From NCBI GenBank assembly GCA_012719415.1, contig JAAYAK010000247.1, forward strand, positions 1 through 63,040: a stretch of DNA of 63,040 bases, given 5' to 3'. This stretch comes from Syntrophorhabdus sp. Its GTDB lineage: Bacteria; Desulfobacterota; Syntrophorhabdia; Syntrophorhabdales; Syntrophorhabdaceae. The stretch's first letter is position 1, and the number at the start of each line of letters is the position of its first letter. Below, piece after piece: positions 1 through 63,040 of this stretch. Under the pieces are notes generated by a model. That model did not search any database. It saw only the letters and a program-made list of their open reading frames with translations, and was not told the DNA's origin. A program made the position numbers and the translations under genes.

Positions 1-25
1 AGCCCGCTTTCTTTTTCCCTGCCGG

Positions 26-127
26 TAATAGGTGATGGGTAATCGGTTATAGGGCAACGAAGTGAACCCTCGGAGCCAGATATGTGATGTGCCGCTCCAC
101 CTATCACCTATTACCCATCACCTATTA
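26..127. repeat. Word-repeat element, GGTGATG/GGTAATG family, in inverted halves
   Basis: Positions 26-43 (TAATAGGTGATGGGTAAT) are a perfect 18-bp inverted repeat of positions 110-127, 66 bases apart. The right half continues as tandem variants of CCTATTACC and CCATCACC. The same words recur at 45091-45118. The element lies upstream of trpS and could form a hairpin or cruciform. Its function is unknown. Confidence 0.75.
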
Positions 128-134
128 CCTCTAT

Positions 135-163
135 TTGATTTGTCCCTTCGTTTGATGTACATT
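135..163 (+). promoter_or_regulatory. Candidate sigma-70 promoter of trpS
   Basis: TTGATT (135-140), a 17-bp spacer and TACATT (158-163) would start RNA near 170, about 45 bases before the trpS ATG. Both hexamers match consensus only partly, so this is tentative. Confidence 0.3.
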
Positions 164-215
164 AAACACGATAAAAATCGCGGAGAAAGAGATTTCCGTT
201 CTTTGTGGAGGATAG

Positions 216-1199
216 ATGAAGCGGATCTTCAGCGGGATACAGCCGACGGGTGAGATACATCTCGGCAACTATGTGGGCGCGATCAGGAACTGGACATATC
301 TCCAGGACGAGTATGACTGTGTCTTCTGCGTTGTCGACTATCATGCCATAACGATCGAGTACCCCGTGGAGGAGATGAAGAAACGCACCCTTGACACGGC
401 CATCATTCTCCTTGCCTGCGGGCTCTCGCCGGAGAGATCGAAGATCTTCGTCCAATCCCATGTCCCGGAGCATACCGAGCTGGCCTGGATCTTCAACACC
501 GTCACTCCCATAGGCGAGGTCGAACGGATGACACAGTTCAAGGATAAGGCGAGGCAACACCGGGCGAACATCAACATGGGACTCATGGACTATCCCGTGC
601 TTCAGGCGGCCGATATTCTGCTCTACAAGGCAGGCTACGTCCCTGTGGGAGAGGACCAGGTCCAGCACATCGAGCTGTGCCGCGAGGTGGCCCGGAAGTT
701 CAACACCCGCTTCGCCCCCATATTTCCCGAACCCGAGGAACTGCTGTCGATGGCCCCGAGAATACTCGGCGTCGACGGCCAGTCGAAGATGTCGAAGAGC
801 CTGGGGAATTACATCGGCATCCTTGAAGAAGAGGATGTGGTGTGGGAAAAGCTCCGCACGGCCGTGACGGACGTGAACCGCGTACGCAGGAAGGACCCCG
901 GCAACCCGGAGGTATGCAACATTTACACCATCCACCGCGCCTTCTCCGACAATGCCATGCTTATCGAGATCGACAAGGGCTGCACATCGGCGGGTATCGG
1001 GTGCATCGACTGCAAGAAGATGCTCTTCGAGAACGTGAAGAGAGAGTTGACGCCCGTGCGCGAGAAGGCGCGTGAGCTCGAGAAGAACATGGACTACGTC
1101 GTCGACGTCCTCGAGAAGGGGGCCGACGCCTGCAGGGAGATAGCCGACGCCACGATGGAAGAGGTCCGCGCGACCTTGGGGCTGTATCCCCCCCGGTAG
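216..1199 (+). CDS. trpS: Tryptophanyl-tRNA synthetase
   Basis: Class I aminoacyl-tRNA synthetase that charges tRNA-Trp in the cytoplasm. The 327-residue product has the usual bacterial length. The HIGH-type signature appears as HLGN at residues 15-18 inside the family opening GIQPTGEIHLGN, and KMSKS is intact at residues 191-195. The ATG is preceded by GGAGG at good spacing, which fixes the start. The gene stands alone behind a word-repeat element and is followed after 67 bases by a small division-type gene that has its own promoter. Identity is secure. Confidence 0.97.
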   Translation: MKRIFSGIQPTGEIHLGNYVGAIRNWTYLQDEYDCVFCVVDYHAITIEYPVEEMKKRTLDTAIILLACGLSPERSKIFVQSHVPEHTELAWIFNTVTPIGEVERMTQFKDKARQHRANINMGLMDYPVLQAADILLYKAGYVPVGEDQVQHIELCREVARKFNTRFAPIFPEPEELLSMAPRILGVDGQSKMSKSLGNYIGILEEEDVVWEKLRTAVTDVNRVRRKDPGNPEVCNIYTIHRAFSDNAMLIEIDKGCTSAGIGCIDCKKMLFENVKRELTPVREKARELEKNMDYVVDVLEKGADACREIADATMEEVRATLGLYPPR

Positions 1200-1228
1200 G
1201 GCTTTTTCCCGCGTCCGCCTCTCACGGG

Positions 1229-1257
1229 TTGACATTTTGCTTTCGTGCCTTTAATAT
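1229..1257 (+). promoter_or_regulatory. Strong sigma-70 promoter abutting the FtsB-like gene
   Basis: TTGACA (1229-1234), a 17-bp spacer and TAATAT (1252-1257) form a near-consensus promoter. RNA would start near 1264, only about three bases before the ATG at 1267, so the transcript would be nearly leaderless. Confidence 0.6.
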
Positions 1258-1266
1258 AGAGGAAGC

Positions 1267-1545
1267 ATGGCAGAGAATCCCGTAAAGAGATACGGATTTA
1301 TAGTCTTTCTCTCAACCATTTTCTTTCACCTCATTCTCATGGACGGTGGAATATACGACCTTTTGAAGATCAAACTGAAGGCGAGGACGGCCAGGTTGGC
1401 GATCATGCAGATGGAGGATGAGAACGCGGCGCTCTCACGGGAGCTTCGCAGGATACGCGACGACGACCGGTATCTCGAAGAGATGGTCAGAAAGAAATAC
1501 GGTCTTGTGCGAGAAGGGGAAAAGGTATACAGGATTGAACAATGA
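1267..1545 (+). CDS. FtsB/DivIC-like septum formation initiator protein
   Basis: Small bitopic membrane protein of 92 residues: a short cytoplasmic N-terminus, one membrane segment at about residues 9-26, then a charged stretch at about 33-70 with coiled-coil character and a C-terminal KKYGLVREGEKVYRI-type tail. This architecture and the tail are typical of FtsB/DivIC, which bridges FtsL and FtsQ in the divisome. It overlaps the next radical SAM gene by four bases, so the two are probably translated together. A promoter sits directly on its start codon. The family call rests on architecture and the conserved tail. FtsB versus a general DivIC paralogue cannot be separated from the sequence alone. 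Confidence 0.8.
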   Translation: MAENPVKRYGFIVFLSTIFFHLILMDGGIYDLLKIKLKARTARLAIMQMEDENAALSRELRRIRDDDRYLEEMVRKKYGLVREGEKVYRIEQ

Positions 1546-2417
1546 AATACGAAGGAACGATCTACAGGCCGCCGAGCGAGGCGGACAGTCTTATCCTCCA
1601 GGTCACTATCGGGTGTTCCCATAACAAGTGCACTTTCTGCGGCTCCTTCAAGGAGAAGAGGTTTCGGGTACGCTCCTTTGAGGAGATAGCCGAGGACGTG
1701 AACGAGGCGAAACAGTACGCGCGCTACATCAGAAAGGTCTTTCTCGCCGACGGCGACGCGTTGATCATCCCCCAGAAACGCCTGCTGCCCATCGTGCAGC
1801 TTGTAAGGGATGCCTTTCCAAAAATGGAACGTATAGGCATCTACGGGAACACGAAATCGATCCTGAAGAAATCCGTGGAAGAACTGAAGGCGCTCAAGGA
1901 GCTTGGGGTGGGTATCGTCTACCTCGGCGTCGAGTCGGGGGACCAGGTTGTCCTCGACAGGGTCTGCAAGGGAACGACCCTCGACAGGACGGCTGAGGCC
2001 GCGAAGAGAGTGAAGGACGCGGGCATGCTCCTTTCCGTGACCGTCCTTTTGGGACTCGGCGGGGTGGAGCGAAGCAGGATCCACGCTGAAGAGACGGGAA
2101 AGTTCTTAAGCAGGATCAAGCCCGATTACGCAGGGGCGTTGAGCGTCATCGTCGTTCCCGGCACGGTGCTCGCCGACCAGATAAAGACGGGCGAGTTTGT
2201 CGTCCCCGATCCCTACATGCTCCTTGAAGAGCTCTACATCATGATCCAGAACACCAACGTGGAACATACCTACTTCGCGTCGAACCACGCCTCGAACTAT
2301 CTCCCCGTCAAGGCCTGGCTCCCCCAAGAGAAAGAAAAGACGCTCAAGGCCATACAGCACGTCCTCGCCGAACGCGACCCCTCGATGCTGAGACCCGAGT
2401 ATATGAGGGCACTCTGA
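1542..2417 (+). CDS. Radical SAM protein of unknown substrate
   Basis: A 291-residue radical SAM enzyme. The iron-sulfur ligands are Cys25, Cys30 and Cys33, giving CX4CX2C rather than the commoner CX3CX2C; this spacing is known in a subset of the superfamily. A GVESGDQ motif follows in the SAM-binding half of the barrel, and a later CNG/HVLAERD-type tail gives no functional clue. There is no B12-binding or SPASM domain. It overlaps the FtsB-like gene by four bases and is followed after two bases by a thioesterase, so it sits in a tight operon. The substrate cannot be predicted. Confidence 0.85.
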   Translation: MKYEGTIYRPPSEADSLILQVTIGCSHNKCTFCGSFKEKRFRVRSFEEIAEDVNEAKQYARYIRKVFLADGDALIIPQKRLLPIVQLVRDAFPKMERIGIYGNTKSILKKSVEELKALKELGVGIVYLGVESGDQVVLDRVCKGTTLDRTAEAAKRVKDAGMLLSVTVLLGLGGVERSRIHAEETGKFLSRIKPDYAGALSVIVVPGTVLADQIKTGEFVVPDPYMLLEELYIMIQNTNVEHTYFASNHASNYLPVKAWLPQEKEKTLKAIQHVLAERDPSMLRPEYMRAL

Positions 2418-2419
2418 CC

Positions 2420-2860
2420 ATGTCGGGGCAGGAGCAGGGCCGCATCAGGGTCGATGGGGGGTTCATCGATGTGCCGGTGCGCGTCCGTTACGCCGACACC
2501 GACAGGATGGGCATCGTCTACTACGGGAATTACCCGGCCTTCTTCGAGATGGGACGAAGCGAGTACATGCGCCAGAAGGGATACCCTTACCGGGACCTGG
2601 AAGCCCTGGGATATCACTTCGTCGTCGTCGGCCTGGAGGCCAGGTACTACAACTCCGCGACCTACGACGATATCCTCATCGTGAAGACCCGCGTGACGGA
2701 GCTCAAATCACGGGGCATCACCTTCCACTACGTGATAACGAGGGACGGGACCCTCGTCGTCGAGGGATCGACAAAGCACATCTGTGTGAACACCGACAAG
2801 AAACCCGTCACGATACCACAGAATCTCATAGAAATATTCCGAGATGGCACAGCTGGATAG
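2420..2860 (+). CDS. Acyl-CoA thioesterase, YbgC/4HBT hotdog family
   Basis: A 146-residue single hotdog domain. The family signature VRYADTDRMGIVYYGNY spans about residues 22-38; the catalytic Asp is in the DTD segment (Asp26/Asp28). YbgC-type enzymes hydrolyse acyl-CoA or acyl-ACP thioesters and in other bacteria associate with phospholipid synthesis or the Tol-Pal system. The start ATG lies two bases after the radical SAM gene, and the 3' end overlaps the next glycosyltransferase by 17 bases. Its substrate chain length is not evident. Confidence 0.88.
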   Translation: MSGQEQGRIRVDGGFIDVPVRVRYADTDRMGIVYYGNYPAFFEMGRSEYMRQKGYPYRDLEALGYHFVVVGLEARYYNSATYDDILIVKTRVTELKSRGITFHYVITRDGTLVVEGSTKHICVNTDKKPVTIPQNLIEIFRDGTAG

Positions 2861-3905
2861 CATCCTCGTCATCCGGCTGAGCTCCCTCGGCGATGTCCTG
2901 ATGAGCGTGCCGGCGGTACGGGCCTTGAGACAGCGCTTTCCCGGGGCGCACATCTCATGGCTCGCCGAAGGTTCCGTGACGGGGATCCTGGCGCACCAGG
3001 ATTTCATCGATGAGGTCATCTTCTTCCCCCGGGCGGCCCTCACGAAGCATCTCAGATCGGGTCATTTCGCAACAGAGGCCTATATCCTCCGTGATTTCCT
3101 GAGGGACCTCCGCAAGCGGGAATACGACTGCATCCTCGACCTCCACGGCATCGCGAAGAGCGTGGCCCTCATGAAGCTGGCGCGGGGGAAAAGGCGGATA
3201 GGGTTTGGTAAGACATTCGCGAAGGACATGAGCCACCTTTTCTACGGAGAAAAAGTGGAGGGAACGGAAAAGAGGATACACAAGGTGGAGCGAAACATGC
3301 TTGCCGCCCGCCATCTGGGATGCTCCGACCCTCCCGGGAATGCACCCCTTCTCGTGCACGACAGTGCCCGGGCGTACATAGAGGATTTCCTCGGATCACA
3401 CGGCATCACCCCCCCTGTCATAGCCGTGAACCCTTTTGCCAGCAGGGATTCCGCGTTCAAGAGGTGGCCTCTCGAACGCTACGCCGACCTTATCGGGATG
3501 ATACGGCGGGAGCGAATGGGCAGCGTGATGATCATCTGGGGGCCGGGTGAACGCGAAGAGGCCCAGAGGCTCGCCGCGATGGTGGGAGACGGGGCCAGGC
3601 TCGCCTGCCAAACGGACATCGCACAGCTCTACGCCCTTCTCTCGCGGAGCGCCGTCTACATAGGTGGAGATACGGGAACGACCCATCTCGCGGCCGCCGC
3701 GGGCGTCCCCGTCCTGTGCCTCTTCGGCCCCACCGATTTCATCGTCAACCGCCCACACTCGAAGAACAGCATCATAATACGGAAGGATGTCTCCTGCAGC
3801 CCCTGCAAGAGAAAGGACTGCAGGACCCGGGAGTGCCTCCTGGCCATATCTCCCGACGAGGTCTTCGAGGCGCTCAGGAAGATCCCTTTCAGGAAAGAGG
3901 CTTAA
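2844..3905 (+). CDS. Glycosyltransferase family 9, LPS heptosyltransferase (WaaC/WaaF type)
   Basis: A 353-residue GT9 protein that would move heptose from ADP-heptose to the LPS inner core at the cytoplasmic face of the inner membrane. Family marks are the opening ILVIRLSSLGDVLMSVPAV, the GGDTGTTHLAAAAGVPVLCLFGPTD donor-site region and a C-terminal Cys cluster (CSPCKRKDC). It overlaps the thioesterase by 17 bases. Downstream lie a B12-radical SAM enzyme, a second GT9 and the ADP-heptose supply genes, which supports a heptose role. Whether it adds heptose I or II is undecided. Confidence 0.88.
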   Translation: MAQLDSILVIRLSSLGDVLMSVPAVRALRQRFPGAHISWLAEGSVTGILAHQDFIDEVIFFPRAALTKHLRSGHFATEAYILRDFLRDLRKREYDCILDLHGIAKSVALMKLARGKRRIGFGKTFAKDMSHLFYGEKVEGTEKRIHKVERNMLAARHLGCSDPPGNAPLLVHDSARAYIEDFLGSHGITPPVIAVNPFASRDSAFKRWPLERYADLIGMIRRERMGSVMIIWGPGEREEAQRLAAMVGDGARLACQTDIAQLYALLSRSAVYIGGDTGTTHLAAAAGVPVLCLFGPTDFIVNRPHSKNSIIIRKDVSCSPCKRKDCRTRECLLAISPDEVFEALRKIPFRKEA

Positions 3906-3909
3906 AGGT

Positions 3910-5412
3910 ATGCGCTTTCTCTTCATCTATCCCAACATCAACACCCAGGTCGGGTTCAACTACGGCATCTCCTACATTTCCGGTTTCCTCAGATCAAGGG
4001 GCATCGAGACACGGCTCCTCAACATCAACGAGAAACTCGGCTATCCCCTCGACCTGAAGAGGATCAGGAGCGACATCCTTGCCTTCAAACCCGACATTAT
4101 CGGCTTCTCCGTCCTCACCAACCAGTACAAGTACGCCCTTGATATAGCACGGGATATCAAGACCTATTCTGCTGTGCCCATCCTTTTCGGCGGCATCCAC
4201 GTTACGATGGATCCCATGGAAACGCTCATGCGCGACGAGGTCGATCTCATATGTGTCGGCGAGGGAGAGGAGGCCATCGCCGAGCTGATCGAGAAGGGCG
4301 ACCCCCGGGGCATCGCGAACATAGGCCGCAAGGAGAAGGGCAGACCTGTCATCGAGCCGCTGCGCCCCTACGAGGATATAGCGAACCTTCCTTTCAAGGA
4401 CTACGAGATCTTCGATTTCCAGAAGCTGGTAGACGCGAAGGACGGGTGGGTGGGGCTGACGGCATCGCGGGGCTGCCCCTTCCGGTGCACCTATTGCCTC
4501 AATCACAAGATCATAGAGGTCTACAAGGGAAGCGGCCATCTCCCGCGGGGTTACATCAGGAGACACACGGTGGACCAGATGATCTCCGAGATCGAATACC
4601 TCCTCGGCCGCTATTCCGGAATAAAGATGTTCATCTTCGACGATGACATCTTCACCTTCGACAAGGCCTGGTTGAGGGAGTTCACCGAAAGATACAGGGC
4701 GGTCACGGACACAAGCTTCGTCTGCAACGCCCATGCCCGCATCTTCGACGACGAGACGGCCGGGCTTCTCAGAGGCGCGGGATGCCGCATCGTCAAGTTC
4801 GGCCTCGAGAGCGGAAGCGACCGGATACGCCGCAAGGTCTTAAGCCGCTACATGACGAACAAACACATCGAGGACGCCTTCGCCGTCGCCCACAGGCACG
4901 GGCTTCACACGTCGGCCTTCGTGATGCTCGGTCTCCCCCACGAGACGATCGGGGACATCAAGGAAACTGTCGATCTCCTCGCATCCATCAAGCCGGGACG
5001 TTTCCGCTGGTCCCTCTTCTTTCCCTTCGTGGGCACAAAGGCGTACAACATCGCCCTTTCCTCGGGACAGGTGGACCTCAAGGAAATGGAAAGGCTCGAC
5101 AACTTCACCGACGAGACCTGCATGAGGCTCGGCCCCGATGTGGACCTTTACTGCGACAAGGTCAAAAGCCTGCTGTGCGCCTTTGTCAACGCGCGCTCCG
5201 GCCTCGAACACACCGAAGGCTTCCGGCGTCTCGTGGAAGAGGTCGAGAACATGGACGAGAGGGCCTGGCGCGAAAAGAAGGAGAGTATCCTCGACAGGGT
5301 GGAGAAGCTCAACGAAGAAATGGAAAAATCGGGAGGACTCCATTATACTGTGAGATACAATCCTTTTATGGGCGTGCGGAGTGACTGGAAAGACGATAGT
5401 ATATCTGCCTAA
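3910..5412 (+). CDS. B12-binding domain radical SAM protein in the LPS operon
   Basis: A 500-residue protein. An N-terminal cobalamin-binding-like domain (about residues 1-130, FLFIYPNINTQVGFNYG opening) is followed by a radical SAM domain with Cys189, Cys193 and Cys196 (CX3CX2C). The ATG at 3910 starts immediately with this domain and was preferred to earlier in-frame starts inside the upstream gene. The family includes methylases and ring-forming enzymes. Its position between two heptosyltransferases, overlapping the second by 32 bases, suggests modification of an LPS, lipid or glycan intermediate. That role is inference; no specific reaction can be assigned. Confidence 0.85.
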   Translation: MRFLFIYPNINTQVGFNYGISYISGFLRSRGIETRLLNINEKLGYPLDLKRIRSDILAFKPDIIGFSVLTNQYKYALDIARDIKTYSAVPILFGGIHVTMDPMETLMRDEVDLICVGEGEEAIAELIEKGDPRGIANIGRKEKGRPVIEPLRPYEDIANLPFKDYEIFDFQKLVDAKDGWVGLTASRGCPFRCTYCLNHKIIEVYKGSGHLPRGYIRRHTVDQMISEIEYLLGRYSGIKMFIFDDDIFTFDKAWLREFTERYRAVTDTSFVCNAHARIFDDETAGLLRGAGCRIVKFGLESGSDRIRRKVLSRYMTNKHIEDAFAVAHRHGLHTSAFVMLGLPHETIGDIKETVDLLASIKPGRFRWSLFFPFVGTKAYNIALSSGQVDLKEMERLDNFTDETCMRLGPDVDLYCDKVKSLLCAFVNARSGLEHTEGFRRLVEEVENMDERAWREKKESILDRVEKLNEEMEKSGGLHYTVRYNPFMGVRSDWKDDSISA

Positions 5413-6376
5413 CTGGCTGGGTGACATGGTGATGGCCGTCCCTTTCCTTCACGCCCTCCGGCAGCACGCGCAGGACGAGGTATGGGCCATGGGGAAGGAA
5501 AGTGCCATCCATCTCTACAACGGGCTCGACCTCTTCGACCGTTTCGTTCCCATCCGGGGCAAGGGGCTGGGTCTCTTCTTTGAAACCACGAACAGACTGA
5601 ACAGGGCAGGATTCGCCCGGGCCGTCGCCCTGCCCCATTCTTTCAGATCGGCCCTTTTCTTCTTCAACCTGAGGGTGCGCGACGTCGTGGGATATGCCCG
5701 GAACAGGCGGGGCTTCATGCTGAACGTGAAGGTCCCCGAGGCGAGAGAGCTTCAATCCACCGTCGAACACTACCTCAGGATCGCGGACACGCTCGGGGTG
5801 CCGCGGACCATCGAAACGCCCATCCTCGCCGTGTCGGCCGACGAGGAGAAAAAATTCGACCAGGAGTTCTCGGACATGAGGAGACCCTACGCCGTCATGA
5901 TAGTGGGTGCCCAGTACGGCCCCTCGAAATGCTGGCCCGCGGCGTATTTCTCCGAACTCGCCGACGAGATCATCGAAAGGTATGACATGAACGTCTACAT
6001 GCTTCCCGGCAGGAACGAGGACGATCTTGCCCGCAGGGTCCACGACGGGATACGCGCCGGGGACCGGGCGGGTATCAGGTCTATGAACATACGGGACATG
6101 AAGGTGTGCCTGTCACGGGCGGCCTTCGTCGTCAGCAACGATACCGGACCGCGCCACATCTCCGCGGCGCTGTCCGTCCCGACCGTCGTCCTTGCCGGGC
6201 CGATGGACGAACGCTACACCGCCTACCCGGGGAGATCGACGCGCGTCGTCTCGAAGGACATGGCCTGCCGTCCCTGCAACAAGAAGAAGTGCGACGGGAA
6301 CCATGAGTGCATGACGGGCATAAAACCGGGGGAGATCGCTGAAATCGTGGGGGATATCCTTGAAGAAAGAGCCTGA
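5381..6376 (+). CDS. Glycosyltransferase family 9, second LPS heptosyltransferase (WaaF-like)
   Basis: A 331-residue GT9 protein starting at GTG inside the end of the radical SAM gene. It opens with VYLPNWLGDMVMAVPFLHAL, typical of WaaF/RfaF, and has SNDTGPRHISAALSVPTVVLAG in the donor-binding half and a C-terminal Cys cluster (CRPCNKKKC). It would add a further heptose to the inner core using ADP-heptose. The 17-base overlap with the HldE-type kinase gene ties transfer to donor synthesis. The gene number (waaF) is probable but not proven. Confidence 0.88.
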   Translation: MTGKTIVYLPNWLGDMVMAVPFLHALRQHAQDEVWAMGKESAIHLYNGLDLFDRFVPIRGKGLGLFFETTNRLNRAGFARAVALPHSFRSALFFFNLRVRDVVGYARNRRGFMLNVKVPEARELQSTVEHYLRIADTLGVPRTIETPILAVSADEEKKFDQEFSDMRRPYAVMIVGAQYGPSKCWPAAYFSELADEIIERYDMNVYMLPGRNEDDLARRVHDGIRAGDRAGIRSMNIRDMKVCLSRAAFVVSNDTGPRHISAALSVPTVVLAGPMDERYTAYPGRSTRVVSKDMACRPCNKKKCDGNHECMTGIKPGEIAEIVGDILEERA

Positions 6377-7403
6377 AAACAGGGGGAAACAACCGAAGAA
6401 GGCGGAAAAAGGGGGCACAGCGGGTCTTGCGCGTTTTCTCGGCCGCTTCAAAGGAAAGAGGATCTGCGTCGTAGGGGACATCATAGCCGACGTCTTCATC
6501 CTAGGAAAGCCCTACCGCCTCTCGAGGGAAGCCCCCGTGGTCGTGGTCCGATACGAAGAGTCGAGGATCTATCCCGGCAGTGCCGGCAATACCATCAACA
6601 ACCTTGCCGCGCTCGGGGCAACGGTCTATCCCGTCGGCTTCGTGGGAAGCGATTCCATGGGAGGCAAACTCATGGATTTCTTCTCTCTGAGGAAGAACAT
6701 CGACACCGCGGGCATCATCCGCACAAGCGCCGGCACGGTGACAAAAACGCGGATCCTCGCCGGGGACACCCACGTTTCGAAACAGCAGGTCATCCGCATA
6801 GACAGGGATGACGGCGGCAGGCCGACGGCGAGGGAGAAAACCCTCCTCATGGAAAGGATCGCCGCGATCTGCCCCCATGTGGACGCCGTTATCCTCTCCG
6901 ACTACGGGCACGGCGCCGTCAGCGGCAAGGTGATCGAATACATGAAGATCCTTGCCAACGACAAGCTCGTCGTCGGCGACTCACGCTACAGCCTGAAGAA
7001 GTACTCGGGGCTCACCATGATCACCCCCAACGAGGCGGAAGCTTACGCCCTCGCGGGCCTCAAAGACAAGGACCCGATAGAGGACGTGGGAGAGAAGGTC
7101 CTTTCCGGCATGCGCCTTTCCGCCCTTCTCGTCACCCGAGGCAACAGGGGCATGACGCTCTTTCTCAAGGACGGAAAGGTTCATCACATCCCCATCTCCG
7201 GCAAGGATGATGTGACGGACGTGACCGGCGCGGGGGACACGGTCTGCGCGGCGGTTGCGCTCTCCCTCGCCAGCGGGGCGGGCTTCCTCGATGCCTCCCG
7301 GATAGCGAACTACGCCGCGGGGATCGTCGTCATGAAGCGGGGAACGGCGACCGTGACCGTGGCGGAACTGAAAAGGTCGATAGAGAACGGGGGAAAGATA
7401 TAG
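6360..7403 (+). CDS. rfaE1: D-glycero-beta-D-manno-heptose-7-phosphate kinase (HldE N-domain / RfaE1)
   Basis: PfkB-family sugar kinase of 347 residues that phosphorylates heptose-7-phosphate at C1 on the way to ADP-heptose. The PfkB signature DVTGAGDT ends in the catalytic base Asp293, and the N-terminal NTINNLAALGA segment fits the sugar-binding region. Translation most likely begins at TTG (6360), overlapping the previous gene by 17 bases; the first 25 residues are charged and may be a non-conserved tail. In many bacteria this domain is fused to the adenylyltransferase; here the two are separate genes. Confidence 0.9.
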   Translation: MKKEPENRGKQPKKAEKGGTAGLARFLGRFKGKRICVVGDIIADVFILGKPYRLSREAPVVVVRYEESRIYPGSAGNTINNLAALGATVYPVGFVGSDSMGGKLMDFFSLRKNIDTAGIIRTSAGTVTKTRILAGDTHVSKQQVIRIDRDDGGRPTAREKTLLMERIAAICPHVDAVILSDYGHGAVSGKVIEYMKILANDKLVVGDSRYSLKKYSGLTMITPNEAEAYALAGLKDKDPIEDVGEKVLSGMRLSALLVTRGNRGMTLFLKDGKVHHIPISGKDDVTDVTGAGDTVCAAVALSLASGAGFLDASRIANYAAGIVVMKRGTATVTVAELKRSIENGGKI

Positions 7404-7458
7404 AGACGGTCTCAGGTCTCAGGTTTCAGGTTTCAGGCTTAGAGGCCTGAGACGGTTC
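7404..7458. repeat. Word-repeat element, CAGGTCT/CAGGTTT family
   Basis: Directly after the rfaE1 stop are four tandem 7-mers (TCTCAGG, TCTCAGG, TTTCAGG, TTTCAGG), then a short spacer and the inverted word GCCTGAGAC. Related copies occur at 44765-44810 and 57405-57570. It lies within the 82-base gap of the rfaE1-rfaE2 pair. Confidence 0.7.
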
Positions 7459-7485
7459 AAGAGTTCACGAGAGGATGGGCGTTCA

Positions 7486-7968
7486 ATGGGGAAGATAGTC
7501 AAGGGTCTGGATGATTTGAAGTGTATCATCGAGAAGGAAAAGGCGGCGGGGAAGACGGTTGTGTTCGGGAACGGGTGCTTCGATATCGTCCATGTGGGGC
7601 ACGTCCGGTACCTGAAGGGGGCGAAGGAACTGGGGGATGTTCTCGTCGTCGCCGTCAATGACGACGCCTCCGTCACCGGCCTCGGCAAGCGCAAGGAGGT
7701 CGTCACACCGGCGGCCGAGCGGGCGGAGATCATATCTGCCATCGACTCTGTCGACTACGTCATCCTCTTCGCCGACCCCACCGTGGAGAACCTCCTCGCC
7801 ACCCTCAAACCCCACATCCACGCCAAGGGAACGGATTACACCGAGGAGAACGTCCCCGAGCGCGACATCGTCATGTCCTACGGCGGAAAGGTCGCCATAG
7901 TCGGCGACCCCAAGGACCATTCGACGCGCGACATCATAAAGACGATAAAGAACCTGAGAGAAAAATAG
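7486..7968 (+). CDS. rfaE2: D-glycero-beta-D-manno-heptose-1-phosphate adenylyltransferase (RfaE2)
   Basis: A 160-residue cytidylyltransferase-fold enzyme that makes ADP-heptose from heptose-1-phosphate and ATP. The nucleotidyltransferase motif HVGH is at residues 36-39 in VFGNGCFDIVHVGHVRYL, and GTDYTEENVPE matches the RfaE C-domain. It is the stand-alone equivalent of the HldE C-terminal half and directly follows the kinase gene after a word-repeat gap. No gmhA, gmhB or hldD gene lies in this window, so the other ADP-heptose steps must be encoded elsewhere. Confidence 0.93.
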   Translation: MGKIVKGLDDLKCIIEKEKAAGKTVVFGNGCFDIVHVGHVRYLKGAKELGDVLVVAVNDDASVTGLGKRKEVVTPAAERAEIISAIDSVDYVILFADPTVENLLATLKPHIHAKGTDYTEENVPERDIVMSYGGKVAIVGDPKDHSTRDIIKTIKNLREK

Positions 7969-7978
7969 CGGGAAGGGT

Positions 7979-8170
7979 CCTGATAGAACCTGATAGGACC
8001 TATGGGAAGATAGGACCTATAGGACGTATAAGACCTATAGGGCACATAAGACCTATAGGACCAAGACCGAATGGAACTCATGAAACCAGGACCCATAGGA
8101 CCTATTGGTCCCATCTGTCCTATGGGTCCGATATGTCCTATTGGTCCTATTACTCCTATCGGTCCTATCC
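7979..8170. repeat. Long word-repeat array, AGGACCTAT family, in inverted halves
   Basis: About 190 bases of variants of ATAGGACCTATAGGAC. The left half (to about 8101) reads as AGGACCTAT words and the right half as their complement, TCCTATNGG. At the turn, GGACCCATAGGAC (8089-8101) is a perfect 13-bp inverted repeat of 8117-8129. Smaller copies are at 19561-19620, 44708-44762 and 46091-46106. No open frame of merit crosses it. Function unknown. Confidence 0.8.
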
Positions 8171-8211
8171 GCCCCTGCCCCTGCTCCCCACCCCTCCCCC
8201 CTTCTTCTCAT

Positions 8212-8240
8212 TTGATTTTAAACACTTTTTAGTGTATTGT
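8212..8240 (+). promoter_or_regulatory. Candidate sigma-70 promoter of the GT2 gene
   Basis: TTGATT (8212-8217), 17-bp spacer, TATTGT (8235-8240) in an AT-rich island just after the word-repeat array. RNA would start near 8247, about ten bases before the ATG at 8257, and no Shine-Dalgarno sequence is visible. Confidence 0.4.
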
Positions 8241-8256
8241 AACACCATCGGACCAC

Positions 8257-9054
8257 ATGAGAATGGAAAGAGAACAGGACGCGAGACCACCCCTATCCGT
8301 GTACATGATCACCTTCAACAACAGCGCCACCATCGCCAGGGCGCTCGAGAGCGTCGCCGGATGGGCGGATGAGATCATCGTCGTCGATTCCCACAGCTCC
8401 GACGGCACTGCCGACATCGCCTCGAAATACACGGAACGGGTCCTGCAGTTCGATACCACAAGTCAACCGGAAAAATATCAATATGCCCAGGACCACTGCA
8501 GGAACAACTGGGTCCTTTTCATCGATGCCGACGAGTGGCTCACGGAAGAGTTCAAACAGGAAGCGGAGGACATACTCGTCTCGGGCCCGGCGAGTGACGG
8601 CTACATCGCGGACAGGCGCAATATCTACCTGGGACGGGAGATACGACACGGGGGATGGTACCCGGACCGGGAGATACGCCTCTACAGGAAAGACCGGGGC
8701 GGCTGGGAGGGCGGCATACACGCGAAGGTCCACGTGACCGGACGGGTGGGGCACATGAAGAACCGCTATCTCCACACGCCCTACGCCGATACGGCCCACC
8801 AGCTCCGGACCATCGACCGCTATTCCGAGGCGTTCGCCCGGGACCTTTTCACGGCGGGCCGCCGATTTCACCTCGCGAACATGCTGCTCCGTCCCGTCTG
8901 GCGTTTCTTCAGGGACTATATCTTCAAGATGGGCTTCCTGGACGGCATACCCGGCATCATCATCACGGCATCGACCATGTACTACGTCTTCATGAAGCAC
9001 GCCCGGTTGTGGGAAATGGAGAGGGATGAGGGAGGAAAGAAAGGTGTTCGATAA
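8257..9054 (+). CDS. Glycosyltransferase family 2, WaaE/KdtX-like LPS core transferase
   Basis: A 265-residue GT-A fold transferase. The nucleotide-sugar site shows VDSHSSDGT (about 43-51) and the DXD-type FIDADEWL (about 88-95). The whole-protein pattern, including the Arg/Tyr-rich middle (REIRHGGWYPDREIRLY), is typical of the LPS-core beta-glycosyltransferases related to WaaE/KdtX. It would act at the inner face of the cytoplasmic membrane on a lipid A-core acceptor. A second ATG six bases downstream is an equally good start. It overlaps the epimerase by 29 bases. The sugar is not predictable. Confidence 0.85.
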   Translation: MRMEREQDARPPLSVYMITFNNSATIARALESVAGWADEIIVVDSHSSDGTADIASKYTERVLQFDTTSQPEKYQYAQDHCRNNWVLFIDADEWLTEEFKQEAEDILVSGPASDGYIADRRNIYLGREIRHGGWYPDREIRLYRKDRGGWEGGIHAKVHVTGRVGHMKNRYLHTPYADTAHQLRTIDRYSEAFARDLFTAGRRFHLANMLLRPVWRFFRDYIFKMGFLDGIPGIIITASTMYYVFMKHARLWEMERDEGGKKGVR

Positions 9055-10021
9055 CAAAGAGGTCCTTGTCACCGGAGGGCTCGGCTTCATCGGCAGCAAC
9101 CTCTGCATAAAGCTCGTGGAACTCGGCGCGCGGGTCACCATCGTCGACAACATGCTCCCGCGTCAGGGCGGCAACCTCTTCAACATACGCGACATCGCGG
9201 ACAGGGTGACGGTCAACGTCTCCGATGTCCGCAACCAGCTCTCCATGAACCATCTCGTCAGGGGGAAGGACTATATCTTCCACCTGGCGGGGCAGGTCAA
9301 CCACGTGGACAGCATGAAAAACCCCCTGCAGGACCTGGAGATCAACTGCACCGGGACGCTCGTCCTCCTTGAGGCCCTGCGCCACCACAACAGGGACGCC
9401 AGGGTCATCTTCGCGGGCACGCGGGGCGAATACGGATCGAGCGTCAAGCTGCCCGTCGACGAAGACCACCCGACAAACCCCAAGGGCATCTACGCCGTGA
9501 CCAACCTGACGGCGGAGAAGATGGTCCTCGTCTATGACGACGTCTATAAGATACGGGGCGCGTGCCTTCGCATCACCAACACCTACGGGCCGCGCCACCA
9601 GATGGCCCACGACGAATACGGGGTCTTCAACTGGTTCATCCGCAAGGCCCTCGATGACGAGGAGATACCCGTCTTCGGTGACGGGAGGATACTCCGGGAT
9701 TTCCTCTACGTCGAAGACCTCATAGACTCGATGCTCAAGGTGGCGGCCACGGATGAGGCCTACGGAAAGGTCTTCAACGTGGGTACGGGCGTCCCCGTCA
9801 GCTTCTTCGACCTTGCCGAGAAGATCGTTTCCATCGCCGGCACCGGCAAAACCAGGTTCACCGAGTTCACCAGGGAGCGTAAAGAGGTGGAACCCGGCGA
9901 TTACTACGCCGACATAACGCGCATAATGAGGACGACGGGCTGGAGGCCGGCGACATCCCTCGATCACGGGATAGCCGGGACCATCGATTTCTACCGAAAG
10001 TACAGGAAGGAGTACTGGTAG
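9026..10021 (+). CDS. NAD-dependent epimerase/dehydratase (extended SDR) with altered catalytic motif
   Basis: A 331-residue extended short-chain dehydrogenase that would act on a nucleotide sugar. The NAD site GGLGFIG (Gly17, Gly20, Gly23) and Asp41 after the second strand are intact. The usual YxxxK motif reads YAVTN: Tyr156 is present, but the Lys position is Asn160. Thr132 lies where the Ser/Thr of the triad is expected. Such a change would normally impair hydride chemistry, so the enzyme may be altered or specialised. An in-frame GTG at 9044 has a better Shine-Dalgarno (GGAGGA) and may be the real start. It is followed by an aminotransferase gene. Confidence 0.85.
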   Translation: MREERKVFDNKEVLVTGGLGFIGSNLCIKLVELGARVTIVDNMLPRQGGNLFNIRDIADRVTVNVSDVRNQLSMNHLVRGKDYIFHLAGQVNHVDSMKNPLQDLEINCTGTLVLLEALRHHNRDARVIFAGTRGEYGSSVKLPVDEDHPTNPKGIYAVTNLTAEKMVLVYDDVYKIRGACLRITNTYGPRHQMAHDEYGVFNWFIRKALDDEEIPVFGDGRILRDFLYVEDLIDSMLKVAATDEAYGKVFNVGTGVPVSFFDLAEKIVSIAGTGKTRFTEFTRERKEVEPGDYYADITRIMRTTGWRPATSLDHGIAGTIDFYRKYRKEYW

Positions 10022-10062
10022 CCCGTCGGGCATGCCATGACCGAAAAGGACGGTACTGCATC

Positions 10063-11172
10063 GTGAATGTGAGAATATTCGATATAGAGAAAGACCATGC
10101 CGCGATCAAGGCGGACCTCGTGAGGACATTCGAGAAAGTGCTCTCCTCCGGGGAATACATCCTCGGCGGGGAGGTGAGGTCCTTCGAAGAGGCCTTCGCC
10201 GCCTACGTGGGCACGAGGTATGCCGTCGGCGTCGCGAGCGGCACCGACGCGATCAAGATAGGCGGGCTCGCCCTCGGGCTCACGGAGGGGGACAAGTTCG
10301 TCACCACACCCAACACGTACATCGCCACGGCGATGGCCCTCTCCGAGGGCGGCCTCGTTCCCCGTTTCTGTGACATCGAGGAGGACTCCTATAACATGGA
10401 CCCCGCCGCGCTTGAAAAGGCTCTCGCGAAAGAGAGGGACATAAAGCTCTGCGTGCCCGTCCATCTCTACGGACAGCCCTGCCGGATGGATGAGATACGG
10501 GACATCTGCGCACGGCATGGCGTCAGGATCATGGAAGATGCCTGCCAGGCCCATGGCTCGCGGTACAGTGACCGAAACGCGGGGACCTTGAGCGACGTGG
10601 CCGCCTTCAGTTTCTATCCCACGAAGAACCTCGGATGCTACGGCGACGGCGGGATCGTCGTCACCGACAGCGAGGACATCTTCAGGAAGATGCTCATGCT
10701 CCGCGCCCACGGCCAGTCGGACAGGCATGTCCATGACATTCAGGGTTTCGTCTCCCGCCTCGACGAGCTTCAGGCCGCATTGCTTTCCGTCAAGCTTCCC
10801 CACCTCGACGAGTGGAACGAGGGACGCAGGCGCAATGCCTCGCTCTACGACAGGGGCCTCGAAGGCCTGCCCGTCTCCCGGCCCGTCGCGGCGCCTTACG
10901 CGTACCACGTCTATCACCTCTACGTCATCGCCGTTAAAGAGCGCGAGGCGTTGAGGGCGTACCTCAACGAAAGGGGGATCACCACCCTCGTCCACTACCC
11001 GACGCCCATCCACCTTCAAAAGGTCTACAGCCACCTCGGATACGGCGAGGGTTCCTTCCCGAAGGCCGAGAAGGCGTCACGGCAAATCATTTCCCTGCCC
11101 GTCCACCCCTCGCTTCGGGAGGAGGAGATCGCTTTCATATGCCGTTCGATCGGTGAGTTCTACGGAAGATGA
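10063..11172 (+). CDS. DegT/DnrJ/EryC1/StrS family PLP sugar aminotransferase
   Basis: A 369-residue fold-type I PLP enzyme that transfers an amino group to a keto-sugar nucleotide. The Schiff-base lysine is Lys188 in SFYPTKNLG, and the EDACQAHGS segment holds the PLP-contacting Asp. The likely start is GTG at 10063 with a weak AAGGA upstream; GTG at 10069 is an alternative. The gene ends in an ATGA overlap with the next glycosyltransferase. With the neighbouring epimerase it suggests an amino-deoxy sugar in the LPS core or another surface glycan. The position aminated (C3 or C4) is not determined. Confidence 0.9.
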   Translation: MNVRIFDIEKDHAAIKADLVRTFEKVLSSGEYILGGEVRSFEEAFAAYVGTRYAVGVASGTDAIKIGGLALGLTEGDKFVTTPNTYIATAMALSEGGLVPRFCDIEEDSYNMDPAALEKALAKERDIKLCVPVHLYGQPCRMDEIRDICARHGVRIMEDACQAHGSRYSDRNAGTLSDVAAFSFYPTKNLGCYGDGGIVVTDSEDIFRKMLMLRAHGQSDRHVHDIQGFVSRLDELQAALLSVKLPHLDEWNEGRRRNASLYDRGLEGLPVSRPVAAPYAYHVYHLYVIAVKEREALRAYLNERGITTLVHYPTPIHLQKVYSHLGYGEGSFPKAEKASRQIISLPVHPSLREEEIAFICRSIGEFYGR

Positions 11173-12302
11173 AGGTACTTCACCTTTTCAGCGACTGGAA
11201 ATGGACGGGGCCTGCCGAACCGGTGCTTTCCCTCTGCCAGAACCTCGGGAACGAGGGAGTCGACGTCGTCGTTGCTTACAGAAAGTCGCCCATGGACTTT
11301 CACGAGAGGACCGTCGACAGGGAGGCCCGCAGGAGGGGCCTTCGCTGCTACGAGGGTCTGCGGCTCAACAGGTACTTCTCCACCCGCGACTGGTGGCATG
11401 ACCTCACCTCCTTCAGGCCTTACGTAGAGAAAGAGAAGTTCGACATCGTTCACTCTCATCTTTCCCACGATTACTTCACCGCCATCACGGCGCTCTCGTT
11501 GTCCAGGGTACGGCCCCTGCTCGTGAGGACAGACCACAAGCGGGACGGACTCCCCGCAAACCTTTTCATGTCCTGGGCCATGGCAAGAACGGACGGGCTG
11601 GTAACCCACAGCGAACGGCTCGCCGCGCGCGACAGGGAAAGCTTCGCCTTTCCCGAAGAGCGCCTTCGCGTCATTCCCCCGGGGATAAAGCCTTACGACG
11701 GTCCGGTAAAGGACCTGCGCGCCGAGCTCGGCATCGATCCTGACGAATGCGTCATCGGCGTCATCGGAAGGCTCAAGCCCGACCGCGGCTACGATATCAT
11801 CCTCAAGGCCTTCGCTGCGCTTCGGTCCCGCGTAAACAGGGTCAAGCTCGTCATCGTGGGCCGCAGTTCCCAGATAGAGACGAGTGTCATGAAACCTCTC
11901 AAGGAGCTTGGGATCGAGAAAGACGTCGTGATCGCCGGGTACCGCATCGATGACTACTTCTCGATGATATACACCTTCGATCTTTACATCATGATGCGCG
12001 CCGGAAGCGACGGCACCGGCCGGGCGCTCCGGGAGGTGCTCAGCATGGGACGGCCCGCCATCGTGTCCGACAGGGGGATGCTCCCCGACCTCGTGGAGGA
12101 CGGCAGGACCGGGTACGTCACGACCTGGGACCCGGCTGACCTCGCCGGCAAGATGGAGCTTCTCGTCAGCGATGCAGCCAGACGGCGCGCCTTCGGGGAG
12201 AATGCCCGGAACCGCGCCGACACCGAGTGGAGCTTCCACCTCCAGGCAAAGGCGATGAAGAGTTTCTACAATTCCCTCATGACCATGGGCAGGCGCGCGT
12301 GA
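11169..12302 (+). CDS. Glycosyltransferase family 4 (GT-B)
   Basis: A 377-residue GT-B enzyme. The C-terminal Rossmann half is clear: VIGVIGRLKPDRGYDIILKAF, KLVIVGRSSQ, then GTGRALREVLSMGRPAIVSDRG, where the conserved Glu binds the donor ribose. The N-terminal half carries DIVHSHLSHDY. It is coupled to the aminotransferase by an ATGA overlap and belongs to the same LPS/glycan operon. Donor and acceptor sugars are not identifiable. Confidence 0.87.
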   Translation: MKVLHLFSDWKWTGPAEPVLSLCQNLGNEGVDVVVAYRKSPMDFHERTVDREARRRGLRCYEGLRLNRYFSTRDWWHDLTSFRPYVEKEKFDIVHSHLSHDYFTAITALSLSRVRPLLVRTDHKRDGLPANLFMSWAMARTDGLVTHSERLAARDRESFAFPEERLRVIPPGIKPYDGPVKDLRAELGIDPDECVIGVIGRLKPDRGYDIILKAFAALRSRVNRVKLVIVGRSSQIETSVMKPLKELGIEKDVVIAGYRIDDYFSMIYTFDLYIMMRAGSDGTGRALREVLSMGRPAIVSDRGMLPDLVEDGRTGYVTTWDPADLAGKMELLVSDAARRRAFGENARNRADTEWSFHLQAKAMKSFYNSLMTMGRRA

Positions 12303-12343
12303 CCTGCCTTGCCGGGCCCCTTATCGACGCGGAGTGACGAAGG

Positions 12344-13468
12344 ATGAAGATCGGTCTCGCGATATACAATTTTGACCCCAAAAAAGGCGGAGCCGAGCGC
12401 TACACCTTCGACCTCGCCCGGCGGCTCGCCGGCAAAGGTCATGAAATCTGCGTCTTCTGTGCCCGTGGTGTCGAGACGGAAGGCGTCCGCCTCATACGCC
12501 TTCGCACGAATTCCTTCCCCCGGTGGCGTAGGAACCTGTCCTTCGCGCTGACGCACAGGCAGGCCCTCGGCAGGATCCGTCCCGATGTCATGCTGGGCTA
12601 CGGCAATATCCTGGACCTCGACGTCTACCAGAGCCACGGCGGGGTACAGAGCATCTGGATGGAAAGGGAGATCGCGAGCTATGAACCGGGAGGAAGCCGG
12701 AGTGTGAAGGCATTCCTTTTGAGGAACAGCTTCAACCAGGGCATCCAGCGATGGATAGAGGGGTACTCCGTGAAAAGGCGCAGGTTCACGAGGATAGTGG
12801 CCATATCCGACATGGTCCGGGACCACATGTCGGCGCACTATGGCATCGACAGGAACGCCTTCGACGTCGTCTACAACGGTGTCGACACGGACCGTTTCAG
12901 ACCGGCGCCGGAGAGGCCGGCAGGCCCCACGACGGTCCTCTTCTGCGCGGGAAATTTCAGACTCAAGGGGCTCGCCCCCCTTATCGAGGCGCTGGGAAGA
13001 GCGGTACGATATGGCAAGGACGTGCGGCTCACCGTGATGGGTCGGGGAAAGAAGGAAAGATACCGGGGCCTTATCGATGCCGCGGGGATTGCGGACCGCG
13101 TCACTTTCACAGGAGAACGCTCCGCGCCGGAAGAGGTCTACCGTGAGGCCCATGTACTCGCCCATCCCACCTACTACGACGCCTGCTCGCTGACCACGAT
13201 GGAGGGTATGGCCTCGGGCCTGCCCGTCATCACCACCCGGTGGAACGGGGCCTCGGCCTTCGTCTCCACCGACGAAGGCTACGTCATCGACGAGCCGGAG
13301 AATATCGAGGCTCTGAGCGCCGCCATCTGTGCCCTCACGGACCCGGCCCGGCAGGAGGCAATGGGAAGGAACGCGCGGAAGAAGATGGAATCCTTCACCA
13401 TGAAGCGCAACGCCGACGAGATAGAGGCGGTGCTCCTGCGGGCGCTCGAAGAGAAGGGAAGGCGGTAG
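12344..13468 (+). CDS. Glycosyltransferase family 4, WaaG-like (LPS core glucosyltransferase type)
   Basis: A 374-residue GT-B transferase resembling WaaG/RfaG: IYNFDPKKGGAERYTFDLARRLAGKGHE at the start, NGVDTDRFRP at the domain junction and a CSLTTMEGMASGLPVITT donor loop with the conserved Glu. WaaG adds the first hexose to heptose II of the inner core, which fits the heptosyltransferase context. A GAAGG sequence just before the ATG supports the start. The specific glucose donor is inferred from family resemblance only. Confidence 0.86.
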   Translation: MKIGLAIYNFDPKKGGAERYTFDLARRLAGKGHEICVFCARGVETEGVRLIRLRTNSFPRWRRNLSFALTHRQALGRIRPDVMLGYGNILDLDVYQSHGGVQSIWMEREIASYEPGGSRSVKAFLLRNSFNQGIQRWIEGYSVKRRRFTRIVAISDMVRDHMSAHYGIDRNAFDVVYNGVDTDRFRPAPERPAGPTTVLFCAGNFRLKGLAPLIEALGRAVRYGKDVRLTVMGRGKKERYRGLIDAAGIADRVTFTGERSAPEEVYREAHVLAHPTYYDACSLTTMEGMASGLPVITTRWNGASAFVSTDEGYVIDEPENIEALSAAICALTDPARQEAMGRNARKKMESFTMKRNADEIEAVLLRALEEKGRR

Positions 13469-13470
13469 CG

Positions 13471-14367
13471 GTGCTCAAGGAACCACCCCTCGTATCCATC
13501 ATCATTCCCACCTATAACTACGCCGCGTATTTGGAGAGGGCCATAGGATCGTGCCTGAGACAATCGTACGGCAACGTCGAGGTCATCGTCATCGATGACG
13601 GCTCGACGGACGCCACGGGAGAAATGGTGAAGAACACAGGCGACCCCAGGGTTGTCTATCACTACCAGGAGAACCAGGGGGTTTCCGCCGCCCGCAACAG
13701 GGGACTCAAACTGGCGAAGGGGGATTTCATCGCTTTCCTGGACGCGGATGAGTACCTTACCGACGACTCCATCGAAACGCGCGTCACCGTCATGCTCGAC
13801 GACCCTGAGATAGATTTCGTGACGACAGCCGCCTCATCGGTGGACGACGCGGGCAGGATATCCTTCCGTCCCGGCGAGGGACCGGGTGATGCCGTGTCAT
13901 GGGAGCTGTGCCAGGCCCTTCTCCTCAAACGGATACCCTACACGACATCCGCGGTCCTCATGAGGGGGAGCCACGCGAGAAAGTTCGAGTTCGCCGTGGA
14001 CCTCAACAACGGTGAGGACCTGGTCTTCTTTTCGAAGGTGTTCTTCGACAGGAAAGGCTGCTTCCTCTCGAAGCCGACCGCCGTCTCCTTCAGTCATCCC
14101 GACAGCCTCCGCCACAACATAGCGAATCTCAAGAGACAGGGCATGGGGCTTGTCGAAGCCATCTTCGACGACCCCTACTTCCAGGGCCGCCTCGACCATA
14201 TACGCGCGGCCTTCACCGCCGACCGCTGCTTCGAGCTCTTCCGCAGGTTCTACCGCTCGGGCGACCGGAAACTGGCCAGGGAACATTACCGGAAGGCCCT
14301 CGCTCTCGAACCCTCGAGGATCCTCAGGATAGACTACCTTTTCAAGTTCATCAGAACGTGGTTCTGA
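13471..14367 (+). CDS. Glycosyltransferase family 2
   Basis: A 298-residue GT-A transferase opening LVSIIIPTYNYAAYLERAIGSCL with DDGSTDATG and the DXD-type FLDADEY motif. The start is taken as GTG at 13471, two bases after the stop of the WaaG-like gene and preceded by GAAGGGAAGG; earlier in-frame starts lie inside that gene. Downstream of the catalytic domain is a hydrophilic helical region with TPR-like character near the end (AREHYRKALALEPS). It closes the glycan cluster and is followed by a word-repeat region. Confidence 0.85.
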   Translation: MLKEPPLVSIIIPTYNYAAYLERAIGSCLRQSYGNVEVIVIDDGSTDATGEMVKNTGDPRVVYHYQENQGVSAARNRGLKLAKGDFIAFLDADEYLTDDSIETRVTVMLDDPEIDFVTTAASSVDDAGRISFRPGEGPGDAVSWELCQALLLKRIPYTTSAVLMRGSHARKFEFAVDLNNGEDLVFFSKVFFDRKGCFLSKPTAVSFSHPDSLRHNIANLKRQGMGLVEAIFDDPYFQGRLDHIRAAFTADRCFELFRRFYRSGDRKLAREHYRKALALEPSRILRIDYLFKFIRTWF

Positions 14368-14374
14368 AAAAGAA

Positions 14375-14530
14375 ATAACCAATCACCAAATCACAACGAC
14401 CAACGAAAAAGATAATGACCAATAGCCAATTGACCGAACAGAAGGGCGCAACGGACTGCGTGTATCGCTTTTTTTGGTTATTGGCTATTGTCTGTTTCTC
14501 TGGTTATTGGAATTTGGTCATTGGTCACTC
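14375..14530. repeat. Word-repeat element, CCAATNA family, in inverted halves
   Basis: The left half has CCAATCACC, CCAATAGCC and TGACC words; the right half their complement (GGTTATTGG, GGTCATTGG). CAATAGCCAA (14420-14429) is a perfect inverted repeat of 14481-14490. A run of eight T (about 14469-14476) lies between. It separates the convergent GT2 and radical SAM genes and could act as a two-way terminator. Confidence 0.75.
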
Positions 14531-15574
14531 TCCTCTCTCTATCATCCTGCCCTTCACCCTCTCGTTTCCGCTTATGACCTCGAAGCTTCCCCGTTCGGCG
14601 CCCGACGGGTCCCAGCTGAGGTTGATGCCCAGGGAGCCGAAGAATCTCAGGTTTTCCCTCCTGTAACCCACGAGGAGAGGGATATCGTTCCTGTGGAGGA
14701 CGACAGTGGCTTCTTGCGGGTCTTCGATCTTTCCGAGGGCAGATCGAAGGGCGTTGCGGAATACGCGCGACTGCACGAGACTGCCGAAAGCGGGATGGTA
14801 GAACCCCCCGGCAACCATCTCCCTGACCATCTCATTGTCCGTGAGACCAACGTTGACGACGTCTATGCCCTCCTGACGGGCCTTCCGGTAGATGAGCGCC
14901 GCCCTCTCGAGGGCCTCGTCGAAGGTGATGGGGGTGAACTCTCCCATTTCGTAAAGCCTGTAGAGGGGTGTGTTCCTGAGGACCACGAGAGGATAGATGC
15001 GGATGTATTCCGGTCTCAGCCTCACCATGTTCTCCACCGTCTCTTCGATGTCGCCCATCGTCTCGCCGGGCAGGCCCACCATGAACTGAAGGGCAAGCCT
15101 GAACTTTTCCCCCCCTAGCCTGTCAAAGGCACGAAAAAGGTCGTTCGCCGTGTGGGCCCTGTTCAGGGCGGCAAGAATGGCATCGTTGAAGGTGGGGATA
15201 CCGAGTTCGATGAGCCTGACGCCATTGCGCTTGAGGATGTCGACCGTGTCGTCCCGGAGCGGAACGGGTTTCGTGGAAAGGCGAAAACCCTGTATGATGC
15301 CGTGGTAGGGAATGAAATAGGAAAAAAGTCTCTCCAGGTCATAAGGCTCCACTCCGAAGATATTGCCCCCGAAGAGCCCCACCTCGCAGGGTTCCGCCCT
15401 GCCGCCAAGAACCCGGTCGATCCTCTCCCTAAGGCTCTTTTCATCGATACCGGTGATGTATCCCTGATGGCAATAGATACAGCGCGCGGTGCAACCAGCA
15501 TGGGGAAGAAAGACAGGTATGACCATTGTGCGAACCTCGCCCATATTGTCCACCGTCCGGCACCTGAAAAGCAA
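14525..15574 (-). CDS. Elp3-like radical SAM protein lacking the acetyltransferase domain
   Basis: A 349-residue radical SAM protein with Cys28, Cys32 and Cys35 (CX3CX2C, CTARCIYC). The barrel carries FGGNIFG, IELGIPTFNDAILAALNRAHTAND and QFMVGLPGETMGD, motifs shared with the Elp3 radical SAM domain, but the C-terminal GNAT acetyltransferase domain of Elp3 is absent. Similar stand-alone proteins are common in anaerobes and have no settled role. Internal Met11 (15544) or Met17 (15526) could be the true start. It is monocistronic, convergent with the glycan operon and overlapping its repeat element. Confidence 0.82.
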   Translation of the reverse strand: MLFRCRTVDNMGEVRTMVIPVFLPHAGCTARCIYCHQGYITGIDEKSLRERIDRVLGGRAEPCEVGLFGGNIFGVEPYDLERLFSYFIPYHGIIQGFRLSTKPVPLRDDTVDILKRNGVRLIELGIPTFNDAILAALNRAHTANDLFRAFDRLGGEKFRLALQFMVGLPGETMGDIEETVENMVRLRPEYIRIYPLVVLRNTPLYRLYEMGEFTPITFDEALERAALIYRKARQEGIDVVNVGLTDNEMVREMVAGGFYHPAFGSLVQSRVFRNALRSALGKIEDPQEATVVLHRNDIPLLVGYRRENLRFFGSLGINLSWDPSGAERGSFEVISGNERVKGRMIERGE

Positions 15575-15813
15575 ATGTTTATCCGCCGAGCGGTATTAGT
15601 GTTTCCTCAGGGCTATCTCAGAGTTTTTTCTTAAGCAACCCTCGCGAAAGAACGATAATGCCTTCGGGACAGCGAATGGCGAGGCATCAGACCGCCTTGT
15701 CCCCGGAGCCATTTCATTTGATACCTCTTTACAAAACGCGGCTGTGACCAGGCGCTGCTGCCTGATCGTGATAGATGTGTTGGTCCATTACAGCTTACAA
15801 GGAGGAGAAGACA

Positions 15814-17484
15814 ATGAAACTGGGTAATATGAGGATCGGAACGCGTCTTGGAGCAGGTTTCGGGATCGTCACGGTATTGCTCGTCATCATGGGTATCCTG
15901 GGCATCCTGGGTCTCAAGTCCATAAGCAGTGATCTGGACCGCATCGTGAAGGAAGGGAACCGCAAGGTGGAGCTGGCCAGAACCGCCTCGGCCGCCATGT
16001 CGGACCTTACGGAAGGGCTTCTCACCATGATGTCCCTTGACGACAAACAGTACCACCAGAAGGCGAACGCGAAGATAGCTGCGGCGAGAGGGGCCTACAG
16101 AGAGGCCCTGGACGAACTGCAGAAGCTGGATACCTCCCAGAAAGGGAAGGAGATACTCCGGAAGTTTCAGAACGCTGTCGCTGAGGGAAAAGAACCGAAC
16201 AACAAGGTCGTGGAGCTTATAAAGGCAGGAAAGCTCAAGGAGGCGGCACAACTCAACATGGAAAAGGCGCGGCCGGCAACGGAAAAAGGACAGGCCACCA
16301 TGTTTGAAATGGTCAAGTATCAGACAGAGCAAATGAATCAGCTCTACGCGGGGGCCATAAGGACCTATGAGAACACCAGGAACATTCTCGTCGGCATCGG
16401 GTTCCTGGCGCTTATCCTCTCTATCGCCATCGCCATCCTTATCACGAGAAGCATCACCAAACCTGTTTCCCGGGCTGTCTTCATCTCCAACCGCCTGGCG
16501 GAAGGTGATCTCACGATCGACGTGGAGACCGGATCGACGGATGAAATGGGTCAGCTTCTGAGCGCCATGGGCAACATGCTCGGAAAGCTTCGGGAGGTTG
16601 TCAGCAATGTGAATAGCGCGGCGGACAACGTGGCCTCGGGAAGTCAGCAGATGAGTGTTTCCTCGCAGCAAATATCCGAAGGGGCCACCGAGCAGGCCGC
16701 TTCGGCGGAAGAGGTATCTTCGTCCATGGAACAGATGTCCTCCAACATACGGCAAAACGCGGACAACGCGCAACAAACCGAGAAGATCGCCCTCAAGGCA
16801 GCCGAGGACGCGAAGCACGGCGGCCAGGCGGTATCGGAAACGGTTGGCGCCATGAAGGAGATAGCGACAAAGATTTCCATCATCGAAGAGATAGCAAGAC
16901 AAACGAACCTTCTCGCACTCAACGCCGCCATAGAGGCAGCCCGTGCCGGTGAGCACGGCAAGGGTTTTGCTGTCGTCGCCACAGAGGTCAGAAAGCTGGC
17001 CGAGAGAAGTCAGTTTGCCGCGGGAGAGATAAGCAAGCTGTCAGCCTCGAGCGTGGATGTTGCCGAAAAGGCCGGAGAGCTTCTCGCGAAGATCGTTCCC
17101 GACATTCAAAGAACCGCTGAACTCGTACAGGAGATCAGCGCCGCCAGCAACGAGCAGAACGCAGGGGCGGAACAGATAAACAAGGCGATCCAGCAACTGG
17201 ACCATATCATTCAAAGCAACGCCTCCGCGACGGAGCAGATGGCGTCCACTTCCGAAGAACTCTCGGGCCAGGCGGAACAGCTGCTCGGCAACATCGGGTT
17301 CTTCAGGATGAACCGGAAGAAAGAAAGGATGAATAAACCGCAGGAATCGGTCAAGAAAAGGATCCTGATGCTCGCGTCAGAACCAAAGAACGGCACTGCG
17401 GTTGATGCCTCTGAGGACATCTGTCTCGATCCCGGTACAGTGGAAATGGGAAACGGACGAGACTCTGAGTTTGAGAGGCTCTAG
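15814..17484 (+). CDS. Methyl-accepting chemotaxis protein
   Basis: A 556-residue transmembrane chemoreceptor. The ATG at 15814 follows AAGGAGGAG. Order: membrane segment about 15-37, a periplasmic four-helix-bundle-like domain, second membrane segment about 190-212, HAMP to about 265, then a long cytoplasmic coiled coil with the invariant hairpin tip [30 protein letters not shown] near 360-390. A charged 60-residue tail lacks a CheR-binding pentapeptide. It would signal to a CheA-CheW complex; cheW is the next gene, but no cheA is present here. The ligand is unknown. Confidence 0.94.
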
Positions 17485-17547
17485 AATGACTGCAGCGTTA
17501 GAAACCGACTTGATGACCGATCCTGGATCTCACGGAGAGGAGAGATA

Positions 17548-18066
17548 ATGAGCGTTCCATCGATAACCGAAACAAGACAGTATCTAACGTTCCACCTGGG
17601 AGGCGAGATGTTCGGAATGGACGTGTGCCATATCAGGGAGATACTCGAGTTCACGTCCGTCGCCAGAGTGCCGGGAACACCGGATTTCATGAAGGGAGTC
17701 ATCAACCTTCGGGGAAGCGTTGTCCCCGTGCTCGACATGAGGCTGAAGTTTGGGCTCGAGGAGACCGATAAAACCGTCGACACCTGCATAATTGTCGTTG
17801 AGGTTTCCTTCGAAGAGGAGAAGACCATCATCGGCGCTCTCGTCGATTCCGTGGAAGAGGTCTTCGAACTGGAGCCTGACCTCATAGACCCGGCGCCCCG
17901 CGTGGGAAGTCATCTGAAGACCGAATTCATAAAAGGAATGGGCAAAAGGGAGGACAGCTTCATCATCATCCTCGATGCCGAAAAGATGCTGTCTTCCGAG
18001 GAGCTTTCCGTTGTGACCGTATCGAAGCCGGAAATATCTTCGGAAGCACGAGCCGTCAACGAATAG
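17548..18066 (+). CDS. cheW: CheW chemotaxis coupling protein
   Basis: A 172-residue CheW-domain protein, cytoplasmic, that docks chemoreceptors onto CheA. Family marks: QYLTFHLGGEMFGMDVCHIREILEF at the start, then VPGTPDFMKGVINLRGSVVPVLDMRLKFGL. A GGAGAGGAG sequence precedes the ATG. It is 63 bases after the chemoreceptor gene, so the two form a receptor-coupler pair. The C-terminal 20 residues are non-conserved. The partner kinase must be encoded elsewhere. Confidence 0.94.
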   Translation: MSVPSITETRQYLTFHLGGEMFGMDVCHIREILEFTSVARVPGTPDFMKGVINLRGSVVPVLDMRLKFGLEETDKTVDTCIIVVEVSFEEEKTIIGALVDSVEEVFELEPDLIDPAPRVGSHLKTEFIKGMGKREDSFIIILDAEKMLSSEELSVVTVSKPEISSEARAVNE

Positions 18067-18088
18067 GCCAAAGGCACCGACAGGAACC

Positions 18089-18118
18089 GACCGGGGCGCC
18101 GGACAGGACGCCCCGGTC
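18089..18118. terminator. Hairpin after cheW
   Basis: GACCGGGGCG (18089-18098) pairs perfectly with 18109-18118 across a ten-base loop. There is no U-run, so it may be a weak or factor-dependent end of the chemoreceptor-cheW transcript. Confidence 0.55.
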
Positions 18119-18196
18119 TCATTGCCACCCTTTCCCGGCGAACCCCATCGTTTGGGGTTGCAAAAACATCGCCTTTCGGAGCACAATGGATTAAGT

Positions 18197-19537
18197 ATGG
18201 TGAGGCGAGCAACAGGGACCGAGGCGACGCCCGGGGGACGGGACCGTTCAAGGGGTGTTCCGGCAAGGCCGCTGGGCGAACGGGAGGCCTTCTTCTATCG
18301 CCTTCACGAGGAATTGCTCGGAGGGCTCGCCGTGTTGTGCGTGTCGACACGGATAGCGGGGCCCCTCGACATCCAGCTCGTGAAGCACGCCTGCCGCTGC
18401 CTGTGGGAGCGCCATCCGTCGCTCCGGGCGCGCATCGTCCCGGCGGAAGGAACGCTTTCCTTTCTCTTCGATGTGCCTTTTCGCGACATCCCCATCCATT
18501 CTTTCTTTGAGCTGGGCAGAACCAACCTCCATACCGTCGTCGAACGAGAGGTGGACACCCTCTTCGATACCTCACAACATCTGTGGAGGGCCCTCCTCAT
18601 AACCGACAAGGCCGACTTCGAGCGGCATTATCTCCTTTTGTCCCTGCACCATTCGATAAGTGACGGAACCTCCGCGGTCCGCCTGGCCAAGGAATTGCTT
18701 CTTTGCTGCGCGCGGATCCTCGCCGGCGAGGTCCCGCGCATGGACCCCTTGCCTCTCCGGGCATCCCTTGAGGAATTCCTGGCGTCAGGGGAATGCGGGA
18801 ACAAGAAGATCCCCCGTCAGGCGGCAGGGACACCCCCCGTCGACAACAGGGGCGGTACGCTGCCCTTCCACGAATTCCAGCCGCCGGGCAGGCGGCACAC
18901 CCGTTTTCGCGTCCACACCCTGGAGGCAGCCGAAACCGCCATCCTGGAGGAGAAATGCCGCCGCGCCGGGACAACGGTCCATGCCGCTCTCGCGGCAATA
19001 GCCCTTTCGGTCATGCACAGGCACTTCGGGGATGACGTTCGTTTCTGTGTGGACACCCCGGTCAACATCAGGGGATCGAGCGGGGCGGGGATCGGCGACG
19101 AAGAACTCTGGTGCATGGAAACACCCGTGAGCATCCGGTACGAAGACGTCGGAGGCCGCGACGTATGGCGGATGGCACGAGATTGCAGCGACAGACTGGC
19201 CTTTGCAGCATCCGCGGCAAAGAACCTCTCTGCCGGCGTGTACGGAGACCCGGCGGGAAAGATCGAAGAGTTGCTTGCGGCCCGGCACTTTCCCCTTTCC
19301 TGCCTTCTCCGTGAAGGCGGACGCGTCGAACCCGGTCAGAAGGGCCCTTTCGTGATCGAGAACATGGGTCTTGCCAGCGGCCGACGGGCAGCGGAGCACG
19401 TGATGGTCATCTCCGCCGCCACGGTGGGAGAAATCCTTTCCCTCACCTTCGCCCATACCTCTCCGCTCCTCAAGGAAAGCTGGGCGGACAGGTTCGTGAG
19501 CGAATTCCTGCGCAACCTCGAGAGAATGGTGAAATAG
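18197..19537 (+). CDS. Condensation-domain / WS-DGAT-like acyltransferase of unknown substrate
   Basis: A 446-residue protein of the CoA-dependent acyltransferase fold shared by NRPS condensation domains, PapA-type and wax ester/diacylglycerol acyltransferases. The catalytic HHxxxDG motif is intact (His151, His152, Asp156, Gly157), preceded by LLSL. A later DTPVNIR segment fits the solvent-channel region (DFG-like position) only loosely. No adenylation or carrier domain is nearby, so it is probably a stand-alone ester- or amide-forming acyltransferase. The start is uncertain: ATG 18197 is preferred here, ATG 18122 would add 25 residues, and neither has a strong Shine-Dalgarno. Confidence 0.75.
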   Translation: MVRRATGTEATPGGRDRSRGVPARPLGEREAFFYRLHEELLGGLAVLCVSTRIAGPLDIQLVKHACRCLWERHPSLRARIVPAEGTLSFLFDVPFRDIPIHSFFELGRTNLHTVVEREVDTLFDTSQHLWRALLITDKADFERHYLLLSLHHSISDGTSAVRLAKELLLCCARILAGEVPRMDPLPLRASLEEFLASGECGNKKIPRQAAGTPPVDNRGGTLPFHEFQPPGRRHTRFRVHTLEAAETAILEEKCRRAGTTVHAALAAIALSVMHRHFGDDVRFCVDTPVNIRGSSGAGIGDEELWCMETPVSIRYEDVGGRDVWRMARDCSDRLAFAASAAKNLSAGVYGDPAGKIEELLAARHFPLSCLLREGGRVEPGQKGPFVIENMGLASGRRAAEHVMVISAATVGEILSLTFAHTSPLLKESWADRFVSEFLRNLERMVK

Positions 19538-19560
19538 AAGAGAACGAACGACAGCGGGTT

Positions 19561-19620
19561 TGATAGGACCAACAGGACAGGGATAGGACCTGTGGGACGT
19601 ATAAGACGTATAGGACGTAT
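19561..19620. repeat. Word-repeat tract, AGGACCTAT family (half element)
   Basis: About 60 bases of GATAGGACC, GGACGTATA and AAGACGTATA words directly after the acyltransferase gene. Only one orientation is present, unlike the array at 7979-8170. The remaining sequence up to 19749 shows no gene. Confidence 0.65.
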
Positions 19621-19749
19621 CGAGAAGCGCAGGGGTGATGAGACGTTTTCCGGGAACAACCGCCGTGACTCTGTTGACCGTCTGTTTTTGACCAGTTGCG
19701 GTCACGGGGGGTCTCGCCCGGCCGAGGTCCAGAGGATCCTTGACGAATA

Positions 19750-21798
19750 CTAGAGAGGACCGGGCACTTCCGCGTCGAGAAGAGTCCTCAGTCTCTCCAG
19801 CAACAGGGAAGGCGCTATCGGTTTCGAGAGGAAGTTGCTCCTGCTGTCCACGACACCCCTGTCGAGGACCACGTCCCGGGCGTGGCCGCTCACGAAAAGG
19901 ACCTTGACGGAAGGGTCCAGCTTGCTGATCTCGGAGTAGACCTCCATGCCGTTCTTCTTCGGCATTATCACATCCATGATGACGAGTCCGATCCTGTGCC
20001 TGTGCTCGGTGAAGCTGCGGACCGCCTCGTCCCCGTCGGCTGCGCCTATCACCGTGTAGCCATATTCCCTGAGCACCTCCTTCATGAGCTGGAGGGTTTC
20101 CCGGTCGTCTTCCGCCACGAGGATCGTCTCTGTACCCGAGGGCATCTTCGGCTCCACATGCCTTGCCTTCTCCCTTTTCACCCGCACCGAGGGGAAATAC
20201 AGATGGAACACCGTTCCCTTCCCCGGCTCGCTTTCCACCGTGATGTACCCGTCGTGCTGTTTCACGATGCCGTACACCGTGGAGAGTCCGAGTCCCGTTC
20301 CCCTGCCCGCCTCTTTCGTGGTGAAGAAAGGCTCGAATATGTGCTCCTTGACCGTCTCGTCCATTCCGTGTCCCGTGTCGGCCACTGTAACACGCGCATA
20401 GGTCCCCACCCTGCCGTAACCGTGTTTGTGGATAAAGGCCCTGTCGATGGACGCGTGGGCGGTGGAGATGGTCAGAACGCGGGTATCCGTCATGGCATCG
20501 CGGGCATTCGTCGCAAGGTTCATGAGGATCTGCTCGATCTGCGTGCGGTCGGCCATTATGGTGATCTCCCTCGCCGATGTCTGCACGCGAAGCTCGATGT
20601 CCTCGCTGAGGAGCCTTTCGAGAAGCCTCTGCACCCCCGTTATGATCTCATTGATACCGTTGGGTTCAAGGTTTACCGCCTGCTTCCTGCTGAAGGCAAG
20701 GAGGCTGTTCGTCAGGTTCGCAGCCCTCTTTGCCGACGAGAGGACGTGGTCCACGTAAACGCGCAGGGGGTTGTCCTTATCCATCTTGACCTGGAGAAGA
20801 TTTCCGTACCCGATGAGGGCGGTGAGAAGGTTGTTGAAATCGTGGGCGACACCCCCGGCCAGGGTACCGATGGCCTCCATCTTCTGGGAGTGCCGCAGCT
20901 GGGACTCAAGGTTCTTCCTGCGGGTGATGTCTCTGACGGTTCCCTCGAAATAGTGAGTACCGTTGTCCTCGTTGACGATGATGCGGACGTTTGTCGATGT
21001 CCACATTCTGGTGCCGTCCGTCCGGTACCGTTCCGATTCGAAGTTCTCCACGGACCTGCGGGTCTTCAGAATGCCGGTGAGGCGCCGGTAATCCTCGGGA
21101 TTGACGAAGGTCTTCCTCGTCTTGAGGTCCCCGTCTCCCGTCATCTGCAGGGGCGAGTCAAATCCGAAGATCCCCGCAAGGGCCGGGTTGGCGCTGATGT
21201 AATGGCCGTCGGCGGCAACCTGGAAGATCCCTTCGGCCGCGTTCTCGAAGATGTTGCGGTACTTTTCCTCGGCGGCCCTGAGCGCGTCCTCCCGCGCGAT
21301 GCGGTCCGTTATGTCGTGGAGGATGGCAACACACCCGCCGATCGGCGCCGCGTCTTCGGCAAGCGACGTTCTCACCTGCGAGACCGTCACCTCCATGGTG
21401 AGAGAGGAGCCGTCCTTTCTCACGAACTCCCAGGGGAGGACGGAAGTGTTGTTTCCCGCGATGATATCGTCGATGGCCGCGGTGAGACGGTCGCACTCGT
21501 CATCGCTCCTCGTGATGATGCGCAGCGTCCTTTTCTCGATCTCGTCCTTCCTCAATTGAAAGAGTCCCCGGAAAGCGCGGTTGCAGGAGATGATCCTCCT
21601 GTCCTCATCGAGCATGAATATCGCGTCGGAGAAGCTCTCGACGAGGACCCGGTAGCGGCCGAGGAACTCTTCCGTCTTCCTGGCCTTCGCGATGATCCGC
21701 GAGAGTTTGCTCACTTCCCTGAGATACTTCCTCCCCCTGTCCTCGGCGATATCCCTGTAGTAGGCAACCATCTTATCCTTCAAGAGATCTCGTTCCAT
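19750..21798 (-). CDS. PAS-domain hybrid sensor histidine kinase
   Basis: A 682-residue soluble hybrid kinase with no membrane segment. Order: N-terminal helix, two PAS domains (about 45-160 and 170-290), HisKA with the phospho-acceptor His in GGVAHDFNNLL, a HATPase domain (NLATNARDAM, DTGHGMD, GTGLGLSTVYGI) and a C-terminal receiver (VAEDDRETL, VIMDVIMP, phospho-acceptor Asp, Lys in LSKPI). The chosen ATG at 21798 is five bases after the end of the FIST gene; an earlier ATG would overlap it. Paired with the FIST sensor, it probably relays that signal to an unlinked regulator. Confidence 0.92.
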   Translation of the reverse strand: MERDLLKDKMVAYYRDIAEDRGRKYLREVSKLSRIIAKARKTEEFLGRYRVLVESFSDAIFMLDEDRRIISCNRAFRGLFQLRKDEIEKRTLRIITRSDDECDRLTAAIDDIIAGNNTSVLPWEFVRKDGSSLTMEVTVSQVRTSLAEDAAPIGGCVAILHDITDRIAREDALRAAEEKYRNIFENAAEGIFQVAADGHYISANPALAGIFGFDSPLQMTGDGDLKTRKTFVNPEDYRRLTGILKTRRSVENFESERYRTDGTRMWTSTNVRIIVNEDNGTHYFEGTVRDITRRKNLESQLRHSQKMEAIGTLAGGVAHDFNNLLTALIGYGNLLQVKMDKDNPLRVYVDHVLSSAKRAANLTNSLLAFSRKQAVNLEPNGINEIITGVQRLLERLLSEDIELRVQTSAREITIMADRTQIEQILMNLATNARDAMTDTRVLTISTAHASIDRAFIHKHGYGRVGTYARVTVADTGHGMDETVKEHIFEPFFTTKEAGRGTGLGLSTVYGIVKQHDGYITVESEPGKGTVFHLYFPSVRVKREKARHVEPKMPSGTETILVAEDDRETLQLMKEVLREYGYTVIGAADGDEAVRSFTEHRHRIGLVIMDVIMPKKNGMEVYSEISKLDPSVKVLFVSGHARDVVLDRGVVDSRSNFLSKPIAPSLLLERLRTLLDAEVPGPL

Positions 21799-21803
21799 GG
21801 ATC

Positions 21804-23033
21804 CTAGGGGTCCCTCGCAAGGACCGTGAGAACCCCCGTCCAATCGAGGCCTCTCGTTCTTCCCCGCAGCGGTGCCAGCTCCACACCGGAGTAAAAGCCG
21901 AAGAGGGGGATATCGCGCGCGCTGAGGACCTTCTGTACCTCCCCGGCCTCCTCGACGCTTGTGTTCGAGTAGTCCTTTGCCCGGCCCGCACAGTCGATGT
22001 ACAGGGCCAGGAGAGGCACCTTCCCGTCCCTATCTATCGTATCCACGAGGAGGCGCGAATTGTCCCGGGCGGATTCCACCATCCGGCCGGCGTCCCTGAC
22101 CATGAACTGGATCTCGTCGCCGCACGTGAGGTCGGATTCGAACATTATCACCCCCGACCTGTCGGGAATGACACCGAGTATGAGTCTGTTCACGTACCGG
22201 TTCTCCCGGTACGCTTCATATCTTTCCCCGCAGTGGACCCCGATCGTCAGAAAATCGAGGGGCTGCACCTCCTGCCATTCCTCGCTGTCGAAGAGCCCGT
22301 TTATCATCTCGACCACTGGCCTGCCGTCGATCTCGTACAAGAGCGGGCCGGAGACCTTCGTCACCCTGTGGCATACCCCGTCAAGGGGGGTGCATCCGTG
22401 CGTTATGCGATGGTAGACGGAAAAGTCCCCACCCAGCATGAGACCCACAAGGCTCTGCGATGCCGCTGATGAACCGCAGAACTGAAAGGTTCTGTTGAAA
22501 TCGTAATCGCCCATGAGCCCGGCGCCGACGACAGGGACGGCATCGCCCAGGACTTCCCCGATCCCGGCTATGAGCGGCGTCGATGAGTTCATGATGGGGG
22601 GGGAACCATTGTCGGGCGGGACCTTGATCGAATCGTAGAAAAGGAGAAGGAGCCTGTCTTCGGGCGCGCGGGTGATACCGCCGGCCATTTTCCTGCCGGC
22701 GTCCCTTTCATCCCTGTCCACCTCTCCGGCCGAGGCCAGTCTGAAGGTGATGAGGTCCGACTCGAGTGCCGCCACCGCGGCCACGGGGTCCCTGTAGGAG
22801 AGAAAGTCGTTGGATATGACACCGATCGCGGACCCCCCGACAACGGGAACATCGGCTCCCGCGGCCTGTCTTATGCCGTGGAAGAAGGCTTCGGGTCCAT
22901 TCCTGCCGGAACAGAAGGCAAGGATCAGGTCGGGTCTCGTTATACCCCCCGACGCCATGGCGCGCCTGGCAAGGACATCTCCGGAAATGGCCCGGCTCTT
23001 GCCTTCATCGCAGGCGATACCTATCCTTGTCAT
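21804..23033 (-). CDS. FIST N- and C-domain sensory protein
   Basis: A 409-residue protein built of the FIST N domain (GISGDVLARRAMASGG..., VVGGSAIGVISND) and FIST C domain (YRENRYVNRLILGVIPDRSGVIMFESDLTCGDEIQFMVRD, ALYIDCAGR, FGFYSGVELAP). FIST domains occur in signal transduction, often near kinases, and are thought to bind small molecules such as amino acids. The ATG at 23033 has GGAG at good spacing; earlier starts lie in non-conserved sequence. It lies directly before a hybrid kinase gene with no gap, so the two are a probable sensor-kinase pair. Confidence 0.9.
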   Translation of the reverse strand: MTRIGIACDEGKSRAISGDVLARRAMASGGITRPDLILAFCSGRNGPEAFFHGIRQAAGADVPVVGGSAIGVISNDFLSYRDPVAAVAALESDLITFRLASAGEVDRDERDAGRKMAGGITRAPEDRLLLLFYDSIKVPPDNGSPPIMNSSTPLIAGIGEVLGDAVPVVGAGLMGDYDFNRTFQFCGSSAASQSLVGLMLGGDFSVYHRITHGCTPLDGVCHRVTKVSGPLLYEIDGRPVVEMINGLFDSEEWQEVQPLDFLTIGVHCGERYEAYRENRYVNRLILGVIPDRSGVIMFESDLTCGDEIQFMVRDAGRMVESARDNSRLLVDTIDRDGKVPLLALYIDCAGRAKDYSNTSVEEAGEVQKVLSARDIPLFGFYSGVELAPLRGRTRGLDWTGVLTVLARDP

Positions 23034-23227
23034 CGTCTCCGTTCCAGTCCCTTTTCCCCGTGCCGTCCCCCGGGGCACCCCACTTCTCCCCTCGACACAA
23101 GGGTTCCGCAATGATGGTCCACAGCTGTCGAACAAGGCAGATTGTCAGGGAATCGCTTTATTCTATTTACCAGTATTGGATTTAAAAAGGCAAGGAAAAA
23201 GCCTCTTTCGCGCGCGGCCTTATTGCC

Positions 23228-23257
23228 TTGACATTTCACCCCCATCTCTCCTAATCT
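23228..23257 (+). promoter_or_regulatory. Candidate promoter abutting murI
   Basis: TTGACA (23228-23233), 18-bp spacer, TAATCT (23252-23257), six bases before the murI ATG, which has no Shine-Dalgarno sequence. RNA would start at or next to the ATG. The -10 match is only partial but resembles the one at 42921. Confidence 0.4.
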
Positions 23258-23263
23258 GTAACC

Positions 23264-24088
23264 ATGCAAAAACTGGCCATCGGCATGTTCGATTCCGGGG
23301 TGGGAGGCATGACCGTTCTGAAGGAGGTCAGGGAACTGCTCCCCCACGAACACATCATCTATTTTGGAGATACCGCCAGGGTTCCCTACGGGAACAAGTC
23401 TCCCCGGATGGTTACGAAATATGCCCTGGAAAGCGCCCTTTTTCTTCTCACGAAGGGCATCAAGCTTCTCGTTATCGCCTGCAACACCTCATCGGCCTTC
23501 GCGCTCCCGATACTGCAAAGACGGATGCCCGTTCCCGTCATCGGGGTCATCGGACCCGGCGCCAGGGAAGCGGCAAGGAACACGACGAGCGGCAGGGTCG
23601 GGGTCATCGGCACGAGGACCACGATCAAGAGCATGGCCTACGACCGGTCGATCAGGAAGCTCGATCCCGGCATAGAGGTCTTCTCCCAGGCATGCCCCCT
23701 TTTCGTTCCCATAGTGGAAGAAGGTCTCGAGCATGACGAGATAGCGAGCCTCATGGCCCGCAAATACCTTCACTCTTTCGAGAGCTCAGGCATCGATGTC
23801 CTCGTCATGGGATGCACCCACTACCCGGTCCTCGAGGACGTCATCAGGAAGACGATGGGCAAGGACGTGAAGATCGTGCACTCCGGAAAGGAAACCGCAA
23901 AAGAGGCCCGCGCCATCCTCGAAGAGAACGACCTCTTCAACAGGCGCGGCCGCGGCAGGTGCGAGTATTTCGTGACCGATGCCCCCGAATCGTTCCACGA
24001 GATAGGAGGCAGGATACTCGGTGAGCCGCTGACCCACGTGAGGACCCTGAAAAGCCTCGACTACCGGGACCTCCTTTTTTCTTCATGA
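23264..24088 (+). CDS. murI: Glutamate racemase
   Basis: A 274-residue cofactor-independent racemase that makes D-glutamate for peptidoglycan. Both catalytic cysteines are present: Cys73 in IACNTSSA and Cys184 in MGCTHYP, with Asp10 in the opening FDSGVGGMTVL. Length is normal. No Shine-Dalgarno precedes the ATG, and a promoter lies immediately upstream, so translation may be leaderless. The stop overlaps the PriA-like gene by four bases (ATGA). Confidence 0.96.
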   Translation: MQKLAIGMFDSGVGGMTVLKEVRELLPHEHIIYFGDTARVPYGNKSPRMVTKYALESALFLLTKGIKLLVIACNTSSAFALPILQRRMPVPVIGVIGPGAREAARNTTSGRVGVIGTRTTIKSMAYDRSIRKLDPGIEVFSQACPLFVPIVEEGLEHDEIASLMARKYLHSFESSGIDVLVMGCTHYPVLEDVIRKTMGKDVKIVHSGKETAKEARAILEENDLFNRRGRGRCEYFVTDAPESFHEIGGRILGEPLTHVRTLKSLDYRDLLFSS

Positions 24089-26052
24089 TCGTCGATGTAG
24101 CTCTTCCGATACCCGTCGGCAGGTCCTTTTCCTACAGGGTCCCCGGCGAGCTCGCCCCCCATATATTCGAACTCGCGCGCGTCCTCGTTCCTTTCCGGCA
24201 CAGGGAAACCGCCGGGGTCGTCGTCGCCCTCAAGGACGGGGGAGGGGAGGGACTCAAGTCCGTCGCAGGTGTGCTCGATTTCTTTCCCCTTCTATCCCAC
24301 GAGCTTCCGGCACTTGTGCGCTGGTCATCATTGTTCTATGTCACGCCCGGGGGGATCGCGTTCAAATACGCCCTGCCCTCAGCCGGAGACCTCGAGCGTT
24401 TCCTCTCCGTCGAGTCCGCCTCCCGCGCGGACGTGGACGGCCTGCCCCTCAGGAAGGCGATCAGGAAACTCGGCAGAACAGAGCTCATGCGCCTGCACAG
24501 GGACGGCCTCCTTGACCTTCGCGAGACGCTGACGGGGGAGATCTTCGCTCCGCCCGTCCCGGCCCCCCCGGGCCCGGACGGTAGCGGAGGAGAAAAGGTC
24601 CTTCTCATTGATTCCGTGGAGGAACGGCTGGCGCACTACGAGAGGGTCATATCGGACCACCTGGGGCGAGGCGGGAACGTCCTTTTCCTCGTTCCCGATT
24701 ACCATGCCGCCGGGGTGTGGTTCACGAAAAGACTCAGGGAAGCCTACGGTCCCCGCGTTCTGTGGTTCTCCTCCGGCACACCCGTGAAGCAGAGGATGGA
24801 AACCTGGTTCAGGAGCCGCCGCGAGGGCGGGCACGTGGTCCTCGGGAACAGGAACTGTGTCTTTCTCCCCCTTCACGGCCTCTCTCTCATCATCGTCGAG
24901 AGGTGCGACGATGATGAATACAAGAACGAGGAAGGGTTCAAGTTCAATGCCGTGAGGGTTGCCGTCGAAAGGGCGCGGCTCGCGAAGGCATCCGTCGTCC
25001 TCGGTTCTGCCGCCTGTTCCATCGACGCGATCCATCTCGCCCGGACACAGGGCTTCGGGATCACCTGCAATGAATGGCCCACCCGGGGAGACTACGCGGA
25101 AAGGACGACAAGCGTCCCCTCCCGCTCGACGGGTGAGATCATCGACCATCTCAGTGCCGAGGCGGGAGAGGCCGCCCGGCACGGCACGCGCGTCGCAGTC
25201 TACGTCCCGCGGAAGGACCAGGGCTCGTACCTCAAATGTCACGCCTGTAGGGAAACCCTTTCCTGTCCCGGCTGCGGGGAAGCCCTCACCTACGACAGGC
25301 AGGCGGGGAACCTCGTTTGTCCCGGCTGCGGGGCGCGGCTCGCATATGAGGGCACCTGCCCCCAGTGCGGCAGCAGCGCCATCGGCTTCTCCCGGATAGG
25401 AATAGTGTTCATCGAGGAGCACCTCCGCAGGGCCTGGCCGCACCTTACCATCACCCGCATCACCGGCGACTCCCTCAGGAAAGAGGCAGCGGCCATCCGC
25501 GCACCCCGTAAGGGCGGTGCGGCTGTCCTCGTCGGTACGCAATCCCTCTCCAAGCTCTACACTCTCCCCGTCGACAGGCTGCTCCTCGCCCAATGGGAGG
25601 AACTGCGAAAGATGGGCGGATACAGGTCGGAAGAGAGAACGCACCAGATCCTTCTCAACCTTCTGGACGCCCTCACCCCCCGATCCATCATCTCCTATTC
25701 AGCGGGAAAGGAGCCCGCTGACCCCCGCGACTATCTGGAGATCTCCTCTTTCATCGAACGGGAACTCAAGAAACGTGGGGAAGCCCACTTCCCGCCCTTT
25801 GCCCGCGTCTTTCTCCTCGAGGCCCGCGGCAAGACAGCGGCCCGGGCCGATGCCACTCTCGCGAAGGTCCGCAAGGTCATCACCGACGGAGGCCTCGAAG
25901 GTGCGCTGCTCGGCACCCTTCCTCTCGAAAAGCCCCCCTATCACATACGCAGGGTGATACTGAAGGGAGACGAAGCACTCCTCAGGGACGTCTTCGAAGA
26001 ACTGCGCGACATCCCGGGAGTGGACATCGAAGCCGACCCGCTAAGCTTCTGA
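24085..26052 (+). CDS. PriA-like primosomal protein with degenerate helicase motifs
   Basis: A 655-residue homologue of PriA (replication restart). The N-terminal 3'-end-binding region, the eight-Cys zinc region of four CxxC pairs (about residues 385-431) and the C-terminal domain are recognisable. The helicase core is not functional by motif: where PriA has GVTGSGKTEVY this protein has LIDSVEERLAHY; the DEEH box reads ERCD; GSATP reads GSAAC; and the QVxGRAGR motif is gone. The frame is open throughout, so this is not a frameshift artefact. ATPase-less PriA homologues are known in Actinobacteria. It is coupled to murI by a four-base overlap. Confidence 0.88.
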   Translation: MIVDVALPIPVGRSFSYRVPGELAPHIFELARVLVPFRHRETAGVVVALKDGGGEGLKSVAGVLDFFPLLSHELPALVRWSSLFYVTPGGIAFKYALPSAGDLERFLSVESASRADVDGLPLRKAIRKLGRTELMRLHRDGLLDLRETLTGEIFAPPVPAPPGPDGSGGEKVLLIDSVEERLAHYERVISDHLGRGGNVLFLVPDYHAAGVWFTKRLREAYGPRVLWFSSGTPVKQRMETWFRSRREGGHVVLGNRNCVFLPLHGLSLIIVERCDDDEYKNEEGFKFNAVRVAVERARLAKASVVLGSAACSIDAIHLARTQGFGITCNEWPTRGDYAERTTSVPSRSTGEIIDHLSAEAGEAARHGTRVAVYVPRKDQGSYLKCHACRETLSCPGCGEALTYDRQAGNLVCPGCGARLAYEGTCPQCGSSAIGFSRIGIVFIEEHLRRAWPHLTITRITGDSLRKEAAAIRAPRKGGAAVLVGTQSLSKLYTLPVDRLLLAQWEELRKMGGYRSEERTHQILLNLLDALTPRSIISYSAGKEPADPRDYLEISSFIERELKKRGEAHFPPFARVFLLEARGKTAARADATLAKVRKVITDGGLEGALLGTLPLEKPPYHIRRVILKGDEALLRDVFEELRDIPGVDIEADPLSF

Positions 26053-26093
26053 AAGATCGCTCGAACCTCTTGAGCGGCTTAAGCGAGAAGAAT

Positions 26094-26127
26094 AAAAAAA
26101 AAGGAGGCTTTGGGCCTCCCCTTTTTT
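26094..26127. terminator. Bidirectional intrinsic terminator
   Basis: GGAGGC (26103-26108) pairs with GCCTCC (26114-26119), flanked by a run of A on the left and CCTTTTTT on the right. It can end both the murI-priA transcript and the convergent secreted-protein gene. Confidence 0.85.
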
Positions 26128-26142
26128 GTCTGCAATGCGGAA

Positions 26143-26583
26143 CTACTTCTTGGCCGGAGCCGCGGGCTTCTCAGCGGGCTTCTCGTCCTTCTTCTCTTCC
26201 GCCTTCTTCTCTTTCTTCTCTTTCGCGACCTTGGCTTTCGTCACTGCCTTGGCAACGTTCTTGCCGTCTGCCTCGGTGTAGACTACGTTAACCTTGTCGC
26301 CAGCCGCGAACTTTGCCATCTTCTTCACCTTGGAAACGTCGAAGGTCATCTCGGTCTCACCCTTGACGACTATTGTCTTCGCCGCCTCGTCCATGGAGAC
26401 GAAGTCGCCTGCGAACTTCTTCACGCCGGCTTTCTTGGCCTTCTCGACCACTTTCTCCTTCACGGGCTTGTCTGTCGCTGCGGCCGGCTTGTCTGTCGCG
26501 GCTTTCTTGTCCTGCGCCATAACGGTCGTAACGAAGGCAACGGTGATCAGGATCGCGAGAACGATCATCAATGCTTTCTTCAT
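26143..26583 (-). CDS. Secreted Lys/Ala-rich protein of unknown function
   Basis: A 146-residue product with a clear signal peptide (residues 1-23, KKALMIVLAILITVAFVTTVMA, cleavage after AxA-like VMA). The mature protein has a Lys/Ala/Pro-rich N-terminal stretch, a compact middle (about 58-103: FVSMDEAAKTIVVKGE, a small beta-rich segment), and a Lys/Glu/Ala/Pro tail ending PAAPAKK. It probably lies in the periplasm. A strong AAGGAGGTGA ribosome site and a sigma-54-type promoter with tandem upstream palindromes point to regulated, high expression, probably by the adjacent NtrC-type regulator. I do not recognise the family. Confidence 0.8.
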   Translation of the reverse strand: MKKALMIVLAILITVAFVTTVMAQDKKAATDKPAAATDKPVKEKVVEKAKKAGVKKFAGDFVSMDEAAKTIVVKGETEMTFDVSKVKKMAKFAAGDKVNVVYTEADGKNVAKAVTKAKVAKEKKEKKAEEKKDEKPAEKPAAPAKK

Positions 26584-26639
26584 ACTTTTTCACCTCCTTC
26601 CCTATTATTGGTTACATTTAGCTGCATGGGGTTTACGTA

Positions 26640-26656
26640 TGCAGTTGTTATGCCAG
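26640..26656 (-). promoter_or_regulatory. Sigma-54 (RpoN) promoter of the secreted Lys/Ala-rich protein
   Basis: Read on the minus strand, CTGGCATAACAACTGCA has GG at -24 and GC at -12 with exact consensus spacing (YTGGCACGRNNNTTGCW; four mismatches outside the invariant bases). RNA would start near 26629, leaving about 45 bases before the ATG. Confidence 0.6.
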
Positions 26657-26717
26657 AATCGTAAGGTATCGATAATAAAGAGGAGAGGTTCGGGAGGTCT
26701 TCCGGGAGACATGCTAT

Positions 26718-26768
26718 AATCGGAAATATCCGACTCCGGGACGCCCCGCGAATCGGAAATATCCGACT
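26718..26768. promoter_or_regulatory. Tandem palindromic sites, candidate upstream activator sequences
   Basis: AATCGGAAATATCCGACT occurs twice without change, at 26718-26735 and 26751-26768, 33 bases apart (about three helical turns). Each is a TCGGA/TCCGA dyad. They lie roughly 100 and 130 bases upstream of the predicted sigma-54 start, where enhancer-binding proteins sit. The second copy overlaps the stop codon of the NtrC-type regulator. Confidence 0.55.
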
Positions 26769-28239
26769 ATTCCTTCCTGGGGGACCGGCCTGGCGAGTGT
26801 TTGAGCTCGTTCACCCTCGCCTTGTAGTCGTAAAGCCCGAGCTCCTTAAGTTTCGACACGCCGACGAAGAAGGTGTCCCGGCTTATCCCCAGGTGCTCCG
26901 CTATCTCTTTCGGCTCGAGGAGATGGTCGGACCCTCCGTCCCGGGGGTCCAGCCTGGTGAGGTAAAGGTAGAGGCGATACTCGGCCGCCGTGAGCTTCGC
27001 GTCTATTAGCTCGTCGAGCCTCGACGTGATCCCGTCGATGGCCGCGCGGGGCTGCGAGTAATACCTGACCTCGGCGGGAACATACTCCATGCCGATGGTC
27101 CCCGCCTCGCACATTATATAGGAGCGCTCCAGCACAGATTCCAGCTGGCGGACGTTACCCGGCCAGGAATACTGCATGAGGCACGCGAGGACCTCGTCGC
27201 TCACGGTCTTCCTGCCCCCGTGAATGCCGTCGAGCTTCTTCAGGAAATGCTCCACGAGAAGAGGTATGTCAGTGGGCCTTTCCCTCAGCGGCGGCAGGGT
27301 AAAGGCGATGACATTGAGCCTGTAATAGAGGTCTTCCCTGAACCTTCCCGCCTCGATCTCCTGTTCCAGCTTCTTGTTGGTCGCCGCGATGATGCGCACG
27401 TCGAGCTTGATCGTCTCTTTTCCTCCGATCCTCCGTATCTCCTTCTCCTGGAGGGCCCTCAAGAGCTTCGCCTGCGTACTCCGGGTGAGGTCTCCTATCT
27501 CGTCGAGGAAGAGGGTGCTGCCGTTGGCCTGCTCGAAGAGCCCGATCTGCCGCGCCAGGGCCCCGGTGAAGGCGCCTTTCTCGTACCCGAAGAGTTCGCT
27601 CTCGAGAAGCGTTTCCGGTATGGCCGCGCAGTTGATGGCGAAAAAGGGTTTCCCTTTCCTGGGGCTGTTGTAGTGAATGCTCTTGGCGAAAAGCTCCTTG
27701 CCCGTTCCGCTTTCACCGTGAATGAGAACGGTGGAGTTCGTCGGGGCCACCCTCCTGACGATCTTGTAAAGCTCCTCCATGGCACCGTGCGCACCGACGA
27801 TGTTGTCGATGTGAAAACGGTCCCGCAGCTGGTCCTTCAGCATGATGTTGTCCTTGAGGAGCTTCACCTGGTTCATGGCATTGGTGATGACGAGGAGAAG
27901 CTGGTCCTTCTCGAGGGGCTTCTCAAGATAGTAGAAGGCACCAAGCTTGGTCGCCTCCACGGCCGAGGGTATGGAGCCGAAGGCGGTCATGATGATCACG
28001 TGGCAGGTCCTCCCCAGGGCCCTCACTTCCCTCAGCACTTCCGTGCCGTCGATGTCGGGAAGCTTGAGGTCCGTGAGGATGACATCGAAATTTCCGTTCT
28101 TGAGGATGTCCACCGCCTTTTTTCCGCAGTCGGCGGCCTCGACATAGAAACCCTCCTTCGAAAGGATGGTCTTTATGATCCCGCGCTGGTTCCTGTCGTC
28201 CTCAACGACAAGGATAGCGCCCTTCGTGTCATCCTTCAT
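26767..28239 (-). CDS. Sigma-54-dependent NtrC-family response regulator
   Basis: A 490-residue transcription activator. Order: receiver domain 1-125 (phospho-acceptor Asp57 in ILTDLKLPD, Lys in LEKPL), AAA+ domain with Walker A GESGTGKE, the sigma-54-contact loop GAFTGA, and Walker B TLFLDEIGD, then a C-terminal DNA-binding part. That last part (EPKEIAEHLGISRDTFFVGVSKLKELG) is not the usual Fis-type helix-turn-helix. Its start overlaps the 3' end of the kinase gene by 11 bases, making a two-component operon. A likely target is the adjacent secreted-protein promoter. Confidence 0.94.
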   Translation of the reverse strand: MKDDTKGAILVVEDDRNQRGIIKTILSKEGFYVEAADCGKKAVDILKNGNFDVILTDLKLPDIDGTEVLREVRALGRTCHVIIMTAFGSIPSAVEATKLGAFYYLEKPLEKDQLLLVITNAMNQVKLLKDNIMLKDQLRDRFHIDNIVGAHGAMEELYKIVRRVAPTNSTVLIHGESGTGKELFAKSIHYNSPRKGKPFFAINCAAIPETLLESELFGYEKGAFTGALARQIGLFEQANGSTLFLDEIGDLTRSTQAKLLRALQEKEIRRIGGKETIKLDVRIIAATNKKLEQEIEAGRFREDLYYRLNVIAFTLPPLRERPTDIPLLVEHFLKKLDGIHGGRKTVSDEVLACLMQYSWPGNVRQLESVLERSYIMCEAGTIGMEYVPAEVRYYSQPRAAIDGITSRLDELIDAKLTAAEYRLYLYLTRLDPRDGGSDHLLEPKEIAEHLGISRDTFFVGVSKLKELGLYDYKARVNELKHSPGRSPRKE

Positions 28240-29731
28240 GGCGTGGGATCCTTATGGTCATGGTAGTTCCTTTTCCGATCTCGCTCGCGGCCGATATGGT
28301 GCCGCCGTGCTCCTCGACGAACCGCTTCGTTATGGCGAGCCCGAGACCAATGCCGAGTTTTTTTGTAGAGTAATAGGGCTCGAAGATCTTGTCAAGCTCA
28401 TCTTCCGCTATGCCCTCCCCGTCATCGGAGACCGACAGGTATGTCACGGAATCCTCCGTCCCGCACTCGATGCGCACCCTCCCCGGCCCCTCTATGGCCT
28501 GGACGGCATTTATCACAAGGTTGATGACGCAGAGCCGCATGTACTCCCTGTCACAGTACATCGTATCGGTGCCGTCGCGGCAGCCAAGCTCGATCTCGAC
28601 ACCGCTTCGAATCTTGTCCTTCACCATGACGAGCGCTTCGTCAACGAGGTTCCCGGGGGGCACGTCTTCCTTGTTGAGTGTGATCGATTTGCCGAGGAAA
28701 AGGAAATTGTGGATGAGCTCGTTCACCCGGTATATCTCCGTGAGGAGGCTGTCGAGAAGCCCGACGAGGTCCTCCTTGTCCGAGATGGGCTCCTCCGTCA
28801 CCCTTTCCCTGATGTGTCCTATGGAGAGGGTCAGGAAATTGAGAGGGTTCCGTATCTCGTGGGCGATACCTGAGGAGAGCTGACCGATGAGGGAAAGCTG
28901 TTCGGACTTCTTCAGCTTCTCTTCCAGCTCCTTGCGCTCGTCGAGTTTGTCCACCATTTCATTGAAGCTCGTCACCAGGGTACCGATCTCATCCTTGCGG
29001 TCCGTTTCCCTGATCTTGACGAGCTCTCCCATGGCGATCTTCCTGCTTGCCATGGCTATCCTCTTGATCGGTTCCGTGTATTTCTCGGCGATGACGAGGC
29101 ACACGATGATGCCGATGGTGAAGGCGAAGATCATGCTGAGGATCCTCTTGATCTGGTTGCGGTTCTGCAGGAGACGATAGTCGTCGAGTGCCATGTTGAT
29201 ATGGATGTAGCCGATATTCTGGCCCTTGATCGCGACTGGCATGATGATGTTGTAGAGCCGCTGGGTGCCGCTGCGATGCTCGTCGCCGAGGCGCGCCGTG
29301 ATCATGAGGTCCTTTTTCCGCGCGGCCGGCCTCTTCTCCGTCAGCTTCTGGGTGGTGCCGATCTTCTTCGGGTCGGAACTGGCGATGACCTCCGACTTGT
29401 CGCTAACGATCGAGATCTCCTTGATCCCCTTCTTGTTGAGCATGTCCACGTAGCTCTTGAGCCGGGCCGTCGAATCCCCCCGGTACGTCAGTTCCTCGAC
29501 GCTTATCTGGATGGCCCTGGTGATGTCGTCGATATTCTCGCCCACCTTGTCGAGAAGGGCCTCTTCGGCCCTCGTGTAGATGATGGTCAGGGAACCGATG
29601 GATATGAGAAGGAGAAAGAGGAGAATGAGGAGGAGCTGCGTTCTCAACGACAGGCTGCGAAAAACGGATTTCACGAGTGCGTAGAGTCCTGCCGCCCTTT
29701 CCCCCATGTTACGCCTGCCGCTCGTCTTCAT
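28229..29731 (-). CDS. Membrane sensor histidine kinase, partner of the NtrC-type regulator
   Basis: A 500-residue kinase. Two membrane segments (about 20-42 and 195-215) bracket an extracytoplasmic sensor domain of about 150 residues; HAMP follows, then HisKA (His in SSGIAHEIRNPLNFL) and HATPase (NLVINAVQAIEG, DDGEGIAEDEL, GIGLGLAITKRFVEEHGG). The start at 29731 lies seven bases after the gltX stop and has AAGGA upstream; earlier in-frame starts overlap gltX. It should phosphorylate Asp57 of the downstream regulator. The sensed signal is unknown. Confidence 0.92.
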   Translation of the reverse strand: MKTSGRRNMGERAAGLYALVKSVFRSLSLRTQLLLILLFLLLISIGSLTIIYTRAEEALLDKVGENIDDITRAIQISVEELTYRGDSTARLKSYVDMLNKKGIKEISIVSDKSEVIASSDPKKIGTTQKLTEKRPAARKKDLMITARLGDEHRSGTQRLYNIIMPVAIKGQNIGYIHINMALDDYRLLQNRNQIKRILSMIFAFTIGIIVCLVIAEKYTEPIKRIAMASRKIAMGELVKIRETDRKDEIGTLVTSFNEMVDKLDERKELEEKLKKSEQLSLIGQLSSGIAHEIRNPLNFLTLSIGHIRERVTEEPISDKEDLVGLLDSLLTEIYRVNELIHNFLFLGKSITLNKEDVPPGNLVDEALVMVKDKIRSGVEIELGCRDGTDTMYCDREYMRLCVINLVINAVQAIEGPGRVRIECGTEDSVTYLSVSDDGEGIAEDELDKIFEPYYSTKKLGIGLGLAITKRFVEEHGGTISAASEIGKGTTMTIRIPRHEG

Positions 29732-29738
29732 GGGCCCG

Positions 29739-31103
29739 CTATCCTTCGTGTCTGTGCTCGAGATAGGCATCGATGCGACCTGTGATGACCTCCACGGGAA
29801 CGAGAGGAAAGACATCCCGCAGGGGGGGCCCGTCTGACCTTCCCGTGATAAAGGCCCTCAGGATCATGAAGAGGTCCCTTTTCTTAAGGCCGGGGGGCGC
29901 GGCGAGAGCGCCGGCGAGCTCGTCGAAGGTGAGGCCGCTCCCGGCTGCGAGGCGGGGCCTGACGGCCTTCGCTATCTCTCCGGCCGCGTCCATCTTCAAG
30001 AGGTAACGAAGCGCGCTCTCCCTGAACTCCGCCCTGTCGAACATCTCCATGTACTCCCTGAGGTCGGTAAGGGTGGAGGCGTTCTCACGCACGACGGACA
30101 TCTTCTCCGCCCGGGAGGTGTCGATCCCCGCCCTGTCGAGAAGCTCGGTGAGAGGCATGCGCTTCAGGTATTCCCTGTTGAACCAGAGCAGCTTCTCCAT
30201 ATCGAAAACACTGTCCGAACCGGATACTGAGTCAAGGGAAAAGGTCCGGATGAGCTCATCGGTGTTGAGGAGCTCCACCGCAAGGCTTCGCCCCATCGTC
30301 GACAGGTAGTTCACGAGCGCCTCGCTCACTATTCCCATGGCACGGAAATCCATAACGCGCGTCGCGCCGTGCCTCTTGCTGAGAGGTTTGCGGTCAGGAC
30401 CGATAAGGAGGGAGTGATGCGCGTATTCAGGCGGCCTTCCTCCCAGGGCATTGATGAGGGCTATCTGCTTCGGCGTGTTGGAGATATGGTCCCCTCCCCG
30501 TATGACGTGGGTGATCCCCATGAGCATGTCGTCGACGACGACGGCCAGGTTGTACGTCGGTGTCCCGTCCCTTCTGAGGATTATGAGGTCATCCACGTGT
30601 CCCCTCGGGAAAGAAAGCTCCCCCCGTATGCCGTCCCGGAACGTTATCGGCCTTCCATCCGACCGGAAGCGCAGGGTGAAGGGCCGCCCCTCGTCCGTGA
30701 GCCTTACGGCCTCCCCGGCGGAAAGGTCCCGGCATTTTCCGTCATATCTCGGAGGCTCGCCCCGCGCCAGCGACCTCTGTCTCGCCGCGGCAAGCTCCTG
30801 TTCGCTGCAGAAACACCGGTACGCGAGGCCCTTCTCCAGGAGGACCATCGCGTGGGACCTGTAGACGTCAAGACGCTCGGACTGGCGCAGCGGTCCTTCG
30901 TCCCAGGCGATCCCGAGCCAGGCAAGATCATCCGTGATGGACCTCTCGTAGGCCGCGTCGGAGCGTTCGACGTCCGTATCCTCCATGCGCAGAACGAAGG
31001 ACCCCCCGTTCTTCCTGGCGAAGAACCAGTTGAAGAGGGCCGTCTTCGCGTTTCCCACGTGGAGATGTCCCGTCGGGCTCGGGGCAAACCTTACCCTGAC
31101 CAT
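29739..31103 (-). CDS. gltX: Glutamyl-tRNA synthetase, copy 1
   Basis: A 454-residue class I synthetase. The HIGH-type motif lies in RFAPSPTGHLHVGNAKTALFN, and the KMSKS equivalent reads PLSKRHGAT. The start at 31103 (after GAGGCG) gives the family N-terminus VRVRFAPSPTG directly; an upstream ATG adds 11 unrelated residues. It is one of two GluRS-type genes in the window, only about 3.7 kb from the other and of similar length. In bacteria with two GluRS, one may charge tRNA-Gln for amidation. It sits between ispF and a two-component operon. Confidence 0.93.
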   Translation of the reverse strand: MVRVRFAPSPTGHLHVGNAKTALFNWFFARKNGGSFVLRMEDTDVERSDAAYERSITDDLAWLGIAWDEGPLRQSERLDVYRSHAMVLLEKGLAYRCFCSEQELAAARQRSLARGEPPRYDGKCRDLSAGEAVRLTDEGRPFTLRFRSDGRPITFRDGIRGELSFPRGHVDDLIILRRDGTPTYNLAVVVDDMLMGITHVIRGGDHISNTPKQIALINALGGRPPEYAHHSLLIGPDRKPLSKRHGATRVMDFRAMGIVSEALVNYLSTMGRSLAVELLNTDELIRTFSLDSVSGSDSVFDMEKLLWFNREYLKRMPLTELLDRAGIDTSRAEKMSVVRENASTLTDLREYMEMFDRAEFRESALRYLLKMDAAGEIAKAVRPRLAAGSGLTFDELAGALAAPPGLKKRDLFMILRAFITGRSDGPPLRDVFPLVPVEVITGRIDAYLEHRHEG

Positions 31104-31145
31104 TTTCGCCTCATCTGTCGTGGAGATCCGGGACACATGCCTCTT

Positions 31146-31619
31146 TCAGACCCTGTCCATGAGAACGACGGCGTGCGCCGCGATACCTTCGCCCCTGCCG
31201 GTCAGCCCCAGGCCCTCGGTCGTCTTGCCCTTGAGACCCACCATGCCGGCGTCAATGGACAGGAGCCCGGCGATCCTCTCCCTCATCGCCTCCCGGTACG
31301 GAGCTATCTTCGGCGCCTCTGCCACGACGACGCTGTCGACGTTGACGACCCGGTAACCCCTCTCGCGGGCTATCGCCGAGACCCGGGCAAGTATCACGGC
31401 GCTGTCGATGCCCTCGATGTCCCTGTCGGTGTCGGGGAAATGAACCCCGATGTCCCCTTCAGAGAGGGCACCCAGTATCGCGTCGCTTATGGCATGGAGA
31501 AGCACATCCCCGTCGGAGTGGCCGAGAAGACCTTTCCCGAAAGGGATCTCGACGCCTCCCAGGACAAGCCGCCTGCCATCTGTCAGCCGATGGACGTCGA
31601 ACCCAGTCCCTATCCTCAT
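31146..31619 (-). CDS. ispF: 2-C-methyl-D-erythritol 2,4-cyclodiphosphate synthase
   Basis: A 157-residue enzyme of the MEP isoprenoid pathway that cyclises CDP-ME 2-phosphate. Metal ligands are in GTGFDVHRL and LLGHSDGDVLLHAISDAILGA, and the FPDTD motif is intact; the C-terminal KGKTTEGLGLTGRGEGIAAHAVVLM is diagnostic. Length is typical. The start overlaps the ispD stop by four bases, so the two consecutive pathway enzymes are translationally coupled. Confidence 0.97.
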   Translation of the reverse strand: MRIGTGFDVHRLTDGRRLVLGGVEIPFGKGLLGHSDGDVLLHAISDAILGALSEGDIGVHFPDTDRDIEGIDSAVILARVSAIARERGYRVVNVDSVVVAEAPKIAPYREAMRERIAGLLSIDAGMVGLKGKTTEGLGLTGRGEGIAAHAVVLMDRV

Positions 31620-32314
31620 AAGGTCCCTTTGAGCTGGGAAAGAAGCCCTCTCGCTATGGTCAGGTCCTCGGGCGTGGTGATCTTCATGTTGTACGGAGAG
31701 CCCTCTATGACCTTCACCTTCTTTCCCAGGTGCTCTATGAACGTGGCGTCGTCATACCCGTAGTGTCTTTTCGCCATTCCTTCCCGGTATGCCTTCATGA
31801 TAAGGGGGTACTTGAACGTCTGGGGGGTCTGAACGTGCCAGAGGGAATCCCTTTCGAGGGTCTTCACGACAAACCCTTCCTTGGAGATGACCTTCACGGT
31901 GTCCTTCACAGGCAGGGCCGGGATGACGGCATCGTACATCTCCATGAGGAAGATGCCTTTCTCGATGAACGCGGGGGATACGAAAGGCCGCGCCCCGTCG
32001 TGTATGACAACCACGTCACAGGGATGCTCGATGGCCTCCAGTCCGTTCCTCACCGAGTCCTGCCTGAGCTTGCCGCCTATAACGATCTTCATGATCTTGT
32101 TGAACTTGTAGGTCTCCAGTATCTCCTCCTGAATGAGAGGAAGATCCTTCTGATTGACGACAAAATAGATGCCGTCCACGGCCCGGCACTCTTCAAATAT
32201 CTGCAGTGTGTGAACAATGATGGGTTTGTTCTCGATGAGCAGGAACTGCTTGTTGGTGGCGGCACCCATCCTCTTTCCCGCGCCACCGGCGAGAATGATC
32301 GCGATCGTTCTCAT
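31616..32314 (-). CDS. ispD: 2-C-methyl-D-erythritol 4-phosphate cytidylyltransferase
   Basis: A 232-residue cytidylyltransferase of the MEP pathway. The CTP-binding opening ILAGGAGKRMGAATNKQFL, the VVIHDGARPFVSP segment and the later DDATFIEHLGKKVKVIEGSPYNMKITTPEDL block are all family hallmarks. It overlaps ispF by four bases downstream and follows the PIN-TRAM gene by seven bases, in the carD-PIN/TRAM-ispD-ispF order found in many bacteria. Confidence 0.97.
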   Translation of the reverse strand: MRTIAIILAGGAGKRMGAATNKQFLLIENKPIIVHTLQIFEECRAVDGIYFVVNQKDLPLIQEEILETYKFNKIMKIVIGGKLRQDSVRNGLEAIEHPCDVVVIHDGARPFVSPAFIEKGIFLMEMYDAVIPALPVKDTVKVISKEGFVVKTLERDSLWHVQTPQTFKYPLIMKAYREGMAKRHYGYDDATFIEHLGKKVKVIEGSPYNMKITTPEDLTIARGLLSQLKGTL

Positions 32315-32321
32315 GTCTGTA

Positions 32322-33365
32322 TCACGCCTGTTCTTCCAACTGATATTCGTCGGGGTACATGTAATCCTTCCCCGCCTCTCCCTTGAGCCTCGAAAAGATC
32401 ATGCGTCCCGAGGTCGTCTGCAGGACGCTCGTGACGACAACGTCGACGGTCTTGCCGAGGTGTTTCCTCGCATCGTCGACCACTACCATCGTGCCGTCAT
32501 CGAGGTATCCGATCCCCTGGCCCTGCTCCTTGCCTTCCCTGAGCACCTTGATACTCATCTGTTCGCCCGGCAGGAGCGCAGGGCGGAGCGACATGGCAAG
32601 CTGGTTCATGTTGAGGACCTCGATGCCTTGCAGTTCGGCGACCTTGTTGAGGTTGTAGTCGTTGGTGACGATCTTTCCCCCCAGTCGTTTCGCGAGGGCT
32701 ATGAGCTTGGTGTCAACGTCCTTGAGCTTGGGGAAATCATAGTCCACGATCCTGACGGCGAGGAAGGTCTGTTTCTGCAATCTGTGCAGGACATCGAGGC
32801 CGCGGCGGCCGCGGGTCCTCTTCACAGGGTCCTGGTGGTCGGCGATGTGCTGTATCTCGTAGAGGACGAACTGGGGGATGACAAAGGTCCCCTGTATGAA
32901 ACCGGTCTCGCATATGTCTGCTATCCGCCCGTCTATGATGGTGCTCGTGTCGAGAAGCTTGATGTCCTTGTCCTCTTCCAGGCGATCGAAGAGAGGGACC
33001 TTGGAGAGGTCGATCGTTTTCGACTTCTCTTTCCCGAGGACAAACCCGAGGTAACCCATGATGAAGTAGAAAAGGACGTAGATGGGGAGCGTGATGGGGA
33101 TGTCCTTGATCAGGGCGAGAAGGAGACGGGACACGAAGAGATTGGCCACGAAAAGGCTCACGACAACCCCCGTGAGACTTCCGAGAATGATCTTCAGGGA
33201 TATGTCCCGGAGCTTGAGCTCGATCTTGAGGATGGCATACCCGAGGATCAGCCCGCATGTCGCCCCGACGAGCCCCCAGACCCCGCTCGAGAGGAGTTCT
33301 TTGAGTATGAAATATCCGGTAAGGGTTGTGACGGTCAGGAGGATTATCTGAATGAATATATCCAA
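32322..33365 (-). CDS. Membrane-anchored PIN/TRAM domain protein (YacL-like)
   Basis: A 347-residue protein: four hydrophobic segments in residues 1-110, a PIN nuclease-like domain (about 135-255: LLDTSTIIDGRIADI, VTNDYNLNKVA with acidic residues) and a C-terminal TRAM domain (about 270-335) that usually binds RNA. YacL-like proteins of this layout are found beside ispD in Gram-positives and many anaerobes; their function is poorly known, and an endoribonuclease role is suspected. It lies between carD and ispD with gaps of four and seven bases, hence in one operon. Confidence 0.9.
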   Translation of the reverse strand: MDIFIQIILLTVTTLTGYFILKELLSSGVWGLVGATCGLILGYAILKIELKLRDISLKIILGSLTGVVVSLFVANLFVSRLLLALIKDIPITLPIYVLFYFIMGYLGFVLGKEKSKTIDLSKVPLFDRLEEDKDIKLLDTSTIIDGRIADICETGFIQGTFVIPQFVLYEIQHIADHQDPVKRTRGRRGLDVLHRLQKQTFLAVRIVDYDFPKLKDVDTKLIALAKRLGGKIVTNDYNLNKVAELQGIEVLNMNQLAMSLRPALLPGEQMSIKVLREGKEQGQGIGYLDDGTMVVVDDARKHLGKTVDVVVTSVLQTTSGRMIFSRLKGEAGKDYMYPDEYQLEEQA

Positions 33366-33369
33366 GGAC

Positions 33370-33897
33370 TCAACCCTTGTGGTGATTGGCGGTATTTCCT
33401 TTTTGATTGTTGTTATTCGCCAGGAAGATCTCTTCGATCTCCTGCTCGACTACAAGCTCTTCGGTGCCGAGAGACATGGAAAGTTCCTTCGTGATGAGAT
33501 TGCGTGCCATCTCGAACATCTTCTTTTCGCCGAAGGAAAGTTCCTTCCAGTATCGGAGGTTGTAGAGCTCTTTCAGAACCGTCGCGACCTCATAGATGGA
33601 ACCGCTCTTGATCCTTTCCATGTATTCCTTGTACCGTCTGTTCCAGGGCGAGTTGTCGTGAACGATGTTCTTGTCCTTGAGGATATCGTAGACCTTGCAC
33701 ACCTCACAGGCATCGATGACGCATCTCAGGCCGGCATTCTTCGCGCCGTCGATAGGTATCATGATGGTCATGTCCGTGTCGAGGATGCGGATTATGTAGA
33801 ATGACTGTTTGGTACCTGAGAACTCTTTTTCTTCGATAGACTCGATCCGACCGACACCATGCCCCGGATATACTGCGACTTCTCCTACATCAAACAT
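33370..33897 (-). CDS. carD: CarD-family transcriptional regulator
   Basis: A 175-residue CarD/CdnL-type protein. The RNA polymerase-interacting domain opens FDVGEVAVYPGHGVGRIESIEEKE, and a helical C-terminal domain follows with the conserved WxxR region (NSPWNRRYKEYMERIKSGS). Such proteins bind RNAP beta at promoters and stabilise open complexes. The ATG at 33897 is preceded by GGAGG and starts exactly at the family N-terminus; an upstream ATG adds 15 unlikely residues. It is the first gene of the carD-PIN/TRAM-ispDF-gltX run, so it may set expression of that block. Confidence 0.93.
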   Translation of the reverse strand: MFDVGEVAVYPGHGVGRIESIEEKEFSGTKQSFYIIRILDTDMTIMIPIDGAKNAGLRCVIDACEVCKVYDILKDKNIVHDNSPWNRRYKEYMERIKSGSIYEVATVLKELYNLRYWKELSFGEKKMFEMARNLITKELSMSLGTEELVVEQEIEEIFLANNNNQKGNTANHHKG

Positions 33898-33942
33898 TAT
33901 GCCTCCGAATAGTTTTTCATCGTTTTTCGGCCAGGTTGCCAT

Positions 33943-33951
33943 ATTGTAGCA
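33943..33951 (-). promoter_or_regulatory. Extended -10 promoter of the carD-ispDF operon
   Basis: On the minus strand, TGCTACAAT is an extended -10 element (TGn plus TACAAT). No clear -35 is seen at standard spacing. RNA would start about 40 bases before the carD ATG, which has a normal ribosome site. Confidence 0.5.
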
Positions 33952-34052
33952 TAATATTGAGAAAAATTAAATAAGTAATGGTTATTACGCGGTAATCGGC
34001 AGGAAATGCACAGGTTCTCCCCTTCCTGCGGGAGAGAAGCCGCGCACGGGGT

Positions 34053-34658
34053 TCAGGATACCTGCTTCTGCCTTTCCAGAAGCCTGAACTTTATGTCGTT
34101 GACGATCCTGAGAAGCCCCTTTTCGGATGCAAGGTCGAGGGCGGTCTTGTTATGCTTGTTCATTATCGTGAGGTCGGCGCCCCGGCTGATGAGAAAATTG
34201 ATGATGCCCGCGGACTTGCCGTTTATTGCGCACATGACCGGCGTGTCACCCTCGTGGTCCCGGGCATTGAGGTCCGCGCCATGCTCCACGAGAAGTCTGA
34301 CGATCTCCAGGTGGCCGCTCTTGCTCGCGAAGGTGAGGGCCGTGCCGCCATCCCTGTCGGGAACGTTGACATCGGCGCCGCGGGAGACAAGGAGCCTCAG
34401 AACGCCCACCTGGTTGTTCCTGCAGGCATAGGTCAGCGGGGTCACACCCTGCGTGTTCCGGGCATTGACATCGGCCCCGTTGTCGAGGAGGAAGCGCGCC
34501 GTGTCCGTGAATCCGCGCATCGACGCATACATGAGGGGGGTGTTGCCGTTGTGGTCAGCGTCGTTGACATCGGCACCCTTGCCGATGAACTGGACAACGC
34601 TTTCAAGGTCACCCTTCTCGATGGCGGTGATCAACTCGTCTGAGAATCGTTTCTCCAC
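34053..34658 (-). CDS. Ankyrin-repeat protein
   Basis: A 201-residue protein made almost entirely of five to six ankyrin repeats of 33 residues, each with the G-TPL/ALxxAxxxGhxxhhxxLLxxGADhNxxD pattern (for example DADHNGNTPLMYASMRGFTDTARFLLDNGADVN). There is no signal peptide or membrane segment, so it is probably cytoplasmic and mediates protein binding. The last repeat ends in a short Lys/Arg tail. It stands alone between carD and the second gltX gene. The partner is unknown. Confidence 0.92.
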   Translation of the reverse strand: MEKRFSDELITAIEKGDLESVVQFIGKGADVNDADHNGNTPLMYASMRGFTDTARFLLDNGADVNARNTQGVTPLTYACRNNQVGVLRLLVSRGADVNVPDRDGGTALTFASKSGHLEIVRLLVEHGADLNARDHEGDTPVMCAINGKSAGIINFLISRGADLTIMNKHNKTALDLASEKGLLRIVNDIKFRLLERQKQVS

Positions 34659-34747
34659 TTAGACCATTATATACCACCTCCTGAAAAATGGGAGTTTTTT
34701 TTCCAGAGGACGCCGGGAACGGGCGGGAGCGCCTTTTGAAAAATGGA

Positions 34748-34776
34748 TTGATGCCGGGGGAATTTTCCTTTATAAT
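34748..34776 (+). promoter_or_regulatory. Sigma-70 promoter of gltX copy 2 - smc
   Basis: TTGATG (34748-34753), exact 17-bp spacer, and a perfect TATAAT (34771-34776). RNA would start near 34783, with a TGGAGGA ribosome site before the ATG at 34807. Confidence 0.65.
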
Positions 34777-34806
34777 CACTACAATCTTTATCTGGAGGAC
34801 ACAATA

Positions 34807-36210
34807 ATGGTCAAGTCAAGGTTCGCGCCGAGTCCAACGGGGAACCTCCACATAGGCGGCGCCCGGACCGCTCTTTTCAACTATCTTTATACGAAACATC
34901 ACGGGGGGGTCTTTGTCCTCAGGATAGAGGACACCGACGTCGAACGGTCGAAGGAAGAGTATGTGAAAGACATACTCGGCGGCCTCTCCTGGCTCGGTGT
35001 TCACTGGGACGAGGGACCATACTACCAGATGGACCGCATGGACCTGTACCGGGAGCACGCCTACAGGCTCCTCGATCAGGGATACGCGTACAAATGCTAC
35101 TGCACCGCGGAAATGCTCGAGGAGAAACGAAAGAAGGCGCTCAAGGAGGGCGGCAAGCCCCACTATGACAGGACGTGCCGTGACCTTCCCGCCGGTGACA
35201 CCTCCAATGAAGGCAAGCCTTTCGTCATCCGTTTCCGCAGTCCCGTAGACGGCGAGGTGAGCTTCACGGACCTCATCCGCGGCAGGATCACCTTTAAATG
35301 CGAGGAGCTCGACGACCTTATCATCTTCCGGACCGACTCCACGCCCACGTACAACTTCACCGTCGTCATCGACGACGCGCTGATGGGCATCACGCACATC
35401 GTCCGCGGCGACGACCACATCAACAACACCCCGCGGCAGATACTTATCTATGAGGCCCTCAAGTATCCCGTCCCGCAGTTCGCCCACGTGCCCCTCATCC
35501 ACGGAAAGGACAAGGCCCGCCTCTCCAAGCGCCACGGCGCCACGTCCCTCCTGGAATACCGCAACGACGGATTTCTGCCCGAGGCTCTCATGAACTACCT
35601 GGCGCGTCTCGGCTGGGCGCACGGCGACCAGGAGATATTCAGCCGGCAGGAACTGATCGAGAAGTTCGATCTTCCCAATGTGGGAAGGTCGCCTTCCGTC
35701 TTCGACATGGACAAGCTGACCTGGCTCAACGGCCACTACCTGAAGACCCTTCCCGCCGAGGACATCGCCGGGAGGCTCCTGCCCTTTCTCGAAGGCATGG
35801 GGATAAAGGCCACCGCCGACAGCCGTCTCGTCAGGGTCGTCGTCAACCTCCGCGAGCGCGCGCGGACCCTCAGGGAGATGGCGCAGATGGCGGAGTATTT
35901 CTTCCGTGATGACTTCGCCTTCGATGAGGCCGCCCGCGCGAAGTTCCTCACTCCGGCAACGAAACCCATTCTCGTCGATTTTGCCGAAGGCCTCAAGAAC
36001 ATCGCCTCCATGGACGAAGAGGAGGGCCTCAAGGTCCTCATCGAGGGATTGACGAAGAAGTACAATGCCAAGCCCGTCGGTATCATCCAGCCCGTCAGGG
36101 TGGCCCTTTGCGGCAGGACCGTGAGCCCCGGGATATTCGAGGTCATCGCCATTCTGGGCAAAGAGGCCGTGGAGAAGAGACTGGCGCGAGCCGTCGAATC
36201 GATCCAATGA
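34807..36210 (+). CDS. gltX: Glutamyl-tRNA synthetase, copy 2
   Basis: A 467-residue class I synthetase with RFAPSPTGNLHIGGARTALFN (HIGH-type) and KARLSKRHGATS (KMSKS-type). The GDDHINNTPRQI segment is typical of GluRS. It has its own strong promoter and ribosome site, and its stop overlaps the smc start (ATGA). The two GluRS genes of this window differ clearly in sequence, so one may be non-discriminating or tRNA-Gln-specific. Which one cannot be told from sequence alone. Confidence 0.95.
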   Translation: MVKSRFAPSPTGNLHIGGARTALFNYLYTKHHGGVFVLRIEDTDVERSKEEYVKDILGGLSWLGVHWDEGPYYQMDRMDLYREHAYRLLDQGYAYKCYCTAEMLEEKRKKALKEGGKPHYDRTCRDLPAGDTSNEGKPFVIRFRSPVDGEVSFTDLIRGRITFKCEELDDLIIFRTDSTPTYNFTVVIDDALMGITHIVRGDDHINNTPRQILIYEALKYPVPQFAHVPLIHGKDKARLSKRHGATSLLEYRNDGFLPEALMNYLARLGWAHGDQEIFSRQELIEKFDLPNVGRSPSVFDMDKLTWLNGHYLKTLPAEDIAGRLLPFLEGMGIKATADSRLVRVVVNLRERARTLREMAQMAEYFFRDDFAFDEAARAKFLTPATKPILVDFAEGLKNIASMDEEEGLKVLIEGLTKKYNAKPVGIIQPVRVALCGRTVSPGIFEVIAILGKEAVEKRLARAVESIQ

Positions 36211-39200
36211 AACTGGCCAGACTCGAGATATTCGGTTTCAAATCCTTTCTCAACCGCACCGTCTTCCAGTTCGGCGAGGGGATCACGTCCATCGTCGGGC
36301 CCAACGGCTGCGGCAAGAGCAACATAGTCGACGCCATCGTCTGGGTCCTTGGCGAGAGGGGCACGAAGAGCCTGAGGGTCAAGGACATGGGCGACGTCAT
36401 CTTTCACGGCAGCAACGGGAAGAGACCCGTCAACATCGCCGAGGTGACCCTCGATCTCACGGAAGGGGACAGGGAGTTCGTCGTAAAGAGACGGATATAC
36501 CGGGACGGCACGAACGAATATTCCCTCAACGGCAAGATCGTCCGATTGAAGGACGTGCAGGACGCCTTCCTGGGAACGGGCCTTGGCACGAATTCCTACG
36601 CCATCATCGAGCAGGGACGCATCGAGGCCCTGATCAGCATGAAACCCGCCGAGCGGCGCATCGTCATCGAAGAGGCAAGCGGGATAACGCGGTTCGAGGA
36701 GAAGAAACGGGACGCCGTGAACCGCATGGAAGAGACGACGTCGAACCTGGAACGCATCGACGACATATACCGGGAGGTCACCGCTTCGTTCGGCAAGGCG
36801 GAGCAGGAATGGGAGCGATGGAAGGCGTACCAGGAACTGGCCGACAGACTGCACGAGATAGACAGACAGCTCCTCCTCGACGGGTACGCGAAGCTCGTCA
36901 AGCGCATGGCAAAGGTCCGCGAGCGGCAGACAGACCTCGAGGAAGAGATACTCCAGAAGGAAGCTGATAGATCGACGGTCCGGGAGGAGTTCGAGGCAAA
37001 GGAGAGCGAGTTCGCCCTCACCGACAACATCATCAGGCAGCTGGAGGTCGACCTCAAGAGTAAAGAGAAGGACATGGAGAGCCGCCTTCTCGAGATAGAG
37101 TACCTGGGCGAAGAGGTGAAACGCCTCGAGGCGTCCCTCAAGGGGCTCGCGGAAGAAGAGTCCTCCATCGCCACGGAGACGGCGCGCCACGAGAAAGAGA
37201 TGGAAGCCCTCCGGGAAAGAAGCGGGGCCCTGACAGGCGAGCTGGAAGAGGAAAAGGGGAAAGAGGCGCGGACCCGGGATATCGCGCAGGGCTTCAAGAC
37301 GAACATCGAGGAGCACGAGAAGGCCCTCGAGGAGGCCCGCACGAAGCTCTTCGTCTCCATGAGCGCCCTCACGGAGACACGCAACAGGATAGCGCAGATC
37401 GAGCGGCAGGCCGAGGAGAGGCGCAGGCGCATGGAGCGCCAGGCGGTTGAGGTCAAGGAACTCGAAACGCTCCTCGCGTCCCTCGACGCGAAGCGCAAGG
37501 CCCTTCACGACACCCTGCAGGGAGCGCTCAGGGAAAAGGAGTCCCTCTCCGCCAGGGAATCGGCCGCCACGGGCGAGCGTGAGGACATCCTCAAGGAGAT
37601 GGAGAGGCAGAGGGCCCTCGTCGAGAGCGCGCGGAGCGAGAAACGGGTCAAGGAAGAATTCCTCAAACAGCTTGGCGGGTACATCGACGGCCCCGAGGAC
37701 GCGGTACGCGCGGAAGACCGGCTCGTCAACCTTATCAGGACGGAAGAGTCGAGGATCAAGGCGCTGGAAAGGTTCTTCTCCGAAGAGCTCGAGTACGAGG
37801 TCGTGAAAAGCGGTTCCATGGAGGCCGTGGCCTCGGCCGTCCGGGACCGGGAAGGCAACCGCGTGTTCTTTCCCCCGAAAGGGATTTTCAGGAAGGCCGG
37901 GAACGATGTCGAGATGGACGTTACCTGGATAGCGGACATCGATGAGGCCCTCTCGCGGGTCGCTGCCGGCGAGGAAGGGATATTCATCAATGACGATGTC
38001 TATGTCGACTCCCGGGGCATCGTCCTCACCGGTGGGGCATCGAAGAAGATCGACGTGAGACAGTTCAGGGAGAAATTGAAGCTCGAGAAGGAGCTGCAGA
38101 CCCTCACGGCCGACGTGGAACGCCACGGCAGCGCCCTTGCGGGTTTGAAGCCCCGTCTCGAGGCCTGTGACGCAAAGTGCCGCTCCGCCCGCGCGGCCCG
38201 CGAGGGAGAGGAAGGAAGGGCACGGACGCTCGAGAAGGACCTCCTCATGGCGGAAGCGCAATGGAAAAATACCGCCGACAGGCTCACGGCACTTCAGGCG
38301 ATGACCGAATCTCCCGACGACACGGGCCCCGAAATGCTCGAACCCCTCATCTCCGACCGCAGACGCCGGGAGGAGGAAAAGACCGCCATAGAGGCCTCCA
38401 TGACCCGGCTCAGGGAGACGCTGGCAGGGCTGAAGAAAGAGCATGAGGCGGCGCAGTCGGCATGGCACGCGGTCACGATCGAGATCGAGAGAAAGATGAA
38501 CATGCTCAAATCCATCAGCGACAACCGGGAACGCTCCGAGGCAGCCATTCGGTCACTTGCCCAGAAGGCACAGGGGCTCACGGAAAAATACGCGGCCATC
38601 AACAGGGACATCGAGGGACGCACGCAGAAGATACGATACATGGAGCGGTCATACGAGGAGCTTGAGGCGGACCTGCAAAAGCATGTCGCGAGGTTCGAGG
38701 ATCTCAAGACGATGCTTGGCAACCTTCACGCCCAGAAACAGACGCTCCAGGAATCCATCGACACCCTTGGCAAGGAGATCGAACGGGTCCGTGCCAGGAA
38801 AGAGAATGCCGAGAAAGACCTCGCCGTCCTCGAAGAGAAGCGCCTCACCATCGTCGAGCACCTCGCCGGCACATATGGCATCGAGCAGCCCGACGAGATA
38901 ACGGTGCAGCTGCCCTCCGATATAGAAAAGGAACGGGAATCGCTCACCGCGAGGATAGCCGAAATGGGCGAGATCAATTTCAGGGCCGAGAAGGAATACC
39001 TTGAACTGAAGGAGAGGATCTCCTTTCTGGACAAGCAGAAGGAAGACCTCCTTGCAGCGATGGAATCCCTCAGGAAAACGATAACGAAGATCGACCAGTT
39101 CACGAAGGAACTCTTCTCGGAGACCTTCGACAAGGTGAACAGCGCCTTCTCGCGGTTCACCGACCTCCTCTTCAAGGGCGGCAAAGGACACCTCGCGATC

Positions 39201-39542
39201 AACGCGGAACAGGCCGGCGTCGACCTCTTCGTCCAGCCTCCGGGCAAGAAGGTTACCAGGATGGAGCTTCTCTCGGGCGGCGAAAAGGCCCTCATATCGC
39301 TCGCGTTCCTTCTTGCCCTCATGGACACGAAGCCAAGCCCCTTCGCCCTCATGGACGAGATAGACGCGCCGCTCGACGACGCGAACCTCGCGGGCCTCCT
39401 CGACATCATACGGGGGATGAGCCTCAAGTCCCAGATCATCTTCATCACCCACAACAGGATAACCATGGAGTACTCGGACATGATATACGGTATCACCATG
39501 GAAGAGCAGGGCATATCGAAAACGGTGTCCGTGAGACTCTGA
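36207..39542 (+). CDS. smc: Chromosome segregation ATPase SMC
   Basis: An 1111-residue SMC protein, the core of bacterial condensin. Walker A GPNGCGKSN is at residues 31-39; long coiled coils flank a hinge at roughly 510-640; the C-terminal head has the signature LLSGGEKALISLAF and Walker B FALMDEIDAPLDDANL. The ATG at 36207 overlaps the gltX stop by four bases and starts with the family N-terminus LARLEIFGFKSF. No scpA or scpB gene is adjacent. Length is slightly below the usual 1150-1200. A terminator follows. Confidence 0.97.
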   Translation: MKLARLEIFGFKSFLNRTVFQFGEGITSIVGPNGCGKSNIVDAIVWVLGERGTKSLRVKDMGDVIFHGSNGKRPVNIAEVTLDLTEGDREFVVKRRIYRDGTNEYSLNGKIVRLKDVQDAFLGTGLGTNSYAIIEQGRIEALISMKPAERRIVIEEASGITRFEEKKRDAVNRMEETTSNLERIDDIYREVTASFGKAEQEWERWKAYQELADRLHEIDRQLLLDGYAKLVKRMAKVRERQTDLEEEILQKEADRSTVREEFEAKESEFALTDNIIRQLEVDLKSKEKDMESRLLEIEYLGEEVKRLEASLKGLAEEESSIATETARHEKEMEALRERSGALTGELEEEKGKEARTRDIAQGFKTNIEEHEKALEEARTKLFVSMSALTETRNRIAQIERQAEERRRRMERQAVEVKELETLLASLDAKRKALHDTLQGALREKESLSARESAATGEREDILKEMERQRALVESARSEKRVKEEFLKQLGGYIDGPEDAVRAEDRLVNLIRTEESRIKALERFFSEELEYEVVKSGSMEAVASAVRDREGNRVFFPPKGIFRKAGNDVEMDVTWIADIDEALSRVAAGEEGIFINDDVYVDSRGIVLTGGASKKIDVRQFREKLKLEKELQTLTADVERHGSALAGLKPRLEACDAKCRSARAAREGEEGRARTLEKDLLMAEAQWKNTADRLTALQAMTESPDDTGPEMLEPLISDRRRREEEKTAIEASMTRLRETLAGLKKEHEAAQSAWHAVTIEIERKMNMLKSISDNRERSEAAIRSLAQKAQGLTEKYAAINRDIEGRTQKIRYMERSYEELEADLQKHVARFEDLKTMLGNLHAQKQTLQESIDTLGKEIERVRARKENAEKDLAVLEEKRLTIVEHLAGTYGIEQPDEITVQLPSDIEKERESLTARIAEMGEINFRAEKEYLELKERISFLDKQKEDLLAAMESLRKTITKIDQFTKELFSETFDKVNSAFSRFTDLLFKGGKGHLAINAEQAGVDLFVQPPGKKVTRMELLSGGEKALISLAFLLALMDTKPSPFALMDEIDAPLDDANLAGLLDIIRGMSLKSQIIFITHNRITMEYSDMIYGITMEEQGISKTVSVRL

Positions 39543-39637
39543 GACTTAAGGGCGCCGGGCGCCAATCCACTCCAAATGCTTTTTTGTACAATGTCGCCAC
39601 ATCCCGTTGATATACTGTATACTTCCTTTTCTAGTAG

Positions 39638-39669
39638 CGTTCCGCGCCCGGCGGGGACGGGATTTTTTT
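39638..39669 (+). terminator. Intrinsic terminator region after smc
   Basis: A GC-rich hairpin (CGTTCCGC pairing with GCGGGGACG, one bulged base) is followed by ATTTTTTTC. It lies in the 342-base gap 39543-39884, which also contains the symporter promoter and leader and no gene. Confidence 0.7.
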
Positions 39670-39670
39670 C

Positions 39671-39698
39671 TTGACATTTATCCTTAGAACACTATGAT
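39671..39698 (+). promoter_or_regulatory. Sigma-70 promoter of the first symporter operon
   Basis: TTGACA (39671-39676), 16-bp spacer, TATGAT (39693-39698). RNA would start near 39705, giving a leader of about 180 bases before the small protein at 39885. Confidence 0.65.
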
Positions 39699-39755
39699 TT
39701 ATTATTATAAAGGGGAAGGGGGCGTTTGGAATATCAAGTCTATCACTATATCCAT

Positions 39756-39790
39756 ACCGTTGTAGCGACAACAACGGTTTCATTTTTTCA
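39756..39790 (+). terminator. Leader hairpin with U-rich tail (candidate attenuator)
   Basis: ACCGTTGT (39756-39763) pairs perfectly with ACAACGGT (39771-39778) over a seven-base loop, followed by TTCATTTTTTC. It lies about 50 bases into the symporter leader, so it could stop transcription before the operon. Confidence 0.6.
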
Positions 39791-39884
39791 CGTGTCCTCT
39801 TTTTTTGATAACAGTTTGCTGAAAGGAGGTGGGACTTACCTTCAGTAGGGGAAATGTGTTTTTAAAAACGCAAAGGGGGTTATT

Positions 39885-40037
39885 ATGCAGCCAACAGCAC
39901 CAGTAGTACCTCCCGTCACACTTCCCGATGCATCGGTATTGATGGCATCCTGGTATGTGTGGTGGGTTCTCATCATCGGACTCTTTCTCATGACCTTTAT
40001 CGGCACCTGGCTCATAACAAGGGGGTGGAAGGAATGA
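39885..40037 (+). CDS. Small membrane protein preceding an SSS-family symporter
   Basis: A 50-residue protein: a Pro/Val-rich N-terminus, one membrane helix (about residues 22-44, SWYVWWVLIIGLFLMTFIGTW) and a basic end TRGWKE. Its stop overlaps the symporter start (ATGA), so it is made together with it. Small partners of this kind accompany many sodium:solute symporters and may be accessory subunits. An AGGGGGT run precedes the ATG at modest spacing. The sequence itself matches no family I can name with certainty. A second, different small partner lies at 42932-43117. Confidence 0.75.
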   Translation: MQPTAPVVPPVTLPDASVLMASWYVWWVLIIGLFLMTFIGTWLITRGWKE

Positions 40038-41605
40038 ATCCGATAACGTATCTCGACTTTCAAAAACCATCAGCGGAAATGGCGATATGGGGCAGCATCG
40101 GCGTTGGGTTGATGCTTCTTGTCTCCATCGTCCTCGGAATTTTGAGCAAGAGGAAGGTGGCAAAAGGCTCCTTCGAGGAATATCTTGTCGGTAAACGGGA
40201 CATCGGACCTGTCGTGACGGGCTGCGCCCTGTCGGCGTCCTACCTCTCGGGCTGGGCCTTCGCCGGAAGCACGGGTGTCGTATACGCCGTCGGTTTCTCG
40301 GGGATGTGGTTCGCGGGCATCTGGAGCCTTCTCGGCCTCATCCCGTGCTGCTGGCTCGCCGCCGTCAAGACGGCCTCCTTTTCGAAGAAACTCGGCGCGG
40401 CCACGCTGCCTGAGACGATCGGCCGAAGGTTTGAGAGCAAGATGCTCCAGACCGTCGTCGCCATCTGCATGCTCTACTTCCTCTTCATGTACTCCGTGGG
40501 TCAGCTCAAGGCGGCAGGCGGCGTGTGGTACGCCACCACGGGTCTTCCCGCGGTGTGGTGTTTGCTCCTGTCCATCTTCATCGCCTGGCTCTACATGGTG
40601 CTCGGCGGCTACGTCGGCACCCAGTGGTCCATGGCCTTCCAGGGCGCATTCCTCGGCTTTGTCGGGGCGCTTCTCGGCATATGGGCGATCATCTGGGCCG
40701 GCGGCTTCTATGAAATATCCTCAAAGCTCTACATGGAACCGAAGGTGGGCCCCGCGCTCATCAAGCTCATACGACCGGAATTGCCGCAGGTTGGTCCGAC
40801 ACAGCTCTTCTCGAGCCTCGTCGGCATACTTGCCTGCCCGGTCATCTTCTTCACCATGGCGATCGGCTTTCCCCATAACGTGAGCCGTTTCCTCGGCATG
40901 GGCACCCTGAACAAGAAAGGCTACTGGACACTGATCATCATGGTCTACCTCATCGCCGGCGTCCCCATCATGCTCGACTGTTCGAGCAACGGTCTTGTCG
41001 CCAGGATGATCTACGGGCCAAACCTCCTCAAGGTCAAGCCCTGGGCGGCGGACCTCGCTGCACCTGAGCTTGCCTTCGCCGTCGGCGGCATTCCCCTGAT
41101 GACGCTTTACGTCATGGGTCTTTTCGCGGCGGCACTTTCCACGCTCGCCGGCATGGTCTTTATCATGAGCGCCAACATAACCCGCGACGTCATCAAGCTG
41201 TGGTGGCCGCAGGTATCGGACAAGTCCATGCTGTACCTTGGTTACTTCCTCATCGCGCTGTTCCTCTTCCTGCCCTTCTACTGGACGCTCGTCAACCCGC
41301 CGCCGCTTTTGTCCATCTTCATGGGCCTCGCGGCAATGGGTCTCGGTGCGATCTTCTTCTTCGTGACGGCGGTCTCCTATTACTGGAAGGGCGCCACGAA
41401 GTGGGGCGCTTTCTGCTGTGTCGTCTACGGGACGGGCATGAGCATCTACGGCGGATGGAAGGTCCTCTTCAAGAAGGAGGTCGGCCTCGGGACCTTCGAG
41501 TGGTGGCTCGTTATCGGCTGCGGCATAATCTATTTCGTCGTCAGCGCCATCACGAAGAAACCCTCCCAGGAGCTGCTGGACCGGCTTTTCCCGGCAAAGA
41601 ACTGA
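40034..41605 (+). CDS. Sodium:solute symporter (SSS family)
   Basis: A 523-residue membrane transporter with about 13 membrane segments and the SSS core: EEYLVGKRDIGPVVTGCALSASYLSGWAFAGSTG in the second helix pair and AALSTLAGMVFIMSANITRDVI near the sodium-binding region. It imports an organic solute with Na+. The start at 40034 overlaps the small upstream protein; earlier in-frame starts fall in the leader. An intrinsic terminator follows. The substrate (acetate, other monocarboxylate, proline or similar) cannot be told. Confidence 0.92.
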   Translation: MNPITYLDFQKPSAEMAIWGSIGVGLMLLVSIVLGILSKRKVAKGSFEEYLVGKRDIGPVVTGCALSASYLSGWAFAGSTGVVYAVGFSGMWFAGIWSLLGLIPCCWLAAVKTASFSKKLGAATLPETIGRRFESKMLQTVVAICMLYFLFMYSVGQLKAAGGVWYATTGLPAVWCLLLSIFIAWLYMVLGGYVGTQWSMAFQGAFLGFVGALLGIWAIIWAGGFYEISSKLYMEPKVGPALIKLIRPELPQVGPTQLFSSLVGILACPVIFFTMAIGFPHNVSRFLGMGTLNKKGYWTLIIMVYLIAGVPIMLDCSSNGLVARMIYGPNLLKVKPWAADLAAPELAFAVGGIPLMTLYVMGLFAAALSTLAGMVFIMSANITRDVIKLWWPQVSDKSMLYLGYFLIALFLFLPFYWTLVNPPPLLSIFMGLAAMGLGAIFFFVTAVSYYWKGATKWGAFCCVVYGTGMSIYGGWKVLFKKEVGLGTFEWWLVIGCGIIYFVVSAITKKPSQELLDRLFPAKN

Positions 41606-41625
41606 TATCGTGTGGAACGAACACC

Positions 41626-41657
41626 AAGAGGGGCTTTCACGAGCCCCTCTTTTCTTT
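41626..41657 (+). terminator. Intrinsic terminator of the first symporter operon
   Basis: AAGAGGGGCT (41626-41635) pairs perfectly with 41642-41651 across a six-base loop, followed by a T-rich run. It closes the operon. Confidence 0.9.
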
Positions 41658-41714
41658 CAACCTGTACGAGGGGTTGGGACCGGAAACACCATAGAGACCT
41701 GAAACGGAGGGAAC

Positions 41715-41798
41715 GTGGAGATATACACCGTCGCGTGGCTGGCTGCAGGAGTGGGACTCCTCGCGTATTTCATCTACAGCAAGTTCAGGAAGAAATAG
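41715..41798 (+). CDS. Putative 27-residue membrane microprotein
   Basis: A GTG-started frame encoding about 27 residues: a hydrophobic helix (YTVAWLAAGVGLLAYFIYS) and a basic end SKFRKK. GGAGGG lies three bases before the GTG, a short but possible spacing. It sits 57 bases past the symporter terminator and ends four bases before the convergent lipoprotein gene. The pattern fits a single-pass, membrane-tethered microprotein such as a transporter partner, but its size means chance is possible. Confidence 0.45.
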   Translation: MEIYTVAWLAAGVGLLAYFIYSKFRKK

Positions 41799-41801
41799 GG
41801 A

Positions 41802-42230
41802 CTACCAGGACATTCCCTTCGACGTCAGATATTTCCGCGCCTCACCATTGCCCATCCGCGCAGCCGTTCTGTAATCGCTGTACGCCTTTTCGTTCTCCCG
41901 CATGATCTCGTGCACCTCCCCCCGGCTTGCGTACGCCGAGGAGTTTTTCGGGTCGATGGCAATGGCCTTCGAGAAATCATCGACGGCCTTCTGATAATCC
42001 TTGAGGAGATAGAAGACAACGCCGCGGTTGTAGTATGCCTCGTAGTAGTTGGGGTCCTTCTTGATGGCGAGGTTGAGAAGATCAATGGCCTCCCTGGGAT
42101 GCCCCGCGTCGATGAACTGGTACGCCTGCCTGTAGTAATCGCCGGCCGTTGTCCCGTTGTCCTCGCCCTTCGAACAACCGGTACAGGCGGCAAGCACGCA
42201 CACAAGCAAGACGGCAAGAAAATATCTCAT
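41802..42230 (-). CDS. TPR-repeat lipoprotein
   Basis: A 142-residue product. The signal sequence ends in a lipobox-like LAAC (Cys16), followed closely by CTGC/SKG, so it is probably a lipoprotein of the periplasmic face. The mature part has three tetratricopeptide repeats (AYQFIDAGHPREAIDLLNLAIKKDPNY..., YNRGVVFYLLKDYQKAVDDFSKAIAIDPKN..., SRGEVHEIMRENEKAYSDYRTAARMG). The start 42230 has GAGG upstream; a longer start exists. TPRs mediate protein contacts; the partner is unknown. It is convergent with the microprotein frame. Confidence 0.85.
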   Translation of the reverse strand: MRYFLAVLLVCVLAACTGCSKGEDNGTTAGDYYRQAYQFIDAGHPREAIDLLNLAIKKDPNYYEAYYNRGVVFYLLKDYQKAVDDFSKAIAIDPKNSSAYASRGEVHEIMRENEKAYSDYRTAARMGNGEARKYLTSKGMSW

Positions 42231-42353
42231 GGGACCTCGCATGACATTACACATCGAATGGAGACCCCATTATTCTAACCCGATGCGCCCCCAAAGTCCA
42301 AGCCTATATTACCGGGGCCGCTCCGTGCGTGTCACCCGACCTCTTTGCGCTGC

Positions 42354-42719
42354 TTACTTGCACCTTCCTATCTGTCCCGACTTGCACTTCGAGCCATCCA
42401 TCCAGACAGCCTCGGAGAGCTTGGCCCCGGAAAAACTCGTCTCCTTGTCCGTGGACGCGCCCTTGAGATTCGCACCCCTGAGGTCCGCGTCATTGAAGAG
42501 AGTCCCCTTCAGGTTGGCGCCCGACAGGTTGGCCCCGTCCAGCCTTGCCCCGTAGAGATCGATCCCCTCGAGGTTCGCCCCGGACAGGTCACACTTGCTG
42601 CACTTGTTCGTCGTGTTGAGCTTCTGCACATCCTGGGCGTTGAAGGCCGACACACCGGCGGGAATGCACAGCAACGAAACAGCGGCCAAGACCATTGCGC
42701 AGATCACTATCTTTCTCAT
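42354..42719 (-). CDS. Secreted pentapeptide-repeat protein
   Basis: A 121-residue protein with a signal peptide (about 1-24, ending GVSAFN) and roughly ten pentapeptide repeats of the A(D/N)LXX type (DLSGANLEGIDLYGARLDGANLSGANLKGTLFNDADLRGANLKGA), a right-handed beta-helix. Pairs of Cys flank it (CSKC and KC...RC), suggesting a disulfide-capped periplasmic protein. A good AAGGAGGG ribosome site precedes the ATG. It has a promoter and a structured leader upstream on the minus strand. Function unknown. Confidence 0.88.
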   Translation of the reverse strand: MRKIVICAMVLAAVSLLCIPAGVSAFNAQDVQKLNTTNKCSKCDLSGANLEGIDLYGARLDGANLSGANLKGTLFNDADLRGANLKGASTDKETSFSGAKLSEAVWMDGSKCKSGQIGRCK

Positions 42720-42745
42720 AAAACCCTCCTTTGTGAGAATGAAAA

Positions 42746-42840
42746 GGGCCGCCGTCTCCCGTGGGAGATGGCGGCCCGACCATCCTGTAACCCTTCAAAA
42801 ACGGCCATGCCGTCTTTGAACCCGAGTTATTTCATACGCT
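42746..42840 (-). promoter_or_regulatory. Structured 5' leader of the pentapeptide-repeat gene
   Basis: Between a promoter and the ATG, the minus-strand RNA folds into two tight hairpins: 42794-42820 (12-bp stem, loop AUG) and 42746-42777 (8 bp, one mismatch, then 5-6 bp), the second followed by UUUUC. No gene lies upstream on this strand, so the second hairpin is a candidate attenuator. No known riboswitch consensus is recognised. Confidence 0.5.
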
Positions 42841-42847
42841 ACACTCT

Positions 42848-42875
42848 ATTTTACCCCTGCTGTCGGGCATGTCAA
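42848..42875 (-). promoter_or_regulatory. Sigma-70 promoter of the pentapeptide-repeat gene
   Basis: On the minus strand TTGACA (42870-42875), 16-bp spacer, TAAAAT (42848-42853). RNA would start near 42841, giving a 120-base leader. It is back to back with the plus-strand promoter at 42897. Confidence 0.6.
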
Positions 42876-42896
42876 CCCCTTGTGGCACATTATTGC

Positions 42897-42926
42897 TTGA
42901 CAGTCAAAAAAAACCCGTGCTAATCA
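42897..42926 (+). promoter_or_regulatory. Candidate promoter abutting the symporter small-subunit gene
   Basis: Perfect TTGACA (42897-42902), 18-bp spacer, TAATCA (42921-42926), five bases before the first possible ATG. No Shine-Dalgarno follows. The weak -10 resembles that at murI. Confidence 0.4.
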
Positions 42927-42931
42927 TTAGC

Positions 42932-43117
42932 ATGATGCTCGGTTTTCTGGACCCCTGGGTATTTGCCGGTTTCGCCCTCACGATCCTCTCCGCCCTCTTC
43001 TGTATCCTCTACGGCATCCGCAACTGGAACAGGGGCGGCGTCGAGAAGGAAGGGGACTGGCGGGAAGAGATCCAGTGGGAACGGGAAGAGATAGAGCTTA
43101 TCGAGAAGCTCCCCTAG
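42932..43117 (+). CDS. Symporter small accessory protein
   Basis: A 61-residue protein with a start at ATG 42932 or 42935. It begins LGFLDPWVFAGFALTILSALFCILYGIRNWNRG, a single membrane helix with the DPW and LYGIxNWN marks of a recognised group of short partners of sodium:solute symporters in Desulfobacterota and related anaerobes. A charged tail (EEIQWEREEIELIEKLP) follows. The symporter gene starts six bases after its stop. Thought to be a small subunit; its exact role in transport is not established. Confidence 0.85.
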   Translation: MMLGFLDPWVFAGFALTILSALFCILYGIRNWNRGGVEKEGDWREEIQWEREEIELIEKLP

Positions 43118-43123
43118 GGCCCC

Positions 43124-44704
43124 ATGTTCTACCTCATAACATTCACCCTCATCTATCTCGCCGTTACGGTATACTTCAGCTGGCTCGGGTATCGCAGGAC
43201 GGTGACGGTCTCCGATTATCTCCTTGCCGGACGCCAGGTCCACCCCGTCACGATGGGTCTCTCCTATGGCGCCACGTACATCAGCACGTCGGCCATCATC
43301 GGTTTCGGTGGCGTGAGCGCCCTGTACGGGTTCGGTCTCACCTGGCTTTCCTTCCTCAATATCATGGTGGGCGTCTTCATCGCCTTCGTTATATTCGGCA
43401 AGCGGACCCGGAAGATGGGAAAGGCTCTCGATGCCCACACCTTCCCGGAGCTGCTCGGCAGGCGCTACGAATCGAGGTTCGTCCAGGGTTTCTCGGGCCT
43501 CATGATCCTCATCTTCATGCCCGTCTACACCGCCGCCGTATTGATAGGCATCTCCCGGTTCATCGAGGTCTACCTCAGTGTTCCCTTTTCCACCGCCTTT
43601 CTCGCCTTCCTTCTCATGACCTCCTGTTTCGTCATCTGGGGAGGCCTTAAAGGGGTCCTCTACACGAGTGCTTTCCAGGGTGTCATCATGGTCGTCTCCA
43701 TGATAGCCATCGGGATAACCAGTTACTATTCCCTGGGGGGCATATCGGAGGCACACCGGTCGCTCGACACCGTAACCCCCTACGTCCCCCAGTTCCTGAA
43801 GGAGGCGGGGCACAGGGGCTTCACCTCCATGCCCGCGACCTTCTCCTCCATCTGGTGGTATGTGCTGACAACGATGATCATGGGCGTGGGCATCGGTGTC
43901 ATCGGCCAGCCCCAGCTCAACGTCCGCTTCATGACGCTCAAATCGGACAGGGAGATCAACCGTTCCGTGCCCTTCACGGCCATATTCATCCTCTGCACCA
44001 CGGGGATCGCTTACGCGGTGGGGGCACTGACGAACACATTCTTCTACAACACGTACACGGAACTTCCCATACATGCCGTGCAGGGAAACGTGGACAAGAT
44101 AATCCCCCTCTACATCGACCGCTTCTATCCCCAGTGGTTCGTCGCCCTCTTCCTCGTCGCCCTCATGTCGGCCGCCATGAGCGCCGGAAGCAGCCAGTTC
44201 CATGCCCTGGGCACGTCGCTCTCCCGCGACATCTTCGAGCAGGCCCTGCTGAAAGGAAAATCCGTGGCGGAGACAACGATAGTGACGAGGGTGGGCATCG
44301 TCTTCAGCATCTTCGCCACCCTTATCATCGGCCTTATCCTGCCCGAGAGCATCGTCGCCGTCGCAACGGCGTTCTTCTTCAGTCTTTGCGGCGCGACCTT
44401 CATCCCCGTCTACCTCTTCGGCCTCTACTGGAGGCGGGGCACGAAACCGGCGGCCAAGGCAAGCATACTGTCCGGTTTCTTCGTATCCCTCATCTGGATG
44501 CTCTTCTTCCACGAGCAGGAGGCAAAGGCCTTCGGCCTGTGCAGAAGGCTCTTCGATACAGAAACCCTTGCGGGCCACCCCTGGAACATGATAGACCCCC
44601 AGGTGATAGCTCTGCCCATAGGCCTTATAGTCTTCGTCGTCGTATCCCTGGCGACGCGCCCGGTGCGGGAGGAAACGGTGAAAAAGGCGTTTGTGCATAT
44701 TTGA
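43124..44704 (+). CDS. Sodium:solute symporter (SSS family), second copy
   Basis: A 526-residue, roughly 13-helix transporter with SSS marks: VSDYLLAGRQVHPVTMGLSYGATYISTSAIIGFGG near the start and AAMSAGSSQFHALGTSLSRDIF in the sodium-site region. It is a distant paralogue of the copy at 40034. Immediately upstream is the small accessory protein. The last cytoplasmic tail is short. The substrate is not identifiable. A word-repeat region follows rather than a clear terminator. Confidence 0.92.
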   Translation: MFYLITFTLIYLAVTVYFSWLGYRRTVTVSDYLLAGRQVHPVTMGLSYGATYISTSAIIGFGGVSALYGFGLTWLSFLNIMVGVFIAFVIFGKRTRKMGKALDAHTFPELLGRRYESRFVQGFSGLMILIFMPVYTAAVLIGISRFIEVYLSVPFSTAFLAFLLMTSCFVIWGGLKGVLYTSAFQGVIMVVSMIAIGITSYYSLGGISEAHRSLDTVTPYVPQFLKEAGHRGFTSMPATFSSIWWYVLTTMIMGVGIGVIGQPQLNVRFMTLKSDREINRSVPFTAIFILCTTGIAYAVGALTNTFFYNTYTELPIHAVQGNVDKIIPLYIDRFYPQWFVALFLVALMSAAMSAGSSQFHALGTSLSRDIFEQALLKGKSVAETTIVTRVGIVFSIFATLIIGLILPESIVAVATAFFFSLCGATFIPVYLFGLYWRRGTKPAAKASILSGFFVSLIWMLFFHEQEAKAFGLCRRLFDTETLAGHPWNMIDPQVIALPIGLIVFVVVSLATRPVREETVKKAFVHI

Positions 44705-44707
44705 GAG

Positions 44708-44762
44708 TGATAGGACGAATAGGAGAGATAGGACCTATAAGACATATAGGACCAATAGGACG
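44708..44762. repeat. Word-repeat tract, AGGACCTAT family
   Basis: GATAGGACGAATAGGAG, GATAGGACCTATAAG and related words, in one orientation, directly after the symporter stop. It runs into a CAGGTCT-family hairpin. Confidence 0.7.
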
Positions 44763-44764
44763 CA

Positions 44765-44810
44765 TTCAGGTCTTTTGCTTGAGACCTGAAACGTGAAACC
44801 TGAGACTTTT
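44765..44810. repeat. Word-repeat hairpin, CAGGTCT/CCTGAGAC family
   Basis: TTCAGGTCT (44765-44773) pairs perfectly with AGACCTGAA (44782-44790); a further GAAACCTGAGAC follows. It lies just upstream of the ribosome site of the next gene and so could affect its expression. Confidence 0.7.
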
Positions 44811-44826
44811 CTTGGAGGAGGGTGTT

Positions 44827-45084
44827 ATGGGAAAGCGTTATGTTCTGGGTATAGGGCTTAGCAACAGGGTCGAGAATGCCGCCGACTTCCAGAGGATACT
44901 CACCGAATGCGGCTGCTACATCAAGACGCGCCTCGGGCTCCATGAGGTCAACGAGAACCTCTGCGCCCCCGGAGGCCTTATCATCCTCGAGGTGTACGGA
45001 GGCGACACGGCGGTGGCAGACATGGAATCGAAGCTGAGAGCCGTCAAGGGACTGCAGGTCCAGAAGATGGTATTTGACATGTGA
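44827..45084 (+). CDS. TM1266-like ACT-fold small protein (iron-only hydrogenase system regulator family)
   Basis: An 85-residue single ferredoxin-like/ACT-type domain. The pattern of a short strand, a helix carrying ILTECG, then IKTRLGLHEVN, GLIILEVYG and a helix SKLRAVKGLQVQKMVF fits the TM1266 family, whose members lie near hydrogenase maturation genes in some anaerobes. The ATG at 44827 has GGAGGAGGG just upstream. No hydrogenase gene is in the window, so any link to hydrogenase is only by family. Confidence 0.65.
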   Translation: MGKRYVLGIGLSNRVENAADFQRILTECGCYIKTRLGLHEVNENLCAPGGLIILEVYGGDTAVADMESKLRAVKGLQVQKMVFDM

Positions 45085-45090
45085 GAGGGG

Positions 45091-45118
45091 CGGGTAATGG
45101 GTAATGGGTGATGGGAAG
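45091..45118. repeat. Word-repeat tract, GGTAATG/GGTGATG family, supplying a start codon
   Basis: GGGTAATGGGTAATGGGTGATGGG, i.e. three tandem 7-mers. The ATG at 45104 used by the next gene is part of the second word. Same family as 26-127. Confidence 0.75.
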
Positions 45119-45883
45119 AGAAGAAGAACGGCGCCATTCTCCCGGCAGGTACATCATGGTGCGAGACACATCGTCCCGGGCGTTGTTCTTCTCATCGTCC
45201 TCTTATTCGCTTCCATGCTTCAGGCGAACCCCGGTGCCGCCCGAGGATCGAGTGAGATGACGGTGGCCGCGGTCGCGCTGTCGGAAACTATGAAGGAAAC
45301 ACTCGCCCGACGATGGCCGGACACTTCTCACCTCATCCTCGTCCGAAATAGCGGACCATTGCCCCACAATTCCACCCTCCATGCATTTGAAAGCAAAGGC
45401 GGCACGTGGACCCTTCTCTTCGGCCCCGTGCCCGCCATGACGGGCAGGAACGGTTTTGCCGGGGACGGCGCTAAACGCGAAGGCGATGGCCGGACACCCG
45501 TGGGCGTATATCCCCTCGGCTTTGTCTTCGGCTACCCCTTCGCCATCGGCTCCGCCATGCCCTACCGCCCGATGACGCCCGAGGACATCTGGGTCGACGA
45601 TCCCGACTCCCCCGATTACAACCGGCTCAAGAAACGCGGAGAAACGGCTGCCCGCTCCTTCGAGGACATGGTCCTTGCCGATGACCGATACAAGTACGGC
45701 ATCGTCATCGAATACAACACCGACCCCGTCATCCCCGGCCGCGGCAGCGCCATCTTCCTCCACATCCGCAAGGACGAGACCACCCCCACCGCAGGCTGTG
45801 TGGCCATCTCGGAAGAAGACATCCTCACGCTCATCCACTGGCTCGACCCGGCAAAGAAACCACTTATCGTCATCGAAAAGTAG
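45104..45883 (+). CDS. YkuD-like L,D-transpeptidase family protein
   Basis: A 259-residue exported protein. After a basic N-terminus, a hydrophobic signal segment lies at about residues 24-40 (VPGVVLLIVLLFASML). The YkuD-type domain has GDGRTPVGVYPLGFVFG, the conserved His in IFLHIRKDE and the catalytic Cys in TPTAGCVAISEED. Such enzymes form 3-3 cross-links in peptidoglycan or attach proteins to it. The only workable start (ATG 45104) is inside a word repeat; no clear Shine-Dalgarno precedes it. It is downstream of the TM1266-like gene. Confidence 0.87.
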   Translation: MGDGKRRRTAPFSRQVHHGARHIVPGVVLLIVLLFASMLQANPGAARGSSEMTVAAVALSETMKETLARRWPDTSHLILVRNSGPLPHNSTLHAFESKGGTWTLLFGPVPAMTGRNGFAGDGAKREGDGRTPVGVYPLGFVFGYPFAIGSAMPYRPMTPEDIWVDDPDSPDYNRLKKRGETAARSFEDMVLADDRYKYGIVIEYNTDPVIPGRGSAIFLHIRKDETTPTAGCVAISEEDILTLIHWLDPAKKPLIVIEK

Positions 45884-45897
45884 AAAGCAAGAAACCT

Positions 45898-46040
45898 TGC
45901 CTCTCGCCCGTTCGTCGCTTGCGCTCCTCACTCAAGCCCGCAAAGGACGCAGAGAAAAGGTTCGGCCGGATTTCGAAGCCTCCCAAAATCCGGCCGGCTT
46001 TGCATCCCGTCTCCGACGGGAGGGAAAGAAGAGGTTTCTC
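45898..46040 (+). repeat. Structured repeat element, copy 1
   Basis: Begins with TCTCGCCCG and an AAAGGACGCAGAGAAAAGG stretch, then two hairpins: GGCCGGATTT pairing with AAATCCGGCC, and CCCGTC pairing with GACGGG. It faces copy 2; GAAGCCTCCCAAAATCCGGC (45974-45993) is repeated perfectly in inverse at 46198-46217. Confidence 0.75.
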
Positions 46041-46142
46041 TTCAGATGGGAGTGATGGGGAGGGGATGGGCGTCTGGGGGTTGGAGGATGATTATAGGAC
46101 CTATGACTACAGGGAAGATGGGGGGGATAACTTCTTCAGGAT

Positions 46143-46295
46143 AAGAAACAAATACTATTTTGTTTCTCTCCCGCCGGAACGGCGGGACGAGAAGGCCGCC
46201 GGATTTTGGGAGGCTTCAAAATCCGGCGGCAATCTTTTCTCTCTTTTAGTCTCTCTCCGCGTCCTCTGCGATCTTGAGCGAAGCGGGCGAGAGAT
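46143..46295 (-). repeat. Structured repeat element, copy 2 (inverted)
   Basis: Minus-strand copy of the element at 45898-46040. Its stems are CCGCCGGATTTT with AAAATCCGGCGG and CCCGCCG with CGGCGGG, so both hairpins are kept while bases changed on both sides. That covariation suggests selection on structure. Confidence 0.75.
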
Positions 46296-46382
46296 AATGC
46301 TTTTGAGCGTCGCCCCCGCTCTTACCCCACGATCAGGGCCACAAACAGGCGTGAGATGGGGTGTTTCGCCCTCCCCGTCGCG

Positions 46383-46416
46383 CAAAAAAAGCGCCCGCCT
46401 TATGTCGGCGGGCGCT
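46383..46416 (-). terminator. Intrinsic terminator of the minus-strand acyl-CoA ligase
   Basis: AGCGCCCGCC (46390-46399) pairs with GGCGGGCGCT (46407-46416). On the minus strand a run of T follows the stem. Confidence 0.9.
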
Positions 46417-46436
46417 CGTCTTTCAGATAGTCTTTG

Positions 46437-48032
46437 TTACTGTTTCTTGAATTCTTTCTCCATCGCTTCCTTTGCCGGTTTCACGTACATGTCGCGGAGT
46501 TTCGGTTTTTCGATCTTTCCGGCGGGGTTGCGGGGGATGGTGGTGTATATCATCTTTTCGGGCCATTTGTACTTCGCGAGACCCTTTTCCTTGACGAAGT
46601 TGATGATCTCCTCATCGGCGATCGTTTCGCCTTCCTTGGGCTGGATGATGGCCATGACGATCTCCACGAGCCTGGGGTGTGGGTACCCGAGGACCGCGAC
46701 GTCCATGATCTTGGGATGCTTGCGCAGCGCGTCCTCGATCTCGGCGGGGAAGATGTTCTCGCCGCCCCTGATGATGAGGTCCTTGGCCCTGTCGGCGAAG
46801 AAGATGAAACCCTCTTCGTCCATGTAGGCAAGGTCGCCCGTGTACAGCCAGCCGTCCTTTATCGTCTTTGCCGTCATTTCCGGGTTGAAGGCATATTCCT
46901 TCATGAGACGGGGGCCCTTGAGGAGGAGCTCGCCCACGCCGCCCGCGGGCAGCGTCTTCCCTTCGCTGTCGACAACCTTCGCATCCATGAAGACCGTCGC
47001 CTTCCCGATGGAGCCCGGTTTTCTCATGATGTCCTCATCGTAGCAGTTGGTGAGGCCTCCGCCGCCGCCCTCGGTGATGCCGTATATGTTGGCGATGGGC
47101 AGGTTGGGGAAGAACTTCTTGGAATCCTCAAGAAGGATGTAGGGCACCGGCTGGGCGCCTATCTCGATGTGGCGAAGCGCGGAGAGGTCGTAGTCCTTGA
47201 GACTGATCTGGCCCGTCTTGAGGGCGTTGATCACGTCCGACCATGTCGGCACCGTGTTCCAGCCACCTGTGCATTTCTCATCGGCCATGCTCCTGAGATA
47301 GAATTCCGGCTGCGTCTCCATCGCCATGAGAACCTTGCCTGCCGCGATGTAGCACGGGAAGGAGAGGAACAGGGTACCACTGTGGTAGAAGGGGTGGGGT
47401 GACAGGTATACGCTGTTGTACCCTTCGTTGTAAGTGAGCGCGTTGCCTATGCCGATGTAGAAGAGGCTCTGATGGGTGTGGGAGACCGGCTTGGGCGCTC
47501 CCGTCGTGCCTGAGGTGAACATGAGCTCCGCCATGTCGTCATCGGCCGTTTCAAAACAAACCGCTGTGGCGTCGCCCTTTTCCGCGATCTCCTTATATGA
47601 TTTCGTGCCGGCGGGGATGGTGTCGCCGAGACAAATAAAGCTCTTGCAGTAATCCATGTCCTTCATGATGGGCTCGACCCTTGCGTTGAACTGCTCGCCG
47701 AACATGAAGACCTTGCATTTTGTGACATCGGCGGCATATTTGATGTCGGCGCTGGCGAAACGGAAGTTCAGCGGCGTTACCGTTGCACCCGTCTTGAGAA
47801 CCGCGATGTAGCTGGCATACCATTCCATGCAGTTCATCATGAGATGAAGGACGATATCACCCTTCTTGATGCCGCAATCCTTGATGAGGTAATTGGCGAT
47901 CCTGTTCGCCTGGTCATCAAACTCCTTCCACGTGAGACTCCGGCGCTGTTTCTTTGATGGATAGCTCTCGATGATGAACTCTCTCTGTGGGAATTTGCTC
48001 GCATTGAGCCCCGAAAACATTGCGAAATTCAT
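46437..48032 (-). CDS. AMP-forming acyl-CoA synthetase/ligase, copy A
   Basis: A 531-residue ANL-superfamily enzyme that activates a carboxylic acid to acyl-CoA through an acyl-AMP. Motifs: P-loop-like MFTSGTTGAPKPVSHTH, NIYGITEGG (A5), WLYTGDLAYMDEEGFIFFADRAKDLIIRGGENIFPAEIE (A7-A8 hinge), and the C-terminal catalytic Lys in NPAGKIEK. The residue after the P-loop Lys is Pro instead of the usual Gly, as in the divergent copy B. No signal peptide. The substrate may be a fatty or aromatic acid; sequence alone does not decide. A GGAGGG precedes the ATG. Confidence 0.93.
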   Translation of the reverse strand: MNFAMFSGLNASKFPQREFIIESYPSKKQRRSLTWKEFDDQANRIANYLIKDCGIKKGDIVLHLMMNCMEWYASYIAVLKTGATVTPLNFRFASADIKYAADVTKCKVFMFGEQFNARVEPIMKDMDYCKSFICLGDTIPAGTKSYKEIAEKGDATAVCFETADDDMAELMFTSGTTGAPKPVSHTHQSLFYIGIGNALTYNEGYNSVYLSPHPFYHSGTLFLSFPCYIAAGKVLMAMETQPEFYLRSMADEKCTGGWNTVPTWSDVINALKTGQISLKDYDLSALRHIEIGAQPVPYILLEDSKKFFPNLPIANIYGITEGGGGGLTNCYDEDIMRKPGSIGKATVFMDAKVVDSEGKTLPAGGVGELLLKGPRLMKEYAFNPEMTAKTIKDGWLYTGDLAYMDEEGFIFFADRAKDLIIRGGENIFPAEIEDALRKHPKIMDVAVLGYPHPRLVEIVMAIIQPKEGETIADEEIINFVKEKGLAKYKWPEKMIYTTIPRNPAGKIEKPKLRDMYVKPAKEAMEKEFKKQ

Positions 48033-48085
48033 AATAACCCTCCTTGATGAAACGCTTTTTTTTTATTGCTTTAGGTCCCATCAGC

Positions 48086-48115
48086 ATGATAAAAAGATTT
48101 AGGATTCTTTGTCAA
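48086..48115 (-). promoter_or_regulatory. Sigma-70 promoter of acyl-CoA ligase A
   Basis: On the minus strand TTGACA (48110-48115), 18-bp spacer, TATCAT (48086-48091). RNA would start near 48079, about 47 bases before the ATG. No clear plus-strand promoter for ligase B was found in the same 128-base gap. Confidence 0.6.
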
Positions 48116-48161
48116 CAGGAAAGTAAAAACCACATATCAAATACATTCAGGAGGTCTTGCC

Positions 48162-49745
48162 ATGGCAGAAGTCTTCACGCACATAGGTGAAATCTTGGCA
48201 CGCAACGCGCGCATGTATCCCAACGACGTTGCCCTCGTCGAGCGCACACCCGCGGAAAAGAAAAGGGTCGAACTCACCTGGAAGCAGTTTGACGATCAGG
48301 CGAACCAGTTCTCCAACGCCCTCGCGAAAATGGGGGCAAAGAAGGGGGACAAGATCGTCCACTTCATGAACAACTCCACCAAGTGGCTCGTTGCCTACTT
48401 CGGCATCATCAGAACAGGGGCCTGGGTGGTGCCTCTCAACTTCCGTTTCACTTCGGAGGACGTCAAGTACTGCAGCGATGTCGCGGAACCGACGATCATG
48501 GTCTTCGATGAAGAGTTTGCCGGCAGGATCGAGGCAATAAAGGGCGATCTCCCGACGGTGAAGAAGTATATCTGTGTGGGCGACAACGTCCCGGCGTGGG
48601 CGGAATCCTTTGACAAACTCGTCGCTTCCGGGTCCGCGGCAAACCTCAACGTCACCCTTCTCCCCACGGACGAGTGCGGGCTCTACTTCACCTCGGGCAC
48701 CACGGGTCAGCCGAAACCCATTCTGCTCACCCACAACAACATGTTCTGCGCCTGCGTGACCGAGAACGCCCACCACAAGCAGACGAAAAAGGACTGCTTC
48801 ATCCTCATCCCGCCGCTCTATCACACGGGCGCCAAGATGCACTGGTTCGGCAGCTTCATCGTCGGCAGCAAGGCGGTCATACTGAAGGGCGTGTCGCCGG
48901 AATGGACCCTCGAGGCGGTGAGCGAGGAAGGCGGCACCATCGTGTGGCTCCTCGTTCCCTGGGCACAGGATATCCTCCTCAAGTTCGACAAGGGCGAGAT
49001 CAAGCCCTCCAACTACAAGCTCGACCAGTGGCGCCTCATGCACATCGGGGCGCAGCCCGTTCCCCCGGCGCTCATCAAGCACTGGAAGGAATACTTCCCT
49101 ACGATGGACTACGACACCAACTTCGGCCTCAGTGAATCCACGGGGCCCGGCTGCGTGCACCTGGGGCTCGGCAATGAGCACAAGATCGGCGCCATCGGCA
49201 TTCCCGGCTTCAACTGGGAGTTCAAGATCGTCGACGAGAATAACAACACCCTGAAGCAGGGCGAGCCCGGCGAACTCGTCGTCCGCGGCAACGGCGTGAT
49301 GCGCGAGTACTACAAGAACCCCGAGGCAACGAAGAAGACCCTCATCGACGGCTGGCTCTACACCGGCGACATGGCCCGCGAGGACGAGGATGGTTTCATC
49401 TGGCTCGTCGACAGGAAGAAGGACATCATCATCACCGGCGGCGAGAACGTCTTCCCCGTCGAAGTGGAGGATTTCCTCTACACGAACACAAAGATCAAGG
49501 ATGCGGCAGCCATCGGTATCCCCGATGACCGTCTGGGAGAGATCGTCACCGTCGTCGTAGAGCTCAAGCCCGGGGAGACCATGACCGAAGAAGAGGTCAT
49601 CAAGTTCTGCGAGCCGCTGCCACGGTACAAAAGGCCGAGAAAGGTCTTCTTCGGCGATGTCCCGCGCAATCCCACAGGCAAGATAGAGAAACCGAAACTG
49701 AGAAAGCAGTACTCCGGCATGGAAGAGGCATTCAAGATCAAATAG
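48162..49745 (+). CDS. AMP-forming acyl-CoA synthetase/ligase, copy B
   Basis: A 527-residue ANL-superfamily ligase, divergent neighbour and paralogue of copy A. Motifs: YFTSGTTGQPKPILLTH, FGLSESTGPG, WLYTGDMAREDEDGFIWLVDRKKDIIITGGENVFPVEVEDFL and NPTGKIEKPKLR with the catalytic Lys. The shared KP in the P-loop and similar lengths suggest the pair arose by duplication and diverged in substrate. An AGGAGG site precedes the ATG. A perfect 14-bp terminator follows. The substrate is unknown. Confidence 0.93.
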   Translation: MAEVFTHIGEILARNARMYPNDVALVERTPAEKKRVELTWKQFDDQANQFSNALAKMGAKKGDKIVHFMNNSTKWLVAYFGIIRTGAWVVPLNFRFTSEDVKYCSDVAEPTIMVFDEEFAGRIEAIKGDLPTVKKYICVGDNVPAWAESFDKLVASGSAANLNVTLLPTDECGLYFTSGTTGQPKPILLTHNNMFCACVTENAHHKQTKKDCFILIPPLYHTGAKMHWFGSFIVGSKAVILKGVSPEWTLEAVSEEGGTIVWLLVPWAQDILLKFDKGEIKPSNYKLDQWRLMHIGAQPVPPALIKHWKEYFPTMDYDTNFGLSESTGPGCVHLGLGNEHKIGAIGIPGFNWEFKIVDENNNTLKQGEPGELVVRGNGVMREYYKNPEATKKTLIDGWLYTGDMAREDEDGFIWLVDRKKDIIITGGENVFPVEVEDFLYTNTKIKDAAAIGIPDDRLGEIVTVVVELKPGETMTEEEVIKFCEPLPRYKRPRKVFFGDVPRNPTGKIEKPKLRKQYSGMEEAFKIK

Positions 49746-49760
49746 GGAACGCAAGGCATG

Positions 49761-49791
49761 GAAAGACCGGGATGACACATCCCGGTCTTTC
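49761..49791 (+). terminator. Intrinsic terminator of acyl-CoA ligase B
   Basis: GAAAGACCGGGATG (49761-49774) pairs perfectly with CATCCCGGTCTTTC (49778-49791) over a three-base loop, one of the strongest hairpins in the window. Confidence 0.9.
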
Positions 49792-49832
49792 CTTCAAACG
49801 CCTTCCTTGGAAAATAATCGGTGCCCTAGATC

Positions 49833-50510
49833 GTGTCCCACAAGAAGCCTACCCTCGAAGAAACCATCGGCTACACATTCAGGAACAGGGAACTATACAA
49901 CCAGGCGGTCACACACAGTTCCTGCTTCAACGAGAAGCGGGAGGCCCGCCGTTCGGACAATGAAAAGCTGGAATTTCTCGGGGACGCCATCCTCAACACG
50001 GTCATCAGCATCATCCTCTACAAGCGATTTCGCGGCAGGGACGAGGGCTTCCTGAGCAACGCCCGTTCGAGCCTCGTCAAGCGGGAAACCCTGACGGCCA
50101 TAGCGAAGGAGATCAACCTCGACCGCCACATGAGCTATGGCAACGGGGATGGCAGCGTTCCCGAGGAATCGAAGGTGCTTTCCAACATGGTCGAGGCGCT
50201 GATCGGGGCGCTCTACCTCGACAGCGGGATCAGGAACACCTCAAAGATCATCCGCAAACTCTTCTCGGCCTACTTCACCGAGGAAAAGCTCACCGAAAAG
50301 AATCCCAAGAACATCCTTCAGGAGCTCTCTCAGAAGAAATGGGGTGTCCTGCCCCGGTACAAGTTCCCCCGGAAGATCAGGGACGGCTTCGCCGTCATGG
50401 TCTTCATCGGAAAGGAGCACAAGGCACGGGGTACGGGGAAAAGCAAGAAGGAAGCGGAGCAGAACGCAGCCCGCAACCTGCTGGAATGCCTGTCGGAAAT
50501 AGAGGTCTGA
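49833..50510 (+). CDS. rnc: Ribonuclease III
   Basis: A 225-residue endonuclease for double-stranded RNA (rRNA processing and mRNA turnover). The catalytic domain has the signature NEKLEFLGDAILNTVIS with the acidic metal ligands, and VEALIGALYLD later; the C-terminal double-stranded RNA-binding domain is at about 155-222 (NPKNILQELSQKKWGVLPRYKF..., GKSKKEAEQNAARNLLECL). Translation starts at GTG, and no strong ribosome site is seen. Length is normal. Confidence 0.96.
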   Translation: MSHKKPTLEETIGYTFRNRELYNQAVTHSSCFNEKREARRSDNEKLEFLGDAILNTVISIILYKRFRGRDEGFLSNARSSLVKRETLTAIAKEINLDRHMSYGNGDGSVPEESKVLSNMVEALIGALYLDSGIRNTSKIIRKLFSAYFTEEKLTEKNPKNILQELSQKKWGVLPRYKFPRKIRDGFAVMVFIGKEHKARGTGKSKKEAEQNAARNLLECLSEIEV

Positions 50511-50554
50511 AGAATACGGTCTCCCTCTTCTTCTTTTCGCCTCTACCCTTAGAA

Positions 50555-50578
50555 CTTTTGACCTCTTGACCCTTTGAC
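50555..50578. repeat. Tandem 8-mer word repeat (CTTTTGAC type)
   Basis: Three consecutive variants of one 8-base word: CTTTTGAC, CTCTTGAC, CCTTTGAC. It resembles the other word-repeat tracts in style but uses a different word. Confidence 0.75.
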
Positions 50579-50591
50579 AGTCTGCTTTTCC

Positions 50592-50752
50592 CGTCATCCC
50601 GGCGCAGGCCGGGATCCAGGAGACATAGCCCGGAGTAGACCGGCCGGCAGGGGAAGGACTGCAAGTTCCGGTCTAGACCTTTCTGTCTTTCCTTCGCTCA
50701 CTTTCCGTCATGGGAAGGTGTTTCCTGGTTCCCGGCCTGCGCCGGGATGACG
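50592..50752. repeat. 161-bp element with 30-bp terminal inverted repeats (MITE-like)
   Basis: The 30-base ends (50592-50621 and 50723-50752) are inverse copies with one mismatch; each has an inner palindrome CCCGGC-GCAG-GCCGGG. An inner pair, TAGACCGG and CCGGTCTA, is also inverted. No transposase is encoded. Similar GTCATCCCGG-type repeats are widespread in environmental proteobacteria, from memory. Confidence 0.75.
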
Positions 50753-50821
50753 TGAAAGAGGGGGTGGCGGCGGAACAGAAGCCGCTCCGGGAACCGGCCA
50801 TATCAACGGCCCGTTGAACCC

Positions 50822-52366
50822 CTACGCCTTCTTTGGCCGTCGGTCATCAAATCTCTTCCGTCGGTATATTCCCGCGACAACCATGCCGGCCAGAAAGGCA
50901 AGGCACAGGATGATGAAATAGTCTCCATACCGCACATAGAACGTCATGGTATCCTTGAGCGCGTAGCCGCCCCTCAGGACCTCCTCCGTGAAAATGGGGG
51001 TCTTCCCCCGAACACGGCCCCTGGGGTCGATAACGGCGCTGATGCCCGTGTTGGCGGCCCGCAATACATACCTGTCCGTTTCAATTGCCCGGAAGACGTA
51101 GAAGACGAAATGTTGAAAAGGCGCCGACGTCCTGTTGTACCAGGCGTCGTTGGTGACGTTCACGAGGACCTCTGCCCCTTCCCTCACGGTTTCATTGGTG
51201 ATATAGGGGAATATCCCCTCGAAGCAGACGAGTATGCCGACCCTTCCCGCATCCGTTGAGATGGGCCTGTGCCCCTCCCCGGGGATAAAGTCCGCCCCGA
51301 TGGCGGTGATCTTCGCAAGGAAGGGGAAATAGGAAACGATCGGGGTATATTCTCCGAAAGGGACAAGGTGGACCTTGTTGTATATCGCCGCGGTCCGTCC
51401 CTCCCCGTCGACGTAGTGGACGCTGTTCAAAAGCTTGCCTTCCGCCCCGAGCCCCACCGTTCCGAAAAGAAGCCGGGATCTGAGCATGGCGGGCACCGCC
51501 CTCACGTATTTGTACGCGTGAATGTCACGTTCGATGATGAACGGCATCGCTGTCTCGGGCCAGATGATGAGGTCGGAGTTCTGCGCGAGTCCGAAGCTCA
51601 GCCGGTAGTACTTGCTGACGGTCATCATCTTGAAGGCGTCGTCCCATTTCACGTCCTGACCGACGTTCCCCTGCACGATCGCCGCCCTGAACGGCTCGGC
51701 GTCCCTGTCCTGAAGCCTCACGAAACCATAGGCCAGGGAAGAGGCGATGAGAACGGCCACCGCCATCGTCCATACGCGGGACACCTTTTTGCGGGTCCAC
51801 AGGGAAAAGACTATGCCGTTCACCGCCGCTACCAGGAAGGAGATGAAATATGTCCCCGTTATGGAAGCCACCTGGATGAAAGGAAGGAACGTGTATTGCG
51901 AGTGGCCGAGGAAGGCCCAGGGGAAACCCGTCATGACGGCTCCCCTCGCGTACTCCAGCACCACCCACACGGGGGCGGCGAGGAGGTACGCCGGAACGGA
52001 GGTCCTCTTCTCCAGGTACGCGCAGGAAACGGTGAAGATCGCCATGTACAGGGAAAGGTAGAGCGCGAAGAGAAAGAGGATAAGCACGCTCAACGGGATA
52101 TTGATGCCCCCGTAGCTGTTCATGGCCACAACGACCCAGTAGATGATGCCGAGCCAGGCTACAACCCCGGCGGCGAATCCCCGCTTGAACGACAGGAGAA
52201 GGTCGTCCCTGTCGATGGCTCCGAGAAGCGGCACCAGGGCGATAAAGGCAAGGGGAAAGAGAGACACCGGCGGTTGTATGAGGGCAAGCATGGCCCCCGA
52301 CAGCAATGCATGGCCGTATCTTGCGGCAATGGACGCAAAAGGGTTGTTGAAATGTCGACTATCCAT
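50822..52366 (-). CDS. lnt: Apolipoprotein N-acyltransferase
   Basis: A 514-residue inner membrane enzyme that adds the third acyl chain to lipoproteins. The N-terminal half has several membrane segments; the nitrilase-like half shows the catalytic Glu in DLIIWPETAMPF, Lys in IYNKVHLVPFGEYTP and Cys in GILVCFEGIFP. The start at 52366 overlaps ybeY by eight bases; an ATG at 52402 would add 12 residues. It is the last gene of the phoH-pgpH-ybeY-lnt block and fits with lolA further on. Confidence 0.94.
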   Translation of the reverse strand: MDSRHFNNPFASIAARYGHALLSGAMLALIQPPVSLFPLAFIALVPLLGAIDRDDLLLSFKRGFAAGVVAWLGIIYWVVVAMNSYGGINIPLSVLILFLFALYLSLYMAIFTVSCAYLEKRTSVPAYLLAAPVWVVLEYARGAVMTGFPWAFLGHSQYTFLPFIQVASITGTYFISFLVAAVNGIVFSLWTRKKVSRVWTMAVAVLIASSLAYGFVRLQDRDAEPFRAAIVQGNVGQDVKWDDAFKMMTVSKYYRLSFGLAQNSDLIIWPETAMPFIIERDIHAYKYVRAVPAMLRSRLLFGTVGLGAEGKLLNSVHYVDGEGRTAAIYNKVHLVPFGEYTPIVSYFPFLAKITAIGADFIPGEGHRPISTDAGRVGILVCFEGIFPYITNETVREGAEVLVNVTNDAWYNRTSAPFQHFVFYVFRAIETDRYVLRAANTGISAVIDPRGRVRGKTPIFTEEVLRGGYALKDTMTFYVRYGDYFIILCLAFLAGMVVAGIYRRKRFDDRRPKKA

Positions 52367-52814
52367 CGACAAGTGCCAGGTAGGCAGGATGCGCCAGGAC
52401 AACCTTCATGAGCTTCCTTTCCCGGTAACGCATTCTCCTCGCCTCCGAGCTCCCTTTCGTATGATCATAACCCAGGATGTGAACAAGGCCATGGACAATA
52501 AGGCCAAAAAACCTTTCATAGAAGGGAATGCCCGCCTCGCGAGCCTCATCGGCGGCGCGCTGCACGGAAATGACGATGTCGCCGACGGCCTCGCCGGGCA
52601 TTCCGTCGAGATAGGAAAAAGAGATCACGTTCGTGGAACGGTCCTTGCCGAAAAGGTCCCTGTTCATCAGCGCGATTCGCCTGTCATCCACGAGCAGTAT
52701 GCTGAGGTCCCTATTGTGAAGCTTTAAAGAGGCCAGCAATTCCCCTGTTACCTCGCCGATCGCCTTTCGCTTGAGCTTCATCAGTCTTTGGGAGTTTCTT
52801 ATCAGAACCGCCAT
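52359..52814 (-). CDS. ybeY: Endoribonuclease YbeY (16S rRNA maturation)
   Basis: A 151-residue zinc enzyme involved in 16S rRNA 3' maturation and ribosome quality control. The metal motif HGLVHILGYDH is intact, followed by the family Glu/Met positions. The N-terminus AVLIRNSQR fits the family, so the ATG at 52814 is favoured although it lies 104 bases inside the end of the upstream gene. A downstream Met12 would remove conserved sequence. Typical phoH-ybeY neighbour. Confidence 0.94.
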   Translation of the reverse strand: MAVLIRNSQRLMKLKRKAIGEVTGELLASLKLHNRDLSILLVDDRRIALMNRDLFGKDRSTNVISFSYLDGMPGEAVGDIVISVQRAADEAREAGIPFYERFFGLIVHGLVHILGYDHTKGSSEARRMRYRERKLMKVVLAHPAYLALVDG

Positions 52815-54417
52815 TTTGTGTCCTTTCCGGGTATTCGATACGATGGTGGAAGATCCCGATGAGTATCGTGATGAAGCTCTTCTGGATCGCGTGGAGGTCT
52901 TTGAGGGTCAGTTCGCACTCGTCAAGCTGGCCGTCGAGGAATATGCCCTCTATGATGCGCTGGACGTGGTTCTCGATCCTCTTGGGCGTGGGGTCCTCGA
53001 GGACCCTCGACGCGGCTTCCACCGCGTCGGCGAGCATGATGATCCCCGCCTCCTTCGTCTGGGGCTTGGGACCGGGGTACCGGAAGTCCTTCTCCTCGAT
53101 CACGTGGAGAAGCGGATCTTCCTTTCCCTTGGCCTTGGTGTAGAAGAAACTCGTGAGGCTGGTGCCGTGGTGTTCCTGTATGATGCCCGTCAACCTTCGC
53201 CCGAGCCTGTATTCCCTTGCCAGATCCACTCCCTCCTTCACGTGGGACATGATGATGAGCGCGCTCATGTTCGGGGTGATACCGGAGTGGACATCCTCGG
53301 AACCGGTCCGGTTCTCGATGTAATAATGGGGCATCTTCAGCTTTCCGATATCGTGATAGTACGCCGCGACCCGTGTCAGAAGCGGGTGGGCACCGATGGC
53401 CTCGGCCGCCGCCTTTGAAAGGTTGCCGACGACTATGCTGTGATGGTAGGTCCCCGGAGCGTTGAGCATCATGTCTCCGAGGAGGGGGTGCTCAAGGTTG
53501 GCAAGCTCCAGGAGCTTTATGTCCGTCGTGTAGTCGAAAAGACTTTCAATGACGGGAAGGAGCCCGAGGACGATAAAGCTGCCGGCGATGCCGTTGACGA
53601 TCACGAACGCAATTCTCAAGGCCACGCTTCCCGATGACCGGCCCGTGAAAACATCGGCGGCAAGCATGAAAAAGCACATCAGGAAGGCCGTGAAAATGCC
53701 CGCCCTGAGGATGGTATTGCGGTTCTCACACTTGCCTGAGAAGTATGCCCCCAGTATGGAGCCCGCGAAGGTGTACAGGAAAATGCGCAGGCTGCCGTCG
53801 AAGGAAAAGGCCAGAGCCGCGGAATAAACAAGGGAAAAGATGATGGCGATCTCCGAGAAAAGGACGATGCGCACCACCATCGCAAAGACAAAGACGGGTA
53901 TGATGTAGAAGAGGTCCTCGAGACGGTTCTGCGCATAGCTCTCGAAGATCAGGTGAAAGGACTTCACCAGGGCCACGCAAAAGACGGTGAAAACGGAACA
54001 GAAGACAAGGTCCTTCTTCGAGAGATAGAACTTCTTGATGTTCTTCTCCGAGTATTCGTACAGGATGGCTATGAGGAGAAAGAGAAGGATGAAGACGGCC
54101 GCGAACTTCGTGACGGCAAAGACCTCGCGCCTCTCGAGCGTGTTGTACACGGCTATCCTTGAAAGGTGGTCCGCGTTGATCCTCTCGCCCTCCCGCACGA
54201 TCACCTCGCCTTTCTTCACCGTGACGTCGGTGCCGGGTACGGAAAAGTCCATCGGCGCCCGCAGGTTCTCCCTGGCTATGTCGCCCAGCTGGTATTCGGC
54301 AATGAAGAAGGGGTTCTTTATGCTGACGATGAGGGCGAGGGCAAGGGTCAGGCAAACAAGGATGATCAGTTTCGCGTAGCGGAGGTACGAGGGAGGTTTA
54401 TCCTTTCCGTTCTGCAT
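52711..54417 (-). CDS. HD-domain membrane phosphodiesterase (PgpH/7TMR-HDED family)
   Basis: A 568-residue protein. An N-terminal extracellular 7TMR-HDED-like region and about seven membrane segments (from about residue 15 to 285) lead to an HD phosphohydrolase domain: YHHSIVVGNLSKAAAEAIGAHPLLTRVAAYYHDIGKL, EHHGTSL and GIIMLADAVEAASR. Relatives degrade cyclic-di-AMP. The hydrophilic tail after the HD domain (about 40 residues) is encoded in the overlap with ybeY. It overlaps phoH by 20 bases. The true nucleotide substrate here is unproven. Confidence 0.9.
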   Translation of the reverse strand: MQNGKDKPPSYLRYAKLIILVCLTLALALIVSIKNPFFIAEYQLGDIARENLRAPMDFSVPGTDVTVKKGEVIVREGERINADHLSRIAVYNTLERREVFAVTKFAAVFILLFLLIAILYEYSEKNIKKFYLSKKDLVFCSVFTVFCVALVKSFHLIFESYAQNRLEDLFYIIPVFVFAMVVRIVLFSEIAIIFSLVYSAALAFSFDGSLRIFLYTFAGSILGAYFSGKCENRNTILRAGIFTAFLMCFFMLAADVFTGRSSGSVALRIAFVIVNGIAGSFIVLGLLPVIESLFDYTTDIKLLELANLEHPLLGDMMLNAPGTYHHSIVVGNLSKAAAEAIGAHPLLTRVAAYYHDIGKLKMPHYYIENRTGSEDVHSGITPNMSALIIMSHVKEGVDLAREYRLGRRLTGIIQEHHGTSLTSFFYTKAKGKEDPLLHVIEEKDFRYPGPKPQTKEAGIIMLADAVEAASRVLEDPTPKRIENHVQRIIEGIFLDGQLDECELTLKDLHAIQKSFITILIGIFHHRIEYPERTQNGGSDKKLPKTDEAQAKGDRRGNRGIAGLFKASQ

Positions 54418-55402
54418 TCCTCGATTCCTCCAGTTCCAGGCGCCGCGCCTCGTAGGCCTTGATTATCTTCTGCACCAAAGGATGGCGCACGACGTCCTTT
54501 TCGGTAAAATAGACGAACTTGATCCCCTTGACGCCCTTCAAAATGCTCCTGACCTCCACAAGGCCGCTCGTTTTCTTGTCGGCAAGGTCGATCTGGGTGA
54601 TATCGCCGGTTATTACCGTCTTCGATGAAAAACCAAGCCTCGTCAGGAACATCTTCATCTGTTCCGAGGCGGTGTTCTGGGCTTCATCGAGGATGATGAA
54701 GGCGTCGTTGAGGGTCCTGCCACGCATGAAGGCAAGCGGAGCGATCTCGATGACCCCCCTCTCTATGAGCCGCGTGGCACGGTCCATGTCGACCATGTCG
54801 TAGAGGGCGTCATAGAGGGGTCTCAGGTAGGGGTTGACCTTCTCGTACATGGTGCCCGGAAGATACCCCAGCTTTTCACCCGCCTCTATCGCGGGACGTG
54901 TGAGGATGATCCTCGACACCTCGCGCCTGTAATAGGCGGCAAGGGCCATCGCCATCGCGAGGTACGTCTTGCCCGTGCCGGCCGGGCCGATGCCGATCAC
55001 GACATCGTACTTGTTCATCGCATGGACATATTGCCTCTGGTTGGTGCTCTTGGGGGTGATAAGCTTCCTGGAGCCGGCGATGTATATCTGGTCCTTCTCC
55101 ATGTCACCGGCCGTCTCGTGGGCATTGACGACGAACCGTACGGCGTGGTCGATATCGGAAACGTTCACAGGAAGGCCTTTCTTCACGATGCCGTGAAGCT
55201 CGTTTATGACCTTCCCCGTGTCTTCAATGTCCTTCTTCCCCCCTATGAGGGTGAGATGATTGCCACGGATGCTCGCCTTGATATTGAAGTATTTCCTGAG
55301 GTACTTGATGTTCTCTTCGCGCGGCCCGAAGAGGCTTCTTGCCACGTTTATGTCATCGAAGGACAGCCGCAACAATCCTTCATCGGTCTTCTCGTCCAAC
55401 AA
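54398..55402 (-). CDS. PhoH-like ATPase (PhoL type)
   Basis: A 334-residue P-loop ATPase. Walker A GPAGTGKTYLAMA and Walker B AFIILDEAQN are clear, with LTRPAIEAGEKLGYLPG between them; the N-terminal 110 residues form a KH-like RNA-binding-type domain (VARSLFGPREENIKYL..., IRGNHLTLIGG). PhoH proteins next to YbeY are linked to RNA processing. First gene of the minus-strand operon and coupled to the HD gene by a 20-base overlap. Confidence 0.94.
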   Translation of the reverse strand: MLDEKTDEGLLRLSFDDINVARSLFGPREENIKYLRKYFNIKASIRGNHLTLIGGKKDIEDTGKVINELHGIVKKGLPVNVSDIDHAVRFVVNAHETAGDMEKDQIYIAGSRKLITPKSTNQRQYVHAMNKYDVVIGIGPAGTGKTYLAMAMALAAYYRREVSRIILTRPAIEAGEKLGYLPGTMYEKVNPYLRPLYDALYDMVDMDRATRLIERGVIEIAPLAFMRGRTLNDAFIILDEAQNTASEQMKMFLTRLGFSSKTVITGDITQIDLADKKTSGLVEVRSILKGVKGIKFVYFTEKDVVRHPLVQKIIKAYEARRLELEESRNAERKG

Positions 55403-55568
55403 TCCTCTCTTTCCCCTGTTTTATTCCCTAATATACCATAAAACAGGAATTTGCAAAAGATGCAAGAATTTTGGCGGCTGCTCTTGCAAAGGGCCCTGTT
55501 CGATGGTATGGTTTGGAAAAAATCGCCGGAGGGTCTGCGATCGGCACGCTCTCGGAAAGGAATGTCTT

Positions 55569-56099
55569 TTGCCCAAAAAAACGCCAACCTTCAAGACGGT
55601 ATTGATAATAGGGGTCATCATAGGGATAGTGGTGATCGTCATAGCCGTCATAGCCATTCACCTCCAGCAGAAAAAGACCCTCAAGGCATCCATCGAGGGC
55701 ACTCTTCCAAGGATGGAAGAGAAGACCGGCTGGCAGGCGCTCATCACCGACGGAGATGGTGAGCACCATTACGTGATCGAGAAAGGACAGGGCGGATCCG
55801 GGCAGACCGCCGGTGTTTGGGACAGGCTGACCTACTCGAAGGAAGGCAGGGAGAACTACGTCCTCAAACGGCGAAAGAACGGCATGTTCATAACGGGAAT
55901 GGACACCCTCGCCAGCCGTTTCACGCTGTATGAACTGAGGTGCGGCAAAGACCCCCGGCAATATGCCATCATGAAGGTCTTCGAGGTGTCTCAGGACGGC
56001 AAGACGCTGGATTACGGAAAGGCGGGGAGCCAGAAGGATTGGGAGGACATTCCGGGGCAGACCATCGTCGACAGGCTGGCAAAGATCGCCTGCCGGTGA
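55569..56099 (+). CDS. Membrane-anchored protein of unknown function
   Basis: A 176-residue product starting at TTG 55569 with AAGGA upstream; earlier in-frame starts run through the opposite phoH gene and are unlikely. Residues 1-10 are basic, one membrane helix lies at about 11-33 (VLIIGVIIGIVVIVIAVIAIHL), and the rest is a globular, probably periplasmic domain with alternating charged strands (YVIEKGQGGSGQTAGVWDRLTYSKEGRENYVLKRRKNG). No known family is recognised. It lies 62 bases before the receiver-LpxC gene. Confidence 0.65.
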   Translation: MPKKTPTFKTVLIIGVIIGIVVIVIAVIAIHLQQKKTLKASIEGTLPRMEEKTGWQALITDGDGEHHYVIEKGQGGSGQTAGVWDRLTYSKEGRENYVLKRRKNGMFITGMDTLASRFTLYELRCGKDPRQYAIMKVFEVSQDGKTLDYGKAGSQKDWEDIPGQTIVDRLAKIACR

Positions 56100-56124
56100 C
56101 GAGCGTCCCTCACGCCCTAAATGT

Positions 56125-56153
56125 TTGTAAGTCACCGGCATTTCGTATAGAAT
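56125..56153 (+). promoter_or_regulatory. Candidate promoter abutting the receiver-LpxC gene
   Basis: TTGTAA (56125-56130), 17-bp spacer, TAGAAT (56148-56153). RNA would start near 56160, two bases before the ATG at 56162, and no Shine-Dalgarno sequence is present. Confidence 0.4.
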
Positions 56154-56161
56154 ATTGGGTC

Positions 56162-57403
56162 ATGAACAAGGTTCTCATCATAGACGACGAACGGAACATC
56201 CTTGACTCCCTCTCGGGTATCCTCGAGGATGAAGGCTTCTCGGTGCTGAAGGCGACCGACGGCAAGGAAGGCCTGGCCATCTTCGAGCGCGAAGCCCCCG
56301 ACGTGGTCCTCCTCGATGTGTGGATGCCCGAACTTGACGGCATCCAGGTCCTCAAGGAGATACGCACCCGGAAGGACGACGCGAAGGTGGTGGTCATATC
56401 GGGGCACGGGACGATCTCGACGGCGGTGGAGGCCGTCAAGATGGGTGCCTATGATTTTCTCGAAAAACCCCTCTCCATCGACAAGGTGCTCGAGGTCGTC
56501 TCCCGCAGCATCGGCGTCGGTTCAAAGCACGACCCGTCGGTTGCGGATTTCAAGCTGGAAGTGACGCCCGGGCGCACCAGGGAAAAGCAGAAGACCATCG
56601 GAAAGAGCACCGTCGTTTACGGGGTGGGACTCCACTCCGGGGTGAAAACGGGAATGATCCTCCTGCCCATGCCGGAGAACACGGGCATAGTCTTCGAGAC
56701 CATTCCCGACGGGGAACGCATACCGGCCTACATCGACTACGTCTTCTCCGTGGGATACGCGTCATCGGTGAAAGGCAAGAACAGCGTTGTGCGCACCATC
56801 GAACACCTCCTGTCCGCCTGTCATATGTACGGGATCACGAACCTTCTCGTCAAGGTGAGCGAAGAGATACCCATCTTCGACGGCTCGGCCATCGAGATCT
56901 GCAGAAAGATCGAGGAGGCTGAGGTCATCGACCAGGCCGACGGGATCGAACCGCTCGTCATCACGGAAAAGGTGGAGCTCCCCAACCTGCAGAACGGGAA
57001 GTACCTCGCGGCGGAGCCCTCGGACCACTTCGAGATCGACTATCTCCTGGAACAGAAGAGGCCTATCGGGACACAGCATTACCGGTTTGTCGCCGGGCGC
57101 GACGACTATGTCGCCAACATCGCTCCCGCGAGGACCTTCGGTTTCCTCAAGGACTTCGAGCAGCTCGCGAAGATGGGCCTCGGGACCGGAGGGCGCATCA
57201 ATAACTTCATCATCCTCGGCGAAGACGAGGTCATAAACACGAAGCTGAGGTTCGAAGATGAGTTCGTCCGCCACAAGGTCCTCGACCTCATCGGGGACAT
57301 CTACCTCCTCAACCGTCCCATAACGGGCAAGATAACCGCCCGCCAGACAGGCCATGTGGAGAACATCGCGCTGGTAAAGGAACTGAAAAAACGGTTTCTC
57401 TGA
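56162..57403 (+). CDS. lpxC: Receiver domain - LpxC fusion (UDP-3-O-acyl-GlcNAc deacetylase)
   Basis: A 413-residue protein. Residues 1-125 are an NtrX-like response-regulator receiver: acidic pair Asp8-Asp9, phospho-acceptor Asp52 (VVLLDVWMPE), Ser80 and Lys102 (FLEKPLS). From about 140 it is a full LpxC, the zinc deacetylase committing UDP-GlcNAc to lipid A. The zinc ligands are His215 (TIEHL), His371, Asp375 and His398; the spacing of the last three (H, +4 D, +27 H) is that of E. coli LpxC (H238, D242, H265). General-base Glu214 and the ARTFGF motif are present. No lpxA or fabZ is adjacent. Confidence 0.95.
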   Translation: MNKVLIIDDERNILDSLSGILEDEGFSVLKATDGKEGLAIFEREAPDVVLLDVWMPELDGIQVLKEIRTRKDDAKVVVISGHGTISTAVEAVKMGAYDFLEKPLSIDKVLEVVSRSIGVGSKHDPSVADFKLEVTPGRTREKQKTIGKSTVVYGVGLHSGVKTGMILLPMPENTGIVFETIPDGERIPAYIDYVFSVGYASSVKGKNSVVRTIEHLLSACHMYGITNLLVKVSEEIPIFDGSAIEICRKIEEAEVIDQADGIEPLVITEKVELPNLQNGKYLAAEPSDHFEIDYLLEQKRPIGTQHYRFVAGRDDYVANIAPARTFGFLKDFEQLAKMGLGTGGRINNFIILGEDEVINTKLRFEDEFVRHKVLDLIGDIYLLNRPITGKITARQTGHVENIALVKELKKRFL

Positions 57404-57414
57404 CGAGAAACCGT
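57391..57414. terminator. Hairpin straddling the lpxC stop codon
   Basis: ACGGTTTCTC (57391-57400) pairs perfectly with GAGAAACCGT (57405-57414); the loop TGAC contains the stop codon. There is no T-run, so it could be an RNA-end stabiliser rather than a terminator. Confidence 0.55.
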
Positions 57415-57570
57415 CTCACGTCGCAGGTCTCAGGTCTCACGTCTCAGGTTCGAGCCAATGCCGGAACCTTTACTGCGCTGGTCGAGAAAAGCGTACCTCT
57501 TTGGCTTTTGACTCGCAACGCGCAACCCGGAACCCGCAACTGTCTTTTGCCTGAAACCTGAGATCTGAAA
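57415..57570. repeat. Word-repeat region: CAGGTCT halves around a CGCAACC tract
   Basis: Left: CAGGTCTCAGGTCTCACG. Right: CCTGAAACCTGAGATCTGA in the opposite sense (57550-57568). Between them, at about 57508-57540, are CGCAACGCGCAACCCGGAAC-type words. It fills the gap between the convergent lpxC and lolA genes. Confidence 0.75.
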
Positions 57571-57577
57571 GGGTCTT

Positions 57578-58291
57578 CTATCTTTCCACCACATCTTTTA
57601 CCCCGTCGGACTTGTAGATGAATCTCGAGTCGCTGACGGGGGCGTTCACCTTGATGTCGGTGAATTCGATCGTGTTGATGTTGCCGGTGAATTCAAGGAT
57701 CTCGATCTTCCTCAGAAGGTTCTTCTTGTCGATCCAGATCTTGGCCATATTGACGGTGGAATCCTTCTTCGGGAGGAGCTCGAAATACTCCATCCCCGCC
57801 AGTATGCTGTGCTGTTTGACGGTGAAGATGTTGTCGATGCGGGCGATGTCCTCGACGAGGTCGAAAAAGGTGCCTCCCGTCTTCTCCCTGCTCACCTTGC
57901 TCTTGAGCACGAAGGTCTTGCCCTCCTCATCCTGCCACATGTGGCGCCCGTCATAGAGGAATGTCTTGCTTTTCGGTTTCGTGTATTGCCACAGGAACCC
58001 CTTCTGTCTCTTAAAGTAGAAGTCCCCGTCAAAATCACGTATCTTCTTGATGCCCGAGACAAAGATCTTCTGGTGAAAAGAGGCCTCCAGCGAGGTGATG
58101 CCTGCATAGGTCTTTTTTATGGAATCAAAGGGAGACCCGGTCTCGCCCTTGACGGCGGGTTTCGCGTTATCGCCGGCCCCGGCCGTTCCCTCAGCGCCGG
58201 CGGGAAAGGGAACCAACAGGAACACCGCCAGGACACCGAAAAGGACCGGCCGCAACAGATCTCTTGTTCTCCAAAAAGCTCTTTCCATCAT
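57578..58291 (-). CDS. lolA: Outer membrane lipoprotein carrier protein LolA
   Basis: A 237-residue periplasmic chaperone that carries lipoproteins from LolCDE to the outer membrane. A signal peptide (about 1-33, ending FPAGAEG) precedes the LolA domain with SLEASFHQKIFVSG, GDFYFKRQKGFLWQYTKPKSKTFLYDG and DLVEDIARIDNIF. Length is in the normal range with an extra linker of about 20 residues after the signal. The gene follows ftsK at 22 bases, an order seen in many proteobacteria. Confidence 0.9.
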   Translation of the reverse strand: MMERAFWRTRDLLRPVLFGVLAVFLLVPFPAGAEGTAGAGDNAKPAVKGETGSPFDSIKKTYAGITSLEASFHQKIFVSGIKKIRDFDGDFYFKRQKGFLWQYTKPKSKTFLYDGRHMWQDEEGKTFVLKSKVSREKTGGTFFDLVEDIARIDNIFTVKQHSILAGMEYFELLPKKDSTVNMAKIWIDKKNLLRKIEILEFTGNINTIEFTDIKVNAPVSDSRFIYKSDGVKDVVER

Positions 58292-58313
58292 GCGATCATA
58301 CCTCTGTTAAGGA

Positions 58314-60365
58314 TCATTTCTTCAGGACCTCCCTCGGTTTGACACCGTCGGAGGGACCCACGATGCCTTCCTGCTCCATGCGTTCTATGATGCGGGCCGC
58401 CCGGTTGTAACCTATCCGGAACCGCCTCTGGACCATGCTGATGGAGGCCTCTCCCCTCGATGCCACGAACTCGACGGCCTCCTCATATTTCTCGTCATCT
58501 ATCGCCTCGCCGCCGTCCTCCTCATCGTCCTTCTCCTCGAGGATCTCATGATGATACGCGGGCGCTCCCTGCTGCTTCAGGAATTCCACGATGCGTTTGA
58601 TCTCCCCCTCGGAGACATAGGACCCGTGGAGACGCTGGAGCCGCCCGATCCCGGGGCTCAGGAAGAGCATGTCCCCGTAGCCGAGGAGGCTCTCGGCGCC
58701 GTTCGTGTCGAGTATGGTGCGCGAATCCACCTTGGAAAAGACCTTGCAGGCCACCCGGGCGGGGAAATTCGCCTTGATGATGCCTGTCAGGACATCGACG
58801 GAGGGCCTCTGGGTGGCAAGGATGAGATGGATACCCGACGCACGCGCCATCTGCGCGAGGCGGGCGATGTACTCCTCCACCTCTTTCGGGGAGACCATCA
58901 TGAGGTCGGCAAGCTCGTCGATCACGACGACGATGTACGGAATGGTCTCGCCGCCATCCTCTCGCACGACCTTGTGGTTGTATTTCTCTATGCTGCGGAC
59001 ACCCTTCTGCGCCATCATGGCGTAGCGCCTCTCCATCTCGTCCGTCATCCAGCGCAGCGCCGTTTTCGCGTTCTTCGCGTTCGTCACGACAGGCAGGAGG
59101 AGATGGGGAATTCCCTCATAAAAGGACAGTTCGAGCATCTTGAGGTCGATCATGAGAAAACGCACGTGAGCCGGGGTCGCCTTGAAAAGAATGCTGAGGA
59201 TCATGCTGTTCAGGGACACGCTCTTTCCGGACCCCGTCGCGCCGGCGACGAGAAGGTGGGGCATCTTTGCAAGGTCCGCCACGTAGGAATCCCCGTTTAT
59301 CGTCTTGCCCAGCACGAGCGTCAGATGTGACGGGGACGAGGTGAAGACCTTCGACTCGATGATCTCCCGTATGTACACCGTCTCCCGCTCCCTGTTCGGG
59401 ATCTCGATGCCGACCACGGCCTTGCCGGGTATGGGGGCGATGATCCTGATGGAAACGGCGCTGAGCGCCATGGCCAGATCGTCTGAGAGATTGGCTATCT
59501 TGCTCACCTTGACCCCCGGAGCGGGCTCGAACTCGTACATGGTGATGACCGGACCGGGTCTGACCTCGGTGACCCTGCCCTCTATCCCGTAATCCTTGAG
59601 CTTCTTCTCCAGGATGGACGCGTTCGCCTGTATGGAATCCTTATCGACCTTCGTCTCCTTCTTTTCCAGATCATCGAGAAGTGATGGGTCGGGAAGTTTG
59701 TACGGACCGATCTCCTTGAAGAACTCGAAGGTCTCCTGCACGGCCGGCGCCTTCTTCTCCGGCGCCTTCTTCTCCGGCGCCTCCTCTCTCTTCTCCTGGG
59801 TCACCTTTATTTCGCGGCGGCGCTCCGCCTTCTTGCGTCTCGCTATGCGGTCCTCGATCACCCCGAGGATCGGCGCCTGGATGATGAGGAAGGCGGAGAT
59901 GAGAAGGAGGACAACGGCAACGAGGATCGTGCCGAAATTGCCGAGAAAGTTCATGAGCGCCTTTTCGAGAAGCGACCCCATGAACCCTGAGAACTCCACC
60001 TCGATCCCCCTCAGGGAAACCTTTCCCGCAAAGACCTGGAGGAGCGTTCCCGTGGAGAGAAAGAAGAGAACGAGCCCTGACGAGAAGACGATGATGCTCG
60101 GAGGGTCCTTCTTCCTGACGTAGAAGATGCCGAAGACCAGGGAGTAAGAGACAAGGAGATAGCTCATGAGACCGAAAAGCTGTATGAGGAGGTCCGACAG
60201 GTACGACCCGGCCTTGCCGCAGAGGTTTCTCGCCGCGGCGTCCGTGACCGTATGGAACGAGGGGTCAAGGGGGTGGTAGGAGAGGAGACTGACGAAAAGG
60301 AACAGGAACACCCCGATAAGGGCAACCCCGAGCATCTCCTTTTTCAGCTCCACCGATAGGTTCAT
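58314..60365 (-). CDS. ftsK: DNA translocase FtsK/SpoIIIE
   Basis: A 683-residue septal DNA pump. Four membrane helices span about residues 12-165; a Lys/Glu-rich linker (repeats of PEKKAPEKKAP) leads to the motor with Walker A GATGSGKSV and the Walker B-type VVIDELADLMM, then a C-terminal gamma winged-helix domain (SISMVQRRFRIGYNRAARIIERME) that reads KOPS-like sites. The ATG at 60365 avoids a long overlap with plsC; an ATG at 60413 adds 16 residues. Shorter than E. coli FtsK, as in many bacteria. Confidence 0.96.
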   Translation of the reverse strand: MNLSVELKKEMLGVALIGVFLFLFVSLLSYHPLDPSFHTVTDAAARNLCGKAGSYLSDLLIQLFGLMSYLLVSYSLVFGIFYVRKKDPPSIIVFSSGLVLFFLSTGTLLQVFAGKVSLRGIEVEFSGFMGSLLEKALMNFLGNFGTILVAVVLLLISAFLIIQAPILGVIEDRIARRKKAERRREIKVTQEKREEAPEKKAPEKKAPAVQETFEFFKEIGPYKLPDPSLLDDLEKKETKVDKDSIQANASILEKKLKDYGIEGRVTEVRPGPVITMYEFEPAPGVKVSKIANLSDDLAMALSAVSIRIIAPIPGKAVVGIEIPNRERETVYIREIIESKVFTSSPSHLTLVLGKTINGDSYVADLAKMPHLLVAGATGSGKSVSLNSMILSILFKATPAHVRFLMIDLKMLELSFYEGIPHLLLPVVTNAKNAKTALRWMTDEMERRYAMMAQKGVRSIEKYNHKVVREDGGETIPYIVVVIDELADLMMVSPKEVEEYIARLAQMARASGIHLILATQRPSVDVLTGIIKANFPARVACKVFSKVDSRTILDTNGAESLLGYGDMLFLSPGIGRLQRLHGSYVSEGEIKRIVEFLKQQGAPAYHHEILEEKDDEEDGGEAIDDEKYEEAVEFVASRGEASISMVQRRFRIGYNRAARIIERMEQEGIVGPSDGVKPREVLKK

Positions 60366-60378
60366 GCGCCTGCCGTTG

Positions 60379-61122
60379 TCATGGGCCGGGCCTTCCCCGG
60401 CCCCCTTTCCCACCCGAGGACCCGCCCTTCGCGATGAGCTCCTCGATGCGGACCCTCACGTCGTCCATCACCTGTGTCTTTTGAGACCTGTCCATGCCTT
60501 CAAGGACGATGGGCTCCCCGACCTCAATGTATATTATGCCTTTTTCCCGGGGAATGAAACACCCTTTCGGCTGGAGCACACTGGAACCGGAGATGCCGAC
60601 GGGAACGACGGGCACCGCGGCCCGAAGGGCAAGGGTGAACCCCCCCTTCTTGAAAGGAAGGAGCTTTCCGTCGGCGCTTCGCGTACCTTCGGGAAAGATG
60701 ATGATGGTGGCGCCTTGCCGTATCCTCTGCGCGGCCTTCTCCATGGCCTTTAGGGCCTCACGGGCGTTCTCCCGGTCTATGCTTATGTAGCCCGCTTTCC
60801 GTATCGCCCACCCGAAGACGGGGATCCTGAAAAGCTGTCTCTTGGCGATCCATTTGAAGGACAGCGGGAGTGCGGCCAAAAGCGCGTATATGTCGAGGGC
60901 GCTCTGGTGGTTCACCATGAGAACGTACGGAGGCGAGCCGAGCCGCGCGAGCCCTTCGATACGAACGTTTATTCCCGCCACCGCGAGATACATCTTTGCC
61001 CAGAGGCGGGCCATGCGGTGGATGGTCTCTTCCCTGTCACCGAAAAGGGCCACAAGAAGGGCCACAAGGGAGAGGGTTATCGTCGAGAGGACCAGCCAGA
61101 CGAGTACGGTGGCCCTTCTCAT
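60379..61122 (-). CDS. plsC: 1-acyl-sn-glycerol-3-phosphate acyltransferase
   Basis: A 247-residue membrane-associated enzyme making phosphatidic acid from lysophosphatidic acid. The catalytic NHxxxxD motif appears as NHQSALD and the substrate-binding FPEGTRS is intact; an N-terminal membrane helix (about 5-25) precedes them. The last residues are Gly/Arg/Pro-rich. The start overlaps the end of the cooC-like gene by four bases, so the pair is coupled. Confidence 0.94.
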   Translation of the reverse strand: MRRATVLVWLVLSTITLSLVALLVALFGDREETIHRMARLWAKMYLAVAGINVRIEGLARLGSPPYVLMVNHQSALDIYALLAALPLSFKWIAKRQLFRIPVFGWAIRKAGYISIDRENAREALKAMEKAAQRIRQGATIIIFPEGTRSADGKLLPFKKGGFTLALRAAVPVVPVGISGSSVLQPKGCFIPREKGIIYIEVGEPIVLEGMDRSQKTQVMDDVRVRIEELIAKGGSSGGKGGRGRPGP

Positions 61123-61895
61123 CCGGTGAGGTCCTCAAGGGAATCGAGGACCGCCGTCACTTCCTCCCGGACCTTTTCACTGAGGTCGTAGGGCGACACG
61201 CCCCTCTTGTCGGCCTCGATGATCCTGTCGTTGAGGGAAAGGAATCCCAGGAGCGGCAAGCCCTCCAGGTTCTCGCGGACGAGGGTCTCGTCCTGCCCGT
61301 CGGCGATCTTGTTTCCCACAACGTAGACCTTCTTTATCCCGATGTCGTCGGCAAGCCTTCTGACCTGACGGGCCGTCTGAAAGCTGCGCTTGCCGGGCTC
61401 GACAACGACGATGAGGGCATCGATGTACTCCGTCGTGCCCCTTCCCAGGTGCTCAAGCCCGGCCTCGAGGTCCACTATGACGTATTCATCTCGCTCTATC
61501 ATGACGTAGGAAAGGAGGCTTCTCAGGAGGGCGTTCTCGGCGCAGAAACAGCCTCCTCCCCCCTGGGGTATGCTGCCCAGTACGAGGAGCTTCACCCCGT
61601 CCTTCACGAGGGAGAAGCGCTCCGGTATGTCGTCGACGCGGGGATTCAGCTGGAAAAAGGCACCATACTGGCCCTTTTTCGAGCCCGTCCGCTCGGCAAT
61701 GAACTCCTCCATCGCGGCAAGGGGTCTTACATCCCTGAGGCTCTCCTCATCGATGCCGATCGCGCTCGCCAGGTTCGAATCCGGGTCCGCGTCGATGGCG
61801 ATCACCTTCTTGCCCCTGTCACCGAGGATCCGCGCCATGACCCCTGCGACGGTCGTCTTCCCCGCACCGCCCTTTCCTGAAACAGCTATCTTCAT
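61119..61895 (-). CDS. cooC: CooC-type nickel-insertion / MinD-like ATPase
   Basis: A 258-residue P-loop ATPase. The deviant Walker A KGGAGKTT lies at residues 8-15; the CXC motif (Cys116-Phe-Cys118 in GGGGCFCAEN) marks CooC, the ATPase that inserts Ni into carbon monoxide dehydrogenase. An AIDADPDSNLASAIG segment matches too. No CODH or acetyl-CoA synthase gene is in the window. The family also contains related accessory ATPases, so the exact client is open. Confidence 0.88.
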   Translation of the reverse strand: MKIAVSGKGGAGKTTVAGVMARILGDRGKKVIAIDADPDSNLASAIGIDEESLRDVRPLAAMEEFIAERTGSKKGQYGAFFQLNPRVDDIPERFSLVKDGVKLLVLGSIPQGGGGCFCAENALLRSLLSYVMIERDEYVIVDLEAGLEHLGRGTTEYIDALIVVVEPGKRSFQTARQVRRLADDIGIKKVYVVGNKIADGQDETLVRENLEGLPLLGFLSLNDRIIEADKRGVSPYDLSEKVREEVTAVLDSLEDLTG

Positions 61896-61970
61896 CGTTT
61901 CCTTTCGTGAAAAACTATCATCCTTTGCGAAGCGTTGTCAACGTTGAGTGAACAAACAAGGGGGCGGACC

Positions 61971-63014
61971 TCACAGCGCGCTGTCCGCGCCGCCGGACAC
62001 CAGTTCCACCAGGAGTTCCTTTTCCTCAGGGGTCGCGATGATGATAAGACTCATCTCCTTCTCGCAGACGGTGTCCGGATAAGGGTTATAGACCCATTCT
62101 CCGCTCGGTTTCCTGGCCGAGATGAGCATGATGTTGCCGATCGTCCTGAAATCGATGTCCTTTACCGGCTTGCCCACAAAGGGTGAGTGAGCGGGAACGT
62201 GCACCTCTTCCACCCGCATCGGGGAATACTTGTCGCGGAGCATCATGTCGAGGAAAGAGGTCACATGGGGCCGTATCATCTCGGACGCCATCCTGAGGCC
62301 TCCGATGAAATTGAGGGCCACAACCGAGTCTGCTCCGGCCCTCCTGAGCTTGTCTATGTTCTTCGTGTCGTTGCACCGGGAAACGATCCTCAGGGAAGGG
62401 TTGAGCTGGCGGGCCGTTAGAGAGATGACGATGTTGTCGTTGTCGGAATCCGTCGTGGCGTACAGGCCCTTCGCGTGCTCTATCATCGCCTTCCAGAGTA
62501 TCTCGTTCTCCGTCGCGTCCCCGACCACAAGGTCGGCCTCTATGTTGTTCGCCTTGAAGACGTCGAGCTTCGTCTCATCGTGGTCGATGGCAATGAAGGG
62601 CCTCTTGGTGAGGTACATCTCATGCACCACGTAAAGGCCTACCATTCCGATACCGCAGACGATGTAGTGATCCTTCATCTTTGCGATCCGTTTTTCCATC
62701 TTCCTCCTCCTGAAAACCCTCCTCAACTCGCCTTCGATGATGTACGCGGCAAGGGTCGTGAAAAGGTACGCAATGGTACCGGCCCCGATGAAGACATAGA
62801 TGATGGTGAAAAGCTTTCCCAGGGGCTTGTTGTCGAGACCGATCACGTCCCCGTACCCCACGGTCGTGAGCGTAATGGCCGTCATATACAGGGCGTCGAG
62901 CACACTGCGCTCGGAACCACCGATCATCTTGAACCCCAACGTCCCGATCATGATGACGGCAATGATAATAATGATGATATTGCGGAGCTTCTTCGGTATG
63001 ATCTTCAACGGCAC
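61971..63014 (-). CDS. Potassium channel with TrkA-N/TrkA-C (RCK) domains
   Basis: A 347-residue channel subunit. Two membrane helices (about 11-30 and 62-92) bracket the pore with selectivity filter TVGYGD. The cytoplasmic RCK part has the Rossmann motif IVCGIGMVG and Asp in AIDHDETKLD (TrkA-N), then TrkA-C near 250-335. This is the MthK/Kch layout: ligand-gated K+ flux. It would work as a tetramer. The gene ends the window on the minus strand and its start is 26 bases from the edge. Confidence 0.93.
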   Translation of the reverse strand: MPLKIIPKKLRNIIIIIIAVIMIGTLGFKMIGGSERSVLDALYMTAITLTTVGYGDVIGLDNKPLGKLFTIIYVFIGAGTIAYLFTTLAAYIIEGELRRVFRRRKMEKRIAKMKDHYIVCGIGMVGLYVVHEMYLTKRPFIAIDHDETKLDVFKANNIEADLVVGDATENEILWKAMIEHAKGLYATTDSDNDNIVISLTARQLNPSLRIVSRCNDTKNIDKLRRAGADSVVALNFIGGLRMASEMIRPHVTSFLDMMLRDKYSPMRVEEVHVPAHSPFVGKPVKDIDFRTIGNIMLISARKPSGEWVYNPYPDTVCEKEMSLIIIATPEEKELLVELVSGGADSAL

Positions 63015-63040
63015 GGCACATTATAGCACAGGAAGACGGG

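Follow-up and report, generated by a model that had tools for sequence, protein, structure and literature searches.

LpxC as the probable output domain of an NtrX-derived response regulator in Syntrophorhabdus and its relatives

A receiver domain and a complete LpxC in one gene

In the 63,040-nucleotide stretch of Syntrophorhabdus sp. DNA that was analyzed (contig JAAYAK010000247.1, hereafter the window), a phospho-receiver domain (REC) and the lipid A enzyme LpxC are encoded by one uninterrupted frame. The features of this gene are as follows.

56162..57403, +: REC-LpxC fusion gene, 413 aa, the sole lpxC of the genome (translation; profile search of the genome)
56125..56153, +: weak sigma70-type promoter-like match just 5' of the start codon (single match of a promoter scan; not evidence of function)
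56171..56500, +: NtrX-type receiver, residues 4-113, with D8, D9, D52, S80 and K102 (Pfam, NCBIfam, nearest PDB entries, conservation)
56315..56317, +: codon of the predicted phospho-acceptor Asp52 (alignment; invariant)
56519..56548, +: disordered linker, residues 120-129 (pLDDT <50; length and sequence differ among relatives)
56588..57388, +: LpxC deacetylase domain, residues 143-409, with E214, H215, H371, K372, D375 and H398 (Pfam, alignment, fold match)
57353..57403, +: short C-terminus, 15 residues past the catalytic His398 (comparison of tails with stand-alone LpxCs)

Pfam assigns the N-terminal domain to Response_reg (E 9e-32) and the C-terminal domain to LpxC (E 1e-77, covering profile positions 1-267 of 268), and the NCBIfam model TIGR00325 matches above its own cut-off. 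The frame is open in the 5' direction as far as a GTG at 55940, and homology starts only at the ATG at 56162. The original prediction described an intact receiver with Asp8-Asp9, Asp52, Ser80 and Lys102, followed by a complete LpxC with its zinc ligands. Alignment verifies every one of these residues: the acidic pocket, acceptor Asp, Ser/Thr and Lys of a receiver are all present, as are the zinc ligands and catalytic residues of LpxC (E214/H215, H371/K372, D375 and H398). Because a profile search of the whole genome finds no second LpxC and the genome also encodes LpxB, the fusion is very likely the working lpxC of the organism, as judged from gene content. An ORF at 55470-56099 (+), 62 nt 5' of the fusion, has a weak, sub-threshold match to Adhesin_E (Surface-adhesin protein E).

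The fusion is conserved across many families

The bacteria that have the fusion make up a large group of anaerobes and soil dwellers. One-ORF relatives with 83-98% identity occur in 10 of the 11 other genomes of the genus, some of them cut by contig ends; in the eleventh (G005), nothing matches the LpxC part. Fusions occur throughout the order, where a few draft genomes have a fusion truncated at a contig end as their only match, or none at all, and one-ORF relatives at 41-76% identity are found in independent assemblies from other families and from Candidatus Binatota. A profile of fusion LpxC domains detected this type of LpxC in 88 of 395 sampled genomes of the phylum. The scores are separated by a gap, with the 88 genomes above 338 bits, two divergent second copies near 283 bits and the remainder at or below about 264 bits, the last consisting mostly of ORFs of ~310 aa. 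Overall, fusions are present in 25 families, Candidatus Binatota included, with the reservation that the sampled genomes are related and the counts are not independent. None of 398 Pseudomonadota genomes matched the profile at E 1e-90 in a search that had no internal positive control.

The search for REC-LpxC architectures across genomes that had been called for beforehand thus finds the fusion conserved and rules out its being absent from relatives. Conservation in dozens of independent assemblies likewise rules out a chance fusion, a frameshift or an assembly artefact, and the one-ORF relatives establish a single gene as predicted, not a frameshifted pair. The LpxC-FabZ type of fusion in Bacteroidetes has a different architecture and gives only distant matches. 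In an LpxC tree, the fusion LpxCs form one clade, with branch support of 100/100 against the stand-alone LpxCs of the phylum. Two REC-LpxC copies are present in one genome (L230 and L231, genome G413). At L257 (G275) and G232:C9:45279, a divergent REC-LpxC on a long branch, possibly acquired, is found beside a stand-alone LpxC.

The LpxC catalytic residues are kept in all 117 distinct fusions, and the full phospho-pocket (D/D/D/S-or-T/K) in 116 of the 117, at REC identities down to about 45-50%. The one exception (L223:768-2111), from a draft genome, has lost the N-terminal half of its REC without a break in the frame. In another draft genome (L224:5018-7261), REC and AAA-LpxC lie in one frame that is split by a single in-frame stop; its close relative L225 is intact.

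The receiver descends from NtrX

The best REC-type NCBIfam model for the receiver is NtrX. Among solved receivers, 4d6x/4d6y, from Brucella NtrX, are closest in sequence; NtrC-type receivers come next, and 5m7n ('Nitrogen assimilation regulatory protein'), also Brucella NtrX, is not far behind. Fusion loci of relatives in 20 genomes encode intermediate REC-AAA+-LpxC proteins, most of which retain a degenerate HTH (all except the four of family f57). These matches and intermediates place the receiver in the NtrX lineage. The domain had been called NtrX-like, and the likeness holds, but 'merely like' understates a receiver that is NtrX-derived. Pfam finds neither an AAA+ domain with GAFTGA nor a C-terminal HTH in the window protein, which is therefore derived from NtrX without being one. 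The GAFTGA loop is also absent from the AAA+ domain in all 20 genomes with intermediates, so these proteins probably do not function as sigma54 activators. In a REC tree of ~120 columns, which is weakly resolved, the sigma54 regulators of the organism's own genome are placed away from the fusion.

The distribution of NtrX itself is in keeping with this descent. A search with full-length NtrX divides 390 genomes into two groups at about 1e-140, although a few genomes lie near the cut. A separate NtrX is absent from 86 of 87 fusion genomes, whereas it is absent from only 41 of 303 non-fusion genomes (Fisher p 2.5e-53, a value inflated by shared ancestry). The single fusion genome with a full-length NtrX match (G308, E 1e-158) counts against the explanation that we favor. 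In 46 of 99 non-fusion genomes, lpxC and ntrX share a strand and are no more than 7 kb apart, and the gene order lpxC-ntrY-ntrX was read directly in five. The simplest story consistent with these arrangements is that a neighboring lpxC was captured as an output of NtrX, after which AAA+ and HTH would have been lost; the form in the window could also have arisen without an AAA+ stage. The LpxC tree implies 3-4 changes in AAA+, and the REC tree, which at about 120 columns is too short to count the losses, implies one.

NtrY is the probable kinase

An ORF for NtrY lies directly upstream of the fusion, ending -16 to 123 nt from the receiver, in 34 of the 99 loci whose upstream sequence is long enough; for some of the remaining 65 it extends only about 1.5 kb. 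Such pairs are found in Binatota and across many other families. In the family of the window, ntrY is not adjacent to the fusion, which counts against our favored explanation. It is nonetheless kept, unlinked, with an NtrY_N match in 34 of 40 relatives. The genome of the window encodes one intact, unlinked NtrY on contig C78, with a transmembrane N-terminus and H, N and G boxes that are intact by eye. The 5.4 kb downstream of this gene contain no response regulator beside it, and on its upstream side the contig ends. The orphan ntrY is situated upstream of aminopeptidase-like and Lon protease genes, all on one strand (L258:645-7530).

The window itself holds two kinases, one at 28232-29857 (-) and a hybrid at 19753-22029 (-). 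The former is paired with its own sigma54 response regulator (the pair spans 26770-29857 [-]), and in-window kinases are unlikely as dedicated donors. The original prediction was thus correct that no dedicated kinase is adjacent, and of the donors it allowed, a kinase in the window or one elsewhere, the former fares poorly; the gene pairs point to the unlinked NtrY as the probable dedicated kinase of the fusion.

Features of other LpxC control are missing

The fusions end 14-23 residues past the catalytic His (114 fusions), compared with 22-48 residues in 28 stand-alone LpxCs of the phylum; the latter typically carry a tail of about 45 residues, which the fusions have lost. In E. coli, the C-terminal end of LpxC is required for degradation by FtsH, as cited in PMC3333781 (its reference B22). 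Of 297 genomes, 53 have a recognizable LapB, and no member of this set belongs to the 88 fusion genomes (65 of the 88 are in the sample, as reconstructed); the LapB genomes do include G232 and G275, which hold the divergent REC-LpxC. Most non-fusion genomes also have no recognizable LapB, so its absence is only supportive. Together, these comparisons give signs that control may have moved from other features to the receiver.

Proposed mechanism and alternatives

AlphaFold models of two members that are ~44% identical score pTM 0.87 and 0.89 and show the linker as disordered, and the fold of the LpxC domain matches Aquifex LpxC (1p42/2jt2). Since LpxC alone covers only 0.62 of the first model (TM coverage), these values suggest, indirectly, that REC and LpxC pack against each other in a defined way.

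We consider it likely that the fusion is an NtrX-derived response regulator in which LpxC has replaced the AAA+/DNA-binding output, and that NtrY controls commitment to lipid A by phosphorylation. With LpxC in place of the DNA-binding part of NtrX, NtrY would probably switch the enzyme directly rather than through genes or protein breakdown. We infer that the membrane sensor kinase NtrY would phosphorylate Asp52, and that phosphorylation may alter domain packing or dimerization and hence LpxC activity. Phosphorylation of CheB releases inhibition of its fused enzyme, a precedent that would suit release of inhibition here, whereas the lowering of lpxC transcripts by NtrYX in alphaproteobacteria would suit repression. 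On the sign of the effect, a CheB-like release of inhibition is our guess, only slightly favored over repression. Direct control of LPS synthesis by a histidine kinase, as originally proposed, remains the best reading of the sequence evidence, supported by the 116 of 117 intact pockets, the descent from NtrX, the NtrY-fusion pairs and the loss of other control features. Poor conservation of the linker between relatives counts against it.

The receiver could instead set the amount or location of LpxC, with phosphorylation exposing the enzyme to, or hiding it from, a protease such as FtsH or Lon, or with NtrY holding it at the membrane. E. coli LpxC is controlled by proteolysis, the orphan ntrY in the genome of the window adjoins lon, and, with the C-terminal tail lost, a protease could control the fusions only through a new handle. 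Lon may also degrade alphaproteobacterial LpxC (PMC12444477). However, the lon neighborhood was seen in one genome only and the packing suggested by the pTM values fits allostery as well, and we regard control of amount or location as unlikely. It is improbable, too, that another kinase or acetyl phosphate phosphorylates the receiver while NtrY now serves another regulator. The separation of ntrY from the fusion in the family of the window and the two other kinases in the window would fit such a donor, but NtrY-fusion pairs recur in many lineages, NtrY is kept where there is no NtrX, and the kinase at 28232-29857 has its own sigma54 regulator next door.

That the receiver is a structural or dimerization relic with no signaling role seems very improbable: in most of the phylum's genomes a stand-alone LpxC does work with no receiver attached, but a relic would be expected to lose its pocket, which 116 of 117 fusions keep whole despite drift of the linker. 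Least credible, to the point of being nearly dismissed, is an additional NtrX-like role in transcription. REC-AAA-HTH-LpxC forms exist, yet GAFTGA is missing from all AAA+ forms, and for the window protein the domain content, with no AAA+ or HTH, refutes such a role.

Relation to known systems

Switching of LpxC by NtrY would differ from the known controls of the enzyme, which act on its amount (FtsH/LapB, Lon) or its transcription. CheB, PleD and RpfG are response regulators with enzymatic output, so a receiver fused to an enzyme has precedent, and by analogy phospho-control would be expected in the fusion; LpxC is a new and striking target, in that the fused enzyme catalyzes the committed step of lipid A synthesis, part of core biosynthesis, and is not one of signaling or chemotaxis. 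Full-text searches of the open-licence PMC literature found no earlier description of a receiver-LpxC fusion, and the architecture may have an uncommented entry in Pfam or InterPro. The fusion shares the complete fold and catalytic residues of stand-alone LpxC, and is distinguished by its N-terminal receiver, the missing C-terminal tail and its separate clade. With the NtrX of NtrY-NtrX (REC-AAA+-HTH), it has in common the REC lineage, the same kinase gene as neighbor in many relatives and a link to lpxC and the envelope, but the AAA+/HTH output is missing from the window protein and degenerate in the intermediates, and its output is an enzyme in place of a promoter.

How cells set LpxC activity is central to outer-membrane biology and to the targeting of LpxC by drugs, and a natural kinase-switched LpxC would make phospho-allostery testable with one purified protein. 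The fusion also offers, from an independent lineage, an explanation for the recurrence of NtrYX, which owes its name to nitrogen regulation, in the control of envelope and LPS. In Rhodobacter and Caulobacter, NtrYX lowers lpxC transcripts, and in Rhodobacter there is no NtrX site at lpxC (PMC7240162, PMC12444477); the same two-component system thus bears on the same enzyme, there via the transcript and here via physical fusion. In the sulfate reducer Desulfovibrio vulgaris, the response regulator DVU2934 has lpxC as its single target (PMC3333781) and, like the fusion, is devoted to lpxC, but it is a separate protein and acts transcriptionally.
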